The position numbers and the translations under genes were made by a program. Shown one piece after another: positions 1 through 60,144 of a stretch of DNA of 60,144 nucleotides. The notes under the pieces are model-generated. The model saw nothing but the letters and a program-made list of their open reading frames with translations, had not been told where the DNA came from and did not search any database. Positions within the stretch are counted from its first letter, which is position 1. Every line of letters starts with the position of its first letter. The DNA comes from an uncultured Acholeplasmatales bacterium (lineage in GTDB: Bacteria; Bacillota_I; Bacilli_A; Acholeplasmatales; Anaeroplasmataceae): positions 1 through 60,144 of the forward strand of contig CALUXR010000010.1 of the NCBI GenBank assembly GCA_944324795.1, read 5' to 3'.

Positions 1-93
1 TACACATAACTTGGTGTAATTCGTTACATATCTTAATCTTTTTATTTTGTCAAATGTCTTAAGTTAATGACATTGAGTTTATAAGGACACCTT

Positions 94-117
94 TTTGATA
101 CTTTGTAATATTTTAAG
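94..117. repeat. Possible degenerate downstream copy of the ATPase promoter repeat
   Basis: Just beyond the 3' end of the ATPase gene lies a stretch containing TTTGTAAT followed by ATTTT. It shares its core with the three CACATTTTTGTAAT repeats found upstream of the same gene. The match is short in AT-rich DNA, so chance is quite possible. It is listed because the other DUF4143 ATPase in this window (near 39-40 kb) clearly has its repeats on both sides. Confidence 0.25.
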
Positions 118-1462
118 ATTTCTTTTGATTCCAATTTATATAATTAGTTTCATTAAAAAATCTTTTTAATAAAAAACTTAAAAAATAAGGAAAAGTAAAT
201 TTGTCATTTTCAAATCCAATATTACTATTTATTAATTTTATACCATATTTGATAGCATTGCTGTTTTCTAATATTTTATCTAATGATTTAGTTCTACCTT
301 TTTTTCTTTTAACTTCAATAGGAACAAATTCATTTTTAATACGAATTATAAAATCTAGTTCAATAGTTGAAGAATCATTTTTATAAAAATATAATGGATA
401 ATTTTGTTTAATTAATTCTTCAGATATTAAGCTTTCATAAAGGGCGCCATTATAAATGTCATAATTATTATTAATTATTAAATCATTTTTAGCTTCCTCA
501 TCTATATTTGCGACAAATAGTGAATGATCTGCATAATATATTCTAAAATAATCTTTTAATTCATAACTTGATAAAGGTAAATCTAATTTTTCTAAATTGT
601 AGGCTATGTTAATGATGCCGGCATCTTTTAACCATTCCTCGGTGCCACCATATTCTCTAAATCTTGCCCCATGACCGAGCTTTGAAATTTGAAATTTATG
701 GTTATCTTTAGCTAATTGGCTTGAAATGTGCCTATAAATATTTTTAACTTTAGCTACATCTAGTCCTTCAACATATTTTGTTATATCATCTTCGTAATCT
801 TTATGAATTCTGTTTTGAACATAAAATACATTTGAAAAAACATTTTCTTCGATAAAAGTATTAACAGCTTCAGGCATACCACCTACAAATATATAATCTT
901 TATATAACTGATTTAATTTGTTGAAATAAATGTTTGGTAAAGGAAGAAGATTTTTCATATATGAGAAAATATCGTTAATTTGGTCAAATGTATAACCATT
1001 TGCCCAAAGAAATTCTTCAAAATCTAAAGAATACATTACATATTCTTCCTTAAAACCTACAGGAATACTTGAAATTTGTTTATAGTTTATACCAAGTAAA
1101 GGACCTGAACAAATAACATCAAAGCGACCGTCTTCGGCAAATGGTTTTAACGATGTGATAGCGTTAGGATAAGCTTGAATTTCATCAAGGAAGATTAAAG
1201 TATTATAATCAATAAATTTGAATTTTGGATTTAATAAACTTATTTCTTTAATTATAGTATCAATATCAAAACTCATATTAAAAACATCCTTATATTCAGG
1301 ATTAAAAATGAAATTTATTTCGATAAAAGATTTGTAAGTTTTGCCAAATTCTCGTATTGATGTAGTTTTACCGACTTGTCTAGCTCCAGATATAATTAAT
1401 GGTTTGTGATGTTCTTTATTTTTCCAATTTAATAAAAAGTCATTAATTTTTCTTTTTAACAT
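113..1462 (-). CDS. AAA+ ATPase with C-terminal DUF4143 nuclease-like domain
   Basis: This 449-residue protein belongs to the large family of AAA ATPases carrying a C-terminal DUF4143 domain. The family is common in anaerobes and its function is poorly known. The N-terminus has a Walker A motif (GARQVGKT, about residues 26-33) and a Walker B motif (LIFLDEIQ). The C-terminus has a PD-(D/E)XK-like pattern, ELDFII followed by PIEVKRKKG, as seen in restriction-endonuclease-fold domains. The start is set by a GAGGAGCG ribosome site just upstream. The gene is divergent from the Wadjet operon and is preceded by three evenly spaced copies of a 16-20 bp repeat. A related ATPase is at 38963-40324 and a more distant one at 20686-22053. 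The family call is solid; substrate and role are unknown. Confidence 0.85.
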   Translation of the reverse strand: MLKRKINDFLLNWKNKEHHKPLIISGARQVGKTTSIREFGKTYKSFIEINFIFNPEYKDVFNMSFDIDTIIKEISLLNPKFKFIDYNTLIFLDEIQAYPNAITSLKPFAEDGRFDVICSGPLLGINYKQISSIPVGFKEEYVMYSLDFEEFLWANGYTFDQINDIFSYMKNLLPLPNIYFNKLNQLYKDYIFVGGMPEAVNTFIEENVFSNVFYVQNRIHKDYEDDITKYVEGLDVAKVKNIYRHISSQLAKDNHKFQISKLGHGARFREYGGTEEWLKDAGIINIAYNLEKLDLPLSSYELKDYFRIYYADHSLFVANIDEEAKNDLIINNNYDIYNGALYESLISEELIKQNYPLYFYKNDSSTIELDFIIRIKNEFVPIEVKRKKGRTKSLDKILENSNAIKYGIKLINSNIGFENDKFTFPYFLSFLLKRFFNETNYINWNQKKS

Positions 1463-1475
1463 ATAATTCGCTCCT

Positions 1476-1556
1476 CACATTTTTGTAATACTTTTCAACA
1501 CCATTTTACACATTTTTGTAATACTTTTTTGTCAAAATTTCACATTTTTGTAAAAC
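1476..1556 (-). repeat. Three direct repeats upstream of the ATPase gene
   Basis: Three copies of CACATTTTTGTAATACTTTT (plus-strand reading) lie at 1476-1495, 1509-1528 and, in shortened form ending TAAAAC, at 1541-1556. They are spaced 33 and 32 bp apart, about three helical turns, so a bound protein would meet them on one face of the helix. The first copy abuts the ribosome site of the minus-strand ATPase gene. A TTGACA box on the minus strand (1530-1535) lies between copies two and three. An operator for autoregulation is the simplest reading. This is inference. Confidence 0.75.
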
Positions 1557-1649
1557 AAAGTATATTTTTACTTATTAGTAAAATTAGACATAAAAAATAT
1601 TTTTTGTTATTTTAGTTTTTAAAGTTTACTAGATACCATTTGAATAATT

Positions 1650-1676
1650 AGACCATGTAATTGGTCTTTTATTTTT
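1650..1676 (+). terminator. Terminator-like hairpin upstream of the Wadjet promoter
   Basis: AGACCA and TGGTCT form a stem with a short loop, followed by a T-rich run. It faces rightward, yet no rightward gene precedes it because the neighbour on the left is on the other strand. It may insulate the Wadjet promoter or be left over from a lost gene. Confidence 0.4.
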
Positions 1677-1682
1677 GTAAAC

Positions 1683-1711
1683 TTGATTTAATAAAATCTT
1701 TAAGATATAAT
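1683..1711 (+). promoter_or_regulatory. Promoter of the Wadjet operon
   Basis: A TTGATT -35 box at 1683-1688 and a perfect TATAAT -10 box at 1706-1711 are separated by 17 bp. This sits 29 bp before the jetA start, giving a short leader with an AGGTGA ribosome site. Confidence 0.75.
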
Positions 1712-1740
1712 GCAATTAATGATGTAAGTAGGTGATTATT

Positions 1741-3123
1741 ATGGCTGTTAACAACTTTTTTGATTTAGTTAAAGATGGTTTTTTTAATGTTTTAACTTCA
1801 CAAAGTAAAAGACTAAATGTTGATTTATTATTAATACTATATAAGAATATGACATTAGATAAATTAGTTGCTAGAAGGGAAGAATTAGTTAATTGGTTAT
1901 ATGATTATATTATTAATTCACCAATAATTTTATATGATGAAGGAATAGAAATAACGGATGATAAAGCTAAAACTATCGCTAGCGATAAGATTAGAATGTT
2001 TACTAATTATGGTTGGCTTGTTGAAGATATTAGCGGTTTTAATATAACTTATCAACTTGATGAATTTGCAATATCTATATTAGCTACTATTAGAGATTTT
2101 ATTGATAATGAAACATATAGTTTAGAATTTAGTGGTTATGTTTATAATATTTATAGTTTATTGAAAACTTTTGATTATAATAGGGCTGTTGAATTAACTG
2201 AACAATTAAGTAAAAGTAATAAAGAACTTATTAATAGTTTAAGAGGTTTAAATGTTAATATTAGAAAATTTTTAACAAGATTACTTAAAGATAATGAAGC
2301 TACTCCAAGAGAAATATTAAAAACAATTTATGAAGATTATCAAAATAAAGTAATTTTAAAAGCTTTTGAAAATTTTAGGACTAAAGATAATCCATCACGT
2401 CATAAATTAGAAATTATTAATATTATTGATAATTTATTAAATCCTTTAAATTTAGGTAAAATGGTTAATAATTATTTAATTTTAAAATGTAATAATATTA
2501 ATAATGATGATAATATTGATGAAGCTATTAATTTTTTTAAAACTGAATTAAATAATATTAAAAATACATTTAATGAAATAGAAGAATATTTAATAGTTTT
2601 AAATAAAAGAAATAATAACTATCTAGCAACAGCGAAAAATAGAATTAATTTTTTAATAAATGAACAAAATAATATTGAAGGTAAAATTAATCAAGCTTTA
2701 AAACATTTAGTTAAGTTTAATGAAGATTTTTTTGAAAACATTAATTTTGATTTAATAGAAACAAAAAATGTTGATACTATGTCCTTATATACTCCTCGTA
2801 AACAAAATCCTAAAATTAAATCAGAGGTTTTAGTTAATATTAATTCTTTTATGTTTGATGAAAAAAAGATAAAAGAAGAATTTTATAAGTCTTATGAATA
2901 TAGCGTTAATGAAATTGATAAATTTGCCTTAAATTTATTAAAAGATAATAAAATGATTTATGCTAAAGATATAATTATAGATAATGATAAAATGTTATTA
3001 AAATTATTTTTACTAAAGATTTATAGTTGTAATATGCTTATTCATTATAAAATTAAATTATTAGATAATACTTATAATTATAATAATAAAAAATTTCAAG
3101 ATTTTATTATTGAGAGGATTTAA
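1741..3123 (+). CDS. jetA: Wadjet system protein JetA (DUF5716-like)
   Basis: This 460-residue first gene of the operon is assigned to JetA, the kleisin-like subunit of the Wadjet condensin-type complex, which restricts plasmids by extruding and cutting small circular DNA. The assignment rests mainly on order: the next three genes are clear JetB, JetC and JetD types. The sequence is highly helical, with an N-terminal segment that looks like a winged-helix or helical domain and then long charged helices. The ATG at 1741 is chosen because AGGTGA lies 5 bases upstream; a GTG at 1732 overlaps that ribosome site. The stop is separated from jetB by 2 bases. The exact Wadjet subtype is not assigned. 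Confidence 0.8.
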   Translation: MAVNNFFDLVKDGFFNVLTSQSKRLNVDLLLILYKNMTLDKLVARREELVNWLYDYIINSPIILYDEGIEITDDKAKTIASDKIRMFTNYGWLVEDISGFNITYQLDEFAISILATIRDFIDNETYSLEFSGYVYNIYSLLKTFDYNRAVELTEQLSKSNKELINSLRGLNVNIRKFLTRLLKDNEATPREILKTIYEDYQNKVILKAFENFRTKDNPSRHKLEIINIIDNLLNPLNLGKMVNNYLILKCNNINNDDNIDEAINFFKTELNNIKNTFNEIEEYLIVLNKRNNNYLATAKNRINFLINEQNNIEGKINQALKHLVKFNEDFFENINFDLIETKNVDTMSLYTPRKQNPKIKSEVLVNINSFMFDEKKIKEEFYKSYEYSVNEIDKFALNLLKDNKMIYAKDIIIDNDKMLLKLFLLKIYSCNMLIHYKIKLLDNTYNYNNKKFQDFIIERI

Positions 3124-3125
3124 AT

Positions 3126-3758
3126 ATGACAAAAGAAATAGCTTTAGAAACTTTTTATGAAAAATATAAAGAATTAGGAGAAAGTAAAAGAAATATATTT
3201 TCTAGAATTAGTAATAAATTATTAAGTGATAATTTTATTTATGGTCAAATATTAAATGATAAAGATGATTATTATAAAGCTTTAGAATTATATGATATTT
3301 TAAGTGCTTATTTTAATATAATTGGTTTTGATATTATAAATGATGATAATTATAAAATAATTTATTTATATACAACAGAAGATAAAAATAGAGTTCATTT
3401 TAAAAAATTAGAAACAATTATTTTATTAATATTAAGATTAATGTATAAAAGAGCTAATTTAGAAATTAGTAGTGAAACTAATATTAATATTTCCATTTCA
3501 TCTTTTATTGAAGAAATAAATAAAACAGGAATTTATCGAACTGATTATTCAAATACTAATTTACAAAATGCTTTAAAAACTTTAAAAAGATATAAATTAA
3601 TCGATGTTAATTTTGCTGATTTTAATGAAAATAGTGCGATAAAAATATATCCTACAATATTATATGTAGTTAAAACAGATGATATAAATATGTTATTAGA
3701 TAGAATAAATTCTTATATAGATTTAGTAGGTGATGAAGATGAAGTTAGTGAAGATTAA
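3126..3758 (+). CDS. jetB: Wadjet system protein JetB (DUF4194-like)
   Basis: This 210-residue protein sits in the JetB position and has the expected size and character for the kite-like winged-helix subunit (DUF4194). It has a helical N-terminus, a central winged-helix-like part where the run ILRLMYK is typical of the family, and an acidic tail. A GAGAGG ribosome site lies at the end of jetA. Its last 20 bases overlap the start of jetC, so translation is probably coupled. In Wadjet complexes JetB bridges JetA and the JetC motor. The call relies on operon order plus family resemblance. Confidence 0.8.
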   Translation: MTKEIALETFYEKYKELGESKRNIFSRISNKLLSDNFIYGQILNDKDDYYKALELYDILSAYFNIIGFDIINDDNYKIIYLYTTEDKNRVHFKKLETIILLILRLMYKRANLEISSETNINISISSFIEEINKTGIYRTDYSNTNLQNALKTLKRYKLIDVNFADFNENSAIKIYPTILYVVKTDDINMLLDRINSYIDLVGDEDEVSED

Positions 3759-6700
3759 ACTTGTTAATTGGCATATATTTACTAATCATACAATAAATTT
3801 ATCTGGAAATGTTTTAATAACTGGTGAAAATGCGAGTGGTAAATCAACATTATTAGATGCTATTTATTATGTTTTATCTGCTGGTGATGATAAACATTTT
3901 AATAAAGCTGCCAATCAAAGTGGGCAAAGAACCTTAGAAAGCTATATTAGAGCGAAGATTGGCGTTGAAGGTAATACATATTTAAGAAAAGAAAAAGATG
4001 TTATTAGCTATATAATGTTAGAATTTAGAAGTGAATCTTACGTTTTAACTTTAGGTTGTGCACTTGAAATAGTTAATGGTTCAAATAAAGTTGATTCCCA
4101 TTTTTTCGTCTTAACTAATAGAGGAATAATAGATGAAGATATTATTAATAATGCTAATATTTTACCTTTTAATCAATTTAAAATAGCTTTAAAAGAAGAT
4201 TATTTAACAGATTTATCAAATTATACGATTAAAGAAAGAAAAAGAATGATAGCTAATGATATTTTTAAACTTCGTGATAATAATCGTTATTATGATTTAT
4301 TACAAAATGCAATATCATTTAAACCAATAGATATGGTATCAACATTTGTTAATAATTTTTTATTAAAGGAAGATAATTTAAATTTAGAAGAATTAAAAAA
4401 AGAAATTAAAACATATCAAGAATTAGTTAAATTAATAGATAGAGAAGAAGAAAAATTAAATTATTTAGAAACTTTTTATGATAAAGGTAATAATTATCTA
4501 AAAAATTTAGAAATGATTGATTATTTAGATGTTTTAAATATTGATATTTTAAAACAAGAAGCAAAAAATAATATTGAAACATTAGATAAATTAAGAAAAA
4601 GATTAGAAATTGAATTAGATGAGCATAAAAGTAAAAAAGAAGAAAATGAAAAATTAATAGAAGATGATCATGAAAAATTAAATTTATTGAAAAATAAAGA
4701 AGAATATAAAGTGTTAAAATCACTTATTAATGAAAAAGAAAATTTAGAAAAAGAAATAGAAAAAAATGATGAAAAATTATTTATTTATAAAAATATTTTA
4801 AAAGAAGAAACTAAAATAGCTAAAACAATAGCTTTAAATTATGATTTTACTAAATATCCTAAAAATTTGAAATATAGTGATTTAATAATTAAATTAGGAG
4901 AATATGAAAATAGATTAGAAGATAACAAAACTAATATAATTACTAAAATATATGAATTAAATAAAAGAAAAGAAGAAATAAAAAATAAATTAGAAGAAGA
5001 TAGAAACGATTTATTTAAATTAAAAAATGGCTTAAATGATTATCCTTTAGCAGTTGAATATTTAATTAAAAAATTAAAAGAAGAATTAGAATTAAAATAT
5101 AAAAAAGAAATAATTATTAAACCACTTTGCGAATATTTAGAAATTAAAGATGAGTCATGGCAAAACGCTATTGAAGGGTATCTAAATAATCAAAAATTTA
5201 ATTTATTAATTCCAATTTCTTATTATGATGATGCAAGTATAATTTATGATAAAATTAAAAATAAAGAAATATATGGGGTAGGTATTGTTAATATTAATAA
5301 GATTTCATATAAAGAAGCTAATCCTTATTCACTTGTTAGTAAATTAGAAGAAATTAATAATGCTGATGCTAAAAAATATGTTAATTATTTATTAAATGAA
5401 GTAATGGCTATAGATGATGTTAAAGAATTAAAAAATCATAAAATAGCAGTTAGTAAGAGTGGTATGGTTTATAAAAATTATACCTTAAGAGCTTTAAATC
5501 CTAAAAGTTATGAAAAACCATATATTGGGCAAAAAGGGCGTATTAAAAGGATTAATTTATTAGAAGAAGAAATAAAATTATTAGAAAATGAATTAAAAGA
5601 ATTAAATGATAAAATAGATGATTTAAATAATGTTTTAAAATTATTAAATGGTAGTAGAATTAAAGAAATAAAAAATGAAAAAGATTATGCAACAATTTTA
5701 AATGATTTAAAATTTAAATTAACTGATATTGTATTAGAAATAGATAAATATGATAATGATTTAAATTTATTGTCAATAACAAGTAAAATAAATAATTTAA
5801 ATGATGATATTATTTATTTAAAAGAACAAAATAATACTTTATATAAAATTATTGAAAGTATTGAAAAACAAATAAGAGATAATTTATATGATGTAAATAA
5901 ATTAAAAACTGAAGAAGAAAGATTAAAAGAAGAATTTAAAAATAAATTAGAGAAAATAGATGAATTTAAATATATAGATTATAAAAATAAATATAAAACA
6001 ACAAAAGAAATTACTGATTTATTATTAAAAGCTAAAAATTATAATAATAAAAATTATAATTATTTAATAGAAAGAATGCGTAAATATTCAGAAAGTTTTA
6101 GTCGAGATTTAGGTTATGATATTTATGATTTAGAAAAATATCTAATTGAATATAATGAAATTAAAAATAGAAGTTTACAAGATTATAAAGAAAATGCGAT
6201 TAGAGCTTATGAAAAAAGTGAAGAATCATTTAAAGAAGATTTTTTAGTTAAATTAAGAGAAAAAATAGATGAAGCTAAGAAAAGTATTAAAGATTTAAAT
6301 AATAGTTTAAATAAACATAAATTTGGTAGTGATGATGAAATATATGAAATATCTATAACTAGTAGTAATGATGATGAATTTAGAAGATATTATAATATTA
6401 TTACATCTGGTAAATTGATGGAGACTAAAGATTTATTTAGTACTATATTAGATAAGGCAGAATTAAGTGTTTTAGAAGATTTATTTAAAAAAATAAGTAG
6501 AGATGCTTTAAGTAGTGAACAAGAAAAAGAATTAGCTAGATATTTAGATTATCGTAATTATATGGCTTATGATATTAAAATTAAAAATAAAAATGATGAA
6601 ATAATGTATTTTTCAAAAATAAGTAAAGAAAAAAGTGGTGGTGAGACACAAACCCCATTCTATATTATAATTGCGGCTTGTTTTGAAGAATTAAAGGCTA

Positions 6701-6921
6701 AGCAAGATAGTACATCTATAGTTATTTTTGATGAAGCTTTTAATAATATGGATGAATCAAGAATTAAATCATTAATGGAGTTTTATAAAGAATTAGAAAT
6801 TCAATTAATTATAATTGTTCCAACGATTAGGATGTATTCTATTCAACCTTATGTTGATGATACTATTGGTATTGTTAAAGAAGGAAATTATCCTATAATT
6901 TTCCCATTTGAGGTTAAATAA
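3739..6921 (+). CDS. jetC: Wadjet system SMC-like ATPase JetC
   Basis: This 1060-residue SMC/MukB-like motor of the Wadjet complex has its Walker A motif GENASGKST at residues 29-37. Long lysine/glutamate-rich coiled coils follow, with a hinge region near the middle. A C-terminal head carries the ABC signature region KSGGETQTPFY and the Walker B motif IVIFDEAFNNMD. The start at 3739 is chosen because AGGTGA (3728-3733) is correctly spaced from it; GTG at 3730 and ATG at 3733 are too close. JetC hydrolyses ATP to extrude DNA loops so that JetD can cut small circles. The coiled-coil region is very A-rich, which creates spurious reading frames on the other strand. Confidence 0.93.
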   Translation: MKLVKIKLVNWHIFTNHTINLSGNVLITGENASGKSTLLDAIYYVLSAGDDKHFNKAANQSGQRTLESYIRAKIGVEGNTYLRKEKDVISYIMLEFRSESYVLTLGCALEIVNGSNKVDSHFFVLTNRGIIDEDIINNANILPFNQFKIALKEDYLTDLSNYTIKERKRMIANDIFKLRDNNRYYDLLQNAISFKPIDMVSTFVNNFLLKEDNLNLEELKKEIKTYQELVKLIDREEEKLNYLETFYDKGNNYLKNLEMIDYLDVLNIDILKQEAKNNIETLDKLRKRLEIELDEHKSKKEENEKLIEDDHEKLNLLKNKEEYKVLKSLINEKENLEKEIEKNDEKLFIYKNILKEETKIAKTIALNYDFTKYPKNLKYSDLIIKLGEYENRLEDNKTNIITKIYELNKRKEEIKNKLEEDRNDLFKLKNGLNDYPLAVEYLIKKLKEELELKYKKEIIIKPLCEYLEIKDESWQNAIEGYLNNQKFNLLIPISYYDDASIIYDKIKNKEIYGVGIVNINKISYKEANPYSLVSKLEEINNADAKKYVNYLLNEVMAIDDVKELKNHKIAVSKSGMVYKNYTLRALNPKSYEKPYIGQKGRIKRINLLEEEIKLLENELKELNDKIDDLNNVLKLLNGSRIKEIKNEKDYATILNDLKFKLTDIVLEIDKYDNDLNLLSITSKINNLNDDIIYLKEQNNTLYKIIESIEKQIRDNLYDVNKLKTEEERLKEEFKNKLEKIDEFKYIDYKNKYKTTKEITDLLLKAKNYNNKNYNYLIERMRKYSESFSRDLGYDIYDLEKYLIEYNEIKNRSLQDYKENAIRAYEKSEESFKEDFLVKLREKIDEAKKSIKDLNNSLNKHKFGSDDEIYEISITSSNDDEFRRYYNIITSGKLMETKDLFSTILDKAELSVLEDLFKKISRDALSSEQEKELARYLDYRNYMAYDIKIKNKNDEIMYFSKISKEKSGGETQTPFYIIIAACFEELKAKQDSTSIVIFDEAFNNMDESRIKSLMEFYKELEIQLIIIVPTIRMYSIQPYVDDTIGIVKEGNYPIIFPFEVK

Positions 6922-8106
6922 ATGAATAGTTATAGTTTAGATATTTTAAATTCTTTAATTAACAAATATGAACATTCTAAATTATCTAAAGAAGGAGTTA
7001 AAGTTAATAAAAAAATTAAATTAACAACTAAAGATAAAATTTTAGCTAATTATAATATAGTAGATTCATTTAAATATCGAAGTGAAATTGAATTTAGTTT
7101 AAATGAATTAAAAAATAAAGATTATATTAATATTATTTATAATAGAGGTATTTTAGATAGTATTATTTTAAATTTAGCTAAATTAAATGATATTTATAAA
7201 GAAGTAAATAAAGAAAGTCCTATTAAAATAAAAGAAGAATGTTTAAAAATATTAAATGATTATAATTCTAGTAATAATATTATTAATAATTTTATTGATT
7301 ACAGTAAAGATTATATTATTAATAAATATATATTACCAAAAGAATATTTTAGTAATAAAGATGAATTATTATTAATACTAAATACATTAAATAATTTATT
7401 AAATTTAAAAGAAGAAATGTTATTAAGAGACTTTTCTGCTAAATATTTAGGAGATTCAAAGAAATTTAATTCAATTAAAAATAGAATAATTAATATAATT
7501 AAGAATTTTAGTGATAAAGAATATTTAGATAATATAGATATATTAGAAGAATATAATATCTATAATCCTAATAAATATGTATTAATAAAAAATGAATTAA
7601 AATTTAAAATTAATAATACAATTATTGATTTATTTGATTTCAATTTTGAATTTAATTTAAATGAAAAAATGATCGATAAATTAGTAATATTAAATAAAGA
7701 CATTAAAAATATAATAACAATTGAAAATTTAACCACATTTTATTCTATTAAATGGCCTGGTTTAGTCATTTATTTAGGTGGTTTTTGTAATAAAATGAGG
7801 GAAAAATTATTAAATAAATTATATTTAAAATTCCCTAATAGCAATTATTATCATTATGGCGATATCGATGTTGGTGGAATTAAAATTTATTATGATTTAA
7901 TAAAAAGAACTAATATTAATTTTATTCCTTATCAAATGTCTATTAAAGAATTAAATGATAATAAAGAATTATTAAAAGAATTAACTAAAAATGATATTTT
8001 AAATTTAAATAAAATGAAAGATGATATTAAATATATAAAATTTAAAGATGTTATTTGTTATATGTTAGAAAATAATATTAAATTAGAACAAGAAATATTA
8101 GATTAA
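6922..8106 (+). CDS. jetD: Wadjet nuclease JetD (DUF3322/DUF2220, Toprim)
   Basis: This 394-residue protein has the topoisomerase-VI-A-like Toprim nuclease signature of JetD. ENLTTF carries the conserved glutamate, and YHYGDIDVGG near the C-terminal third carries the metal-binding D-x-D. The N-terminal DUF3322-like half is helical. JetD is the subunit that cleaves DNA after loop extrusion by JetC. Its ATG immediately follows the jetC stop, with GAGGTT inside the jetC end as ribosome site. Both catalytic motifs look intact, so the four-gene system is probably functional. Confidence 0.92.
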   Translation: MNSYSLDILNSLINKYEHSKLSKEGVKVNKKIKLTTKDKILANYNIVDSFKYRSEIEFSLNELKNKDYINIIYNRGILDSIILNLAKLNDIYKEVNKESPIKIKEECLKILNDYNSSNNIINNFIDYSKDYIINKYILPKEYFSNKDELLLILNTLNNLLNLKEEMLLRDFSAKYLGDSKKFNSIKNRIINIIKNFSDKEYLDNIDILEEYNIYNPNKYVLIKNELKFKINNTIIDLFDFNFEFNLNEKMIDKLVILNKDIKNIITIENLTTFYSIKWPGLVIYLGGFCNKMREKLLNKLYLKFPNSNYYHYGDIDVGGIKIYYDLIKRTNINFIPYQMSIKELNDNKELLKELTKNDILNLNKMKDDIKYIKFKDVICYMLENNIKLEQEILD

Positions 8107-8114
8107 TAAAATAA

Positions 8115-8144
8115 TTGACAATAATTTATTTCAAAATGGATACT
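8115..8144 (+). promoter_or_regulatory. Promoter of the decayed secreted-protein gene
   Basis: TTGACA (8115-8120) and GATACT (8139-8144) are spaced 18 bp apart. A GGGGG ribosome site and an ATG at 8167 follow. The promoter looks intact although the gene it serves is broken. Confidence 0.65.
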
Positions 8145-8166
8145 AAAATAAATTTAGGGGGAAAAC

Positions 8167-9606
8167 ATGAAAAAAATAATATTATGAAGCTGCCTATAAT
8201 GAACTTTATAATGGTAATGCTAAATATGAAATTTCTGTTGAACTTGTTGAAGGAAATGAAAAAATAAATTTAGATATGTTAGTTGATGGTTATAATATAC
8301 GTACTAGTGATCCTTATTTACCTAAATATTATGATTATGTTCAATTAAATGAAAATAAAATATTAGGTTATTATATTAATGATTCATTTAAAGATGGTAG
8401 CTATTATACTGACGAAACTTATTTTATACAAACTGATGAATATAATACAGCAAGTGAAGCTAAAGAATTATATGCTAATGCTTTAATAACGGCGGCTTTA
8501 TTCCCATTAACAAAAGAAGAGTACTTAGAAGCTTATGAAACTAAAACAATTGTTTGTTATGAAGTTGTTATGAATTTTGAAGTAGTAATTGATAAAGATG
8601 GTCATTTAAAACAAATTTTAATTACTCCAGTTAATGAGGAAGATGGTAAAAGTTATTTAGAAATAAATTTCACATGGAATTCTAATGTAAGTGTTTCATT
8701 AGCTGATTTAGCTGATTTCCATATTCATACAGATGAATGTATCAAATATGAAGTAATAGATGAATATAATCATAATGTAATTAAATATGGTTGTGATTAT
8801 GCAGAAATTAAAAATGAAATTAGTGAAGCACATGAATTTGATGATAATAATGAATGTATTTATTGTAATTATAAAAAATTAACTGAAGAAGAAAAAAAGA
8901 AGCATATGAAAAAGCATACGATGAACTTTATAATGGTAATGGTAAATATGAACTTAATGTAAGAAAAGTTGATTCTGGTGAAGAAATTATTATTGATACG
9001 ATAATAGATGGCTATAATATTAAGATGAAAGATTATTATGTTCCTAAATATTATCAATACTTAGAGTTTGATTTTGATAATATGATAATAAATAATTATT
9101 ATCCTTATTATATATCTGAAGATAATCAATTTATTGGTGACGGCACTTATATGTTTGAAAAAACAGAATTTGAAGAGTTTATGATGGCTGATGATCCGAA
9201 AGAAGGTTTTGTATCTACATTTATTAGTTATGATTATAATTTCACAAAAGAACAATATTTAGAAGCTTATGAAACTAATATAATTGAATCTTTTATTGGC
9301 CATGTGACTTTAGAAGTAGAACTTGATGTAAATGGTCATTTTAAGCATATTACATATTCTGGTGATGATTATTTAGTAGAATTAACATACACGTGGAATC
9401 CTGATGCTGTAGTAGATTATTCAGAATTAGATAATTATCATATTCATACAAATGAATGTAAAGAATATATTTATTACTATAGTACTTATCACCGTTGGTA
9501 TATTGATTGTGGATATAGCAAACGCAATGAAAATGGTGTTTTAGAATCTTGTACATATGAAAATGATGAATGTGTTTATTGTCACCATAAAAAAGAAGAA
9601 GCATAA
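8167..9606 (+). pseudogene. Frameshifted, internally duplicated secreted protein gene
   Basis: A good promoter, ribosome site and ATG start the peptide MKKIIL, which looks like the beginning of a signal peptide but stops after six codons. The rest continues in another frame as two homologous units of about 235 residues (about 8180-8890 and 8899-9606). Each begins with an ELYNGN(A/G)KYE-type segment, contains DGYNI, EEYLEAYET or EQYLEAYET, and TWN, and ends with a C-x2-C motif (ECIYC, ECVYC) and two lysines. The two units are in different frames; one extra A in the A7 tract at 8892-8898 would join them. In the first unit's frame a TAA at 8177 blocks any simple link to the start, so the signal peptide region was probably deleted. 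No function is known. Confidence 0.75.
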
Positions 9607-9664
9607 ATTTTTTTAATAATGAAAAGTCAAAAACAATTTACAATTTTTACAATTGCTTATATAA

Positions 9665-9720
9665 GGGGGGCAAAAAACCTAGGTTTTAAATAACCTATGG
9701 TTTTTGATACCCCCTTTTTA
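9665..9720 (+). terminator. Long G/C-clamped terminator hairpin
   Basis: A nested hairpin is built from GGGGG/CCCCC, AAAAACC/GGTTTTT and TAGGTT/AACCTA arms, followed by a T-run. It ends transcription from the decayed gene before it. The six-G clamp is conspicuous in this AT-rich DNA. Confidence 0.8.
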
Positions 9721-9990
9721 ATTAATGTGTTTGTAAAGTAATTGTCAGTTAAGCTGAGGTATTTTATAGTTGATTTTGATGCCTTTAAACTTGATTTTAG
9801 ATAAAATACAATCAATCAAAATGAAAATTTATGAAAATAAATTGTAGCTTAAATAAGCCACTTTTTGTTGTTAACTTTGAATAATTTTGAAAATATGTAT
9901 TAGTATTTTGGAAAAAAAGTTTAAGTTTTTCCTTTAATTTGTTAACAAAATATGTTATCATTTATACGTGTTTTTAAGGGAGTGCTTTAT
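9721..9990. other. Intergenic AT-rich region with no gene seen
   Basis: Together with the hairpin before it, this forms a gap of more than 300 bases. I see no supported gene, RNA or repeat in it. A short GCTTAAATAAGC palindrome near 9846-9858 is followed by CACTTTTT and could be a weak terminator. The last bases hold the AAGGGAG ribosome site (9976-9982) of the next gene. Confidence 0.5.
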
Positions 9991-12282
9991 ATGAAATCAT
10001 TACATTTATTATATGAATATGGTATTAGTGAATCAATTATTAAAACTTTAATTGAAAATAATATTTCAATAGAAAATATATATAAAAATAAGGTTGATTT
10101 ATTACAAATTCCAGGTATCAGCAAGACTAAAGTTTTAAATATCAATAATGCTGTATATCAAATTATGCATTTAGATAGAGATAATTCAGTTTATGATTTA
10201 TGTAAATATGGACTTAGTTTTAATTTAGCAGAATCTCTATTTATTCATAATGTTGACATCAATAATTTAATAAATGATATTAATTCTATTAATCTTCCAC
10301 TTGGTTCTAAAAATAAAGTATTGAAAGCTTATGATAGTTTTAGATGTAGTGATAAATTATCTAAAGAAAAAACATTAGAACTAATTTATAATAAATTTAA
10401 AGGTGATTCTTTCACTATTAAAGAATTAAAGGAAGCTTTAAAAATATATGATGTAAGTAAATGTGGTGAAATATTAAATTCCTTATATTTTGATGGATTT
10501 TTAGTTTTTAAAGGTCATATTAATCTTCCTACTTTAGAAGCTAAAATTAATGAAATAGAAAACATTAAACAAAAAGAAATTTTAATTGCTAAATTAAATG
10601 GTAATACATTAGAAGCTATCGGTAATATTTATTTTTTAACTAGAGAAAGAGTTAGACAAATAGTAAAAAATTTAATTAATAAATTAGGTTTAGTTAAAGA
10701 AGAATTAATGTATAAAAGTTATTTTATTAAATATAATATTTCTAGTGATTTATTTATTAAATTATTTAATTCAAATATTTTAGTATATAATTTTTTAAAA
10801 GAAAAATATGAGCTTGGCAAAACAAGCCCATCTTTATTATTAAAAGAAGATGATATTACTCCTTTTATAGAAGATACATTATTAAAAGAATTTAATTTAA
10901 TAAAGATTAATTCTAATTATATTACAAATAATGATTTAAATATCATTATCTATATTTTAAAAGAGGCTAATACATCTTTAGGTATTGAAGAAATATTAGA
11001 TAAATGTAATAAATTAAAAGAAGATTTAAATATTTCTAAAACTGATTTAAATGAACGTAATATTATGGCTTTATTAGAACGAAATAATAAAGTTATTCAT
11101 GGTTTTGGTAGAAGCTATCGTTATTTTGAATTAGATAAAGTAAATAAAGAAGAGTTGTTAAGCATTTTAAATAATGCTTTTGGAGATTATTCAACATTAT
11201 ATTTTTATGAACATAACAGCAATTTAATGAATAAATATGATATAAGAGATGAATATGAGTTACATAATATTTTAAAAAGAATTTATGATGATGAAAATAT
11301 TGTTTTTACAAGAATGCCAGACGTATTAATTGGCTACAATGATAAATTTGATTTTATTAAAACCTTAATATTAAAACTAGCCCCAATTAATGTAGATGAT
11401 TTTATTAAACATGTAAGATTAAATTATGGTCATAAAGAAAATACTTTTTCTACATATTTAAAAGAAAATTTTTCTAATTATATTCATGATGATGTTTTAA
11501 CATATGAATTTGTTGATTTATTAAAAGATGAAGATTATAAAATATTAAAAGTTAATTTTATTAATGATATTTATTCATTAAATGAAGTTAAAGAATTATT
11601 TATTAAAAGTATTAATAAATTTGATCCTACATATATTAATAATTATGTTTTAAATAAGATTGGTTATAAATTAAGAAGTAATTATATTATTAAAAATGAA
11701 ATTAAAAGTATAGTTGAATATTTAGGAAATATTATATTAAAAGATGATTATTTTATAGATAATGGACAATTTAATTATTTAAAGACTAGTTATACATCTT
11801 TTTTATATGATTTATTAAAAAATAAAGAAATATTTAAATATGAAAATAATAAATATATAACTTTAAAAGGTTTAAGAAACTTTAATATTTCTAAAAATGA
11901 TATATTAAATTATTTAAAAGATATTTCTAATAATTTAATTGATGATAAATTTTATACTTATCAAACTTTAAATATAAATAAATTAAATCTAGAATTACCA
12001 GATTCTTTTTATGAGAATTTATTATTATATATAGATGATATTAAACATTTAAGATTTTCTAAATTTATTATTTTTAAAAAGACAGATAAACAATTTAATA
12101 TAAATGATGTATTAGATTATTTTATTAATAGATTTGATAATATTAATGAAATTAAAAAAACATTATTAAATGAATTAAATATTGATATTAATGTTAATTT
12201 ATTAATTGAATATTTACATAAATATAATTATGAAATAGATTTACTTGGTTATATTAATAAAATGAATGTTTTAGCTTATTAA
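9991..12282 (+). CDS. Large protein with HhH motif and sigma-region-4-like HTH
   Basis: This 763-residue protein is not recognised as a named family. Near the N-terminus is a helix-hairpin-helix-like segment (LLQIPGISKTK, about residues 37-47), a common nonspecific DNA-binding motif. At about 205-228 is IGNIYFLTRERVRQI, very like the sigma-70 region 4 pattern (IG..(F/L)..(T/S)RERVRQI) that reads the -35 box. The rest is helical and repetitive, with no catalytic motif seen. The start is ATG 9991, supported by AAGGGAG 8 bases upstream; an earlier in-frame ATG at 9952 lacks such a site. It may be a DNA-binding regulator or RNA-polymerase-associated protein, but that is inference from two motifs. 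Confidence 0.6.
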   Translation: MKSLHLLYEYGISESIIKTLIENNISIENIYKNKVDLLQIPGISKTKVLNINNAVYQIMHLDRDNSVYDLCKYGLSFNLAESLFIHNVDINNLINDINSINLPLGSKNKVLKAYDSFRCSDKLSKEKTLELIYNKFKGDSFTIKELKEALKIYDVSKCGEILNSLYFDGFLVFKGHINLPTLEAKINEIENIKQKEILIAKLNGNTLEAIGNIYFLTRERVRQIVKNLINKLGLVKEELMYKSYFIKYNISSDLFIKLFNSNILVYNFLKEKYELGKTSPSLLLKEDDITPFIEDTLLKEFNLIKINSNYITNNDLNIIIYILKEANTSLGIEEILDKCNKLKEDLNISKTDLNERNIMALLERNNKVIHGFGRSYRYFELDKVNKEELLSILNNAFGDYSTLYFYEHNSNLMNKYDIRDEYELHNILKRIYDDENIVFTRMPDVLIGYNDKFDFIKTLILKLAPINVDDFIKHVRLNYGHKENTFSTYLKENFSNYIHDDVLTYEFVDLLKDEDYKILKVNFINDIYSLNEVKELFIKSINKFDPTYINNYVLNKIGYKLRSNYIIKNEIKSIVEYLGNIILKDDYFIDNGQFNYLKTSYTSFLYDLLKNKEIFKYENNKYITLKGLRNFNISKNDILNYLKDISNNLIDDKFYTYQTLNINKLNLELPDSFYENLLLYIDDIKHLRFSKFIIFKKTDKQFNINDVLDYFINRFDNINEIKKTLLNELNIDINVNLLIEYLHKYNYEIDLLGYINKMNVLAY

Positions 12283-12312
12283 TTATGTTATACTATTTAT
12301 TGAGGTGATAAG

Positions 12313-13212
12313 ATGCTTTATGGCTTTTATAAATTCATCTATAACATAATAAAAAAAGAAATGGCTAAAAATGATAAAAAAAGATTAGCTAAATTTATTA
12401 AACCTGATGATATATCTAAAGAAGTTTATAAATGTAATGAAAATGAATTTAATATTTACAGAAAAAAAACAGGGCATTTAATCATTGATATACATGGTGG
12501 AGCCTTTGTTTATGGTGATAAAGATATAAATGATCCTTTTTGCTGTTTTTTAGCTAATAATGGTTATGTTGTATCAAGTTTAACTTATACAATAAAAGGT
12601 GAAGCATTATTAAAAAAACAAATCGCTGATGTTTTTAGTTATATAAATTATTTAGTTTTAAATAAAGAAAACTTAAAATTAGATTTAAATAAAGTTATTT
12701 TAACAGGTGATAGTGCAGGGGCATTACTTTGTTTATTATTTGTAATAATAAATAATAATGAAATGATGTTAAAAGAATTAAATTTAAAAAAAATAAATAT
12801 AAATATAGATTATTTAATATTAAATCATAGTGTTTGTTATATTAAAGATGCTGCTAATTTAGCTAATCATAAAATATTAGCTAAATATGTGGCTATACCA
12901 GGGATATGTAGAATGTTATATGGTAAAGATTATAAAAATGATTATTTATATAATAATACTTATGAAGCAGAATTATATATTAATAAAGAAACTAAATTAC
13001 CTAAAATATTATTGATTTCAAGTAAAGGAGATAAAGATTTCTTTAATTTAACAATAAAATTATATAATTTATTAAAAGAAAAAAATAAAGATGTAACACT
13101 ATATTTAGAAACAGATTATAAAGCAATTCATGTTTTTAATATTATTGAACCTTATTCTAATTTAGGTTTAAAATGTAATAATTATCTATTAGATTTTATA
13201 TGTGAGGTATAA
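12313..13212 (+). CDS. Alpha/beta hydrolase, HSL-type esterase
   Basis: This 299-residue hydrolase has the hormone-sensitive-lipase pattern. HGGAFV (oxyanion-hole HGG) comes first, then the nucleophile elbow GDSAG, then a C-terminal aspartate (SKGDKDF) and histidine (AIHVFN) fitting the catalytic triad. It probably cleaves short-chain or sugar-linked esters. A TGAGGTGAT ribosome site precedes the ATG. The stop is 1 base before the start of the glycosidase-like gene, whose ribosome site lies inside this gene, so the two are co-transcribed. That pairing fits a role in removing acyl groups from carbohydrate, though this is inference. Confidence 0.8.
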   Translation: MLYGFYKFIYNIIKKEMAKNDKKRLAKFIKPDDISKEVYKCNENEFNIYRKKTGHLIIDIHGGAFVYGDKDINDPFCCFLANNGYVVSSLTYTIKGEALLKKQIADVFSYINYLVLNKENLKLDLNKVILTGDSAGALLCLLFVIINNNEMMLKELNLKKININIDYLILNHSVCYIKDAANLANHKILAKYVAIPGICRMLYGKDYKNDYLYNNTYEAELYINKETKLPKILLISSKGDKDFFNLTIKLYNLLKEKNKDVTLYLETDYKAIHVFNIIEPYSNLGLKCNNYLLDFICEV

Positions 13213-13213
13213 T

Positions 13214-15037
13214 ATGGATTTAAATTTAATAAAAAAATATAATGTTATTAATGATAAAATAGATATTCATAATCCTTTATCTATTGGTAATGGTAGTTTC
13301 GTCTTTACTTGTGATATTAGTGGTCTACAAACATTTAGTGAAGAATATAACTATATTCCTTTACTTACAATGAGTGAAAAATTTGCCTATAAAAAAGACT
13401 TGGGTAATATTAATTTAGAAGACTATAATAGTTATAATGGTAAAGCATATTATTTAACTAGCGATAAAGAAAAAGCTAAATATGAAGCTTTAAGAACTAA
13501 TTATTTTAAATATAATATGTTTAATTTAGCTTTTTATATGAATGATAATAAAATTAATATAAATGATATTACAAATATTTATCAAGAATTAGATTTAATT
13601 AAGGGAACTATTTATTCTAAATTTTATTTATTAAATGAATTAGTAGAAGTAGAAAGTAATATAGATTCTAAAGAAGATATTTTAAATATTAAAGTTAAAT
13701 CTAATTTATTAAATAAAGGTTTAAATATTAAACTTAAAAGTAATATTAGTTATTACAATAAAGAAGGTAGTTTAAAAGATAGTGCTAATATAAAATTAGA
13801 TAAAGATATTATAATTAGCGATAGATATCGTAAAGATATTATTAAATATCTTTTTAATGGTAATATTGATTTAAAAGATAATATTATTACTTTTAGAAGT
13901 GTTGATAATATAAATTTAAGTTTAAAAGTTAGTGATAATAAATATGATAAAGGAAATATTAAAGATTTCTTTTTAAATACAAAACCATATCTAACAGGTG
14001 ATTATGAAATTGATAGAAGAATTATTTTATCATTATATTTAATAAGGATTAATTCATGTGGTAAATATCCGCCAGCAGAAACAGGTTTAACTATTAATAG
14101 TTGGTATAATAAATTTCATTTAGAAATGCATTTATGGCATCATTTAGGTTTAATATATTATGGTCATTATAAACTTATTTTACCTAGCATCAATTATTAT
14201 TTTACCATATATGAGGAAGCTAAAAAAAGAGCTAAATTAAACGGTTTTTTAGGTTGTAGGTGGCCAAAAATGACTGATCCTACAGGCCTTGATTCACCAT
14301 CTCCTATCGGCCCACTTTTAATGTGGCAACAACCACATTTAGTCTATATGTTATTTATAATTAAAGAATTAAATCCTGATTTTGATTTAACTAAATATGC
14401 TGATTTAATAGATGATACTTTATTATGTCTTTCTTCGTTTTTTGTTAAAATAGATAACATATATTATCTTAATTATCCTTTAATACCAGCACAAGAATGT
14501 TTTGATGGTAGAGAAGTTAGAAGTCCGATTTTTGAAGTTGAATATTTTATTCATGTATTTAAATTAGCTAAAAAATATAATTATTCTAAAGAAATATATG
14601 AAGATATTATTAATAATGCAGTAATGCCAAAAGTATTAGATAATTGTTATGAATCACATTTAAATACTAATCTTACATATATTGAACATAATTATGACCA
14701 TCCTTTACCAATTATGGCTTATAGTTTCTTTAAATCAGAAAGATTAGATAAAAATATTATTAAAAATAGTTTAGATAAAATCTTTAAAACTTGGGATTTT
14801 GATAAAATGTGGGGTTGGGATTTCCCATCTATTAGTATGTGTTTGAATAATCTTGGCTTAAAAGATGAAGCATTAAAATTTATTAAAACTAATTATCCGA
14901 AAAATACTTATTTAAAAAATGGTCATAATGCTCAAATTCCAGATGATGAAACTTTACCTTTATATTTACCAGGTAATGGGGCTTTACTTATTTTCATTTA
15001 TTTATTTTTAAATGGTAATGAAAATGAAGAAAGCTAG
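13214..15037 (+). CDS. Six-hairpin glycosidase-like protein
   Basis: This 607-residue protein resembles (alpha/alpha)6-barrel glycosidases and phosphorylases such as the GH65 group. The N-terminus HNPLSIGNGSFVF is the typical beta-sandwich start. The central WYNKFHLEMHLWHHLGLIYY and GCRWPKMTDPTG are typical of the barrel, with a possible acid in FHLEMH. There is no signal peptide, so it would act inside the cell on imported or stored oligosaccharide. The start is ATG 13214 with GAGG at 13204-13207. It lies downstream of an esterase gene and is followed by small membrane proteins. Substrate is unknown. Confidence 0.65.
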   Translation: MDLNLIKKYNVINDKIDIHNPLSIGNGSFVFTCDISGLQTFSEEYNYIPLLTMSEKFAYKKDLGNINLEDYNSYNGKAYYLTSDKEKAKYEALRTNYFKYNMFNLAFYMNDNKININDITNIYQELDLIKGTIYSKFYLLNELVEVESNIDSKEDILNIKVKSNLLNKGLNIKLKSNISYYNKEGSLKDSANIKLDKDIIISDRYRKDIIKYLFNGNIDLKDNIITFRSVDNINLSLKVSDNKYDKGNIKDFFLNTKPYLTGDYEIDRRIILSLYLIRINSCGKYPPAETGLTINSWYNKFHLEMHLWHHLGLIYYGHYKLILPSINYYFTIYEEAKKRAKLNGFLGCRWPKMTDPTGLDSPSPIGPLLMWQQPHLVYMLFIIKELNPDFDLTKYADLIDDTLLCLSSFFVKIDNIYYLNYPLIPAQECFDGREVRSPIFEVEYFIHVFKLAKKYNYSKEIYEDIINNAVMPKVLDNCYESHLNTNLTYIEHNYDHPLPIMAYSFFKSERLDKNIIKNSLDKIFKTWDFDKMWGWDFPSISMCLNNLGLKDEALKFIKTNYPKNTYLKNGHNAQIPDDETLPLYLPGNGALLIFIYLFLNGNENEES

Positions 15038-15278
15038 TAAATTAATCTTAATTGTAGGGACAATATTAGGTATAATTTTAATTACATTAGGAACAATAGT
15101 TTTAATATTTACGATATCTCATTATTATTCTAATAACCCTAATTTAAATATTGGCACCTATCTATATAGTTATATGTTTTTTCCGTTACTTTATTTTGCT
15201 GGGTTTTTGATATTGGTTTTTGCTATAACATTCTATATTATTGTAAAGGTGATAACAAAAGATGAAAAGAAGAATTAG
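15012..15278 (+). CDS. Small two-helix membrane protein
   Basis: This 88-residue protein has two hydrophobic segments, one near residues 9-35 and another near 52-78, and short charged ends. It overlaps the end of the glycosidase-like gene by 26 bases and the next small gene by 17, so it is probably translated by coupling. No strong ribosome site is seen and the exact ATG (15012, 15018 or 15024) is unsure. Function is unknown. Confidence 0.55.
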   Translation: MVMKMKKASKLILIVGTILGIILITLGTIVLIFTISHYYSNNPNLNIGTYLYSYMFFPLLYFAGFLILVFAITFYIIVKVITKDEKKN

Positions 15279-15528
15279 TATATGGCGATTGATAACATTA
15301 ATATTTTTAGCTATATTTTTTCTATTAACTTTAATAGTAGGAATATATATCAATGTTTCAGCATTTAATATTAATAATCCTGGAGGTTTTGTAGAAGCAT
15401 TAGCCATCGGTATGACAATGGGAATATTAGTTGGTTTAGCGGCTATATTTTATATTGTTTCTATTATAACTTTTATTATATTTTTAATATTATTAATTAG
15501 AACAATTAAAAAGGTGAAAAATGGCTAA
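15262..15528 (+). CDS. Small two-helix membrane protein
   Basis: This 88-residue protein starts at an ATG preceded by AAGGTGAT. It has two long hydrophobic segments separated by a short glycine-rich turn (NNPGGFVEALAIGMTMG) and ends with basic residues (RTIKKVKNG). Size and architecture match the gene before it, and the pair may form a two-component membrane assembly. It overlaps the following hydrolase gene by 8 bases. Function is unknown. Confidence 0.6.
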   Translation: MKRRISIWRLITLIFLAIFFLLTLIVGIYINVSAFNINNPGGFVEALAIGMTMGILVGLAAIFYIVSIITFIIFLILLIRTIKKVKNG

Positions 15529-16210
15529 AGCAATTATTTTTTTACATGGTATTGTTGAAAGTAATTATTCATTTAATTATTTAATTGAAAATTTTAAAGA
15601 CTATGATAAATATTTATTAACCTTACCTGGCCATGATAGTGATGCGTTAAATTTTGGCCGTCATAATTTATTAGATTGGTCTAATTATGTTAAAAATTAT
15701 ATCTTAGAATTAAAAGATAAATATGACGAAGTTATTGCGATCGGACATTCGATGGGTGGTTTACTTCTATTAGATTTTAAGAATAAATATCCTAATATTA
15801 TAAAAAAAGTGATAACTTTAGCGTTACCACTTAAAATAAGACCTAAAATAAAAGCTATGATTCGTAGTATTAGAGTAGCTTTTAAATTATATAAAAAAGA
15901 TAATTTAAAATTATTAGAATATAAAAAATATTATGCTATAAAACCATCAAGAAATATTTTTGCTTATTATAGATGGCCTTTAAGATATCTTGATTTATTT
16001 AGATTAAGTAGAAGAATTCGCAAAAATATTAAAAATATGACCGATATTTTAATTATTAATTCTAAATCAGATGAAATGGTTAGTTATAAAATAAATAAAT
16101 ATTTAAATTCTAATATTAAGTTAATATTAATAAATAAATCTTATCATACATTATATGACGATTTAGAAAAAGAAGAAATAATAAAAAATATTGTTGAATT
16201 TATTAAATAA
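15521..16210 (+). CDS. Alpha/beta hydrolase, lysophospholipase/carboxylesterase type
   Basis: This 229-residue hydrolase has a short N-terminal strand and oxyanion region (FLHGIVESN), the nucleophile elbow GHSMGG, and a C-terminal aspartate (SKSDEMV) and histidine (SYHTLYDD) completing a catalytic triad. It resembles monoacylglycerol-lipase or carboxylesterase types. The ribosome site AAAGGTGAAA lies inside the end of the previous gene. It closes the run beginning at 12313, which contains a second unrelated hydrolase. The next gene is convergent, one base beyond the stop, with no obvious hairpin between them. Confidence 0.78.
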   Translation: MAKAIIFLHGIVESNYSFNYLIENFKDYDKYLLTLPGHDSDALNFGRHNLLDWSNYVKNYILELKDKYDEVIAIGHSMGGLLLLDFKNKYPNIIKKVITLALPLKIRPKIKAMIRSIRVAFKLYKKDNLKLLEYKKYYAIKPSRNIFAYYRWPLRYLDLFRLSRRIRKNIKNMTDILIINSKSDEMVSYKINKYLNSNIKLILINKSYHTLYDDLEKEEIIKNIVEFIK

Positions 16211-16211
16211 A

Positions 16212-16787
16212 TTAAATATTTGTTATTAAACATACAATTATTCCTAATATGGCTGATGTTAATATTAGAATAATTGTATTTATTTTTTTCTTTTTAATTT
16301 TTAAGAATATAAAATATATTAAAGCTAAAATGATTAAACAAATTAAAGAATTATAATTAAAATCAAAATTATGTAAATCTTTATAACCTAAACATGTTAA
16401 ACTTAAAGTAATACCTGTAGCGGTAATTAATCCTAAGACTACAGCTTTTATTCCTTCTAAAGCTCTTACGACATATTTATTTTTTATTATATTTTTTAAT
16501 ACTGCAGCGATTAAAACGATTATGATAAATGATGGCAAAACTACAGCGAATGTCGCAACAGCTGAACCTAAAATACCAGCATTAGTAGAACCGATATATG
16601 TAGCCATATTAACAGCGATTGGACCTGGTGTAGATTCACAAACACCAATAAAGTCGATAAACTGTTCAGGGGTTAACCAATTATGTTTTAAAACAGCATC
16701 TTCTATTAGCGGAATCATTGCATATCCTCCGCCAAAAGTGAAAAGACCTATTAAAAAGAATTCGTAGAATAATTCTAAAAAAATCAT
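16212..16787 (-). CDS. chrA: Chromate transporter family protein, second half
   Basis: This 191-residue membrane protein is one half of a split ChrA (CHR family) transporter. It has the family signatures FGGGYAMIP near the N-terminus and ESTPGPIAVNMATY, then several hydrophobic segments. In short-chain CHR systems two such proteins work as a pair. Its start overlaps the stop of the partner by 4 bases (ATGA), with an AAGGAGG ribosome site. CHR proteins are described as chromate or sulfate transporters, but the natural substrate here is uncertain. Confidence 0.9.
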   Translation of the reverse strand: MIFLELFYEFFLIGLFTFGGGYAMIPLIEDAVLKHNWLTPEQFIDFIGVCESTPGPIAVNMATYIGSTNAGILGSAVATFAVVLPSFIIIVLIAAVLKNIIKNKYVVRALEGIKAVVLGLITATGITLSLTCLGYKDLHNFDFNYNSLICLIILALIYFIFLKIKKKKINTIILILTSAILGIIVCLITNI

Positions 16788-17353
16788 TTCAATTCCTCCT
16801 TATTTTTAACAGCTAAAATAGTATTTATTATTATTCCTATCAAAGCTCCTATTAATATTAAATAAATAGAAGAAAAATTTATTTCAAAAATATTAAATAA
16901 AACCATCAAAATTATAATTATTAAAGTAAGGATTATTTGCCACCAACTTTTTTTAAGACTTATAAACATCTCAATACCAGCTTTAATAATTAAAAAAGCT
17001 ATACAAGCATTGATACCAATAAATGCATATTTTACATATATATTTTGCATAAAAGCATCTAAAAATAAAGAAATAATAAAAATGATTATAAATGATGGTA
17101 AAACGACACCTAAAGTCGATACGACACTTCCAAGTATTTTTTTTCTTTTATAACCGACATAAGTCGATAAATTGATTGCGATAGGTCCTGGGGTTGATTC
17201 AGCAATTGCACAAACTTCTAGTAATTCATCATCAGTAAGCCACCCTTTTTTCTCAACAACTATTTCTTTTAATTGTCCTATCATTGCATATCCACCTCCA
17301 AAAGTGAATAAGCCTAATTTAAAGAAAGTCCAAAATAAATCTAAATAAATCAT
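16784..17353 (-). CDS. chrA: Chromate transporter family protein, first half
   Basis: This 189-residue protein is the partner of the split CHR transporter. It has FGGGYAMIG at the N-terminus and ESTPGPIAINLSTYVG, the same two signatures as the downstream half, so the pair arose by duplication. Several membrane helices follow. It is the first gene of a two-gene leftward operon starting from a shared control region with the LysR gene. AGAGGCGAT is its ribosome site. Confidence 0.9.
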   Translation of the reverse strand: MIYLDLFWTFFKLGLFTFGGGYAMIGQLKEIVVEKKGWLTDDELLEVCAIAESTPGPIAINLSTYVGYKRKKILGSVVSTLGVVLPSFIIIFIISLFLDAFMQNIYVKYAFIGINACIAFLIIKAGIEMFISLKKSWWQIILTLIIIILMVLFNIFEINFSSIYLILIGALIGIIINTILAVKNKEELK

Positions 17354-17370
17354 AATATCGCCTCTTTAAT

Positions 17371-17409
17371 ATAATACTACTTTTATAATCATAATAAAAA
17401 TAGTATAAT
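17371..17409. promoter_or_regulatory. 39-bp inverted repeat between chrA pair and lysR
   Basis: Two 18-bp arms (beginning ATAATACTA and ending TAGTATAAT) flank a 3-bp centre and match at about 15 of 18 positions. Each arm holds a -10-like box for the gene on its side (TATAAT at 17404-17409 for the regulator). It is well placed to be the LysR operator and a symmetric divergent promoter. Confidence 0.6.
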
Positions 17410-17447
17410 TTAATAAAGTTTATAATAAATTTATTATAGGTGAGATT

Positions 17448-18314
17448 ATGAATTTAAGACAATTAAATATTTTTATTAATGTTGCTAAAACATTAAATAT
17501 AACTAAAACATCTAAAGAATTATATTTAGCTCAACCATCAGTCAGTTTAGCTATTAAAGAATTAGAAAATGAATATAATATTAAATTATTTAAAAGGATA
17601 AAACAACGTCTAATTTTAACAGAAGAAGGTAAAGTTTTACTTCGTTATGCTAAACAAATAGTTAGCGATATAAATTTATTTGATGATAAAGCTAATAATT
17701 TAGCTAAAAAACCTAAACTTAATTTAGCTTGTTCACTTAGTATTGGTGAAAATTATTTAGCTAATTTAATTAAAAATTATAAGGATAAGGAAGACTTTAG
17801 TTTTCATTTTAATATTTTAATATCATCTAAAATAATAAATGGTATTTTAAATGGTGATTATGATTTAGGAATTGTTGAAAGTGAAGTCAATGATAAATCT
17901 TTAATAAAAATTAAATTGATGGAAGATAAATTAAAAGTAATAGCTAGTAGAGATTTTTCTCTTAACGAATTAGATATTTATGAATTGGCAAAATATAATT
18001 TAATATTAAGAGAAGAATTGAGTGGGACTAGAATTTATACTAATAATATTTTTAATCAGCATAATTTAAATATTATTCCCTATGTAGAAGCAAGTAGTAA
18101 TGAAAGTGCTCTTGATTTTGTTAAAAATGGCTTAGGTATAGGGATTTTACCTAGTAGTTGTTGTAATAAATATATATTAAATAAAAGTATTAAAGAAATT
18201 AAATTAAAAGATATTAATTTAACTAGAAACATCTATTTAATATATTTAAATAATAAAATATTAAGTGAAAATGAAATTAAATTGATAAATTATTTTAAAA
18301 ATAATTTTAAATAA
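17448..18314 (+). CDS. LysR-family transcriptional regulator
   Basis: This 288-residue LysR-type regulator has an N-terminal winged helix with the classic pattern (MNLRQLNIFINVAKTLN, then AQPSVSLAIKELE, then LFKR). The effector-binding domain includes the typical GLGIGILP segment near residues 227-235. Divergence from the chrA pair suggests it controls them, as LysR regulators often do for adjacent transporters. The ligand is unknown. A TAGGTGAGATT ribosome site precedes the ATG. Confidence 0.92.
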   Translation: MNLRQLNIFINVAKTLNITKTSKELYLAQPSVSLAIKELENEYNIKLFKRIKQRLILTEEGKVLLRYAKQIVSDINLFDDKANNLAKKPKLNLACSLSIGENYLANLIKNYKDKEDFSFHFNILISSKIINGILNGDYDLGIVESEVNDKSLIKIKLMEDKLKVIASRDFSLNELDIYELAKYNLILREELSGTRIYTNNIFNQHNLNIIPYVEASSNESALDFVKNGLGIGILPSSCCNKYILNKSIKEIKLKDINLTRNIYLIYLNNKILSENEIKLINYFKNNFK

Positions 18315-18350
18315 AATAAATATATGATAAACTTAAAAAGAGGTGATAAT

Positions 18351-19433
18351 ATGACGTCAATATTTAGTTTAAATAAAGATTTATTAAACCGTTATAAAAC
18401 TATAATTAATAATATTAAATCACCATCACCTACTTTTTATGATGCTTATAATGAATTTATAGAATGTTTATTGAAAAGTATAATAAAAGAATATAATTTT
18501 AAAAATATGTCTGTTGTTAGTATTATTGATAATAAAGGATTATATGAAAAATTAATATTGATTATTAATAAAGATAATTTAGACAAATTAAAAGATTATG
18601 CTTTAAAAATAAATAAACATAAACATGAATCTACTAAAAAATTAGATATTGATTTAGTTGTTAAATATTTTGATTTATTAATAAATATAATTAATGATAT
18701 TAATAAATATTATCATTTTAAATATTGGAAAATAGATTCTAATAAATATATTATAGATAATTATAATAAATTTGAAAAAGATATTATTGATTTAAAAAAA
18801 GAATTAATTAATAAAAATAATAACAATAAAAAATTACCATATTTAAATGGAAGAATGATTTATTTAAATGGAGAAAAAATAATTTCTTCAACTTATACAA
18901 AAGATGAATTTAAAAAAAGAAAAATAATTATTAGTATTTTATTTTATTTATTAATTATATTTTTAACTATTATATTAGCCTATAATTGGCATAAAGATGT
19001 TTATCTTGGTATAGGTTTTGTAGCTTTAAATATACCATTAATTTCATATATTATTTATTTATTTTTAAAAGTTTTATTTAGTAAACGAAATGAAGCTTTT
19101 GATAATGTGATAGATAGAAGTGTTAATCCTTTTGAAATTAGTAATTTAGGTTATTATATTAATAGTCTTAAAATGAGTAGAACATATAAAATGTTTGCAA
19201 TTTATAGTGTTGTTTTATATTTAATTGGAATATTAAATTATATTCATATATTTAATGTTTTAACTTTAATATTGCAAATATTAAGTATTGTTTGTTATAT
19301 TACATATTTTATTTTAATTTATTTATTTATGACTTCTTATATGTTAAATTTTATTAAACATAATAATCATTATTATTTATTGAATCCATATAATGGACAA
19401 ATGCGATTAATTGTTGAAAAAAATAAGAAATAA
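18351..19433 (+). CDS. Membrane protein with soluble K-x-N-x-H-K-H domain
   Basis: This 360-residue protein is not recognised. Residues 1-160 are soluble and helical, with FYDAYNEFIECLLKSIIKE and a K-x-N-x-H-K-H motif (KINKHKH, residues 86-92). Residues about 185-345 have four membrane segments as two pairs split by a cytosolic stretch. The same soluble domain occurs as a separate protein at 24997-25815, followed by a separate four-helix membrane protein at 25805-26557. This gene therefore looks like a fused form of that two-gene pair. ATG 18351 has AGAGGTGAT as ribosome site. A small HTH gene follows, as it does after the split version. A degenerate HEPN-like fold is a guess. Confidence 0.6.
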   Translation: MTSIFSLNKDLLNRYKTIINNIKSPSPTFYDAYNEFIECLLKSIIKEYNFKNMSVVSIIDNKGLYEKLILIINKDNLDKLKDYALKINKHKHESTKKLDIDLVVKYFDLLINIINDINKYYHFKYWKIDSNKYIIDNYNKFEKDIIDLKKELINKNNNNKKLPYLNGRMIYLNGEKIISSTYTKDEFKKRKIIISILFYLLIIFLTIILAYNWHKDVYLGIGFVALNIPLISYIIYLFLKVLFSKRNEAFDNVIDRSVNPFEISNLGYYINSLKMSRTYKMFAIYSVVLYLIGILNYIHIFNVLTLILQILSIVCYITYFILIYLFMTSYMLNFIKHNNHYYLLNPYNGQMRLIVEKNKK

Positions 19434-19442
19434 AGATATAAT
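19414..19442 (+). promoter_or_regulatory. Promoter of small HTH gene
   Basis: TTGAAA (19414-19419) and TATAAT (19437-19442) are 17 bp apart. The -35 box lies within the end of the upstream coding region, so this HTH gene has its own promoter. Confidence 0.65.
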
Positions 19443-19452
19443 TTAATTGCAT

Positions 19453-19497
19453 CTCTCCGGAGCGTTTAAAGGTTTAATCCTCGGCAAAGGAGGAAAA
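19453..19497 (+). promoter_or_regulatory. G/C-rich leader that can mask the ribosome site
   Basis: The leader contains the palindrome CTCCGGAG and then TCCTC (19478-19482), which can pair with GAGGA (19490-19494) across a 7-base loop and so cover the AAAGGAGG ribosome site. A related leader precedes the HTH gene at 26654. Translational control is inferred. Confidence 0.45.
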
Positions 19498-19500
19498 AAG

Positions 19501-19710
19501 ATGCAATATAATCTAGCCAAACTAGCAGGCTTAAATCTAAAAAAATTGCGTCTTAAATTAAATTATACGCAACAAGCATTAGCGAACAAACTTGATTTTG
19601 AAGAACGTACAATTAGGCGTTTTGAAAAAGAAGGTATTAATAGTTTAGCTACTTTAGAATATATAGCCGATAAACTAGGTGTGGATTTAGTAGCCACTTT
19701 CCTTATGTGA
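19501..19710 (+). CDS. Small XRE-like HTH DNA-binding protein
   Basis: This 69-residue protein consists of one helix-turn-helix domain: NYTQQALANKLDFEERTIRRFEK and then a C-terminal pair of helices. It is one of three related small HTH proteins in this window (others at 20338 and 26654), sharing the (E/P)RT(V/I)R then GI(N/D) pattern in and after the recognition helix. Each follows a membrane-protein gene. The start is ATG 19501 after AAAGGAGG; an upstream TTG frame only reads through the leader. The stop codon lies inside the terminator hairpin. Confidence 0.75.
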   Translation: MQYNLAKLAGLNLKKLRLKLNYTQQALANKLDFEERTIRRFEKEGINSLATLEYIADKLGVDLVATFLM

Positions 19711-19721
19711 AAGTGGTTTTT
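19694..19721 (+). terminator. Terminator overlapping the HTH gene end
   Basis: CCACTTTC and GAAAGTGG form a perfect 8-bp stem followed by five Ts. The last codons and the TGA stop of the HTH gene are inside the hairpin. It separates that gene from the tRNA 7 bases on. Confidence 0.85.
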
Positions 19722-19727
19722 ATAAAT

Positions 19728-19803
19728 GCTCTCGTAACTCAGGGGATAGAGTGCAACCCTCCGAAGGTTGAAGTCGAGCGTTCGAATCGCTTCGAGAGCG
19801 CCA
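19728..19803 (+). tRNA. tRNA-Arg (anticodon CCG)
   Basis: This is a complete 76-base cloverleaf. The acceptor stem is GCTCTCG/CGAGAGC and the D stem ACTC/GAGT. The anticodon stem is CAACC/GGTTG with loop CTCCGAA (anticodon CCG, reading CGG). The T arm has TTCGAAT. The discriminator is G and CCA is encoded. No second copy of its 3' end was noticed in the window, so there is no direct sign of tRNA-targeted integration here. Confidence 0.95.
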
Positions 19804-19819
19804 AAAAAGGAGATATAAG

Positions 19820-20233
19820 ATGTATTGTAGAAAATGTGGTCAAGAAATTAATGAAGGTACTAGATTTTGCCCTTATTGTGGGTGTAATTTAGATTTAAAC
19901 AACAACGATCAAAGTATGAATAAAGGCTTAGATACAGCAACTAGAATATTCTTTATTTTAGCGATGGCAGGTTCTGTTTTAAGCTCTTTAATGTGTTCTA
20001 TATTTATAATTATAGGCTTTATTGTACCAAGTTTAGCAGGAACAATGGTTGGAATTATGTTTATAATTTATACAGTTATTTGTTTAATTCCTTTATGTTG
20101 GTTAATTCCTATGTATAAATATTTTATTAAATGTAGAAGAGAAAACATACAAATTTCAATTGCTTTTAAAATATGTACCTTAATATTTGTTAATGTAATT
20201 GCTGGTATTTTAATATTGATCAGAGAAGAGTAG
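19820..20233 (+). CDS. Zinc-ribbon membrane protein
   Basis: This 137-residue protein begins with a zinc ribbon, MYCRKCGQEI followed by FCPYCG (C-x2-C, then C-x2-C). Two to three hydrophobic helices follow and the tail is short. Such small zinc-ribbon membrane proteins are frequent in Bacillota and mostly uncharacterised. It starts 16 bases after the tRNA with an AAAGGAGATATAAG ribosome site, so it may be read through from the tRNA promoter. A small HTH gene follows after a terminator. Confidence 0.7.
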   Translation: MYCRKCGQEINEGTRFCPYCGCNLDLNNNDQSMNKGLDTATRIFFILAMAGSVLSSLMCSIFIIIGFIVPSLAGTMVGIMFIIYTVICLIPLCWLIPMYKYFIKCRRENIQISIAFKICTLIFVNVIAGILILIREE

Positions 20234-20252
20234 TCTTAAAGACTACTTTTTC
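20229..20252 (+). terminator. Terminator after zinc-ribbon gene
   Basis: AGTAGTC and GACTACT pair, followed by a T-rich run. The stem begins at the stop codon of the gene. Confidence 0.8.
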
Positions 20253-20337
20253 TTTTCCTTTAGGACATTCACTGCCCTATTTTTTATTATAAAAATGGTT
20301 TACATTATTATTAATAAATTAAAGGTGTGGATGTCAG

Positions 20338-20550
20338 TTGAGTAGTGATTTAGCAAAGGTGGCAAGTCTAAATTTAAGGTTGATATTAGAAAATAGAAAA
20401 ATGACACAAGAAGAATTAGCTAATATTTTATCAGTAGATCCAAGAACAGTTAGGAGATATTTAAAAAACGGTATTGATAAGTTATCAACATTAGAACTTA
20501 TTGCTTATAATTTAGATATAGATGTTGTTAATGATTTATTAAAGAAATAA
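20338..20550 (+). CDS. Small XRE-like HTH DNA-binding protein
   Basis: This 70-residue single HTH domain contains MTQEELANILSVDPRTVRRYL followed by GIDKLSTLELIAYNLDIDVV. It is closely similar to the proteins at 19501 and 26654. It probably starts at a TTG, because the in-frame start region SSDLAKVASLNL matches its paralogue and the nearby ATG (20331) runs into a stop after four codons. AAAGGTGTGG lies upstream as ribosome site. Its position after a zinc-ribbon membrane protein repeats the membrane-protein-then-HTH arrangement. Confidence 0.7.
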   Translation: MSSDLAKVASLNLRLILENRKMTQEELANILSVDPRTVRRYLKNGIDKLSTLELIAYNLDIDVVNDLLKK

Positions 20551-20574
20551 TAGGACAGAATATGTCCTATTTTT
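20551..20574 (+). terminator. Terminator after small HTH gene
   Basis: AGGACA and TGTCCT form a stem with loop GAATA, followed by a T-run. Confidence 0.8.
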
Positions 20575-20589
20575 ATGATTTTAGCAGTA

Positions 20590-20647
20590 TTTTTACTCAA
20601 ATCATTTTTACTAAAATCGATTTGAGTAAAATTGACTTTAGTAAAAA
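20590..20647. repeat. Four-box repeat array over the ATPase promoter
   Basis: Two direct boxes TTTTTACTCAAATC (20590-20603) and TTTTTACTAAAATC (20605-20618) are followed by two inverted boxes GATTTGAGTAAAA (20619-20631) and GACTTTAGTAAAAA (20634-20647), with a 15-bp period within each pair. The last box overlaps the -35 element of the ATPase gene. Its position suggests cooperative binding by a repressor, perhaps the ATPase product or a partner; this is inferred. Confidence 0.8.
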
Positions 20648-20660
20648 TGTGTTATATAAT
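20632..20660 (+). promoter_or_regulatory. Promoter of ATPase/double-HEPN operon
   Basis: TTGACT (20632-20637), a 17-bp spacer and a perfect TATAAT (20655-20660). The -35 box and spacer are covered by one of the four repeat boxes. Confidence 0.8.
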
Positions 20661-20685
20661 TAATAAAAATGGGGGTGTATCTTGT

Positions 20686-22053
20686 ATGAACTTTTATGGT
20701 AGAGAAAATGAACTTAATATCATAAATGAGTTTTTATCATTAAAAAGCCAAGCAAATCTATTAATATATGGCAGAAGAAGAATAGGCAAGAGTTATTTAA
20801 TTAAAAAAAGTTTAGATGATAATGATTTAAAAATCATTTATTATCAATGCAAAGATGTTAATATGTATATTACTTTAGAAGAATTAAATAAATTATTAAT
20901 TGAAATTTTAGAAATAAAATATTTAAATTTTACAAATATTATTGACTTATTAGACTATGCTTTCAGTTTGAATGATATAGTTTTAGTTTTAGATGAATAT
21001 CCATATCTGATTAAGAGAATAGAAGGTATTGATTCAATAATTCAAGAAAAAATAGATAAATATAAACATAAAAGTAACATGAAATTTATTATTTCTGGTT
21101 CAGCAATTGATATAATGCGAGATTTAGTAGATTATTCTAATCCATTATATGGTCGCTTTGATACTATAATAAAGTTAGAAGAACAAAATTATATTGAATC
21201 TGGTTTATACTATAATAAGTATAGCAATGAAGATAAAGTTAAATTATATAGTATATTTGGTGGAGAGCCATATTTAAATCAATATATAGATGATATGTTA
21301 GATTTTAAAGAAAATGTTATAAAATTAGCAATTAAAGAAGGATCGGCGTTAGAGTCATTCATTAGTTCTAGTATTTTTAATGAATTAAATAAAATAAATT
21401 TAGCTAATGATGTTTTACTAGCAATTGCGTTAGGGAAACATAAAAACAAGGAAATTGCTGATATGTGTCGGAACGATTCTTCAAAAATTGATTATGTTTT
21501 AAATAGATTATTGTTTTTAGGTATTATTGAAAGAATAAATCCTATTAATGATTTAAGCAATAGAAAGAAAACCTTATATTATATAAAAAGTAATTCTATT
21601 AATTTTTATTATAGGTATATTTATAAAAATATAACTTATCGAAATAATATGCCAATTGATATCTTTTATAAAGAATATATTGAGCAAGATTTTTTAACGC
21701 AATATGTTCCTAAAGTATATGAAAAGATTAGTAGGAATTTTCTAGTGTTAGCTAGTAAAAAAGGAATAATTGAACCTATAAAACTAATTGGTACATATTG
21801 GTATGATGATATTAAAAACAAATCAAATGGGCAATTTGATGTTGTAACACTAGATAATAAGGGATATATATTTTATGAAGTTAAGTTTATTGACAAGCTG
21901 ATAGATGAGGCAATTTTAAATGAAGAAACATATGCTCTAAATAAATTAAACATTAATTATTATAAATTAGGATTTATATCAAAAAACGGTTCTACTTTAA
22001 ATAAAGAAATGTATAATTTATTTTCATTAGATGATTTATATAATATAGATTAA
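20686..22053 (+). CDS. AAA ATPase with DUF234-type C-terminal domain
   Basis: This 455-residue ATPase is of the archaeal-ATPase type. It has Walker A YGRRRIGKSY (about residues 26-35), Walker B LVLDEYPYL and a sensor-like FIISGSAIDIM. A helical/winged part follows, then a C-terminal nuclease-like segment with GQFDVV and FYEVKF (D then E-x-K). ATG 20686 is chosen because GGGGGTG lies 8-9 bases upstream. It is first in a probable five-gene operon: the double-HEPN gene begins 25 bases after its stop. Its promoter sits in a four-box repeat array. Relatives with DUF4143 ends are at 113-1462 and 38963-40324. Its biochemical role is unknown. Confidence 0.82.
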   Translation: MNFYGRENELNIINEFLSLKSQANLLIYGRRRIGKSYLIKKSLDDNDLKIIYYQCKDVNMYITLEELNKLLIEILEIKYLNFTNIIDLLDYAFSLNDIVLVLDEYPYLIKRIEGIDSIIQEKIDKYKHKSNMKFIISGSAIDIMRDLVDYSNPLYGRFDTIIKLEEQNYIESGLYYNKYSNEDKVKLYSIFGGEPYLNQYIDDMLDFKENVIKLAIKEGSALESFISSSIFNELNKINLANDVLLAIALGKHKNKEIADMCRNDSSKIDYVLNRLLFLGIIERINPINDLSNRKKTLYYIKSNSINFYYRYIYKNITYRNNMPIDIFYKEYIEQDFLTQYVPKVYEKISRNFLVLASKKGIIEPIKLIGTYWYDDIKNKSNGQFDVVTLDNKGYIFYEVKFIDKLIDEAILNEETYALNKLNINYYKLGFISKNGSTLNKEMYNLFSLDDLYNID

Positions 22054-22078
22054 GATAAATTATTATGTGGGGATGAAT

Positions 22079-23743
22079 ATGGAAAAAAGTGAAATATATT
22101 TATTTTTAAATTCAAAAGTTAAAGATGTTTATTGTGCTAAAATAGATAATGAAATTATCAATTTTAAAAGCTACATTCTTTCAGTAATGATTGATATAGA
22201 ACGAACTATAAGGGGAACATTTAATTGTGATTTAATTTTAAAAAATGCCAAATTTGACTTATTTAGTCAAATGTTTCCTAATGCTTGTAATATGTTTAAT
22301 ATTAATACAGATGCTGATTTAATTAACATTGGCAAATTATTAGATTGGATTAGAAACATTAATGCTCACGTATTTTTATCAAAAAATGATATTAGATTTT
22401 TTGAATATGATTTTTCATTTTTAAAAGGGTGTTACAAATTTGATAATGATATTTTCTATGTGAAAAATAAAGATATTACTATAGCAGGATTAATATTTAT
22501 TGTTTTGAACTTTATACGTAGAGAATCCATTGAAATGTTAACTAAGAAGCATTATTTGTTTGGTATAATTTCTTGTGGTAAATTTATTGTTGATTTTTCG
22601 GATCAATTTGTTGAAAAAGTAAGCAAGGTTAATTTAACCATCCCAATTCGCCAAATTGTTGGAATAGATCTTGCTACTGCAATCTTAGGTGAATATAAGA
22701 ACAGTGATGATGAAAACTTTAGCATATCGTTTGGTTCGCCTAATCACCCTATTTATTTTGTTAACGGAACTATTAGTAGTGACTCTGTTTATATTCAAAA
22801 AAACAGCTTAACTAAAACATATTATAAAGAAAACTTTACTTTAAAAATTATTGACATAAATAATTTTATAGAATTATCTAATGAGTTACCACCACTTTGT
22901 TTGGTAGATTATTGCTATAGTGTTGGTATAAATGTATTTGATGAAAATGCCCATTTAAAAATCTTAGAAAAATTGGATCTTTTAAAAAAACTTAATTATC
23001 CTAAATTTTATATAGATAAAAACTTGTTTATATTGACGTTATCTAATGAAATTGCTGATTTTAGAAAATTATCATCATTGCTTAGTAACAATATTTGTAC
23101 TATTTTAATAGTTTTAGAAAATTATATTTATAGATATAATCATATTAATAGAAAGAATAATTATTCAAGTTTAAATGAAGGTTTAGAATATCTTAATTTA
23201 CCAGATAAATTATTTAAAGACATTATTATTTTAAGAAACTTTGCGTTTCACGGTTATTTATTAGGCGAAAGTAATTATGATATGGTAAAAAGTAGAACGT
23301 TAACTGTTGATTTTATAGTTTCAACTTTATTTTATTTGAAAAATGCCTTGTCAAAAAACAATAATGTGTTAGCTAGCAAAATTAGTAAGTTAATTTCTAA
23401 TAGAATAGTAGATAAATATATAAGACTTGCATATAACAAGATTATAGAAGCAAGTGAAGAAGAAATTAAACAATTTCCAAATTATAATAAGGTATTAATG
23501 GCTAAAAAGAATAGTTTTGTAGAACATCTTTATTTAGATATAAATACATTTAAGCCATTATTAGATGGAAACAATGAACATTTGATTAATAGGATTATTT
23601 TCAATGACGGGAATTGTGATTTTTATTTTTATGATAAGTCTTTTTCAGAAACTAAAATAGAAGAGTTTGCAGATAAGTATGCTTACAAAATTACAAAAGT
23701 AGAAAGAAATGTATTCATTAATAGCTATTATTTTAAAGTGTAA
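22079..23743 (+). CDS. Putative double-HEPN RNase-like protein
   Basis: This 554-residue protein is not recognised by family. It carries two RNxxxH motifs, the active-site signature of HEPN ribonucleases: RNINAH at 92-97 and RNFAFH at 386-391. Each is preceded by a long helix pair as expected for HEPN domains. The spacing of about 290 residues suggests an intramolecular HEPN pair, as in Cas13-type or other double-HEPN RNases. A middle region (about 195-300) looks beta-rich and a C-terminal part (about 480-554) has further strands. ATG 22079 follows a GGGGATG ribosome site. It lies between an ATPase gene and a DUF4238 gene. RNase function is inferred from motif and context. Confidence 0.6.
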   Translation: MEKSEIYLFLNSKVKDVYCAKIDNEIINFKSYILSVMIDIERTIRGTFNCDLILKNAKFDLFSQMFPNACNMFNINTDADLINIGKLLDWIRNINAHVFLSKNDIRFFEYDFSFLKGCYKFDNDIFYVKNKDITIAGLIFIVLNFIRRESIEMLTKKHYLFGIISCGKFIVDFSDQFVEKVSKVNLTIPIRQIVGIDLATAILGEYKNSDDENFSISFGSPNHPIYFVNGTISSDSVYIQKNSLTKTYYKENFTLKIIDINNFIELSNELPPLCLVDYCYSVGINVFDENAHLKILEKLDLLKKLNYPKFYIDKNLFILTLSNEIADFRKLSSLLSNNICTILIVLENYIYRYNHINRKNNYSSLNEGLEYLNLPDKLFKDIIILRNFAFHGYLLGESNYDMVKSRTLTVDFIVSTLFYLKNALSKNNNVLASKISKLISNRIVDKYIRLAYNKIIEASEEEIKQFPNYNKVLMAKKNSFVEHLYLDINTFKPLLDGNNEHLINRIIFNDGNCDFYFYDKSFSETKIEEFADKYAYKITKVERNVFINSYYFKV

Positions 23744-23812
23744 GTGTGATTTTATGATTTTTTACAACAAGTAATATGCTAAAACTATTTAATTAGATAT
23801 GGAGGTATTAAT

Positions 23813-24997
23813 TTGGCTTATTCACATTATGTACCAAAATTCATATTAAAAAATTTTGGTAACAAAATATCTACTTATAACATCAAAGATAATATTTTAC
23901 CTAGAGATATTAAAATTGAAAGAGTATTTGGAGAAGAAAATTTTTATTCTTCAGATATTGAAAAGAAATTAACTTCAAAAATAGAAAGCCAATTTGCAAA
24001 TGTATTTAATAATAAAATTGTTAATACTGAAAATAAAGTTATTTTAACTAGAAAAGAATTAAAACTTATAAAAAAGTTCTTATTAGTATCTATTATAAGA
24101 AGTTTAGGTAGCGAAGAATTTATGCTTAAAGAGAAAAATTTTTATAGTGAATTAACATATAGAATAAGAAAAATATATAAAGATAAAGGCTATTCTGATG
24201 CTAATATAGAGAAAATAATAAAACAAGAAATACCATTTGTAGAAAAGCAACTAGCTAATGAATCAATTCATGATTATTGGTTAAGAACTTTGGAAGTAAT
24301 ATTAGAATCTGATGGTACTCCAAACTCTATTATGCAAAATGAAAATAAAACTTACCCAGCTTTTAGATGGGCATGTGTTGTAAATGCTGCTTATATCGGT
24401 TTTTGGGATGCTCCGAAAGGGCAAGAATTTATTATTACTGACATAGGTATGACAAGTGAAAATGAACTTGGTTGGGATGGTATTTATAGCCATAATCATA
24501 AAAAACTAGATTTTGTATTAAATTTATTAAATCAAGACAATACTGAAGAGCAAAAGCAGTATTTATACGGATTTGCCAATAATTTGACATATTTTCACGA
24601 AAATTTTCAAATGTTTTCAATATCTAAAAACAGAATGATAGTTCTAATAAGTCCATTTTTTAAGTTCTTAAAAGTTAATAATTTTAAGTATGATATTTCA
24701 AATATAACAAATATTCCAGATTGGCGATTGTTCAACCCTAATGAATGCATATATAGAAAACAAGGGGAATATTTAGATGATGATGTTTTTGAATATCAAA
24801 TCACTACACTAACAAATGACGAAATACTATATTGCAATTCATTATTTTTAGATAGAATTAATACTTCATTTGGTTTCTCAAATATAGATGTAATAAAAGA
24901 TTCTTTATTTATGTATTATAAGTTAACTTTTAATGGTTTAACAGCTGGGGTAAACTATGATGAATTAATGAAAATAATTTTAAATGGTGATAAGTAA
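23813..24997 (+). CDS. DUF4238 family protein
   Basis: This 394-residue protein begins with HYVPKFILKNF, the hallmark N-terminus of DUF4238 (HYVPQFYLRNF-like). Members are about this length, occur patchily and are often found beside defence genes. The biochemical function is not established. The middle has a conserved-looking hydrophobic/aromatic stretch (WACVVNAAYIGFWDAP) and the rest is mixed. It starts at TTG 23813, well supported by GGAGG 7 bases upstream. Its stop overlaps the start of the next gene (TAATG), giving coupled translation. Confidence 0.8.
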   Translation: MAYSHYVPKFILKNFGNKISTYNIKDNILPRDIKIERVFGEENFYSSDIEKKLTSKIESQFANVFNNKIVNTENKVILTRKELKLIKKFLLVSIIRSLGSEEFMLKEKNFYSELTYRIRKIYKDKGYSDANIEKIIKQEIPFVEKQLANESIHDYWLRTLEVILESDGTPNSIMQNENKTYPAFRWACVVNAAYIGFWDAPKGQEFIITDIGMTSENELGWDGIYSHNHKKLDFVLNLLNQDNTEEQKQYLYGFANNLTYFHENFQMFSISKNRMIVLISPFFKFLKVNNFKYDISNITNIPDWRLFNPNECIYRKQGEYLDDDVFEYQITTLTNDEILYCNSLFLDRINTSFGFSNIDVIKDSLFMYYKLTFNGLTAGVNYDELMKIILNGDK

Positions 24998-25815
24998 TGA
25001 AAGATTTTGTTATTAATGAAACTATTAATTCAAGGTTTTTAACAATGGAAACTAATATTAAATCTAAAAGTAATTCTTACTATGACTCATTTCTTGATTT
25101 ACTAGAAGGGACAATTAAACATATTCTTTATGAAATGAATATAGATTATGATGAGTCAAGAACTTGTGGATATATTGTTCGTGATAAAAATATTGAAACA
25201 AATTTAAAAGCTAAATTGAAAATAGATGAGTATACATACGATAAGCTCAAAGATTATATAAAAAAATGTAATGATCATAAACATAAAAAAGAGAAAACCT
25301 TGAATATACAAAGCATAATCAATCAATTGAAAATATATTTTAATTTAGTTAATTATTATTTGTCTTATATAGAAAAAGAAAAAATGGATTTTGACGCTAA
25401 TTATTTTAATGATATTTTTGGGGAAAGCGAACGTGCTCATAAAGCATTAAAAATTGAAATCACAAGATTAACAGAAGAACTAAAAGAATCATATGAACAA
25501 CGTAAACTTAGTGAGGCTGATTTGGCAAGATACGCTTTAATTATAGAAAATAAGGATTTCAAATTACAAACATTGGACTTAGAAAATGAAAGTTTAAAAA
25601 AACAAATCGATATCTTAAAAGATATTAAATTAAATTCTATGGAAAATAAATTAAATAAAACTTTAAATATGTTGGTAAATATGAAAGAATATTTAATTGA
25701 AAGTAGGGTGGCAACTAGAATTGTCGCTAAAATGATTAACGGTAAAGATTTGACAGACGATATTATTAAAGAAGAAAAGGAAAGAATAGAAGGGCTAATT
25801 AGTAATGGCAAATAA
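24997..25815 (+). CDS. Coiled-coil protein with K-x-N-x-H-K-H domain
   Basis: This 272-residue protein has an N-terminal helical domain (about 25-130) with SYYDSFLDLLEGTIKHI and KCNDHKH at residues 90-96. These match positions 28-47 and 86-92 of the fused membrane protein at 18351. A coiled coil spans roughly 145-225 and a charged tail follows. It overlaps the next gene, a four-helix membrane protein, by 11 bases, so the two probably act together. The domain has helical features of HEPN-like folds but lacks the arginine. Function is unknown. Confidence 0.65.
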   Translation: MKDFVINETINSRFLTMETNIKSKSNSYYDSFLDLLEGTIKHILYEMNIDYDESRTCGYIVRDKNIETNLKAKLKIDEYTYDKLKDYIKKCNDHKHKKEKTLNIQSIINQLKIYFNLVNYYLSYIEKEKMDFDANYFNDIFGESERAHKALKIEITRLTEELKESYEQRKLSEADLARYALIIENKDFKLQTLDLENESLKKQIDILKDIKLNSMENKLNKTLNMLVNMKEYLIESRVATRIVAKMINGKDLTDDIIKEEKERIEGLISNGK

Positions 25816-26557
25816 AGAAAAAAGCTTAATAGATTATTTAGAAAATATAGAATCTGCAATGATTAAAAGTGATGATAAAGATTCTAATGATGATACATAC
25901 TTACAACAACGTATTATAAATAATACAAAATTAAAATTAAATGAAATTAACCTCGATGATATAATTAATAATGGTACACTTTATTTAGTTGAACATGATT
26001 TAAGGCAATTTAATTTAAAAAAGAAGAAAAGGATTGCGTACTTAATATTGTTATTTATTTTATGCATTATAATTTTTTGTATTTCTTTTTCGTTTTTAAT
26101 GAAGTCAACAAATAAAATCCATGTCATTTATTTATGCCTAATTCTTGTTGTATTAATTTATTTAAGTATATTTATTTATAAAGAGGCAAAGCGTAATAAT
26201 GTTTTTAAAGCTCATTCAATTTGGAATTATAAAAATATTGAAAGTTATGTTTATGACGGCAAATTAAAAAATGAATCGCACATTTCTCTAATAAAATGGA
26301 TCAATATAATTATTTTTATTAGTTTTTTAATTATTTGTACTACAATATTTTGCATTGATATAATTGTTTTAAAAACAACAAGCTATTTTTCAGTTTTATT
26401 TTATATTGTATTTTTAGCATTTGATATGCTATATTTTATTATTTTTCAACTTGGAGTTTTTTCAAGTTATAAAAAATTTTGGGTTAATTATTTTTTTATA
26501 AGAAATAATTTTAAATTAAGTCATAATGACTGTGGTTGGCTCTTAGATGAAGTTTAA
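25805..26557 (+). CDS. Four-helix membrane protein
   Basis: This 250-residue protein has about 75 cytosolic residues, a KKKKR stretch, two membrane helices, a cytosolic loop (YKNIESYVYDGKLKN), two more helices and a short tail. The layout matches the C-terminal half of the protein at 18351, which has the same two-plus-two helices and a similar tail after them. Overlap with the upstream coiled-coil gene supports a shared complex. It is the last gene of the ATPase/double-HEPN operon. A membrane effector or anchor is possible, but nothing in the sequence settles this. Confidence 0.65.
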   Translation: MANKEKSLIDYLENIESAMIKSDDKDSNDDTYLQQRIINNTKLKLNEINLDDIINNGTLYLVEHDLRQFNLKKKKRIAYLILLFILCIIIFCISFSFLMKSTNKIHVIYLCLILVVLIYLSIFIYKEAKRNNVFKAHSIWNYKNIESYVYDGKLKNESHISLIKWINIIIFISFLIICTTIFCIDIIVLKTTSYFSVLFYIVFLAFDMLYFIIFQLGVFSSYKKFWVNYFFIRNNFKLSHNDCGWLLDEV

Positions 26558-26562
26558 CTAAC

Positions 26563-26591
26563 TTGTCTAAGGCTTTTTTTAGTGCTATAAT
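26563..26591 (+). promoter_or_regulatory. Promoter of third small HTH gene
   Basis: TTGTCT (26563-26568) and TATAAT (26586-26591) are 17 bp apart, just after the membrane-protein stop. The HTH gene is thus separately expressed. Confidence 0.7.
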
Positions 26592-26610
26592 TTCTATGTC
26601 ATATTGTTAC

Positions 26611-26646
26611 ATCTGGAGCATTCTGCACAAGCCTTCGCAAAGGAGG
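26611..26646 (+). promoter_or_regulatory. G/C-rich leader that can mask the ribosome site
   Basis: CCTT (26632-26635) can pair with AAGG (26640-26643) around a CGCA loop, covering part of the AAAGGAGG site. The segment shares CATCT, GGAGC and GCAAAGGAGG with the leader at 19453-19497. The similarity over otherwise diverged DNA suggests selected RNA structure. Confidence 0.45.
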
Positions 26647-26653
26647 TAAAAAT

Positions 26654-26881
26654 ATGACAAATAATAATGAATCTATTTTAACATTAAATAAAATAGGTCA
26701 AAATTTAAAAAAATTTATCAAAAACTCTAAATTTAAAACACAAGAAAATTTTGCTTATAATGGAATGTTTGTTGACGAAAGAACAGTCAGGTCATGGATT
26801 CGTAATGGTATAAATAAAATTGATGTTTTAATAGAGGTAGCTCAAGTTTTAGATAAAAATTTTATGGAGTTCTTTAATTAG
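26654..26881 (+). CDS. Small XRE-like HTH DNA-binding protein
   Basis: This 75-residue HTH protein contains FVDERTVRSWIRNGINKIDVL, like the proteins at 19501 and 20338 but with a longer N-terminus. It follows the membrane protein at 25805, as the 19501 gene follows the fused membrane protein at 18351. That suggests a conserved membrane-protein plus regulator unit. ATG 26654 is preceded by AAAGGAGG. Confidence 0.75.
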   Translation: MTNNNESILTLNKIGQNLKKFIKNSKFKTQENFAYNGMFVDERTVRSWIRNGINKIDVLIEVAQVLDKNFMEFFN

Positions 26882-26894
26882 AACTTCTTTTTTT
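26868..26894 (+). terminator. Terminator after small HTH gene
   Basis: AGTTCT and AGAACT pair across the stop codon region, followed by a run of Ts. Confidence 0.75.
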
Positions 26895-26972
26895 ATGCAA
26901 AAACAGGAAAGCTTTTGTCCTAATATTAATTTAAATATAGTTATATAATAAGGGTACAAATGAGGAGGAAAT

Positions 26973-27389
26973 ATGGATTATCTAAAATATTATAAAGTTG
27001 TTGCTAAATGTGGTCATGTTGGAAGAAACAACTATATTCCTATTGTGTTTGCTGTTAGAGCAATTTGTGGTGAGGATGCGGCTAAGATTGTTAGACGTTT
27101 TCCTAGAGTTAAACATCATAAAAAAGACGCAATCCTTAGTTGCTTAGAAATTAATAATTATGAATATGAAATAATTAAAGAGAACAATAAAAATGATGAA
27201 TATTTGAAATGTCACTCAAGACAAGAGCAAAATAAAATTAATAATTTAGAAAAAAGAATATTATTAGAAGCACAAAAAGAAAAAAAGAAAAGAAATAAAT
27301 TAGAAGTATATGAAAAATATAAGTATAAAATGAATAAATTTAAAGAAAAAGAAAAGGTGGCGTTAACTGAATATGGATATTTATATTAA
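26973..27389 (+). CDS. Hypothetical basic protein upstream of nrdG
   Basis: This 138-residue protein is not recognised. The first 80 residues are compact, with KVVAKCGHVGRNNYIPI and a likely helix AAKIVRRFPRVKHHKKDAI. The last 55 are a lysine/glutamate-rich helix. A GAGGAGG ribosome site precedes ATG 26973. Its 3' end overlaps nrdG by 17 bases, so it belongs to that operon. Basic character suggests nucleic-acid or protein binding, but this is a guess. Confidence 0.6.
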   Translation: MDYLKYYKVVAKCGHVGRNNYIPIVFAVRAICGEDAAKIVRRFPRVKHHKKDAILSCLEINNYEYEIIKENNKNDEYLKCHSRQEQNKINNLEKRILLEAQKEKKKRNKLEVYEKYKYKMNKFKEKEKVALTEYGYLY

Positions 27390-27834
27390 CAAAATCTTAT
27401 ACAATAGAAGCTTAGTTGATGGTCCTGGTATTAGGACTGTCATCTTTCTTCAAGGTTGTGATATAAAATGTTCAGGTTGTCATAATGAAAAAACATGGAA
27501 TATGCTAGATGGACATAAAATATCAGTAAAGGAACTTTTTAATTTGATTAATGATGTAACTATTAATAAAAAAGTAACAATTTCTGGTGGTGAACCTTTG
27601 TTACAATTAGAGGCATTAAGAGAATTATTAAAGTTGTTTAAAGACAATAATTATGATATTGCCTTGTATACTGGTCATATTAAAGATGAATTACCTAAGG
27701 ATTTATTGCCATATTTAACTTATTTAAAAACAGGAAGGTTTATTAAAGAAAAACAAACAAGCGTAATTCCTTATGTCGGTTCAACAAATCAATGTTTTGA
27801 AAGGGTTGATAATATTGAAACAATTGAAAAATGA
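27373..27834 (+). CDS. nrdG: Anaerobic ribonucleotide reductase activating protein
   Basis: This 153-residue radical-SAM activase of class III ribonucleotide reductase has an N-terminal NRSLVDGPGIRTVIFLQGC and the iron-sulfur motif CDIKCSGC (C-x3-C-x2-C, about residues 33-40). SGGEPL is the SAM-binding glycine-rich motif. It generates the glycyl radical on NrdD. AAGGTGG upstream supports ATG 27373. It overlaps the beginning of nrdD. The order nrdG then nrdD is the reverse of the common nrdD-nrdG order. Confidence 0.93.
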   Translation: MDIYINKILYNRSLVDGPGIRTVIFLQGCDIKCSGCHNEKTWNMLDGHKISVKELFNLINDVTINKKVTISGGEPLLQLEALRELLKLFKDNNYDIALYTGHIKDELPKDLLPYLTYLKTGRFIKEKQTSVIPYVGSTNQCFERVDNIETIEK

Positions 27835-29512
27835 TAATGCAGCTAATAGAGCAAGTTATGTTGGTTATGTTTATAATATTGGTGAAAGTAAACATAAAGA
27901 AGATATTTTAAACTCATTACCAAAAGAATGGTCGAATTTACACCGAAATGGTTATATTCATATTCATGATTTAGACGCTTATGATTTAACTTATAACTGC
28001 TTAACGATTGATTTAACTAAAATATTTCCATATCAAAATTATTTAGATTATAATGATTTTAATAAATTAATAGCTATATTTAGTTATATAAAAGAATTAC
28101 TAACTAATTTAGGGAACGAACAATCTGGAGGTATGGCTTTTGTTAATTTTGATAATGAAATCGCATTAATTTTAGATAAACTTAATATAGATATCAATAA
28201 AAATGACAGATTAATTAGAAGTTTAATCCTTGATTTTATTATATGGTGTAATAATAACCATACAAGGATGGGCCAAACAAGCTATTATATAACTTTAAAT
28301 GTTGGGCTTGCTTCAAATGATAACGCCAGGTATATTTGTAAAGTTCTATTAGAAGAATTTTATAATTCTAGTGAAACTATAATTAAACCAAATATTGTCT
28401 TTAAAGTTAAAACAAAAATTAATTTAGAAAAAGATACAAAAAATCACAATTTATTAGAATTAGCTTTAAAATGTACTTCTAAAAAAATGATTCCTACATA
28501 TTTACTTTGTGATTGTAAAGAAGACAAAGAGTTTGATCCGTATAAACTATCTATAATGGGGTGTAGAACTAGAGTTGTTAGTGATATATTTGGTTCAATT
28601 GGGGCAGTTGGTAGAGGCAACATTTGTAATATTTCTATTAATTTACCACGTTTAGCATTAGAAGTTAAAAGAGAAAATAATAATATTTTAGATAATAAAA
28701 AATTAGAGAAATTATTTATTTGTAAATGGGACACTTTAGCAACATTAGTAAAAGATATTTTATTAGATAGATTTTATAAGCTTTGTAAAAACACAAAAGA
28801 TAATTTTCCAACAAATATGTCATATCAATTATGGTGTGAAGATTTTGTTAGTAAAGATTTATTTGATATATTTAAACATGGGACTTTATCTATTGGATTT
28901 ATTGGCTTAAGTGAAGCAATTGAAGTTTTAACTAAAAAGAAATATTATAGTGATAAAGAAAACTACAATTTGGCTATAAGCATTATTAAACATATGCGTA
29001 AATATTGTGATGAACTAATTAAAAAATACAATTTAAATTTTTCTTTACTTGCTACAAGTGGAGAGTTGATTAGTGGTAGATTTATTGAATATGATAAAAG
29101 AGAGTTTGCTGAACAAAAAATATTTAAGAAAGATTATTATACTAATTCATTCCATGTTGATGTTGATAGTAATTTCCCGGGATTTAAAAAATTAGAAATT
29201 GAAGGACCTTTCCATGAATATTGTAATGGTGGTTCTATATCATATTTAGAATTAGGCGAAGCTCCTCTTGCAAATATTGAAGGCTTGTTAGAATATGTTA
29301 ACATTGCTATTAAAAATAATGTTCATTATTTAGGATTTAATTTCCCTAAAGATATTTGCAAAAAATGTGGAAATAGCGGCATTTTCGATATTTGTCCTAT
29401 ATGTGGTAGCACTGATATAACAAGAATTAGAAGAGTATCTGGTTATCTTGAAATATTGGATGGATTTACAGCTGGTAAAAAAGCTGAAGAAAAAAACAGA
29501 AGGAGTAATTAA
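27815..29512 (+). CDS. nrdD: Anaerobic ribonucleoside-triphosphate reductase, no ATP cone
   Basis: This class III ribonucleotide reductase of about 565 residues makes deoxynucleotides without oxygen. Features seen: IHIHDLDAYDL near the N-terminus, active-site cysteine regions (TYNCLT and MGCRTRV), a C-terminal zinc site (CKKCG then CPICG) and the glycyl-radical segment RRVSGYLE. It is short because the usual N-terminal ATP-cone is missing, so dATP/ATP overall regulation is probably absent or different. The start is unsure: TTG 27815 has AAAGGG at good spacing, while ATG 27773 in the same frame has none. Both overlap nrdG. Confidence 0.88.
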   Translation: MKQLKNDNAANRASYVGYVYNIGESKHKEDILNSLPKEWSNLHRNGYIHIHDLDAYDLTYNCLTIDLTKIFPYQNYLDYNDFNKLIAIFSYIKELLTNLGNEQSGGMAFVNFDNEIALILDKLNIDINKNDRLIRSLILDFIIWCNNNHTRMGQTSYYITLNVGLASNDNARYICKVLLEEFYNSSETIIKPNIVFKVKTKINLEKDTKNHNLLELALKCTSKKMIPTYLLCDCKEDKEFDPYKLSIMGCRTRVVSDIFGSIGAVGRGNICNISINLPRLALEVKRENNNILDNKKLEKLFICKWDTLATLVKDILLDRFYKLCKNTKDNFPTNMSYQLWCEDFVSKDLFDIFKHGTLSIGFIGLSEAIEVLTKKKYYSDKENYNLAISIIKHMRKYCDELIKKYNLNFSLLATSGELISGRFIEYDKREFAEQKIFKKDYYTNSFHVDVDSNFPGFKKLEIEGPFHEYCNGGSISYLELGEAPLANIEGLLEYVNIAIKNNVHYLGFNFPKDICKKCGNSGIFDICPICGSTDITRIRRVSGYLEILDGFTAGKKAEEKNRRSN

Positions 29513-30078
29513 TGAATTATTATATATCTGATATTCATTTTTATGATTTAAGAATCTTTAATTTATGTAATAGACCTTTTAAAAATATTGATATATTTAA
29601 TCAATATATTATTAACAAATGGAATAGTAAAATTAGTTATTCAGATGATGTTTATATAATTGGTGATATAGGTTCTAATAAAGTTAAAGAAACTATAAAT
29701 ATTTTAGATAAACTCAATGGTAAAAAGCATTTAATTGTTGGTAATCATGATGAAGATTTTTTAAAATTATATGAAGAAAGTCAAATTTTTATAGAAATTA
29801 AATATAATAAGCAACTAGTAGATGGTAATAGAAGTGTTTTTCTTACTCACTACCCACTAATGGATTGGCCAAATATTAATAATAATTGTTGTTTAATATA
29901 TGGTCATATTCACAATAAATTCATTAATCAAGGAAATATGTATAAAGAAATAAAAGAGTATTATAAAGATAAATTAGCTTATAATGCTAGTTGCGATGTC
30001 ATAGGATTTATACCTAAAACATTAGATGAATTGATAAAGTTAAAGGAGGCTAATATCGATGAACCATATATCAATTGA
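29512..30078 (+). CDS. Calcineurin-like metallophosphoesterase
   Basis: This 188-residue phosphoesterase has the full metal-site series: SDIHF, IGDIG, VGNHDED, THYPL and YGHIHN. Single-domain proteins of this kind are common in phages and in genomes near nucleotide genes. They act on phosphodiesters or nucleotides. The ATG overlaps the nrdD stop and AGGAG precedes it. It also overlaps the following kinase gene by 20 bases. Substrate unknown. Confidence 0.85.
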   Translation: MNYYISDIHFYDLRIFNLCNRPFKNIDIFNQYIINKWNSKISYSDDVYIIGDIGSNKVKETINILDKLNGKKHLIVGNHDEDFLKLYEESQIFIEIKYNKQLVDGNRSVFLTHYPLMDWPNINNNCCLIYGHIHNKFINQGNMYKEIKEYYKDKLAYNASCDVIGFIPKTLDELIKLKEANIDEPYIN

Positions 30079-30628
30079 GGGTTTTGATGGTGTTGGTAAA
30101 ACTACAATTTGTAAACTTTTAGCTGAAACATTAAATTATAAATTTGTTGAAAAACCACTTCACTATCTATATTCTGATGATGGGAAAATAGATTTTTATC
30201 AAAAAATGGCAAAAAAAGTCAATGCTAATCCAAATAGAACATTTACTGCATGGTATTACGGTTTAAATAATATCTATTTATATGATTTATTTAAAAATGA
30301 TAATATTGTTACAGATAGACATATAGTTTCTAATTATTGTTGGAGTGGTACAAAGAAAAATCTGGATATTTATGAATTAATTATTAAAAAAATTGGTAAA
30401 CCTAGGCTAACTGTAATTCTTTATGCACCTAAAGAAACTATTGAAACTAGACTTAAAACTCGAAATGCATATGATAATGATTTAAAAAAATTGGAATTTG
30501 TAGAAGAGGCTTATGAAAAAATGATCTATTTTTCTGAACTTATGAAATTGCCATACATAGTCATTGATACAAAGGATTTAGAACCGAAAGAAATAGTAGA
30601 TCAAATAATTAAAAAATTAGGAGAATAA
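30059..30628 (+). CDS. Deoxynucleotide (thymidylate-like) kinase
   Basis: This 189-residue P-loop kinase resembles thymidylate kinase. It has EGFDGVGKTT (Walker A), TDRHIVSNY (DRx motif) and a lid-like RLKTRNAYDND. A separate canonical tmk is present at 49975, so this copy may handle another dNMP or be of phage type. AAAGGAGG lies inside the preceding gene. Placement after nrdG-nrdD and a phosphoesterase fits dNTP supply. Confidence 0.8.
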   Translation: MNHISIEGFDGVGKTTICKLLAETLNYKFVEKPLHYLYSDDGKIDFYQKMAKKVNANPNRTFTAWYYGLNNIYLYDLFKNDNIVTDRHIVSNYCWSGTKKNLDIYELIIKKIGKPRLTVILYAPKETIETRLKTRNAYDNDLKKLEFVEEAYEKMIYFSELMKLPYIVIDTKDLEPKEIVDQIIKKLGE

Positions 30629-30629
30629 G

Positions 30630-33083
30630 ATGCAAGATATAAATGATTTAAGAATTTCTCGTAATATGAAATATGAAAGCCTTTATTGGGCAATAGGATT
30701 TGAAGAAGTAGAAAAAGATGTTTATTTAAAAAAATATAATAATTATAACATTTTAATATATGCTGATAGAGGTGAAGTAAAAACATTTTCAAAAATTAAT
30801 ATAGTCAATGGTGATTCTCTATTGTTAAATAGTCATAAATCATTTGTTATATTAGAATGTATTGATAAATTGCTTGAAATGGGATATTTGCCTGAAGAAA
30901 TCATTGTTGATTTAGATAATGAATATGATATTTATTTAAACGGTATATATATAAAATGTTTTGAATGGGGTAAACTTGAAAATCTAAATATTATATCTAA
31001 ACAAAATAAATTTGTTGCCATAAACTATGAATCTAGGTTAGTTAGTGGTCTAATAGAACGTAAAAGCATTATTAAAGGATTAGACAATAAAATTTATGAT
31101 TTTGGTTTTTTTGAAGCAAATCAAAAACAAACTGAATATAAATTTTATAATTTAGTAGAAATAAAACATAATGATTTCATAATAAAAAATGGTAAAATTA
31201 TAAAATATTTAGGTGATGATGAAATTGTAAAAATACCAGAAGGAATTAAAGCATTGGATTCTTGTTTGTTTTGGGATAATCAAAATATTAAAGAAGTTAT
31301 TTTGCCCGAATCTCTAATAAGTTTAGGTGGAGACACTTTTTATAACTGTAGTAATTTAGAAAAAATAATTATACCAAAAAATGTTATAGAAATGGGGAAT
31401 AATCCATTTGCTGGATGTCCTAAATTAAATATTATTAACAAATCATCTAAGTTCATATATGAAGAAGATACACTATATTCTAGTGGTTATAAAAAAATAA
31501 TATATCATAAAATAGATAGTAAAATAACAAATTATGATATTAAATACGGCACGAAAATTATAGGTAAACATTCATTTTATTTATGTGATAACTTATTAAA
31601 TATAACAATTCCAAATACAGTAATTAAATTAGAAAATAATCCTTTCTCAGGATGTTCAAAACTAAATTTAATTAATAATAGCGATAACTATATCATTAAA
31701 GATGATGTTATTTATGACAAATATATCGAATCAGTTATAGGTAGTTTAAATAAAATTAATAATAAACATTTAAAATTGTTAAATGTTAAGAGAATATGTA
31801 GAAATGCTTTTTGGAATTGTAAAGGTATTTATGAAATAGTATTACCAGAAACTTTAATTGAGATTGGCTATAATCCTTTTGTCGGTTGTGACAATATTAA
31901 ATTTATAAACGAATCACTTAATTTTAAAGTAGAAGATGGTATATTATATAATTATAATCAAAATAAAATAATTTGTTGTCCTCCTAATGCTGCAGTAGAA
32001 AATATGCATATTAAAGATAGTGTAGTTACTTTAGAACGTGGTGCTTTCTCAGGTTGTAAAAATATAAAAAACATTAATTTACATAACGTTAGTATTATAA
32101 GCAAATCATGTTTTACTAATTGTATAAGTATAGAAAAAATATACTGTTCAGATTTAATTACTTATATTGGTGAATGGGCTTTTGCTCATGATACAAATCT
32201 AAAAGAATTATCTGTTTATAAAGATTGTATCATTGATCGAAATGCCACTTTAAATACTAATACTAAAATAATGAAAAGAGAAGAAAGAACAAATTATTTA
32301 ATAGAATCTGATAACATATATACTTTAGAAAGTATGTTATCAAGTTATCAAAATAAAATAAAATCTATCCTTATAGATCCACCATATAATTCAAATGTTG
32401 ATTATATTGAATATAAAGATAACTTTGGCAATGACTATTATAATTATATGAATAAAAGACTAATCATTGCCTCAATGCTACTAAAAGATGATGGCTTTAT
32501 GGTTATAAATATTGATAAAGGTGGTTTAAAAATTATTAAAGATATTTGTATTAATATTTTTTCTAAAGCTAATGTTAAAGTTCATAAATGGGAAAAATTA
32601 AATCCTTTTTTTGATAAAAATAAAGAAATAAAGCCTGGAAAAGCAAAAGTTAAATTTGAATATATAATTATCTGTAAGAAGAATCAAAAAACAATATTAA
32701 ATCAGATTGAACAACCATATATTGAAGATAATATATTAAAATATAAATATACAGAACTTCCTCAAGTGTTTAGTTGTTTTGGAACAACATCATCTGCTAA
32801 AGATGAATTAAAAGAAATCTTTGGTACCAGAGAATTTTTTTCTACTCCAAAACCTTTAAAACTTCTAATGGAATTGATTAGAGCTACTACTAACAAAAAT
32901 GATTTGATTTTAGATTTCTTTGCAGGAAGTGGTACGACAGCTGTAGCATGTGCTAAGTTAAATCAAAGTGATAATGGAAATAGAAAATTTATTCTTGTAT
33001 CTAATTCAGAATCTAATATTTGTGAAAATGTAACATTAAAAAGACTAAAAAAAGAACAAATAAATTTCTGTTTTATAAATTAA
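30630..33083 (+). CDS. BspA-like LRR fused to DNA methyltransferase
   Basis: This 817-residue protein has three parts. Residues 1 to about 195 are an unrecognised N-terminal domain. About 199-540 is a BspA-type leucine-rich repeat (LRR_5) array; repeats read like IKEVILPESLISLGGDTFYN, with asparagine/cysteine turns. About 570-817 is an amino-DNA methyltransferase with the catalytic DPPY (583-586) before the SAM site DFFAGSG (762-768). This is the circularly permuted beta-class order seen in type III Mod proteins. IDPPYNSN, YKDNF and LLKDDGFMVINID strengthen that match. No restriction subunit is adjacent. The LRR may take the place of a target-recognition domain or bind a protein. It is the last gene of the operon beginning at 26973. 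Confidence 0.82.
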   Translation: MQDINDLRISRNMKYESLYWAIGFEEVEKDVYLKKYNNYNILIYADRGEVKTFSKINIVNGDSLLLNSHKSFVILECIDKLLEMGYLPEEIIVDLDNEYDIYLNGIYIKCFEWGKLENLNIISKQNKFVAINYESRLVSGLIERKSIIKGLDNKIYDFGFFEANQKQTEYKFYNLVEIKHNDFIIKNGKIIKYLGDDEIVKIPEGIKALDSCLFWDNQNIKEVILPESLISLGGDTFYNCSNLEKIIIPKNVIEMGNNPFAGCPKLNIINKSSKFIYEEDTLYSSGYKKIIYHKIDSKITNYDIKYGTKIIGKHSFYLCDNLLNITIPNTVIKLENNPFSGCSKLNLINNSDNYIIKDDVIYDKYIESVIGSLNKINNKHLKLLNVKRICRNAFWNCKGIYEIVLPETLIEIGYNPFVGCDNIKFINESLNFKVEDGILYNYNQNKIICCPPNAAVENMHIKDSVVTLERGAFSGCKNIKNINLHNVSIISKSCFTNCISIEKIYCSDLITYIGEWAFAHDTNLKELSVYKDCIIDRNATLNTNTKIMKREERTNYLIESDNIYTLESMLSSYQNKIKSILIDPPYNSNVDYIEYKDNFGNDYYNYMNKRLIIASMLLKDDGFMVINIDKGGLKIIKDICINIFSKANVKVHKWEKLNPFFDKNKEIKPGKAKVKFEYIIICKKNQKTILNQIEQPYIEDNILKYKYTELPQVFSCFGTTSSAKDELKEIFGTREFFSTPKPLKLLMELIRATTNKNDLILDFFAGSGTTAVACAKLNQSDNGNRKFILVSNSESNICENVTLKRLKKEQINFCFIN

Positions 33084-33105
33084 AAACAGCTTAAATAAAG
33101 GAAAA
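33082..33105 (+). repeat. Left 24-bp direct repeat
   Basis: This 24-bp sequence beginning AAAAACAGCTTAAATAAAGG recurs exactly at 35772-35795. It starts at the stop codon of the methyltransferase gene. The two copies bracket the XRE-HEPN gene and a metalloprotease-like remnant. Confidence 0.85.
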
Positions 33106-33142
33106 TAATGAATAATATGTTAAATTATAGTTGGTGATTTTT

Positions 33143-35248
33143 ATGTCTATAGGAGAAAGAATTAAAAAGTTAAGAGAAAGTAATAATATATCATTAGAAG
33201 AATTTGCTAAATTATTAAAAATAGATTTAAACACGGCTAATAAATTAGAAGATAGTACATCTTTGCCACCTTATAATCTGCTTGGTTCAATGACAGACAT
33301 TCTTAACTGTTCTTTAGATTATTTGATTAATGGCAAAGAAGCAAATTCGACAATAGAAAATATGGATTCAAAAAAAAGAATTCAATATTTGTTAGATTAT
33401 GATGATGCAGAAAAGTTTAAAAAATATAATTATGTTGAAGCAAAATATATATTTAGTGTCAAAAGCATATCAGATTTACGTTATAATGAACGCACGGAGG
33501 CATTATCCATTCGTGAACGGATATATAAGGAAAAGAAAATTAATATTTTTAACTTATGCCTTGATGCCTTTATTGATAAACAATGGATTAGTAAATATGG
33601 TCTTGTTCATAATACAAGGCCAATTGATGCAATTGTTGAAAATATTGATGATTATATATTAATGTGTTGCTATGCAAATAGAATTGATGGGTTAGAATTT
33701 ATTGATTTTAAGAAAAGAAATGCTCCAGTAGTACCGAATAAAGACAAGAAAACATTTGTTTATGTTGGAGACGGAGCTTTATATTATGATTATTCTTTTA
33801 TAACTCTAGAAAAAATATATAATGATTCATCTGTTTCAAAAGCAATTAAAGATTATGTTTTTGAAGTTCTTTTCTTGAAATATAATCATAGACCAGACAA
33901 GCCTACTATTTTTACATGTTTTGATTCTATAACTTATATTTACTATAAGAATAAAGATTTTAAAACTTTAAACAAATTATTGGAGGAAGCAACTAATTAT
34001 TATAAAAATAATGGTTTTGATGGTGTTAACTTCTATTGGTTTAATAGCGTTATGAAATCAGCAATACTTGATTTAAATGTTGAATGGATAAAGAAAGTCA
34101 ATGACTTTAAAAAATTATTTAATCTCGCATATAAAAATTATTATGATAACTTAGGAGAATGGACTAGATATAATGGTAAATTCTTTGGAAAAGATTCTTT
34201 AAGACCTAAGAATAAAATTTTAGACATAATAGATGATGAAAAAATGAACTATTATTCAATTAAATCTAATCCAAAATCAAAACCTGAAGAAATCATGAAG
34301 TTAGATTTTTCTCATGATTTATTATTGGATGTAAAATTATTACTTAAAAATAATTATGAAAAAGCCATTGATGCTAATACGACTAAAGAAGCTATCAAAT
34401 TGTTAGAAACAACAATATTAAAAACATTATTAATTAGTCCAATTTATATTTATGAGTACTTTTTGATATGTTTAGATAAAAAAGAATTTAATGAATTTAA
34501 AAAATTATTTATTAATGGGAATAATTACTATAATAAGGTTCTTCAACCTTTAATTGAAGAACAAAAGTATAAAGAATTAAAGGAGAATATGAGAGGTACT
34601 TTACCGATTAATATTGTTCCACAACTTTATAATTATATTAGCAGTGGTGAAATGCCTCAAAATTTAGATAAAGGAGAAAGGGGATTATTGTTAGAATATA
34701 AAAGGGTAATCCCATATGATTTAAAGAATAAATTTCAAATAAACGAAAAAACTATAGCTCTTCAATTTGAAAATGTTCCTATAAACATTGAAATAGCTGC
34801 CAATCCATCTTTAAAAGATTTTAAAGAAATAAAAAAGAAGATTGTTGAAAATGCAAAGCAAACGTTATTAGAAAAATTGGAATCCTTTACTCATCATAAT
34901 GAATTGGTTGAAAGATTTAAGAAAACTAATGAAAAATATTCAAGTGACAAATTATTAAAATATATTAGTTTAGGAGAAGAAGATATTGCAATTGTTAATC
35001 TTTGTTCAAAATTAGAAATATTTGTTAAAGCCTATTATGAACTAGATGGGGACTTTAAAGATGTTCTTGATCAATTTATTGATATTGAACACTTAAATGA
35101 AGATGAATCAGCTTTATTAAATAAAATTAGAATAAAAAGAAATTCAATAGTCCATGCTGAAATTGTAGATGTTGATGTTGAAGCTGATGATATAACTAAG
35201 GCAATTTTGTTAGTTGAAAAAATAATCAAAAAGATTGCTCAAAATTAA
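33143..35248 (+). CDS. XRE-family HTH protein with C-terminal HEPN-like domain
   Basis: This 701-residue protein begins with a classic XRE helix-turn-helix (IGERIKKLRESNNISLEEFA, residues 2-65). A long helical central region follows, and at the C-terminus a HEPN-like domain holds RNSIVH at 666-671, the RNxxxH catalytic motif of HEPN ribonucleases. This is a plausible regulator/effector fusion for abortive infection. ATG 33143 is supported by GGTGAT; an earlier TTG at 33131 is less likely. It lies inside the pair of 24-bp direct repeats, so it was probably acquired as a module. Function is inferred from the motif. Confidence 0.65.
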   Translation: MSIGERIKKLRESNNISLEEFAKLLKIDLNTANKLEDSTSLPPYNLLGSMTDILNCSLDYLINGKEANSTIENMDSKKRIQYLLDYDDAEKFKKYNYVEAKYIFSVKSISDLRYNERTEALSIRERIYKEKKINIFNLCLDAFIDKQWISKYGLVHNTRPIDAIVENIDDYILMCCYANRIDGLEFIDFKKRNAPVVPNKDKKTFVYVGDGALYYDYSFITLEKIYNDSSVSKAIKDYVFEVLFLKYNHRPDKPTIFTCFDSITYIYYKNKDFKTLNKLLEEATNYYKNNGFDGVNFYWFNSVMKSAILDLNVEWIKKVNDFKKLFNLAYKNYYDNLGEWTRYNGKFFGKDSLRPKNKILDIIDDEKMNYYSIKSNPKSKPEEIMKLDFSHDLLLDVKLLLKNNYEKAIDANTTKEAIKLLETTILKTLLISPIYIYEYFLICLDKKEFNEFKKLFINGNNYYNKVLQPLIEEQKYKELKENMRGTLPINIVPQLYNYISSGEMPQNLDKGERGLLLEYKRVIPYDLKNKFQINEKTIALQFENVPINIEIAANPSLKDFKEIKKKIVENAKQTLLEKLESFTHHNELVERFKKTNEKYSSDKLLKYISLGEEDIAIVNLCSKLEIFVKAYYELDGDFKDVLDQFIDIEHLNEDESALLNKIRIKRNSIVHAEIVDVDVEADDITKAILLVEKIIKKIAQN

Positions 35249-35381
35249 TACATATGAATAAAAATGAATTTGATTTTTATAGTAAACATTATTTCTCCAA
35301 CTAATTTTTAAAATAATAGATTTAAATTATAAGTTCTATGGTTTCAAAAAAATTGTGCTTTGTTTATGATGAGAATTTTAG

Positions 35382-35705
35382 GATTTTTGCAATAGTGGAA
35401 TCTTTATTTTGCATGAAATAAGACACATTTTTCAAAACTTAATTTGTGAGGATTATAAAAATGGTTTTGAAATAAGAGTAGATGAAAGATTAGTAAACCA
35501 ATGGATATATGAGAAAGAACATTATCAAAAATCAATAGATGGTAATGGGGATGAAAATGAATGTTATTTTAAACAAAATATAGAAATGGATGCAAATGCA
35601 TATGCATTTGCACTTGGTGAAATGAAGTGTAAATATGGTGATCTTTCTAAATTGTATATTTCAAAAAGTTATAGTAAAGAATTTTATGGTATAGTTGAAC
35701 AATGA
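35382..35705 (+). pseudogene. Remnant of HExxH metalloprotease-like protein
   Basis: The open frame contains HEIRH, a zinc-protease-like motif, and later an acidic EMDANAYAF segment that could supply the third ligand. This is the pattern of ImmA/IrrE-like and related phage-type metallopeptidases. No usable start is visible: the frame opens right after a TAG at 35379 and reads hydrophobic residues just before HEIRH, so the N-terminal part has been lost. A TTG at 35409 would start within the motif. It sits between the XRE-HEPN gene and the right direct repeat. Confidence 0.55.
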
Positions 35706-35771
35706 ACTTTAAATTTTAAAGAAAACAATTATTAATATAATTTTGATTGGACTGAAAATGTTTTATTAATC

Positions 35772-35795
35772 AAAAACAGCTTAAATAAAGGAAAA
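35772..35795 (+). repeat. Right 24-bp direct repeat
   Basis: Exact copy of 33082-33105, 2690 bp downstream. It is followed immediately by a terminator, whereas the left copy has none. This suggests that the inserted module separated the methyltransferase gene from its original terminator. Confidence 0.85.
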
Positions 35796-35799
35796 AATA

Positions 35800-35831
35800 A
35801 AGGTAAGGCTTATTATGGCCTTGCCTTTTTT
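35800..35831 (+). terminator. Terminator at the right end of the inserted module
   Basis: AAGGTAAGGC pairs with GCCTTGCCTT (10 bp, one G-T), followed by Ts. Confidence 0.85.
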
Positions 35832-35874
35832 AAATTAATTTATGACTATTGAAATTGGGGATTGTAAAAAGTAT

Positions 35875-35902
35875 TTGACATTATATCGTTTTTTGATATA
35901 AT
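35875..35902 (+). promoter_or_regulatory. Promoter with internal dyad
   Basis: TTGACA (35875-35880) and TATAAT (35897-35902) are 16 bp apart. The spacer contains the inverted repeat TTATATC/GATATAA (35881-35901), a likely operator. A small GTTGAT/ATCAAC hairpin (35911-35927) lies in the leader. Confidence 0.75.
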
Positions 35903-35942
35903 GGAGAGCGTTGATGTTTAATCAACAAAAGGAGAATTTATC

Positions 35943-37235
35943 ATGGAAGAAAAAAAGAAAATGAAACTATGGAAAAAGATAACAATTATTGTAGTATCTT
36001 CAATCATAGGATTAATATTAATTTTAGGAATAGTTATTTTTAGTGTTTGGAACAAAGAATTAAGAAGTGTTTTTTCAATTAATTTATTAGTTGAAGCTAA
36101 AGATGAAAATCGTTCTGGACCTGTTTATGAAATGGATATGGTTGGTGATTATTATTTTAAAGATTTCCTTGAAAAAGGTGGAGCAAGTAATGACCAAGAA
36201 TTAATTGATCATATAGTTGATAATATTACTAAAGGTATTATTCCAATTTCAATTAAAGCCCCTACTATTGGTTGTTCATCATTTACTGCTGTAACACCAG
36301 ATGGTGATAGATTATTTGGCCGTAATTATGATTTTACAAAAACAACGGGCATGATTGTTAAAACTGAAGGTTCAGATGAAACATTCGCTCAATTTGGTCC
36401 TCGACATGCTACTATTTCAAGTGTAGACTTACAATTTTTAGGTATTACAGATGGTGTATATTTAGAAGGTATTTTAAATAATTTATTATGTTTAGCAGCC
36501 CCATATGCTCCACTTGATGGTATTAATGATGCTGGCGTTTCATGTGGTATTTATATGTCTTATCAAGGTGATGTTGATGGTCATAATGTTAGTACAGATC
36601 AACAAACTGATCGTCCTGATTTAACATCAACAACAATGCTTCGTGCTATATTAGATTACGCTGATTCAGTTTCTGAAGCAGTTGAAATCGCAAGTTCTTA
36701 TGATTTACATGATAGTGCTTCAACATCTTTCCATTATATGGTAGCTGATAGATTTGGTAATAGTGCTATATTAGAATGGGCTCCTATTGATGGAAATGAA
36801 ACTAATGATAATGATGGTACAAAAAGAACATTAAGAGTTTATTATAATGATCGTGATGACATGATTACTGAGTCTAATGAAAAGAATAATGATTTCCAAT
36901 ATATAACTAATTTCTTAATTACCCCTGCTTATTATACAAGTGATGAAAATAAAGGTGGATTAGATCGTTATTTAGAAATTGAAAAAATGATTAATCCTGA
37001 TGGTAATAATACTAAAGGTGAAATTACGATTGATGAAGCAATGGCGATTTTAGAAAGAGTTGGTAGAAGAAATTGGGATGTAGTTAATGGTGTATCTGAT
37101 GGTAATGGTACTACTGTTTGGTCATGTTTATATAATTTAACAGATTTATCAGTTACTTGGGTAAGTAATGAAGAATTTGATGTTGAAAGTTCAGTTTATA
37201 ATTATCATTTTGATGGTAAAAAATTTATAAGATAA
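35943..37235 (+). CDS. Membrane-anchored choloylglycine-hydrolase-like Ntn hydrolase
   Basis: This 430-residue protein has one N-terminal membrane helix (about 12-35) and then an Ntn-hydrolase domain of the linear-amide C-N hydrolase group (bile salt hydrolase, penicillin V acylase). Cys111 in GCSSFTA is followed by GDRLFGRNYDF, the usual signature. In bile salt hydrolases the cysteine is residue 2. Here about 110 residues precede it, so the enzyme would need cleavage before Cys111, as in acid-ceramidase-type relatives. The ribosome site is AAAGGAG. It is monocistronic with its own promoter and terminator. The substrate could be bile salts or N-acyl amino compounds. Confidence 0.82.
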   Translation: MEEKKKMKLWKKITIIVVSSIIGLILILGIVIFSVWNKELRSVFSINLLVEAKDENRSGPVYEMDMVGDYYFKDFLEKGGASNDQELIDHIVDNITKGIIPISIKAPTIGCSSFTAVTPDGDRLFGRNYDFTKTTGMIVKTEGSDETFAQFGPRHATISSVDLQFLGITDGVYLEGILNNLLCLAAPYAPLDGINDAGVSCGIYMSYQGDVDGHNVSTDQQTDRPDLTSTTMLRAILDYADSVSEAVEIASSYDLHDSASTSFHYMVADRFGNSAILEWAPIDGNETNDNDGTKRTLRVYYNDRDDMITESNEKNNDFQYITNFLITPAYYTSDENKGGLDRYLEIEKMINPDGNNTKGEITIDEAMAILERVGRRNWDVVNGVSDGNGTTVWSCLYNLTDLSVTWVSNEEFDVESSVYNYHFDGKKFIR

Positions 37236-37237
37236 TA

Positions 37238-37266
37238 AGTCAAGGCTTAAGCTTTGGCTTTTTTTA
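37238..37266 (+). terminator. Terminator after Ntn hydrolase gene
   Basis: GTCAAGG and CTTTGGC pair (with G-T pairs) around a CTTAAG-like loop, followed by a T-run. Confidence 0.75.
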
Positions 37267-37295
37267 TGCTATACTTTAATTAAGTTGGTGATAAT

Positions 37296-37694
37296 GTGGT
37301 TAGATTAGCGAAATTAAATGATATTATTTTTTTAAAACAATATGATTATGAGGTTTATAATTTAGAAAATGATATTAATAATAATTTAGTTTATATCATA
37401 GAAAATAAAATAAATATTGGGTTTTTAAGATATAGCTTATTTTGGAATAGAATTCCTTTTATCAATATGTTTTATATAAAAGAAGAATATCGAAATATGG
37501 GATATGGAACAAAATTATTAAATGAATTTATTAAGATAATTAAAGATTTAGGTTTTAAAGAAATTATGACATCTTGTGTTTCTTTAGAAGAGGGTAAATA
37601 TTTCTTTTTAAAAAACAAATTTAATATTAGTGGTGGCTTTAACCCTATAGGTGAAGGCTATGAATTGATAATGAGTCGTAAATTGGAGGTGTGA
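37296..37694 (+). CDS. GNAT-family N-acetyltransferase
   Basis: This 132-residue acetyltransferase has the acetyl-CoA-binding motif RNMGYGTKLL (R-x-x-G-x-G) after the strand INMFYI. It begins at GTG 37296 with TTGGTGAT upstream. It lies 1 base before the aldo/keto reductase gene and shares its operon; the AGGTG ribosome site of that gene is in its end. Substrate unknown. Confidence 0.8.
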   Translation: MVRLAKLNDIIFLKQYDYEVYNLENDINNNLVYIIENKINIGFLRYSLFWNRIPFINMFYIKEEYRNMGYGTKLLNEFIKIIKDLGFKEIMTSCVSLEEGKYFFLKNKFNISGGFNPIGEGYELIMSRKLEV

Positions 37695-37695
37695 A

Positions 37696-38814
37696 ATGAA
37701 AAAATTAGGTTTTGGGATGATGCGTTTACCTTTATTACAAAGTGAAGATGTATCATCTGTTAATGAAGAAGAAGTTAATAAAATGGTTGATACATTTATA
37801 GCTAATGGTTTTACTTATTTTGATACTGCATATATGTATCATGCTAAAGAAAGTGAAAAGATTGTTAATAGATGTTTAGTTAAAAGATATCCTAGAGATG
37901 TTTATACTTTAGCTACTAAATTACCAACAATGTTTTTAACTAGTGAAAATGATAATTTAAAGTTTTTTAATGAACAATTAGAAAAATGTGGTGTTAGTTA
38001 TTTTGATTATTACCTATTACATAACTTAAATGTAGATAATTATAGTAAAGCTGAAAAATATAATTCGTTTGCTTTTTGTAAGCAAATGAAAGCTGAAGGT
38101 AAGATTAAACATTTAGGTTTTTCTTTTCATGGTTTAAGTAAAGATTTAAATAAAATATTAGAAAAACATGCAGATGATGTTGAGTTTGTTCAATTACAAA
38201 TCAATTATATAGATTGGAATAATCCTAATGTTGAATCAAGATTATGTTATGAAACAGTTAAAAAATATGGTAAAAAAATAATAGTTATGGAACCTATTAA
38301 AGGCGGGGCTTTAGCTAATTTACCAGAAAAGGCTAGTAAAATATTAAGAGAATATGATGATACTAAATCGATAGCAAGTTACGCAATTAGATTTGCAGCT
38401 AGTTTAGATGATGTTATGGTTGTATTATCAGGAATGTCAAATATGGCTCAATTAGAAGATAATATAAGTTATATGAAAGATTTTGTTCCACTTGATAATA
38501 AAGAATTTAATATGTTACTTAGCTTAGTTGATATTATAAATGAAGCTAATAGTATAGCTTGTACGTCTTGTAATTATTGTATAGATAAATGTCCTAAACA
38601 TATATGTATACCAGAATATTTTAAACTTTATAATAATGGTAGAAGTCATTTGGGGAAATCATTTAATAATTTGAAGCCAGAATATGAAAAATTAAGTTTA
38701 AATCACGGTCTTGCTTCAAGTTGCATAAAATGCAAGCAATGTGAGAGAATGTGTCCTCAACATTTAGAAATAACTAAATATTTAGAAGAAGTAGCTAAAG
38801 CATTTGAGAATTAA
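37696..38814 (+). CDS. Aldo/keto reductase with C-terminal ferredoxin domain
   Basis: This 372-residue protein has an N-terminal aldo/keto reductase barrel (LGFGMMRLPL, FDTAYMYH, HLGFSFHG). A C-terminal iron-sulfur part has CTSCNYCIDKCPKH and CIKCKQCERMCPQH, each able to hold a 4Fe-4S cluster. Such AKR-ferredoxin proteins are typical of strict anaerobes and probably draw electrons from ferredoxin-like donors. Start ATG 37696 follows GGAGGTG. Confidence 0.92.
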   Translation: MKKLGFGMMRLPLLQSEDVSSVNEEEVNKMVDTFIANGFTYFDTAYMYHAKESEKIVNRCLVKRYPRDVYTLATKLPTMFLTSENDNLKFFNEQLEKCGVSYFDYYLLHNLNVDNYSKAEKYNSFAFCKQMKAEGKIKHLGFSFHGLSKDLNKILEKHADDVEFVQLQINYIDWNNPNVESRLCYETVKKYGKKIIVMEPIKGGALANLPEKASKILREYDDTKSIASYAIRFAASLDDVMVVLSGMSNMAQLEDNISYMKDFVPLDNKEFNMLLSLVDIINEANSIACTSCNYCIDKCPKHICIPEYFKLYNNGRSHLGKSFNNLKPEYEKLSLNHGLASSCIKCKQCERMCPQHLEITKYLEEVAKAFEN

Positions 38815-38820
38815 AAATAT

Positions 38821-38847
38821 AAAGGTTAGGACAATCCTAACCTTTTT
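38821..38847 (+). terminator. Terminator after aldo/keto reductase gene
   Basis: AAAGGTTAGGA and TCCTAACCTTT form an 11-bp stem with loop CAA and then Ts. Confidence 0.9.
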
Positions 38848-38874
38848 ATATTAAAAATCATACAAAAACATCTT

Positions 38875-38923
38875 TACTTTGCGTGTTATTTGGAAATTTA
38901 TAAAAAAATACTTTGCGTGTTAC
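38875..38923. repeat. Upstream repeat pair of second DUF4143 ATPase
   Basis: TACTTTGCGTGTTA occurs at 38875 and 38909, exactly 34 bp apart, with GAAATTTATAAAAAA between. The second copy overlaps the -35 region of the promoter. A nearly identical 49-bp unit lies after the gene at 40349-40397. The motif differs completely from the repeats at the other two ATPases. Confidence 0.85.
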
Positions 38924-38940
38924 ACCATTTGTTGTATAAT
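38912..38940 (+). promoter_or_regulatory. Promoter of second DUF4143 ATPase
   Basis: A perfect TATAAT at 38935-38940 has a poor -35 match (TTTGCG or TTGCGT, 16-17 bp upstream) lying inside the second repeat copy. Binding at the repeat would block or assist polymerase there. Confidence 0.55.
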
Positions 38941-38962
38941 TATAATGAATGGAGATGGTAAT

Positions 38963-40324
38963 ATGGAAATAAAAAGGAAATTATATGATAAATTATTAGA
39001 ATGGAAAGAAACAACAAAAGGAACTAAGGCGTTATTAATCGAAGGGGCACGTCGTGTTGGTAAATCAACAATTGCTAGTTTTTTTGGACAAAATGAATAT
39101 AAATCATACATATTAATTGATTTTAATAAAGCAAATAAAAGTATTAAAGAAGCTTTTGACAATTTAAATGATTTAGATGTTTTTTATCAAAAGCTTTCGT
39201 TAGAAATGAATGTTAGATTATATAAAAGAGAGTCACTTATTATCTTTGATGAAATACAAAAATTTCCTAAAGCAAGAGAAGCTGTTAAATATTTAGTGGA
39301 AGATGGTAGATATGATATTATTGAAACTGGTTCATTAATTTCAATTAAAGAAAATGTTTCTAACATAACTATACCTTCTGAAGAAAGAAAAATTAATATG
39401 TATCCAGTTGATTTTGAAGAATTTATGGTTTATATGGGAGAAGAATTATTATTAGAGTATATAAAAGATTGTTATTATAAAAAAATACCATTAGAACAAA
39501 AAATGCACTTAAAGGCTATGTATTTATTTAAAGAATATATGCTTGTAGGTGGTATGCCTCAAGCATTAAAAGTTTATAAAGAGAATAATAAAGATTTCTT
39601 TTTAGCTGATATTGAAAAAAGAGATATTTTAAATTTATATCGCGATGATATTAAGAAAGCTGCCAAAAAATATAATTCTAAAGTGTCAGCTATATTTGAA
39701 AATATTCCGGGATTTTTATCTAATAGTTCAAAAAGAATAGTGTTAACAAAAGTTTCAAACAATGATTCTTTTGCAATATATGATGAACCATTATATTGGT
39801 TAGGAGACTCTAAAATTTGTAATCTTTGTTATAGATGTACTGATCCTAATGTTGGTCTTGCTTTAACAAAAGATGACAGTTATGTAAAATGCTATATGGG
39901 AGATACTGGTTTATTGGTTAGTTTAGCATTTAGTGATAATGAATTAGCAAATAATCAATTATATAAAAATATAATGCAAGATAAATTTTCTTTAAATAAA
40001 GGAATGTTATATGAAAATGTTATTGCCCAAATGCTAATTTCTTTAGGTAAACAATTATATTATTATACTCATTATGATGATATTTCTCATCGCAATGATA
40101 TGGAAATAGATTTTTTACTTAGTAATGATAGTAAAATTAATTATAAAATATTTCCTCTTGAAGTTAAATCTAGTAAAAATTATCAAGCATTATCTTTAAA
40201 TAAGTTTAAAAATATTTATAGCACAAGAATTGGTATGCCATACATCATTCATCCTAAAAGTTTAATGTTTAAAGATGATATTTTATGTATACCACCATAT
40301 ATGTTATATGCTGCCTTTAATTAA
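38963..40324 (+). CDS. AAA+ ATPase with C-terminal DUF4143 nuclease-like domain
   Basis: This 453-residue paralogue of the ATPase at 113-1462 has Walker A GARRVGKST, Walker B LIIFDEIQ, the ETGSLIS segment and a C-terminal MEIDFLLS...PLEVKSSK nuclease-like motif. ATG 38963 is chosen because GGAG (38951-38954) is 8 bases upstream and the predicted transcription start lies near 38947; the longer frame from 38879 reads through repeats. The gene stands alone and is bracketed by repeat pairs with 34-bp spacing. Role unknown; proposals for the family include mobile or self-regulated elements. Confidence 0.85.
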   Translation: MEIKRKLYDKLLEWKETTKGTKALLIEGARRVGKSTIASFFGQNEYKSYILIDFNKANKSIKEAFDNLNDLDVFYQKLSLEMNVRLYKRESLIIFDEIQKFPKAREAVKYLVEDGRYDIIETGSLISIKENVSNITIPSEERKINMYPVDFEEFMVYMGEELLLEYIKDCYYKKIPLEQKMHLKAMYLFKEYMLVGGMPQALKVYKENNKDFFLADIEKRDILNLYRDDIKKAAKKYNSKVSAIFENIPGFLSNSSKRIVLTKVSNNDSFAIYDEPLYWLGDSKICNLCYRCTDPNVGLALTKDDSYVKCYMGDTGLLVSLAFSDNELANNQLYKNIMQDKFSLNKGMLYENVIAQMLISLGKQLYYYTHYDDISHRNDMEIDFLLSNDSKINYKIFPLEVKSSKNYQALSLNKFKNIYSTRIGMPYIIHPKSLMFKDDILCIPPYMLYAAFN

Positions 40325-40348
40325 AAAAACAGTAAATGAATTATTTTA

Positions 40349-40397
40349 TACTTTGCGTGTTATTAAGAAATTTATAAAAAATCACTTTGCGCATTAT
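40349..40397. repeat. Downstream repeat pair of second DUF4143 ATPase
   Basis: TACTTTGCGTGTTAT (from 40349) and CACTTTGCGCATTAT (from 40383) are again 34 bp apart, with GAAATTTATAAAAAA between. It is the same 49-bp unit as 38875-38923 with a few changes, in the same orientation. No gene to its right would need it as a promoter. Confidence 0.85.
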
Positions 40398-40420
40398 AAA
40401 AAGGAACTATTTAAAGTTCC
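40398..40420 (-). terminator. Terminator of Na/Ca antiporter gene
   Basis: GGAACT and AGTTCC pair; on the minus strand a T-run follows. The stem starts at the stop codon. Confidence 0.8.
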
Positions 40421-41412
40421 TAAAATACTAATATACCAGTGTCTCTTAAGATTGTATATGTTAGATATAAGATATATATAATCATTAGTGAAGCGCCTTC
40501 AATACGATTAACCTTGCCTTTTCTTAAGGCATAAATAAATATTAAAATAATAGCTAAAACCATAAATATAACATCTACATAACTATTATTATTTAATCCT
40601 AATGGATTAATCACACCACTAAAACCTAAGATAAATATTATATTAAAGATATTAGAACCAATAACATTACCAACAGCAATGTCATTTTCACCTTTTCGTG
40701 AAGCTACAAGAGAAGTAACAAGTTCTGGTAAACTAGTACCTACAGCTACGATTGTAAGCCCAACTAAAAGTTCAGACATACCAAACTCTAAAGCTAATTT
40801 TTTAGCAGCATCAACAGTTAGAATACCACCACCAACAACACCTGCTAAACCAAGAATAGTAAACATGATACTTAACCAGGTTTTTCTTTCTTTTTTAGGT
40901 TCATTTAAGGTTTCAGTTTCAACTTCCAAATTTAAATTTTCTTTTCTTTGTTTTAAAGCTCTATAAATAGCTAAAGCAATATAAAACACAAACATTATAA
41001 ATAAGATAGCCGCTTCCCATCTATCGATTTTAAAAGGAGTAATAGCATAACTAAATAATGCTAAAACAGCCATAACAATAAATAAAATTGGAATATCAAA
41101 TTTCATAATATCTTTAGATACTACAGTTGGTAAAATGATAGAACAAAGTCCAATTATGAATAAAGAATTGAAGATGTTAGAACCAACAACATTACCAAAA
41201 GACAAATCAGAACTATTTGTTATAGCGGCATTAATGCTAACAGAAGCTTCTGGTAAACTCGTTCCGATAGAAACTAAAGTTAATCCGATAATTAAACTTG
41301 GAATACCAAGCTTTTTAGCTATATCGCTAGCCCCATCAACAAAGAAATCGGCTCCCTTAACTAATAATACCATCCCAACTATTAATAAAACTATATTAAT
41401 AAATATATCCAT
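40420..41412 (-). CDS. Sodium/calcium antiporter family (CaCA, YrbG-like)
   Basis: This 330-residue transporter has two homologous halves, each with the alpha-repeat signature: GLTLVSIGTSLPEASVS with GNVVGSNIFN in the first, and GLTIVAVGTSLPELVTS with GNVIGSNIFN in the second. About ten membrane helices surround a central charged loop. It is a K-dependent Na/Ca exchanger type. An AGGAGG site lies about 14 bases upstream of the ATG, farther than usual. Confidence 0.93.
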   Translation of the reverse strand: MDIFINIVLLIVGMVLLVKGADFFVDGASDIAKKLGIPSLIIGLTLVSIGTSLPEASVSINAAITNSSDLSFGNVVGSNIFNSLFIIGLCSIILPTVVSKDIMKFDIPILFIVMAVLALFSYAITPFKIDRWEAAILFIMFVFYIALAIYRALKQRKENLNLEVETETLNEPKKERKTWLSIMFTILGLAGVVGGGILTVDAAKKLALEFGMSELLVGLTIVAVGTSLPELVTSLVASRKGENDIAVGNVIGSNIFNIIFILGFSGVINPLGLNNNSYVDVIFMVLAIILIFIYALRKGKVNRIEGASLMIIYILYLTYTILRDTGILVF

Positions 41413-41470
41413 AATAATTTCAAAAACCTCCTAGTTGTATGATATCATAAAAAAACATTTTAAAAAAGTT

Positions 41471-41506
41471 AAAAATAAAAGAATATATCTATAAAAGACA
41501 TATTCT
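41471..41506 (-). terminator. Terminator of small membrane protein gene
   Basis: AGAATAT(A)TCT arms (11 bases each) pair. On the minus strand the hairpin is followed by a T-rich run. Confidence 0.7.
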
Positions 41507-41527
41507 AAAAGTTGAGATGATATTTAA

Positions 41528-41740
41528 TTATTGATATGATTTTATTTTATCTTTTTTATCACATTTTAATGTTAAAATAATAGATATTATAACAATAACA
41601 ATAATATAGATTATACTTAATGTAAAACAAATACCAATAGCTAAATCATTTACATTATCTTTTGATATTATTAAAAGACTTATTACAATAGAAGATATAG
41701 CTATTATTGATGTAGAAAAGATAATAGTTAAATATTTCAT
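41528..41740 (-). CDS. Small two-helix membrane protein
   Basis: This 70-residue protein has two hydrophobic helices and a basic tail (KCDKKDKIKSYQ). ATG 41740 is preceded by AGAAGGTGA; an upstream GTG overlaps that site. A terminator follows. No family recognised. Confidence 0.6.
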   Translation of the reverse strand: MKYLTIIFSTSIIAISSIVISLLIISKDNVNDLAIGICFTLSIIYIIVIVIISIILTLKCDKKDKIKSYQ

Positions 41741-41907
41741 AAAATTAATCACCTTCTAAAAAATAGATAAATTATTAACAAAATTCATAAAAATATAATT
41801 AAGATATCACCTTTATTTTATTTTATGTTATATATATATATATGTCAAGTAATTTCAAGTTAGCTAAAGAAATAGTTGTAATAAATTTGAAAAATATAAG
41901 CTTTATA

Positions 41908-41936
41908 TTGAAAATATTTGACAACAAGGCTATAAT
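41908..41936 (+). promoter_or_regulatory. Promoter of membrane protein/lipoprotein pair
   Basis: TTGAAA (41908-41913), 17-bp spacer, TATAAT (41931-41936). A TTGACA in the spacer is not correctly placed for this -10 box. Confidence 0.65.
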
Positions 41937-41970
41937 TTAATTTGTATTTTTAGAGGAGGTTTTTTTATTT

Positions 41971-43272
41971 ATGGAAAATTTTAAATATCAAATTGAAACA
42001 ATTTCAGTTTCTAGATTTGCTGGTTTTTTAACAAGATGGGAAAAGTCTTGTTTTGGTTGGAGCCCTAGATTAAGTGGTACTCTTACAAAAACAAGTCATA
42101 ATCTTAATGGTGACGTTAAAAGAAAAATATATAAAACATATGATTTTGTTCGCCCATCTAATTTTACAAATAATATTTTATTTAAATTAATAGAACTTAT
42201 TTATAATATCTTGTATTTTATTCGTGATATTTTATTTGAAATAGCTCCTATAGCTATAATAACTTCTTTTTTACTTAGCTTTTTATTTAATGAGACTCAA
42301 ATAATTTTGACTATATTAATAATCTATTGTTGCAATGTTGGAGTTGGAGTTATTTTGGCTTTATTAGGCCTTTTATTAGGAACTATATTTGGCATATTTA
42401 AAAGAAATGAAGAAAAGATTAATTTCTTAAAAAGTGGTGATGGTAATACTTGTATAACTACAAGAGAAATAAAACATTCAATTTTTAAGATTTTAACAAA
42501 ATTTGAGCTTCAAGCTCGTGGCTTTAAACCATATCAAACAATCACTGCTTATTATTCTAATCAAACTAATAATTTTAAACAAGTAAAGAAATCTATTAAA
42601 AATGAAGTTGATGATTTTATAGATGGTAGAAGTAGTAATATAAATCCTAACAATTTTGTTAAACCTATGATTGAAGAACAAGTTGGTTCTAATAATTATC
42701 AAGTATTATATCGTTTAGCACCATATTCTAATAATCTATTATTTATTATATTTTCAGGATTATTATCTGTTATTGCTCCTATAAGAAAAATATTATTTTA
42801 TTTTGTTGTAGCTGTAGTTGTTGTATTATTGCTTTCAGTATTATTTAAAATTGACGCAAATGTTTTTAGTGAATTTAGTTATTTAATTATTACTTATTGC
42901 GTATTATTGGCTTCTTCAATTTTAATTGGTTGTCTATTAATATTAATTAGAAAGATTTTTAAAATAGATGAAAAAGCTATATTAAATCAACCAGATATGA
43001 AAAATAAAGAAATTGGTTTTTCTGATGATGTTAGTGGCAAAACCTTAACAAAACAACAAGAAACTGTAGCTAAAATTAATGTTTTTGATTTTATTGTTTG
43101 TCTTTTTGGTCCTGTAGGTATTATTGTTGGTGTTCTTCTTTTCATTAAGGGCTTAATTTTAAAAACATTCCCTAGAAGAGCGATATTCTTTATAATAAGT
43201 AGTGCTATTATGTTTTCTTTATATTTATATTTTCAAGAAGATATAATAGAATGGGCGAAAAACACATTTTAA
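41971..43272 (+). CDS. Polytopic membrane protein of unknown function
   Basis: This 433-residue protein has about 75 soluble residues at the N-terminus, including FLTRWEKSCFGWSPRLSG. A pair of membrane helices follows (about 75-150), then a cytosolic domain of about 110 residues, then another helix group (about 250-340) and a final pair near the C-terminus (about 370-425). AGGAGG lies 11 bases upstream. It is followed 24 bases later by a lipoprotein gene, probably in one operon. Family not recognised. Confidence 0.6.
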   Translation: MENFKYQIETISVSRFAGFLTRWEKSCFGWSPRLSGTLTKTSHNLNGDVKRKIYKTYDFVRPSNFTNNILFKLIELIYNILYFIRDILFEIAPIAIITSFLLSFLFNETQIILTILIIYCCNVGVGVILALLGLLLGTIFGIFKRNEEKINFLKSGDGNTCITTREIKHSIFKILTKFELQARGFKPYQTITAYYSNQTNNFKQVKKSIKNEVDDFIDGRSSNINPNNFVKPMIEEQVGSNNYQVLYRLAPYSNNLLFIIFSGLLSVIAPIRKILFYFVVAVVVVLLLSVLFKIDANVFSEFSYLIITYCVLLASSILIGCLLILIRKIFKIDEKAILNQPDMKNKEIGFSDDVSGKTLTKQQETVAKINVFDFIVCLFGPVGIIVGVLLFIKGLILKTFPRRAIFFIISSAIMFSLYLYFQEDIIEWAKNTF

Positions 43273-43296
43273 TGAATTAAAGTGTATGAGGTGTAT

Positions 43297-43890
43297 ATGA
43301 AATTCATACTATTAATTTTATGTTTATTTTTGTTAACTTCTTGTAATTCTAATATAGAAGATAAAAATGGCACAACAATTCATTTTAAGTCATTTCAAGT
43401 AGAAAATGTAGAAGATTTTAATGAATCTAAAATCCCTTATTTTGGATCATCTGCTATTGAAGGAGTTTATTTAGATAAAAATTACACTATATCTTATAAT
43501 GATGAAAAAAATATAAATGATATATATGTTAAATTATATTTTGATGATGTTTATTATCAAGAAAATGATATTATAAATGTTATAAGGACATATAGTAAGG
43601 TTAATGAAGTAGATGAAAATACAGTTAAAATAAAATATTATGTAGGTAATTATGATGATGTTGATGTTGCGATAGTGGTATGTTCTAAATATGATTATTT
43701 ACAAGCTATCACAACTGAAGAGATTGCTGGTATTTCTTTTACTTATTATGAATATAATAAATTAATAGTCATTTATAATGATGAAGTTTTTTCATTAGAA
43801 GATGCATATAATGACAATATAATAAATAAAGATGAATTAATAAATATTAATAATAATTATAATAAAATAATTAATAACATATATGATTAA
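43297..43890 (+). CDS. Lipoprotein of unknown function
   Basis: This 197-residue protein has a lipoprotein signal: MKFILLILCLFLLTSC with the lipobox LLTSC, so Cys16 would be lipidated and the protein exported. The mature part is acidic and beta-rich, with many D/Y/N residues. ATG 43297 is chosen over 43282 because GAGGTG precedes it and it begins the signal peptide. It is encoded after the membrane protein at 41971. Confidence 0.75.
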   Translation: MKFILLILCLFLLTSCNSNIEDKNGTTIHFKSFQVENVEDFNESKIPYFGSSAIEGVYLDKNYTISYNDEKNINDIYVKLYFDDVYYQENDIINVIRTYSKVNEVDENTVKIKYYVGNYDDVDVAIVVCSKYDYLQAITTEEIAGISFTYYEYNKLIVIYNDEVFSLEDAYNDNIINKDELININNNYNKIINNIYD

Positions 43891-43920
43891 AGATTTTTTA
43901 AATGAAAATCTTTTTTCTTT
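43890..43920 (+). terminator. Terminator after lipoprotein gene
   Basis: AAGATTTT and AAAATCTT form a stem, followed by Ts. Confidence 0.8.
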
Positions 43921-43937
43921 TTAAGAAAGCATTTGCC

Positions 43938-43966
43938 TTGTTTTAAAATTATAAATATTATATAAT
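43938..43966 (+). promoter_or_regulatory. Promoter of rubrerythrin gene
   Basis: TTGTTT (43938-43943), 17-bp spacer, TATAAT (43961-43966). Confidence 0.65.
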
Positions 43967-44020
43967 TTATGTAGAAATTAGTTCAAAACTAATTAAAATA
44001 AAAAGAAAGGTGATAAAAAA

Positions 44021-44554
44021 ATGGAATTAAAAGGCTCTAAAACAGAGAAAAATTTAAGAGAAGCTTTTGCTGGTGAATCTCAAGCAAGAAATAAATATAC
44101 ATATTTTGCTTCAGTTGCTAGAAAAGAAGGTTATGAACAAATAGCAGCTATTTTTGAAAAAACTGCTCAAAATGAAATGGAACATGCTAAACTTTGGTTC
44201 AAAGCTTTAGGTGAACTTGGAGATACTCCAGCTAATTTAGCCGCTGCTGCAGCTGGTGAAAATTATGAATGGACAGATATGTATGACAGATTTGCTAAAG
44301 AAGCTGAAGAAGAAGGTTTCAAAACTTTAGCATATCAATTTAAAGCTGTTGCTGCTATTGAAAAAGCTCATGAAGAAAGATATAGAAAATTATTATCTAA
44401 TATTGATTTAAATGAAGTATTTGCTAAATCTGAAGAAACATTATGGGAGTGCCGTAATTGTGGTCATTTAGTAATGGGTAAAAAAGCTCCTGCAGTTTGT
44501 CCTGTATGTGCTCATCCACAAAGCTTCTTTGAAGTAAGATCTGAAAATTATTAA
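44021..44554 (+). CDS. rbr: Rubrerythrin
   Basis: This 177-residue protein has an N-terminal four-helix diiron domain with carboxylate/histidine motifs ([33 protein letters not shown]). A C-terminal rubredoxin site has CRNCG and CPVC. It reduces hydrogen peroxide in anaerobes, passing electrons through the rubredoxin iron. Length is normal for the family. It is a single gene with its own promoter and terminator, and AAAGGTGAT as ribosome site. Confidence 0.96.
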
Positions 44555-44564
44555 AATTTAAAGG

Positions 44565-44583
44565 CGTGCTTAGGCACGTTTTT
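44565..44583 (+). terminator. Terminator after rubrerythrin gene
   Basis: CGTGC and GCACG around TTAG, followed by a T-run. Confidence 0.85.
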
Positions 44584-44593
44584 AAAAACAAAG

Positions 44594-44615
44594 TTAGTTA
44601 GCTATTGCTAACTAA
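44594..44615 (+). promoter_or_regulatory. Hairpin just before ZIP transporter ribosome site
   Basis: TTAGTTAGC and GCTAACTAA form a perfect 9-bp stem around TATT, directly upstream of the AGGGGTG ribosome site. With no T-run it is not a terminator; it may be an operator dyad or a translation-modulating hairpin. Confidence 0.5.
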
Positions 44616-44627
44616 AGGGGTGAAAAA

Positions 44628-45401
44628 ATGAATAATTTATTTTTAATATTAATACCATTTTTAGGAACTACACTTGGCTCAGCAGTTGTATTTATTTTAA
44701 AAAAAGATCTAAATGAAAAAGTTAAAAAGATTTTAATCGGTTTTTCAGCAGGGGTTATGATTGCAGCATCTATTTTTTCTTTAATATTACCTGCAATCAA
44801 ACAAGCTAAAGAAATGAATATTACTGTTAGTTGGTTACCTGCAGCTATTGGTTTTACAGGTGGTATGATTTTTTTATTAATTTTTGACAGCTTAGTTCCG
44901 CATATACATCTAGATAATAAAGAAGAAGGAATTAAAACTAATTTAAATAAAGACAAATTATTATTTTTTAGTGTAACATTACATAACATTCCTGAAGGAA
45001 TGGCAGTAGGAGCGATGTTAGCTGGTTTTATAAATGATTCTAATATCAGTTATTTAGCTTTATTGTCTTTAGTTATAGGTATAGCTATTCAAAATTTTCC
45101 TGAAGGAACAATTGTTTCTTTACCAATATATGCTAATAATAACAATAAGTTAAAAAGTTTTTTATATGGATTTATATCAGGAATAGTAGAACCAATTAGT
45201 GCTATTTTAATGTTTTTCCTTGTTAATTATTTAAATCATTTATTACCTTATTTTTTAAGTTTTGCCGCAGGAGCTATGATTTATGTAGTAGTTGAAGAAT
45301 TAATACCAGAAAGTCAAAATGGTAAGCATTCTAATTTAGCAACTATAAGTTTGATGGTAGGCTTTATTTTAATGATGATACTAGATATAGCATTAGGATA
45401 A
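44628..45401 (+). CDS. ZIP-family divalent metal transporter
   Basis: This 257-residue membrane protein of the ZIP family (ZupT/GufA-like) has helix IV HNIPEGMAVG and helix V NFPEGTIVSLP metal-binding motifs and about eight helices. It imports zinc or a related divalent metal. It faces the ArsR regulator and lies near the Zn/Cd exporter locus, forming a small metal-homeostasis cluster. AGGGGTG precedes ATG 44628. Confidence 0.93.
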   Translation: MNNLFLILIPFLGTTLGSAVVFILKKDLNEKVKKILIGFSAGVMIAASIFSLILPAIKQAKEMNITVSWLPAAIGFTGGMIFLLIFDSLVPHIHLDNKEEGIKTNLNKDKLLFFSVTLHNIPEGMAVGAMLAGFINDSNISYLALLSLVIGIAIQNFPEGTIVSLPIYANNNNKLKSFLYGFISGIVEPISAILMFFLVNYLNHLLPYFLSFAAGAMIYVVVEELIPESQNGKHSNLATISLMVGFILMMILDIALG

Positions 45402-45420
45402 AAAAACTCCTAAAGGAGTT
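45401..45420 (-). terminator. Terminator of ArsR-family gene
   Basis: AACTCCT/AGGAGTT hairpin with a T-run on the minus strand, between two convergent genes. Confidence 0.75.
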
Positions 45421-45775
45421 AATCTTTTTCTAAAATATGTTCTAAACCCATATCTAATATTTTTTTAATATGATCATCATCAAGTTCATAATAAACAGTT
45501 TTACCATCTTTATTAGCTTTTACTAATTTAGCTAATTTTAAAGTCTTTAATTGATGTGATACAGCAGATAAAGTCATATTTAGGCAACATGACAAATCAG
45601 AAACACATAAAGGACCGTTTTCTAGAGCAGTTAATAATTTTATTCTTGTCGCGTCACCCATGACTTTATAAAAATCAGCTAGCGATATGATGTCATCTTC
45701 ATTTGCCATATTTTCTTTAACCATCTTTATTCTATTTAAATGTAATTCATCTCCACCACAATTAGGACAATTCAT
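45419..45775 (-). CDS. ArsR/SmtB-family metal-responsive repressor (CadC-like)
   Basis: This 118-residue winged-helix repressor has an N-terminal cysteine pair (MNCPNCGG), KVMGDATRIKLLTALE, and LCVSDLSCCLNMTLSAVSHQL as the recognition helix region. The cysteines in the N-terminus and in LCVSDL are where CadC-type proteins bind Cd/Zn/Pb. It is divergent from the HMA/P-type ATPase operon, whose promoter has two matching dyads, so it very likely represses that operon until metal binds. A GGAAGGT site precedes its ATG. Confidence 0.92.
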   Translation of the reverse strand: MNCPNCGGDELHLNRIKMVKENMANEDDIISLADFYKVMGDATRIKLLTALENGPLCVSDLSCCLNMTLSAVSHQLKTLKLAKLVKANKDGKTVYYELDDDHIKKILDMGLEHILEKD

Positions 45776-45833
45776 CTATATTACCTTCCTTTTGCTTATT
45801 ATACAAAAAAAATATAAAAATTGCAAAAGTCTA

Positions 45834-45896
45834 TTGACAATTGAATAGTTGTTCAACTATAATAATGTCAGAATACTTGAACAATCATTCAAGTAT
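45834..45896 (+). promoter_or_regulatory. Promoter and ArsR-type operators of metal efflux operon
   Basis: TTGACA (45834-45839), 18-bp spacer, TATAAT (45858-45863). One dyad, TTGAATAGTTGTTCAA, fills the spacer. A second and longer one, ATACTTGAA...TTCAAGTAT (45873-45896), lies just after the -10 box. Both fit the TTGAA-n6-TTCAA shape used by ArsR/SmtB repressors. Confidence 0.85.
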
Positions 45897-45908
45897 AGGA
45901 GGTAAAGT

Positions 45909-46127
45909 ATGAAAAAAGTTTATAAAATTGAAAATCTAGATTGTGCTAATTGTGCTAGAAAATTAGAAGAAAAATTAAATAAAATAGAAGGGGTTAATGA
46001 TTGTAAAGTTAGTTTTATGATGCAAAAAATAACATTAGATGTGAGTGAAGAAGAAGCTGAAGAAATATTAGATAATGTCATTAAAACTTGTAAAAAATTT
46101 GAACCAGATTTAAATTTTCTAAATTAA
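45909..46127 (+). CDS. Heavy-metal-associated (HMA) domain protein
   Basis: This 72-residue single HMA domain has the metal-binding DCANCA (C-x2-C) after the first strand. It probably delivers metal to, or regulates, the P-type ATPase encoded 14 bases downstream, which lacks its own N-terminal HMA domain. So this looks like a split version of the usual fused CadA/ZntA. AGGAGG precedes the ATG. Confidence 0.9.
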   Translation: MKKVYKIENLDCANCARKLEEKLNKIEGVNDCKVSFMMQKITLDVSEEEAEEILDNVIKTCKKFEPDLNFLN

Positions 46128-46141
46128 TTTAGGAGTTTATC

Positions 46142-48019
46142 ATGAAAAAAGTTAAAGATAGAATTATTAGAGCTTTAATAGCTTTTATAATTTTTATTAT
46201 CGATATCATTTTAGCTAAAACTTTAAATTTAGAATGGTATATTGAATTACCTATTTGCATAATTGCTTATTTAATAAGTGGTTATGATATATTATATAAA
46301 GCTATTAGAAATATTAAAAATGGAGAAATATTTGATGAAAATTTTCTTATGATTTTAGCAACAATTGGCGCTTTTGCCACTTTACAATTTGAAGAAGCGG
46401 TTATGGTTATGGTTTTATATCAAGTTGGAGAAGCGTTTCAAGATTATGCTGTTGATAAAACCCGTGGTTCTGTTTCTAGTTTAATGAATTTGCGACCAGA
46501 TTATGCTAATTTAGTAAATGGTGATGAAATAATTACAGTAGACCCAGAAGAAGTTAAAGTAGGACAAACAATTTTAGTTAAACCTGGTGAAAAAGTACCA
46601 TTAGATGGAATTGTTTGTGATGGTGCTACTAGTCTTGATACTGCAAGTTTAACCGGTGAAACAAAATTAAGAATGATTGGTATTGGTGATGATGTTTTAT
46701 CAGGTTCATTAAATCAAGAAGGAATTATTAAGATAACTGTAACGAAAGAATATGGTGAATCAACAGTAGCTAAAATTTTAGAACTTGTTGAAAATGCAAG
46801 TGATAAAAAAGCTAAAACCGAAAATTTTATTACTAAATTTGCTAAATATTACACGCCAATAGTAGTAATATGTGCCCTTTTATTAGCTATTTTACCACCT
46901 TCAATTATTATGGCAATCGATGGAAGTAATGTTTTTAATGATTATATTCAAAGAGCTTGTTCATTTCTTGTAATATCATGCCCATGTGCTCTTGTTATAT
47001 CAGTCCCATTATCTTTCTTTGGAGGAATAGGTGGAGCATCAAAGCTTGGTATTTTAGTTAAAGGTTCAAGTTATATTGAAGAAATTTCTAAAATTAAAAG
47101 AATAGCATTTGATAAAACAGGTACTTTAACTAAAGGTAATTTTATAGTTAATAAAGTTGTAGGAATAAATGATACAAAAGATAATATAATTTATTATGCA
47201 GCATATGCTGAATATTTCTCTAACCATCCTTTAGCTATATCTATTAAAAAATATTATGATAAAGAAATAGATAAGAATAAAATTACAAATATTAAAGAAA
47301 TTGTCGGTATGGGTGTAGAACTTAATATGAATGGTAATACTTATTTGGTTGGTAATTCTAAATTATTAAAAGAAAATAATATTTCTTTTAATGAATCAGA
47401 AGAGGTTGGAACTTTAATATATGTTTCAACAATAGATAAATATTTAGGATATATTGTAATAACTGATGAAATAAAACCTGAAGCTAAAGATTTAATTAAT
47501 AGCTTAACAAAGCTAAATATTACAGATACTATCATGCTTACAGGAGATAATGTTGATATAGCTAGAAAAGTAGCAGATGAAATAGGTATTAAAAATGTTC
47601 ATGCCAATCTATTACCTCAAGATAAAGTTTTAGCAATTGAAGAAGAACTAGCTAAAAATGAAGGTGTTTTAGCATATTGTGGTGATGGTATAAATGATGC
47701 CCCGGTATTGATGAGAGCTGATGTTGGTATATCTATGGGGACTCTTGGTAGTGATGCCGCTATTGAAGCAAGTGATGTAATATTGATGGATGATAATATT
47801 AAAAAGATTCCTATCTCTATTAAATTAAGTAAAAAGATTATGCAAATAGTATATCAAAATATAATTTTTGCGATAGCAGTTAAAATAATTGTTCTAATTC
47901 TTGGAGCTATTGGTATAGCTGGTATGTGGCTTGCAATATTTGCTGATGTTGGTGTAGCTTGTTTATGTATAATTAATGCAATGCGTACATTATATGTAAA
48001 AAAATATCAAATAAAATAA
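46142..48019 (+). CDS. cadA: P1B-type heavy-metal exporting ATPase (Zn/Cd/Pb)
   Basis: This 625-residue P-type ATPase exports zinc, cadmium or lead. It has the intramembrane metal site CPC (280-282 in SCPCALVIS), the phosphorylated aspartate in DKTGT (Asp324), the NHPLA (HP) motif and CGDGINDAPVL. The N-terminal HMA domain is absent but supplied by the gene before. Regulation by the divergent ArsR-type protein is expected. Confidence 0.93.
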   Translation: MKKVKDRIIRALIAFIIFIIDIILAKTLNLEWYIELPICIIAYLISGYDILYKAIRNIKNGEIFDENFLMILATIGAFATLQFEEAVMVMVLYQVGEAFQDYAVDKTRGSVSSLMNLRPDYANLVNGDEIITVDPEEVKVGQTILVKPGEKVPLDGIVCDGATSLDTASLTGETKLRMIGIGDDVLSGSLNQEGIIKITVTKEYGESTVAKILELVENASDKKAKTENFITKFAKYYTPIVVICALLLAILPPSIIMAIDGSNVFNDYIQRACSFLVISCPCALVISVPLSFFGGIGGASKLGILVKGSSYIEEISKIKRIAFDKTGTLTKGNFIVNKVVGINDTKDNIIYYAAYAEYFSNHPLAISIKKYYDKEIDKNKITNIKEIVGMGVELNMNGNTYLVGNSKLLKENNISFNESEEVGTLIYVSTIDKYLGYIVITDEIKPEAKDLINSLTKLNITDTIMLTGDNVDIARKVADEIGIKNVHANLLPQDKVLAIEEELAKNEGVLAYCGDGINDAPVLMRADVGISMGTLGSDAAIEASDVILMDDNIKKIPISIKLSKKIMQIVYQNIIFAIAVKIIVLILGAIGIAGMWLAIFADVGVACLCIINAMRTLYVKKYQIK

Positions 48020-48160
48020 CATAATGATTATTATGAAAATAATGAGTATATGGCTTATAGTTTTATAACATATCTTGCAGTAAGGCATAAATATATTGTA
48101 GTTGATGTCTAATTTATAGATAAAATAGAATTAGATTATATAAATTATAAGTTTTAGTTT
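48020..48160 (+). other. Non-coding gap with a short coding-like remnant
   Basis: After the exporter gene an open stretch reads EYMAYSFITYLAVRHKYIVVDV and then stops (about 48045-48112). It has no ribosome site and no recognisable family, so it is at best a gene fragment. Confidence 0.25.
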
Positions 48161-48162
48161 AA

Positions 48163-48185
48163 AGAAGCAAATCTGCTTCTTTTTA
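48163..48185 (+). terminator. Terminator of metal efflux operon
   Basis: AGAAGCA and TGCTTCT form a stem with loop AATC and a T-run. Confidence 0.85.
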
Positions 48186-48247
48186 TTTGTATTATATGTC
48201 AATAAATGTTATCATTTATTAAAGATTTTTATAAGGATTTGATAAAC

Positions 48248-49930
48248 ATGAAAGTGATTATTATTGGCGGTGTTGCTGGTGGTGCTACATGTGCTACAAG
48301 ACTTAGAAGACTTAGTGAAGATATTGATATTACAATATATGAAAAAAGTGGCTATGTATCATATGCAAATTGTGGATTACCTTATTATTTAGGTAATGTT
48401 ATTAAAGATAAGAATAAACTAACATTACAAACTCCTAAAAGTTTTAAAGAAAGATTTAATGTTGATGTTTTTGTTAATCATGAAGTAATAAAAATAGATA
48501 GATTAAATAAAGAAGTTATTGTTAAAGATTTAATTAATAACAAAATATTTAAAGATAAGTATGATAAATTAGTTATTTCAACTGGTGCTAAAGCAATAAT
48601 TCCTAATATTGAAGGTAGAGAATTAGGTTTTTCTTTAAAAAATGTAGAGGATACTTTTAAAATAGATGATTTAATAAACAAAAATAATATTAAAAATGTC
48701 GTTGTTGTAGGAGCAGGATTTATTGGTCTTGAAGTATGTGAAAACTTAGTAAGACGTGGCTTAAATGTCTATTTAGTAGAGATGCAAGATCAAGTTTTAA
48801 GTTTAATTGATAAAGAGATGTCTTGCTTTATTGAAAATGAACTTAGAAAGAATAATGTTATTTTAAAACTTAATAAACAAATCATTTCTTTAAAAGAAGA
48901 AAATGGCTTTATTATAGCCAAATTAACTGATGAAGAAATAAACTGTGACATGGTTGTTTTCTCACTAGGAGTAAAAGCGGAAACTAAACTTGCTAAAGAA
49001 TGTGGTTTAAAACTTGGTTTAAAAGATGGTATTGTTGTAGATGATAAATTACTTACTAGCGATAAAGATATTTATGCTTGCGGAGATGCAATTATTACAA
49101 CTAATTTAATTAGTGGTAAAGATAATCTTATAAATTTAGCAGGACCAGCTAATAAACAAGCTAGAATTATTGCTGATAATATTTATGGTTTAAATAGTAT
49201 TTATAAAGGTGGTATTGGGACATCAATTTTAAAAATATTTAATTTAAATTGTGCTTTTGTTGGTTTAAATGAAAAGTATTTAAAAAATAATAATATAAAA
49301 TATAATAAAATTTATTTATCACCAAATAATCATGCAAGCTATTACCCTAATAGTTATCCTTTAACAATCAAAATATTATTTAATTTAGAATATGAAATAT
49401 TAGGAGCTCAAGTAATTGGCAAAGATATGGTAGATAAAACTATTGATATCTTAGCTTTAGCTATTTGTAAGAAAATAAATTTATTAGAATTAGAAGATAT
49501 TGATTTTGCTTATGCTCCTCCATTTAACAGTTCTAAAGCTCCAATTAATATGGCAAGTTATATTGCTAGTAATATTAGACTTGGTTTAGTAAAACAATAT
49601 GATATATTTGATGTAGAAAAATTAATCAATGAAAAAAATATCATTTTACTTGATGTTAGAACTAAAGAAGAATATGAACTTGGTCATATTAAAAATTATA
49701 TTAATATACCTCTTGATGATTTAAGATGTAATTTAAGTTTATTAGATAAAACTAAAAAAATTTATGTAATGTGTCAAAGTGCATTACGTAGTTATTTAGC
49801 ATGTCGTATTTTAGCTAATTTAGGCTATGATTGTTATAATTTAGCTGGTGGATACAGATTATATGCTTCATATTATTTAGAACAAAAATCTGATAATTTA
49901 GTTTTACCATGCGGTAAAGAAATTATTTAA
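48248..49930 (+). CDS. CoA-disulfide reductase with C-terminal rhodanese domain
   Basis: This 560-residue flavoprotein has an N-terminal FAD site (VIIIGGVAGG), the single active cysteine Cys42 in SYANCGLPYY, a second dinucleotide site (VVVGAGFIGLE), and YACGDA for FAD. The C-terminal rhodanese domain (about 465-550) has the active cysteine in MCQSALRS. CoADR-Rhd enzymes reduce CoA disulfides or persulfides with NAD(P)H and help with sulfur or oxygen stress. ATG 48248 follows AAGGAT and begins the FAD motif. Confidence 0.92.
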   Translation: MKVIIIGGVAGGATCATRLRRLSEDIDITIYEKSGYVSYANCGLPYYLGNVIKDKNKLTLQTPKSFKERFNVDVFVNHEVIKIDRLNKEVIVKDLINNKIFKDKYDKLVISTGAKAIIPNIEGRELGFSLKNVEDTFKIDDLINKNNIKNVVVVGAGFIGLEVCENLVRRGLNVYLVEMQDQVLSLIDKEMSCFIENELRKNNVILKLNKQIISLKEENGFIIAKLTDEEINCDMVVFSLGVKAETKLAKECGLKLGLKDGIVVDDKLLTSDKDIYACGDAIITTNLISGKDNLINLAGPANKQARIIADNIYGLNSIYKGGIGTSILKIFNLNCAFVGLNEKYLKNNNIKYNKIYLSPNNHASYYPNSYPLTIKILFNLEYEILGAQVIGKDMVDKTIDILALAICKKINLLELEDIDFAYAPPFNSSKAPINMASYIASNIRLGLVKQYDIFDVEKLINEKNIILLDVRTKEEYELGHIKNYINIPLDDLRCNLSLLDKTKKIYVMCQSALRSYLACRILANLGYDCYNLAGGYRLYASYYLEQKSDNLVLPCGKEII

Positions 49931-49974
49931 AATAATTTTAAAATTATGTATAATTAAAAACTGAAGGTGATTTT

Positions 49975-50595
49975 ATGAAAGGTTTATTTATTACATTTGA
50001 AGGTGGAGAATGTAGTGGCAAAACAACTCTAATTCAAAGTTTAAATGAATATTATAAAAATAAAGGTTATAAAGTTATATTAACAAGAGAACCAGGTGGA
50101 ACACCTATAGCTGAACAAATTAGAAATGTAATTTTAGATAATAATAATATAGCTATGACACCTAAATGTGAAGCTTTATTATATGCGGCAAGCCGTATTC
50201 AACATCTAGAAGAAAAAATATTACCATCTCTAAATGAAGGTGCAATCATTTTATGTGATCGTTTTTTAGATTCTAGTCTAGCTTATCAAGGTTATGCTAG
50301 AAAATTAGGGTTTGATTTAGTTTTAGAAGCTAACAAATTTGCCTTACCATATTTACCTGATTTAACTTTATTAATTGATATAGCTCCTGAAATAGCTCTT
50401 AAGAGAATGAGCGAGCGTCTTGATAAAGTTAATCGTTTAGATGCCGAAAGTATTAATTTTCATCATCTAGTTTATGAAGGTTATCACAAATTAGTAGAAT
50501 TATATCCTAATAGAATAAAAAAAATAGATGGTACAATGACTAAAGAAGAAGTATTAAGTGCTAGTATTAATTTAATTAATAGTTATTTGGAGTAA
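49975..50595 (+). CDS. tmk: Thymidylate kinase
   Basis: This 206-residue dTMP kinase has the P-loop EGGECSGKTT, LTREPGGTPIAEQIR, the DRF motif in CDRFLDSSLAYQG and a lid region RMSERLDKVNRLD. It makes dTDP for DNA synthesis. It opens a housekeeping run with holB 3 bases later, as in many Firmicutes. A GAAGGTGAT site precedes the ATG. A tmk-like kinase of another type is at 30059. Confidence 0.96.
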   Translation: MKGLFITFEGGECSGKTTLIQSLNEYYKNKGYKVILTREPGGTPIAEQIRNVILDNNNIAMTPKCEALLYAASRIQHLEEKILPSLNEGAIILCDRFLDSSLAYQGYARKLGFDLVLEANKFALPYLPDLTLLIDIAPEIALKRMSERLDKVNRLDAESINFHHLVYEGYHKLVELYPNRIKKIDGTMTKEEVLSASINLINSYLE

Positions 50596-50598
50596 ATT

Positions 50599-51525
50599 AT
50601 GCAACTAGATTTAGATGAAAGAGTAAATGAAGAACTTATTAGAGCTAAGGAAAATAATCGTTTAATGCATGCCTATTTATTTTATGGTGGCGATAATAAA
50701 ACAATGCTTGATGAAGCTTTAGTTTTTGCATGTAACTTATATTGTGGTTGTCTAAATTGTGATACTTGTAAATCAATATTAGAACAAAAACATTTAAATG
50801 TTAAGGTTATATCTTTAGAAGAAAATAAAACAATGATTACGAAAGAACAAATTTCTAATTTAGAAGCTGAATTTAGTTTAACAAGCCTTGTAAGTGGTCC
50901 TAGAGTTTATATAATTGATGGAATAGATACAGCATCTAGTGCGGCTCAAAACAGTTTATTAAAATTTATAGAAGAACCACAAATGCAAGATGAAGTTTAT
51001 GGAATTTTAATAGCTTATAATCTAAATAATGTCTTAACAACAATAAAATCACGTTGTGGTTTAATGAGATTTATGCCTAAATCATTTGAACAAATTAAAG
51101 AAGATTTAGAAAATGATTATGATGCTGATGATGCTTTTATATTAGCTTCATTGTCTAATAATAGAATAGTGTGTTCTAATATATTTAATGATTCTAATTA
51201 TCAAATTATCAAGAATTTGGTTTATGATTTTTTAAATATTGTTGATTCTAAAGAAGCAATTTTATTTTATTTAAATAATAAAAATATTACTAAAGATAAT
51301 CTACAAGCATTTTTAAAAGTATTGATTAATTTTTATCATGAGGCATTAACCTTAACAAAATTGATTTCTAGTCAAATTTATGATAAAATAACACTATTAA
51401 AACAAAATAAAGATAAGTCAGATATTTATCAAAAATTAACATATTTATTAAATTTAGATACTAAATTAAAATATAATGTTGTTGAAAAAAATATCTTACA
51501 TGAACTTATTTTAACATTCTTCTAG
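50599..51525 (+). CDS. holB: DNA polymerase III delta-prime subunit
   Basis: This 308-residue clamp-loader subunit has a zinc-binding cysteine group (CNLYCGCLNCDTC), the SRC-type motif SRCGLMRF and IIDGIDTASSAAQNSLLKFIEEP. The P-loop is degenerate (YGGDNKTM), as expected for delta-prime, which does not hydrolyse ATP. It lies between tmk and ricT, its usual place. The GGAG ribosome site is within the tmk end. Confidence 0.93.
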   Translation: MQLDLDERVNEELIRAKENNRLMHAYLFYGGDNKTMLDEALVFACNLYCGCLNCDTCKSILEQKHLNVKVISLEENKTMITKEQISNLEAEFSLTSLVSGPRVYIIDGIDTASSAAQNSLLKFIEEPQMQDEVYGILIAYNLNNVLTTIKSRCGLMRFMPKSFEQIKEDLENDYDADDAFILASLSNNRIVCSNIFNDSNYQIIKNLVYDFLNIVDSKEAILFYLNNKNITKDNLQAFLKVLINFYHEALTLTKLISSQIYDKITLLKQNKDKSDIYQKLTYLLNLDTKLKYNVVEKNILHELILTFF

Positions 51526-51536
51526 GAGGCGAAAAA

Positions 51537-52343
51537 ATGCTAGTTTGTAGAGTAGCTTTTAAAAAATTAGGAAAAAGATATTATTTTAATCCTAATGGTA
51601 TAAATTTAAAAAATGGTGACAAAGTTATTGTTGAAACAATAAGAGGCATCGAACTTGGTGAGGTAATTGGTGATTTAATCGCTATAAATGAAGATGAATT
51701 AGAAATAAAACCAATATTAAGATTAGCTAAAGATAGTGATTTAGCTGATTATAATAAAAATAAAGAAGAAGCTAAAAGTGTTATTGATGTGACTAAAGAA
51801 GAAGTAAAAAAGCTGAATTTAGAAATGAAAGTTTTAGAAGCTGAATTTACTTTAGACCATTTAAAATTGATTATTTATTTTGAAGCTGAAGGAAGAATTG
51901 ATTTTAGAGAATTAGTAAAAAATTTAGCAGAAATTTATCATTTAAGAATTGAATTACGTCAAGTTGGATCTCGTGATGGTAATAAAGTTTTTGGTGGTGT
52001 TGGTCCTTGTGGTTTAATTGTTTGTTGTAATACTTTTTTAACTGAATTTGAAACAATCACAGTAAAAATGGCAAAAAATCAAAATTTAGCTTTAAATCCT
52101 ACTAAAATTAGTGGTAATTGTGGTAAACTTTTATGTTGTATTGGTTATGAAAATGAAAATTATATTGAACTTCGTAAAAATTTCCCAAATCCTGGAGACA
52201 TTGTAATAGCACCAGATGGAAAAGCTAAGGTTTTAGCTAGTGATCCTTTAAATAGAACATTAAAAGTTAAATATATTGACGAACAAGATAAATTTGGCTT
52301 TTATAATATAAATGAAGTTAAATTAAGTGAACTTGAGGATTAA
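51537..52343 (+). CDS. ricT: PSP1-domain protein RicT (YaaT)
   Basis: This 268-residue PSP1-domain protein has conserved cysteines in GPCGLIVCC and NCGKLLCCIGYEN, where the Ric complex binds iron-sulfur clusters. In Bacillus the complex (RicA, RicF, RicT) adjusts RNase Y action. No sign of ricA/ricF is in the window. AGGAGGCG precedes its ATG. Confidence 0.93.
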   Translation: MLVCRVAFKKLGKRYYFNPNGINLKNGDKVIVETIRGIELGEVIGDLIAINEDELEIKPILRLAKDSDLADYNKNKEEAKSVIDVTKEEVKKLNLEMKVLEAEFTLDHLKLIIYFEAEGRIDFRELVKNLAEIYHLRIELRQVGSRDGNKVFGGVGPCGLIVCCNTFLTEFETITVKMAKNQNLALNPTKISGNCGKLLCCIGYENENYIELRKNFPNPGDIVIAPDGKAKVLASDPLNRTLKVKYIDEQDKFGFYNINEVKLSELED

Positions 52344-52344
52344 G

Positions 52345-53079
52345 ATGGAAGTAATAAATGAATTGCTTGGCAGACCTTTAATTAAAATATATCAAGACCC
52401 AGAAATATTTAATTTTTCCCTTGATTCTATTTTATTAGCTGATTTTGTTACAATTCCTAAAAAGACAAAAACAATAATCGATCTAGGGACTGGTAATGCT
52501 CCTATCCCACTTTATTTAACACTTAGAACTAATGCTAAAATTATTGGTATAGAAATTCAAAATTACTCCTTTAATTTAGGCTTAAAAAGTGTTAAAATAA
52601 ATAAGAAGGAAGAACAAATCAAGCTTATAAATAAAGATTTTAAAGGTATTAGTAAGGAATTAGGTTTAGGGATGGCTGAAGTTGTTGTTGCTAATCCACC
52701 ATTTTATAAGGTTGGTTCTTTTAATCAAAATCCCGATGTTAGGAAAAATATTGCAAGACATGAGATTATGGCCACTTTAGAAGATGTGATTAAAGAAGCT
52801 AGTTTATTACTTAATACAAGAGGAATATTTAGTATGATTCATCGCCCGGAAAGATTAAATGAAATAATCTTGTTGTTAAATAAATATAAATTAGAGCCTA
52901 AAAGATTACGTTTTGTATATCCTAAAATAGATAAAAGTTGCAATCATATATTAATTGAAGCAGTTAAAGATGCTAATGTTGGTTCCTTAAAAGTCTTAGA
53001 ACCATTATATGTATATGATAAAGAAAATAAATGGACAAAAGAAATATTAAAAATATATAACTTTATAGAGGAGGAATAG
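52345..53079 (+). CDS. trmN6: tRNA1(Val) adenine-N6 methyltransferase-like (YabB)
   Basis: This 244-residue SAM-dependent methyltransferase has IIDLGTGNAPIPL (motif I) and VANPPF (N-P-P-F catalytic motif of amino-methylating enzymes). The family modifies A37 of tRNA-Val in bacteria. Order after ricT is the Firmicute yabB order. ATG 52345 follows TGAGGATTAAG and is 1 base after the ricT stop. The usual downstream yazA (GIY-YIG) is absent, replaced by a TerB-like gene. Confidence 0.88.
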   Translation: MEVINELLGRPLIKIYQDPEIFNFSLDSILLADFVTIPKKTKTIIDLGTGNAPIPLYLTLRTNAKIIGIEIQNYSFNLGLKSVKINKKEEQIKLINKDFKGISKELGLGMAEVVVANPPFYKVGSFNQNPDVRKNIARHEIMATLEDVIKEASLLLNTRGIFSMIHRPERLNEIILLLNKYKLEPKRLRFVYPKIDKSCNHILIEAVKDANVGSLKVLEPLYVYDKENKWTKEILKIYNFIEEE

Positions 53080-53082
53080 GAT

Positions 53083-53490
53083 ATGTTTTTAAGTTATTTA
53101 AGTCGTAAAGAAAAATTGAAATTTTTAGATTTAGCTATTTATATGGCGGATATTGATGGTGAACCTACGCAAATTGAAAAAAGAATATTAAATAAGATGT
53201 TTGCGGAAGTTGAAGATGTAAGAGAAGAATATACATTCCAAAAATCTGAATCTATAGAAGAAACAATCGAATTCTTTATTAATTCAAACCCAGTTGTTAA
53301 AAATATTGTATATTTAAATTTAGTAACAATATCTATGGAAGATGATTTATATAATACATCTGAATTATTATTCTTAGAAGGTATTCAAAATAAATTCGGT
53401 ATTACTGCTGAAAAAAGACGTGATTTAATTTCTATTGTTTATGCTGAACGTGACTTAAGAGAAAGAGCAAGCCGTATTATTAAAGAATAA
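53083..53490 (+). CDS. TerB-like small helical protein
   Basis: This 135-residue helical protein has the feel of TerB/DjlA-N-like domains: DLAIYMADIDGEPTQIEKRIL near the N-terminus with conserved acids. The link to TerB is only by pattern. GAGGAGG precedes ATG 53083, and it overlaps the start of rsmI (TAATG). Its place inside the housekeeping run suggests a conserved role that I cannot name. Confidence 0.5.
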   Translation: MFLSYLSRKEKLKFLDLAIYMADIDGEPTQIEKRILNKMFAEVEDVREEYTFQKSESIEETIEFFINSNPVVKNIVYLNLVTISMEDDLYNTSELLFLEGIQNKFGITAEKRRDLISIVYAERDLRERASRIIKE

Positions 53491-54326
53491 TGAACAAAAA
53501 GACCTTTACACAAAGCCCTATCCTATATCTTGTAGGTACCCCAATTGGTAATTTAGAAGATATAAGCCTTAGGGCTTTACGTATTTTAAAAGAGGTTAGT
53601 AGAATATATTGTGAAGACACTAGAACTTCTAGTGTTTTATTAAGGCATTATAATATAACAACACCTCTTTTTAGTTATCACAATTTTAATGAAGATGTTA
53701 AAGCAAAAACAATAGTAGATTATATTAAAGAAGGTAATAGTGTAGCCTTAATCAGTGATGCTGGTAATCCGATTATTTCAGACCCTGGATTTAAACTTGT
53801 TGAAGAATGTTTAAATAATGATATTGCAATAACTACAATTCCAGGTCCTAGTGCTTTTATTAGTGCATTTATGACTTCTAATATGCCGTTTCCTTTTTTA
53901 TTTTATGGTTTTTTAAAACCTAAACAAACAGAAAGAGAAAAGGAATTACAAGAATTAAAATATCTTAAAGCTAGTTTAATATTTTATGAAGCACCTCATA
54001 GAATAAAAGAAACTTTAAATTCTATTTTAAAAGTTTTTGGTAATAGAAAATGTTATTTAGCTAGAGAATTAACTAAGAAATTTGAAGAACATTATTATAC
54101 TACTATCAATGATTTAATTTTAGAATGTGATAAATTAAAAGGTGAAATGGTTTTAATTATTGAAGGATATAAAGAAGAAGAAATTAAAGCTGATAAATTT
54201 AGTTTAATAGAAGAACAAATAAAATTAGGATTAAAGACTAATGAAGCTATTAAAGAAGTAGCTAGGATGTTAAATATTGATAAAAAAGAATTATATAAAG
54301 AATATGTAGCCTACAAAGATAATTAA
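53490..54326 (+). CDS. rsmI: 16S rRNA 2'-O-ribose C1402 methyltransferase
   Basis: This 278-residue tetrapyrrole-methylase-fold enzyme has the RsmI hallmarks: LYLVGTPIGNLEDISLRAL at the N-terminus, YCEDTRTS, ALISDAGNPIISDPG and FYEAPHRI. It methylates C1402 of 16S rRNA. It overlaps the TerB-like gene by 1 base, and the terminator begins in its last codons. Confidence 0.96.
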   Translation: MNKKTFTQSPILYLVGTPIGNLEDISLRALRILKEVSRIYCEDTRTSSVLLRHYNITTPLFSYHNFNEDVKAKTIVDYIKEGNSVALISDAGNPIISDPGFKLVEECLNNDIAITTIPGPSAFISAFMTSNMPFPFLFYGFLKPKQTEREKELQELKYLKASLIFYEAPHRIKETLNSILKVFGNRKCYLARELTKKFEEHYYTTINDLILECDKLKGEMVLIIEGYKEEEIKADKFSLIEEQIKLGLKTNEAIKEVARMLNIDKKELYKEYVAYKDN

Positions 54327-54339
54327 TTTGTGGGTTTTT
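54310..54339 (+). terminator. Terminator at the end of rsmI
   Basis: CCTACAAA and TTTGTGGG pair (one G-T), followed by Ts; the left arm is in the final codons of rsmI. Confidence 0.75.
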
Positions 54340-54418
54340 CATTATTTAAAGATATTTTATATACAAAAAAGTAAAAAAATATAGTATAATCTATAAACGA
54401 AAGATTGGAGATTTTAGA

Positions 54419-56320
54419 ATGAAAAAACCATTTTATTTATCTACTGCAATAGCTTACACATCTTCAAAACCACATATTGGTAATGTTTATGAAGCTATAC
54501 TTGCAGATAGTATTTGTAGATTTAAAAGAAAACAAGGCTATGATGTTTATTTTCAGACTGGAACTGATGAACATGGTCAAAAAATAGAAGAAAAAGCTAA
54601 AAATAATCATGTTGAACCACAATTATGGGTTGATAGGGTGGCTAATTCTATTAAAGAAACTTATGATTTAATGAATGTAAGTTATGATAATTTTGTTAGA
54701 ACTACTAATAAATCACATGAACATGAAGTGGCTTTAGCTTTTGAAAAATTATTAGCTAAAGGTGATATTTATAAAGGAAATTATGAAGGATGGTATTGTG
54801 TTAATTGTGAATCATTCTTTACCGAAAAAGATTTAGTTGATGGTTGTTGTCCTGATTGTGGCGCTAAAGTTAAAAAAGAAAAAGAAGAAGCTTATTTCTT
54901 AAGACTTGCCCCATATCAACAAAGATTAATAGATTATATTAATAGTCATCCTAACTTTATTCAACCTGAATCAAGAAAAAATGAAATGTTAAATAATTTC
55001 TTAAAAGAACCATTACCAGATTTATGTGTGTCAAGGACATCTTATTCATGGGGTGTTAAAGTTGCAAGCGATCCTAAACATGTTATTTATGTTTGGATTG
55101 ATGCTTTATTAAATTATATAACTGGTCTTGGATATCATATAGATAAAGAAAGTGATCCTAAATTTAATAAATATTGGCCATGTGATATTCATTTAATTGG
55201 TAAAGATATTTTACGTTTCCATACTATTTATTGGCCAATCATTTTAATGGCTTTAGATTTACCTTTACCTAAACAAGTCTTTGGTCATCCTTGGATTTTA
55301 ATGAATCATGGTAAGATGAGCAAATCAAAAGGAAATGTTATTTATACAGATGATTTAGTGAATATCTTTGGAGTAGATGCAATTCGTTATTATGTATTAC
55401 ATGAAATTCCATTTGCTCAAGATGGTAATATTACTTATGAACTAGTTTGTGAACGTAATAATACTGAACTTGCTAATGTTTTTGGTAATTTAGTTAATAG
55501 AACTATTGCGATGGCACATAAATATTTTAATGGTAAAGTAGATAAAAAAGATGATAGTTTAGATTTAACTAAAGATTTAATTGCCGATTTAGCTAATGCT
55601 AGAGATTCATATTTTAAACATATGGAAGAATTAAAAGTAAGTTTAGCAATTGATGATGTATTTAATATATTAAGAAAAGCAAATAAATATATTGATGACA
55701 CTAAACCTTGGGAATTAGCTAAAGATGATTTAAAAAAGGATTTATTAGAAGAAGTTATTTATACATTGCTTGAAATAATAAGAAGTTCAAGTATCTTACT
55801 TGAAAATATTATGCCTACATCTATCAATAAAATTTATTCATATTTAAATACTAATAATACAAATTATGAAGATGTAAAATATGGTGTAGTTACAAGCTAT
55901 AATGTAGGTAATAGTGAAGTTTTATTTAAAAGATTAGATGTTTTAAAAGATGTTTTAGATAAAGTGTTAGCTAAAGAAAATGAAGTTAAAGAAGAAGAAA
56001 AAACAACTGAAATAACTATTGATGATTTTTCTAAAGTTGAATTAGTTGTAGGAGAGATTGTTGAAGCTAAAGCTCATCCAGATGCTAAAAAATTAATGGT
56101 ATTAAAAGTTAATATTGGTAGTGAAATAAGGCAAATTGTTTCTGGTATTAGAGAATATTATCAAGAAGAAGACTTGATTGGTAAAAAGGTTTGTGTAGTT
56201 AAGAATTTAAAACCAGTAAAATTAAGAGGCATCTTATCTAGTGGTATGATTTGTTGTGCTGGTAAAGAAGCTAAACTTGTGTTAATTCCAGATGGTAATA
56301 TAGGAGATAGAATTAGTTAA
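54419..56320 (+). CDS. metG: Methionyl-tRNA synthetase
   Basis: This 633-residue class I synthetase has a HIGH-type motif (KPHIGN), the KMSKS motif (KMSKSKGN), a zinc knuckle (CVNCE with CCPDCG) and a C-terminal tRNA-binding OB domain (FSKVELVVGEIVEAKAHPDA, about 530-633). It charges tRNA-Met. A TATAAT-like box lies near 54380, and GGAG about 10 bases before the ATG. The YitT gene starts 1 base after its stop. Confidence 0.96.
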   Translation: MKKPFYLSTAIAYTSSKPHIGNVYEAILADSICRFKRKQGYDVYFQTGTDEHGQKIEEKAKNNHVEPQLWVDRVANSIKETYDLMNVSYDNFVRTTNKSHEHEVALAFEKLLAKGDIYKGNYEGWYCVNCESFFTEKDLVDGCCPDCGAKVKKEKEEAYFLRLAPYQQRLIDYINSHPNFIQPESRKNEMLNNFLKEPLPDLCVSRTSYSWGVKVASDPKHVIYVWIDALLNYITGLGYHIDKESDPKFNKYWPCDIHLIGKDILRFHTIYWPIILMALDLPLPKQVFGHPWILMNHGKMSKSKGNVIYTDDLVNIFGVDAIRYYVLHEIPFAQDGNITYELVCERNNTELANVFGNLVNRTIAMAHKYFNGKVDKKDDSLDLTKDLIADLANARDSYFKHMEELKVSLAIDDVFNILRKANKYIDDTKPWELAKDDLKKDLLEEVIYTLLEIIRSSSILLENIMPTSINKIYSYLNTNNTNYEDVKYGVVTSYNVGNSEVLFKRLDVLKDVLDKVLAKENEVKEEEKTTEITIDDFSKVELVVGEIVEAKAHPDAKKLMVLKVNIGSEIRQIVSGIREYYQEEDLIGKKVCVVKNLKPVKLRGILSSGMICCAGKEAKLVLIPDGNIGDRIS

Positions 56321-56321
56321 A

Positions 56322-57215
56322 ATGATAAAAAATAAAGCACTTGATGACACTTTCAGAGTCGGTATTGTTATATTTACATCAGTCATTTATTGTTTAGGTT
56401 TAATTTGGTTTTTACAACCTGCCGGTGTATATTCTGCTGGTATTAGTGGTTTATCCCAAGTTTTAAAAAATTTAATAGATAAAGTATTTAATTTAGATAC
56501 TAAAATATTACCACTTGGTGTTTATACATTTATATTAAATGTTCCTTTATTTATTTATGGTTGGAAGAAAGTATCTAAAAGATTTGCGATTTTTAGTTTA
56601 ATATCTGTAATCGTTCAAACTGTTTTAACATTAGGTTTTATTCCTATTGTTGATTTTGGCTTAGATCCAATGGAAAATCAGTTGACATATGCGATTATAG
56701 GGGCTATTTTAACAGGTGTAGCTTGTGGGGTAGCTTTAAGATATGGTACATCTACAGGTGGACTTGATATTTTAGGTCAAGTTTTAGCAATTGAAAAAAA
56801 TATTTCGATTGGCGTATTTACAATGATTGCTAATGTAGCTATTGCGATTATTGGTGGTGCTATAGTTTCTCAATCTTGGCCAATTGCTTTCTATTCTATT
56901 ATTAGAATTATTATAACTAGTGTATGTATCGATAAAATACATACAGCTTATAATCATGTTAAATTAAATATTATTTCATCTAATGTAGATGAAAATATGC
57001 TAAATGATTTATTAGATATGCATAGAGGATGTACAATTATTCCTGTTGAAGGGGCATATTCTCATCAACATAAATCAGACTTAATTATGGTTGTTTCAGC
57101 ATATGAATTAGATAAAGCAATTAGAATATGTAAAAAACATGATCCTAAATGTTTTATAATTGTTGAACCAGTAAAAAGAGTTGTAGGTAATTATACACGT
57201 AAATCTATTGTTTAA
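56322..57215 (+). CDS. YitT-family membrane protein (DUF2179)
   Basis: This 297-residue protein has five or six N-terminal membrane helices with typical YitT features (PAGVYSAGISGLSQ, YGTSTGGLDI) and a C-terminal soluble DUF2179 domain of about 80 residues (GCTIIPVEGAYS). Function of the family is not firmly known. It is coupled to metG. The nearest ribosome-like site (GGAGA) is about 15 bases upstream. Confidence 0.9.
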   Translation: MIKNKALDDTFRVGIVIFTSVIYCLGLIWFLQPAGVYSAGISGLSQVLKNLIDKVFNLDTKILPLGVYTFILNVPLFIYGWKKVSKRFAIFSLISVIVQTVLTLGFIPIVDFGLDPMENQLTYAIIGAILTGVACGVALRYGTSTGGLDILGQVLAIEKNISIGVFTMIANVAIAIIGGAIVSQSWPIAFYSIIRIIITSVCIDKIHTAYNHVKLNIISSNVDENMLNDLLDMHRGCTIIPVEGAYSHQHKSDLIMVVSAYELDKAIRICKKHDPKCFIIVEPVKRVVGNYTRKSIV

Positions 57216-57221
57216 AGTTAG

Positions 57222-57249
57222 GCTAATACTTTTTAGTATTAGCTTTTTT
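57222..57249 (+). terminator. Terminator after YitT gene
   Basis: GCTAATACT and AGTATTAGC form a perfect 9-bp stem with a TTTT loop and a T-run. Confidence 0.9.
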
Positions 57250-57269
57250 AAAAATTAAGGAGGGAATAT

Positions 57270-58799
57270 ATGTTCAAATCTTTATTATTAAAATTAAAAG
57301 ATGGTTTTATATCTATTTTACCTATTTATTTAATCATTTTAATTTTAAATTTTACCCCTTATATTAATTTAACTAATTATGAAATATTAGTACTTACCTT
57401 TTCTACTATTCTAGGAGCTATAGGACTTGCTTTATTCAATATGGGAAGCGATCTAGCTATGACACCAATGGGTAAATTAAGTGGTAGACATTTAACAAAA
57501 CAAGGTAAGATGTATATATTAGTTATTTTTGTCTTTATTTTGGGCTTTTTTATTACTTTAGCTGAACCAAATCTAGCTATATTAGGTAGCCAAATTAAGA
57601 ATTTATTAAGTCCTACTTTAATAACAATTTCAGTGGCTTTTGGTGTAGGGTTAGCTTTTATTTTACTTGTTATAAGGCAAATTCATAAAACAAGTTTAGC
57701 GCAAATTTTCTTATTTTTATATGCACTAGCTTTCGCTTTAACTACTCTTGTAATATATACAGGTAGCAGTGATTTCTTAGGCTTTATTTATGATTCTGGT
57801 GGTGTTACAACCGGACCTGTAACCGTACCATTTATGATGGCTATATGTATAGGTATTTCTAATGTTTTAGCTAAAAAATCAGAAAAAGATTTATCATTTG
57901 GTTTAATTGGTATCGTTTGTATTGTATCAATTATTGTAATGTTATTTTTAGGTATATTTATTAATTATGATGGTAATTTCACTTTAGATAAATCATTATA
58001 TGAAATAGATAATAATTTTGGTTTAGCATTATTAAATAATTTATGGTCTAGTATAAAAAGTGTCTTTTTATCACTATTATTAATTAGTTTATTCTTTTTA
58101 ATTATCAATTTTATCTTTATAAAATTACCAAAAAAGAAATTAGAGTCACTTGCTATTGGGGTTTTATATTCTTTTTTTGGCCTAACTTTTTTCCTAACAG
58201 CAGTAAACTTAGCATATATGCCAATTGCTTATAAAATGGGTGGAGAACTTGCTAATTCTAAAACATTATTGATAATTATTAGTTTTATTATTGGTGCTGT
58301 TTCAGTATTTGCGGAACCAGCAGTTCATGTTTTAATTAAACAAGTTAATGAAATAACTAATGGAATAATTAAAAAAAGAGTAATGTTAATAGGTTTAATT
58401 GGTGGGGTTGGTTTATCAATAGTTTTAGCTATTTTAAGAATTATTTATGATTTTGAAATAATGTTTATTTTAGTTCCAGCTTTAATAATAGCTTTAGGAA
58501 TTAGTTTCTTTATTCCTAAAATATATGTAGGTATAGCTTTTGATTCAGGTGGTGTAGCTGCTGGTGCTTTAACTAGTGGTTTTGTTTTACCTTTTAGTAT
58601 TGGCGTTTGTATCGGTATGAATTATCTTGATAGCGAAACTTTAAAACTTGGTTTTGGGGTTGTAGCTTTAGTTTCAATAACACCAGTTATAGTTATTGAG
58701 ATAATTGGTTTAGTAGCCTTAATAAAAGATAAAATAGCTGTTAAAAGACAAGTTGAAAAAATGGTTCAAGCAAGTGATGAAATCATCATTAAATTTTGA
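57270..58799 (+). CDS. DUF1538 family membrane protein
   Basis: This 509-residue polytopic membrane protein has two related halves. Each contains a DSGG-type motif (YDSGGVTTGPVTVPF and FDSGGVAAGALTSGF) and a shared AEP motif (LAEPNLAIL and FAEPAVHVL), showing an internal duplication. The layout looks transporter-like. DUF1538 genes are commonly followed by PII-like genes, as here, and these may control the membrane protein. TAAGGAGGG precedes its ATG. Substrate unknown. Confidence 0.88.
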   Translation: MFKSLLLKLKDGFISILPIYLIILILNFTPYINLTNYEILVLTFSTILGAIGLALFNMGSDLAMTPMGKLSGRHLTKQGKMYILVIFVFILGFFITLAEPNLAILGSQIKNLLSPTLITISVAFGVGLAFILLVIRQIHKTSLAQIFLFLYALAFALTTLVIYTGSSDFLGFIYDSGGVTTGPVTVPFMMAICIGISNVLAKKSEKDLSFGLIGIVCIVSIIVMLFLGIFINYDGNFTLDKSLYEIDNNFGLALLNNLWSSIKSVFLSLLLISLFFLIINFIFIKLPKKKLESLAIGVLYSFFGLTFFLTAVNLAYMPIAYKMGGELANSKTLLIIISFIIGAVSVFAEPAVHVLIKQVNEITNGIIKKRVMLIGLIGGVGLSIVLAILRIIYDFEIMFILVPALIIALGISFFIPKIYVGIAFDSGGVAAGALTSGFVLPFSIGVCIGMNYLDSETLKLGFGVVALVSITPVIVIEIIGLVALIKDKIAVKRQVEKMVQASDEIIIKF

Positions 58800-58807
58800 G
58801 GTGAATT

Positions 58808-59185
58808 ATGGCTAAAATAACTAAAAAAAATCCAAATATGAAAAAATTGATATTATTAGTAACAATTATGCCATTAAATAAAAATGCAATAATCATCGAT
58901 TTAATGGAAAAGTATGGTGTTAATTATCATTTAAGCTTTATTGGTGAAGGCGGAGCTACTAATGAAATGCTTAAAATGCTTGGCTTAACAGATAGTAAAA
59001 GAATAATTACTTTAAGTTTTATTAGAGAAGATAAAGCTAAAGAATGTTTAGATATAGTTGAAGATAAAATAAATCAATTAGGATTGCATGCTGTAGCATT
59101 TTGTATAAATTTAGATAGCATAATAGGTTTAAAAAATTATTTGTTTTTAGCTGATTTAGGAGGTAAAACATGGAAAAAGAATTAG
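58808..59185 (+). CDS. PII-like signalling protein, first copy
   Basis: This 125-residue protein has the PII/GlnB-like alternation of strands and helices, a short basic N-terminus (MAKITKKNPNMKK) and ends GGKTWKKN. It lies 8 bases after the DUF1538 stop and overlaps a second PII-like gene by 16 bases. No classic PII tyrosine loop is clear, so it is PII-like rather than a canonical GlnB. It probably binds nucleotide or another small ligand and modulates the DUF1538 protein. Confidence 0.75.
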   Translation: MAKITKKNPNMKKLILLVTIMPLNKNAIIIDLMEKYGVNYHLSFIGEGGATNEMLKMLGLTDSKRIITLSFIREDKAKECLDIVEDKINQLGLHAVAFCINLDSIIGLKNYLFLADLGGKTWKKN

Positions 59186-59511
59186 TTTTATTAATAGTCA
59201 TTATAAATAATGGTTATGGTGAAGAAGCTATTAATTTACTCAGAGATTTAGGGGCTAGAGGAACAACTGTATTAAGCGGTATGGGTGCAGTTAAACCTGA
59301 AGCTAAAAAATTATACGGAGTTGAAATAAATCCGGAAAAAGAAGTATTGCTAGTTGTAGTAGCAAAAGAATTGCTTGATACCTTAATGCAAGCAATCTAT
59401 GAAAAGTTAGGTTCTACATCTCTTGCTCAAGGAGTAGCTTTTAGTTTACCAATTAGTTATGCAACAAGCAATTTATTAAATCAATTTAATCCTAAAAAGG
59501 AAGAAGAGTAA
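59170..59511 (+). CDS. PII-like signalling protein, second copy
   Basis: This 113-residue PII-like protein contains LLRDLGARGTTVLSGMG, resembling the T-loop region of PII relatives, and ends in a short acidic tail. It overlaps the first copy, and AGGAGG lies inside that gene. Two different PII-like proteins after one membrane protein could form a heteromeric sensor. It is the last gene of the operon. Confidence 0.78.
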   Translation: MEKELVLLIVIINNGYGEEAINLLRDLGARGTTVLSGMGAVKPEAKKLYGVEINPEKEVLLVVVAKELLDTLMQAIYEKLGSTSLAQGVAFSLPISYATSNLLNQFNPKKEEE

Positions 59512-59541
59512 AAAATAGAATCAATATCATATTAAAATATA

Positions 59542-59597
59542 AAGCACCCTAAGTATTATGATTAATTATAAATCATAACATTTTAGGAAGCTTTTTT
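59542..59597 (+). terminator. Terminator of DUF1538/PII-like operon
   Basis: A long hairpin has AAGC/GCTT, CCTAA/TTAGG and TTATGATT/AATCATAA arms with small bulges, then a T-run. Confidence 0.8.
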
Positions 59598-59676
59598 ATT
59601 TATTTAGTTATAAATGATTTATATAAATATTTTAGTCTAATTTTAAATATAGGATAAACGCATCTGCGATAACACA

Positions 59677-59714
59677 AAAGAGACATATATAAGAAATTAT
59701 TGTGTCTCTTTTTT
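59677..59714. terminator. Hairpin at the 3' end of the transposase remnant
   Basis: AAAAGAGACA and TGTCTCTTTT pair around the transposase stop; T-rich tails exist on both strands. Confidence 0.5.
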
Positions 59715-60095
59715 AGTTTTTAATATTTTACTTATATCTTGACCATCTAAAAATTTAAATAATTTAACTATATTTGTTTCATAATCTGATCTAAATGACT
59801 TAATAGTTCTTTTAAATGAAGCATTTCTAAATAAAGGAGATAATAATTTAACTAATGTAATTACCATTTTTCTTAATACAGAAAAGTTAAAATTAGCTTT
59901 TTTATTGATTGTTGAATTAAAATCTTCATGAAATGCTGAATCTAATACCCAATGTAATTGGTTTTCAACTGACCAATGTTGCCTAATAGCTTCAGCTATT
60001 AGTTCTATGTTTTTTAAGCTAGAAATATAGTATCTAATTTCTATATTCTCAGTTTTTTTAATTACGTTTATTAAAGTCAATGTAAAAATGTACAA
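59697..60095 (-). mobile_element. ISAs1-family transposase, 5'-truncated remnant
   Basis: The leftward frame encodes the C-terminal part of an ISAs1-type DDE transposase: RYYISSLKN, then IRQHWSVENQLHWVLDSAFHED. HW..EN.LHW..D..F.ED is the family signature holding the last catalytic glutamate. Only about 120 of roughly 350-400 residues are present before the sequence loses similarity near 60085, so the N-terminal catalytic part is missing. It is a dead remnant at the window edge. Confidence 0.85.
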
Positions 60096-60144
60096 TTAAG
60101 GTACAGTAAATATGTACAATATTAATATTTATATACAAATCCCT

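What the first reader, a model, noticed from the sequence alone, without database searches (positions are those of the whole stretch)
38875..40397. DUF4143 ATPase bracketed by the same repeat pair on both sides
A 49-bp unit made of two TACTTTGCGTGTTAT-like boxes with exact 34-bp spacing occurs before (38875-38923) and after (40349-40397) the ATPase gene, in the same orientation, with the spacer also conserved. The upstream unit overlaps the promoter. The downstream unit has no gene to regulate. This looks like either a DNA unit recognised by the ATPase or its nuclease-like domain, or the ends of a small mobile unit.
Basis: seen in the sequence. Interest (0 to 1): 0.7.

Follow-up and report, generated by a model that had tools for sequence, protein, structure and literature searches.

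The report
ATPase-nuclease genes with self-matched repeat arrays
A very common but unexplained bacterial gene, a candidate anti-phage ATPase fused to a nuclease-like domain, is nearly always preceded by a short repeat array at its own promoter whose sequence follows the protein and not the host, so each protein probably reads and controls its own private DNA address.

Summary
The repeats are real: two 15-bp boxes 34 bp apart before (38875-38923) and after (40349-40397) an AAA_14-DUF4143 ATPase (38963-40324), and nowhere else in its genome. The gene matches PADLOC PDC-S01, an abundant, untested defence candidate.

The upstream array is a rule and the downstream copy an accident. Of 80 orthologs fetched from several phyla, nearly all carry 2-9 copies of the same box upstream, 157 of 178 neighbouring boxes exactly 34 bp apart. 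Family-wide, 125/180 relatives have a 32-34-bp direct-repeat array upstream, 2/175 downstream. Box sequence tracks the protein, not the host (0/2000 within-genome permutations). Residues that set this box group apart cluster in a predicted winged-helix segment.

Array plus gene behaves as one transferable cassette: DNA homology between hosts ends at the array and the stop codon, congeners show the same gene pair without it, and some copies sit between 60-150-bp duplications of unique target DNA.

Best reading: the array is the ATPase's own operator, occupied by the protein for autoregulation, and travels with the gene. Binding and repression are inferred. The downstream array is probably a duplicated or relict array.

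The parts
38875..38923 (+). Upstream array: two boxes (38875-38889, 38909-38923), 34 bp apart, upstream of and overlapping the ATPase promoter
   Evidence: the same box upstream of nearly all orthologs
38919..38946 (+). Predicted promoter: -35 GTTACA 38919-38924 overlapping box 2, -10 TATAAT 38941-38946
   Evidence: 10 of 12 matches; consensus scan only
38963..40324 (+). AAA_14-DUF4143 ATPase, 453 aa, PADLOC PDC-S01 match
   Evidence: Pfam AAA_14 1.6e-23 and DUF4143 4.6e-18; PDC-S01 9.6e-98; Walker A/B residues invariant
39674..39898 (+). Residues 238-312: helix-helix-helix-strand-strand segment, probable winged helix; holds a disproportionate share of residues that distinguish this box group
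   Evidence: AlphaFold2 secondary structure; 21 of 37 conserved columns are group-specific against 39 of 157 elsewhere, Fisher p 3e-4
39899..40321 (+). C-terminal PD-(D/E)XK nuclease-like domain with intact D383, E400, K402
   Evidence: E400 and K402 invariant, D383 at least 90%
40349..40397 (+). Downstream array: two boxes (40349-40363, 40383-40397), 34 bp apart; rare, probably a duplicated or relict array
   Evidence: downstream arrays in 2 of 175 genes
38821..38845 (+). Terminator-like hairpin after the aldo-keto reductase; left neighbour of the inserted stretch
40402..40421 (-). Terminator-like hairpin of the convergent antiporter gene; right neighbour of the inserted stretch
116..1462 (-). 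Second AAA_14-DUF4143 ATPase in the window, about 30% identical, same architecture of gene plus array
1476..1553 (-). Its own, unrelated array: TTACAAAAATGTG at 1476-1488, 1509-1521 and 1541-1553 (33 and 32 bp spacing)
   Evidence: 3 exact copies; expected by chance 0.01

Best explanation
The 34-bp-periodic boxes are the self-encoded operator array of the ATPase, an AAA+ protein with a probable winged-helix segment and a PD-(D/E)XK domain (PDC-S01 family). The protein binds the array that overlaps its own promoter, probably as an oligomer spanning neighbouring boxes, and so limits its own synthesis. Because address and reader travel together, the array-gene cassette is regulated at once in any new host. 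Shown here: array position, periodicity, exclusivity, co-inheritance with the gene and covariation of box and protein. Inferred: that the protein itself binds, that binding represses, and that this keeps an ATPase-nuclease in check. The downstream array in this window is most likely an extra copy produced when the cassette inserted beside or into an older array, or left over from a lost neighbouring unit.
For: Upstream arrays of the same box in nearly all of 80 orthologs plus this gene, 157 of 178 neighbouring spacings exactly 34 bp. Family-wide: 125/180 genes with a direct repeat of at least 11/12 upstream, 122 of them at 32-34 bp, against 2/175 downstream and 1.6% of shuffles. One clade has arrays (67/79) and the other mostly lacks them (4/31), p 2e-12. 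Paralogs in one genome have unrelated boxes. Box similarity follows protein identity between genomes; 0 of 2000 within-genome permutations reach the observed value. In 39 ortholog-bearing genomes all 14 strict array matches lie at the ATPase (positions compared). Group-specific residues concentrate at 238-312. The array overlaps the promoter in the window, and TATAAT-like hexamers lie inside the array in many orthologs.
Against: No binding, expression or structural data exist. 34 bp is about 3.25 helical turns, so neighbouring boxes do not face the same side. About 12 of 79 clade members fail the strict array test. In many orthologs the promoter is not at a fixed position relative to the boxes. 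Activation by the protein would fit the same anatomy. A solo array exists in G381 without an ortholog.
Confidence: 0.6

Rival explanations
1. The array is the mobility site of a single-gene transposon: the ATPase-nuclease assembles on the array and cuts or copies the array-gene cassette into new intergenic sites, producing long target duplications.
For: Homology between hosts ends at the array (median -95 from the ATG) and the stop codon (median 0) in 85 pairs; L073/L074 are 99% identical over the cassette and mostly different outside. Congeners G006, G007 and G003 have the same gene pair without the unit. Flanking duplications in 29/175 ATPases against 4/147 other genes, p 3e-5; three tested duplications occur only at those two places in their genomes.
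Against: Co-transfer of an operator with its gene gives the same pattern. Flanking duplications also surround a RhuM-like and an AlbA_2-like gene in the controls (named from the sequence), so they may reflect a general insertion process. No array at the right end as a rule. DUF4143 clade I mostly lacks arrays yet some members also have flanking repeats.
Confidence: 0.17
2. The array is a self-address for a defence nuclease: bound there the enzyme is parked and inactive, and an invader's disturbance of the complex releases it.
For: PDC-S01 assignment, intact ATPase and nuclease residues, dedicated array found only at the gene.
Against: [quoted passage not shown] No arrays were found in 2.9 million viral contigs, so no viral decoy or target is seen.
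Confidence: 0.13
3. The boxes are a host regulator's sites or an RNA element.
For: Position near the promoter.
Against: Same box across phyla, different boxes for paralogs in one genome, no other sites in the genome apart from one inside a transposase-like gene; no Rfam match; many boxes lie upstream of the predicted promoter.
Confidence: 0.04

Closest known systems
PDC-S01, PADLOC candidate single-gene phage defence (COG1373-like; AAA_14 plus DUF4143)
   Same: Window protein matches the PDC-S01 profile over residues 1-449, E 9.6e-98; ATPase fused to PD-(D/E)XK as described in PMC12988326.
   Different: The passages read do not describe an upstream array, its 32-34-bp period, or its covariation with the protein.
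Iteron arrays of plasmid replication initiators (from general knowledge)
   Same: Tandem direct repeats beside the gene of the protein thought to bind them; autoregulation.
   Different: Period 32-34 bp instead of about 22, chromosomal, no origin or replication function seen, unrelated protein.
C-protein boxes of restriction-modification systems (from general knowledge)
   Same: A mobile, potentially harmful enzyme module carrying its own operator at its promoter.
   Different: Here no separate controller gene is seen; the ATPase-nuclease itself is the presumed reader.
Archaeal AAA+ ATPases PABY2304 (2qen) and SSO1545 (2fna)
   Same: Best fold matches of the predicted structure (E 7.9e-8 and 5.2e-7).
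   Different: TM-score to query about 0.4; partial fold match, and no sequence match in the PDB.

Membership tests
PDC-S01 (PADLOC) | Full-length profile match | tested here: met
   9.6e-98 over 1-449
PDC-S01 (PADLOC) | ATPase fused to a PD-(D/E)XK-type domain with intact motifs | tested here: met
   Walker A/B and D383/E400/K402 conserved; Pfam AAA_14 and DUF4143
PDC-S01 (PADLOC) | Anti-phage activity | not testable with these tools
Self-encoded operator (autoregulated gene) | Conserved site at own promoter and nowhere else | tested here: met
Self-encoded operator (autoregulated gene) | Site sequence changes with the protein, not the host | tested here: met
   0/2000 within-genome permutations
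Self-encoded operator (autoregulated gene) | Direct binding and effect on transcription | not testable with these tools
   needs gel shift and reporter assays
Transposon with terminal repeats | Matching repeats at both ends as a rule | tested here: not met
   downstream array 2/175
Transposon with terminal repeats | Target duplication and empty site | tested here: inconclusive
   Duplications at a minority of loci, some unique in the genome; gene pair without the unit in congeners but ends not alignable

The most novel reading that the evidence does not exclude
Array-bearing PDC-S01 ATPases are autonomous one-gene mobile elements: each protein assembles on its own 32-34-bp array and uses its nuclease domain to insert the array-gene cassette into intergenic DNA with unusually long target duplications, the array serving as both operator and mobility site.
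Probability: 0.14. Interest if true: 0.92.

Novelty: new variant of a known kind. Interest (0 to 1): 0.68.

Why it matters
PDC-S01 is reported as the fourth most common defence system across prokaryotes (PMC12988326) and the most frequent individual locus in rumen genomes (PMC13356809), yet I found nothing on what it binds. A family-wide, protein-matched array at the promoter gives thousands of uncharacterised ATPases a predicted DNA ligand and makes their regulation, specificity and possibly mobility directly testable. It also offers a large natural set of protein-site pairs, presumably orthogonal within one genome.

Tried and rejected
A sigma-type -35 role for TTGCGT in every array: TATAAT at 16-18 bp is frequent but not general, and in the window the fit is a different hexamer. 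Inverted repeats between the two flanks: few, fewer than direct repeats. Phage carriage or viral decoys: none in viral contigs; 13 unannotated 'Bacteriophage sp.' gut contigs in the phages collection encode distant relatives (not followed). RNA element: no Rfam match. L024/L025, at first taken for two insertions, are identical over all 9,347 bases and tell nothing about cassette ends. L087's apparent downstream array is the upstream array of a full copy behind a truncated one. Flanking duplications as dispersed genomic repeats: rejected for three loci, because the duplicated sequence is present only at the two flanks; not excluded for others. Literature: one paper mentions DUF4143, seven COG1373, three PDC-S01; in the passages looked up, none describes the repeats.

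Full report
Observation. The two 49-bp units exist as described and are 88% identical over 48 nt, each with two boxes exactly 34 bp apart. A search of the whole 1.70-Mb genome for ACTTTGCGNNTTA finds only these four boxes and one site in what looks like a transposase gene on contig C14. The gene between them encodes 453 residues with AAA_14 and DUF4143 domains and matches PADLOC PDC-S01 over its full length at 9.6e-98.

The upstream array is general. Eighty orthologs (61-71% identity) were fetched from Lachnospiraceae, Treponema and other spirochaetes, Fibrobacter, Succinivibrio and others. A position matrix finds upstream arrays of 2-9 boxes in nearly all; L070 has one box, and in L087 the array precedes a full copy that follows a truncated one. 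Neighbouring boxes are exactly 34 bp apart in 157 of 178 cases. Downstream arrays were seen in this window and in L035.

The rule extends to the family. Other DUF4143 genes in the same genome and genus have their own, unrelated repeats at the same place. Across 183 distinct genes from the genus, nine further genomes and several plasmids, 125 of 180 have a repeat of at least 11 of 12 bases within 200 bp upstream, at 32, 33 or 34 bp in 122 of them; the downstream control gives 2 of 175 and shuffles 1.6%. In 310 other ORFs of the same loci 13 pass, but about ten of these are an ATPase array seen from a divergent neighbour or overlapping frame, or the ATPase itself. A tree separates a clade with arrays (67 of 79) from a clade nearly without (4 of 31). 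Because some arrays found by the matrix fail the strict test, 67 of 79 is a lower bound.

Box follows protein, not host. Between genomes, box similarity is at background below about 50% protein identity and rises to 9.8 at 60-75%. Shuffling boxes among genes of the same genome, which keeps host composition, never reaches the observed association (0 of 2000). In 39 ortholog-bearing genomes a strict two-box pattern is found 14 times; the positions agree with the fetched ATPase loci. Among 395 genomes of the window's class two match: one upstream of an ATPase and one solo array in G381, which has no ortholog.

Protein. A 70-sequence alignment keeps Walker A and B residues and E400/K402 of a PD-(D/E)XK site invariant, D383 in at least 90%. 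AlphaFold2 gives mean pLDDT 90 and pTM 0.90; best fold matches are archaeal AAA+ ATPases 2qen and 2fna, followed by MalT, RFC, ORC/Cdc6 and MuB entries, all partial. Residues 238-312 have the order helix-helix-helix-strand-strand, compatible with a winged helix (inference). Of columns conserved in the TACTTTGCG group, 21 of 37 in this segment differ from other groups, against 39 of 157 elsewhere (p 3e-4). This singles out the segment as a candidate reader of the box; it is a correlation, with phylogeny not controlled.

Transfer as a cassette. Among 85 ortholog pairs of at least 78% DNA identity, homology begins at a median of -95 from the ATG, the array, and ends at the stop codon. L073 and L074 are 99.1% identical over the cassette and mostly different outside, apart from about 75 bp just upstream. 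In congeners G006, G007 and G003 the aldo-keto reductase and antiporter genes lie within about 35-95 bp of each other, without ATPase or boxes, while the window has about 1.6 kb. The intergenic DNA is too diverged to place the ends to the base.

Flanking duplications. Direct duplications of local sequence bracket the unit in 16 of 77 ortholog loci and 13 of 98 other ATPases, against 4 of 147 other genes. For L227 (87 bp, 95%), L031 (62 bp) and L041 (129 bp tested) the duplicated sequence occurs only at those two places in the genome, apart from a short self-hairpin match for L041. Some ATPase brackets, including the window's own, L035 and L199, consist of the array itself. Controls with such brackets include a RhuM-like and an AlbA_2-like gene, named from their sequences, so the process may be shared by several one-gene accessory families.

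Interpretation. The simplest account is a private operator: the ATPase reads the array at its own promoter, and the pair moves together. Steps shown: position, period, exclusivity, co-inheritance and covariation. Steps inferred: direct binding, repression, and restraint of the nuclease. The downstream array needs no function: it is what a duplication involving an array, or loss of a neighbouring unit, would leave. Whether the array also serves mobility or defence is open. The passages of library papers that were read do not describe the repeats; subscription journals are mostly not in that library, so prior description cannot be excluded.

Noticed in passing
window 116-1553 (minus): A second AAA_14-DUF4143 gene with three exact TTACAAAAATGTG boxes at 32-33 bp spacing upstream; same design, unrelated box.
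   Followed up: yes
G000 C3:88843-95136 (L017, L011, L007): A cluster of several DUF4143 genes and fragments in tandem, as if these units pile up and decay at one place.
   Followed up: no
G381:C65:7523-7567 (L153, L270): Solo two-box array in a genome without an ortholog, followed by a different set of repeats of about 29 bp; relict or landing site.
   Followed up: partly
L026 2314-3231, L060 2123-3763: A RhuM-like and an AlbA_2-like gene (named from sequence) are bracketed by 67-84-bp direct duplications like those around the ATPases; possibly one common insertion process for single-gene accessory modules.
   Followed up: partly
L228, L242, L247: Clade I DUF4143 genes without arrays have short palindrome-bearing direct repeats (such as GTGGCTAGCCAC) on both sides.
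   Followed up: no
L086, L098 (Fibrobacter): The unit sits among a Fibrobacter repeat (CATAAAGAGCCCCTATAAGA...GCGGGTTCGCAAGCGGTT) found on both sides; apparently an interspersed intergenic repeat.
   Followed up: no
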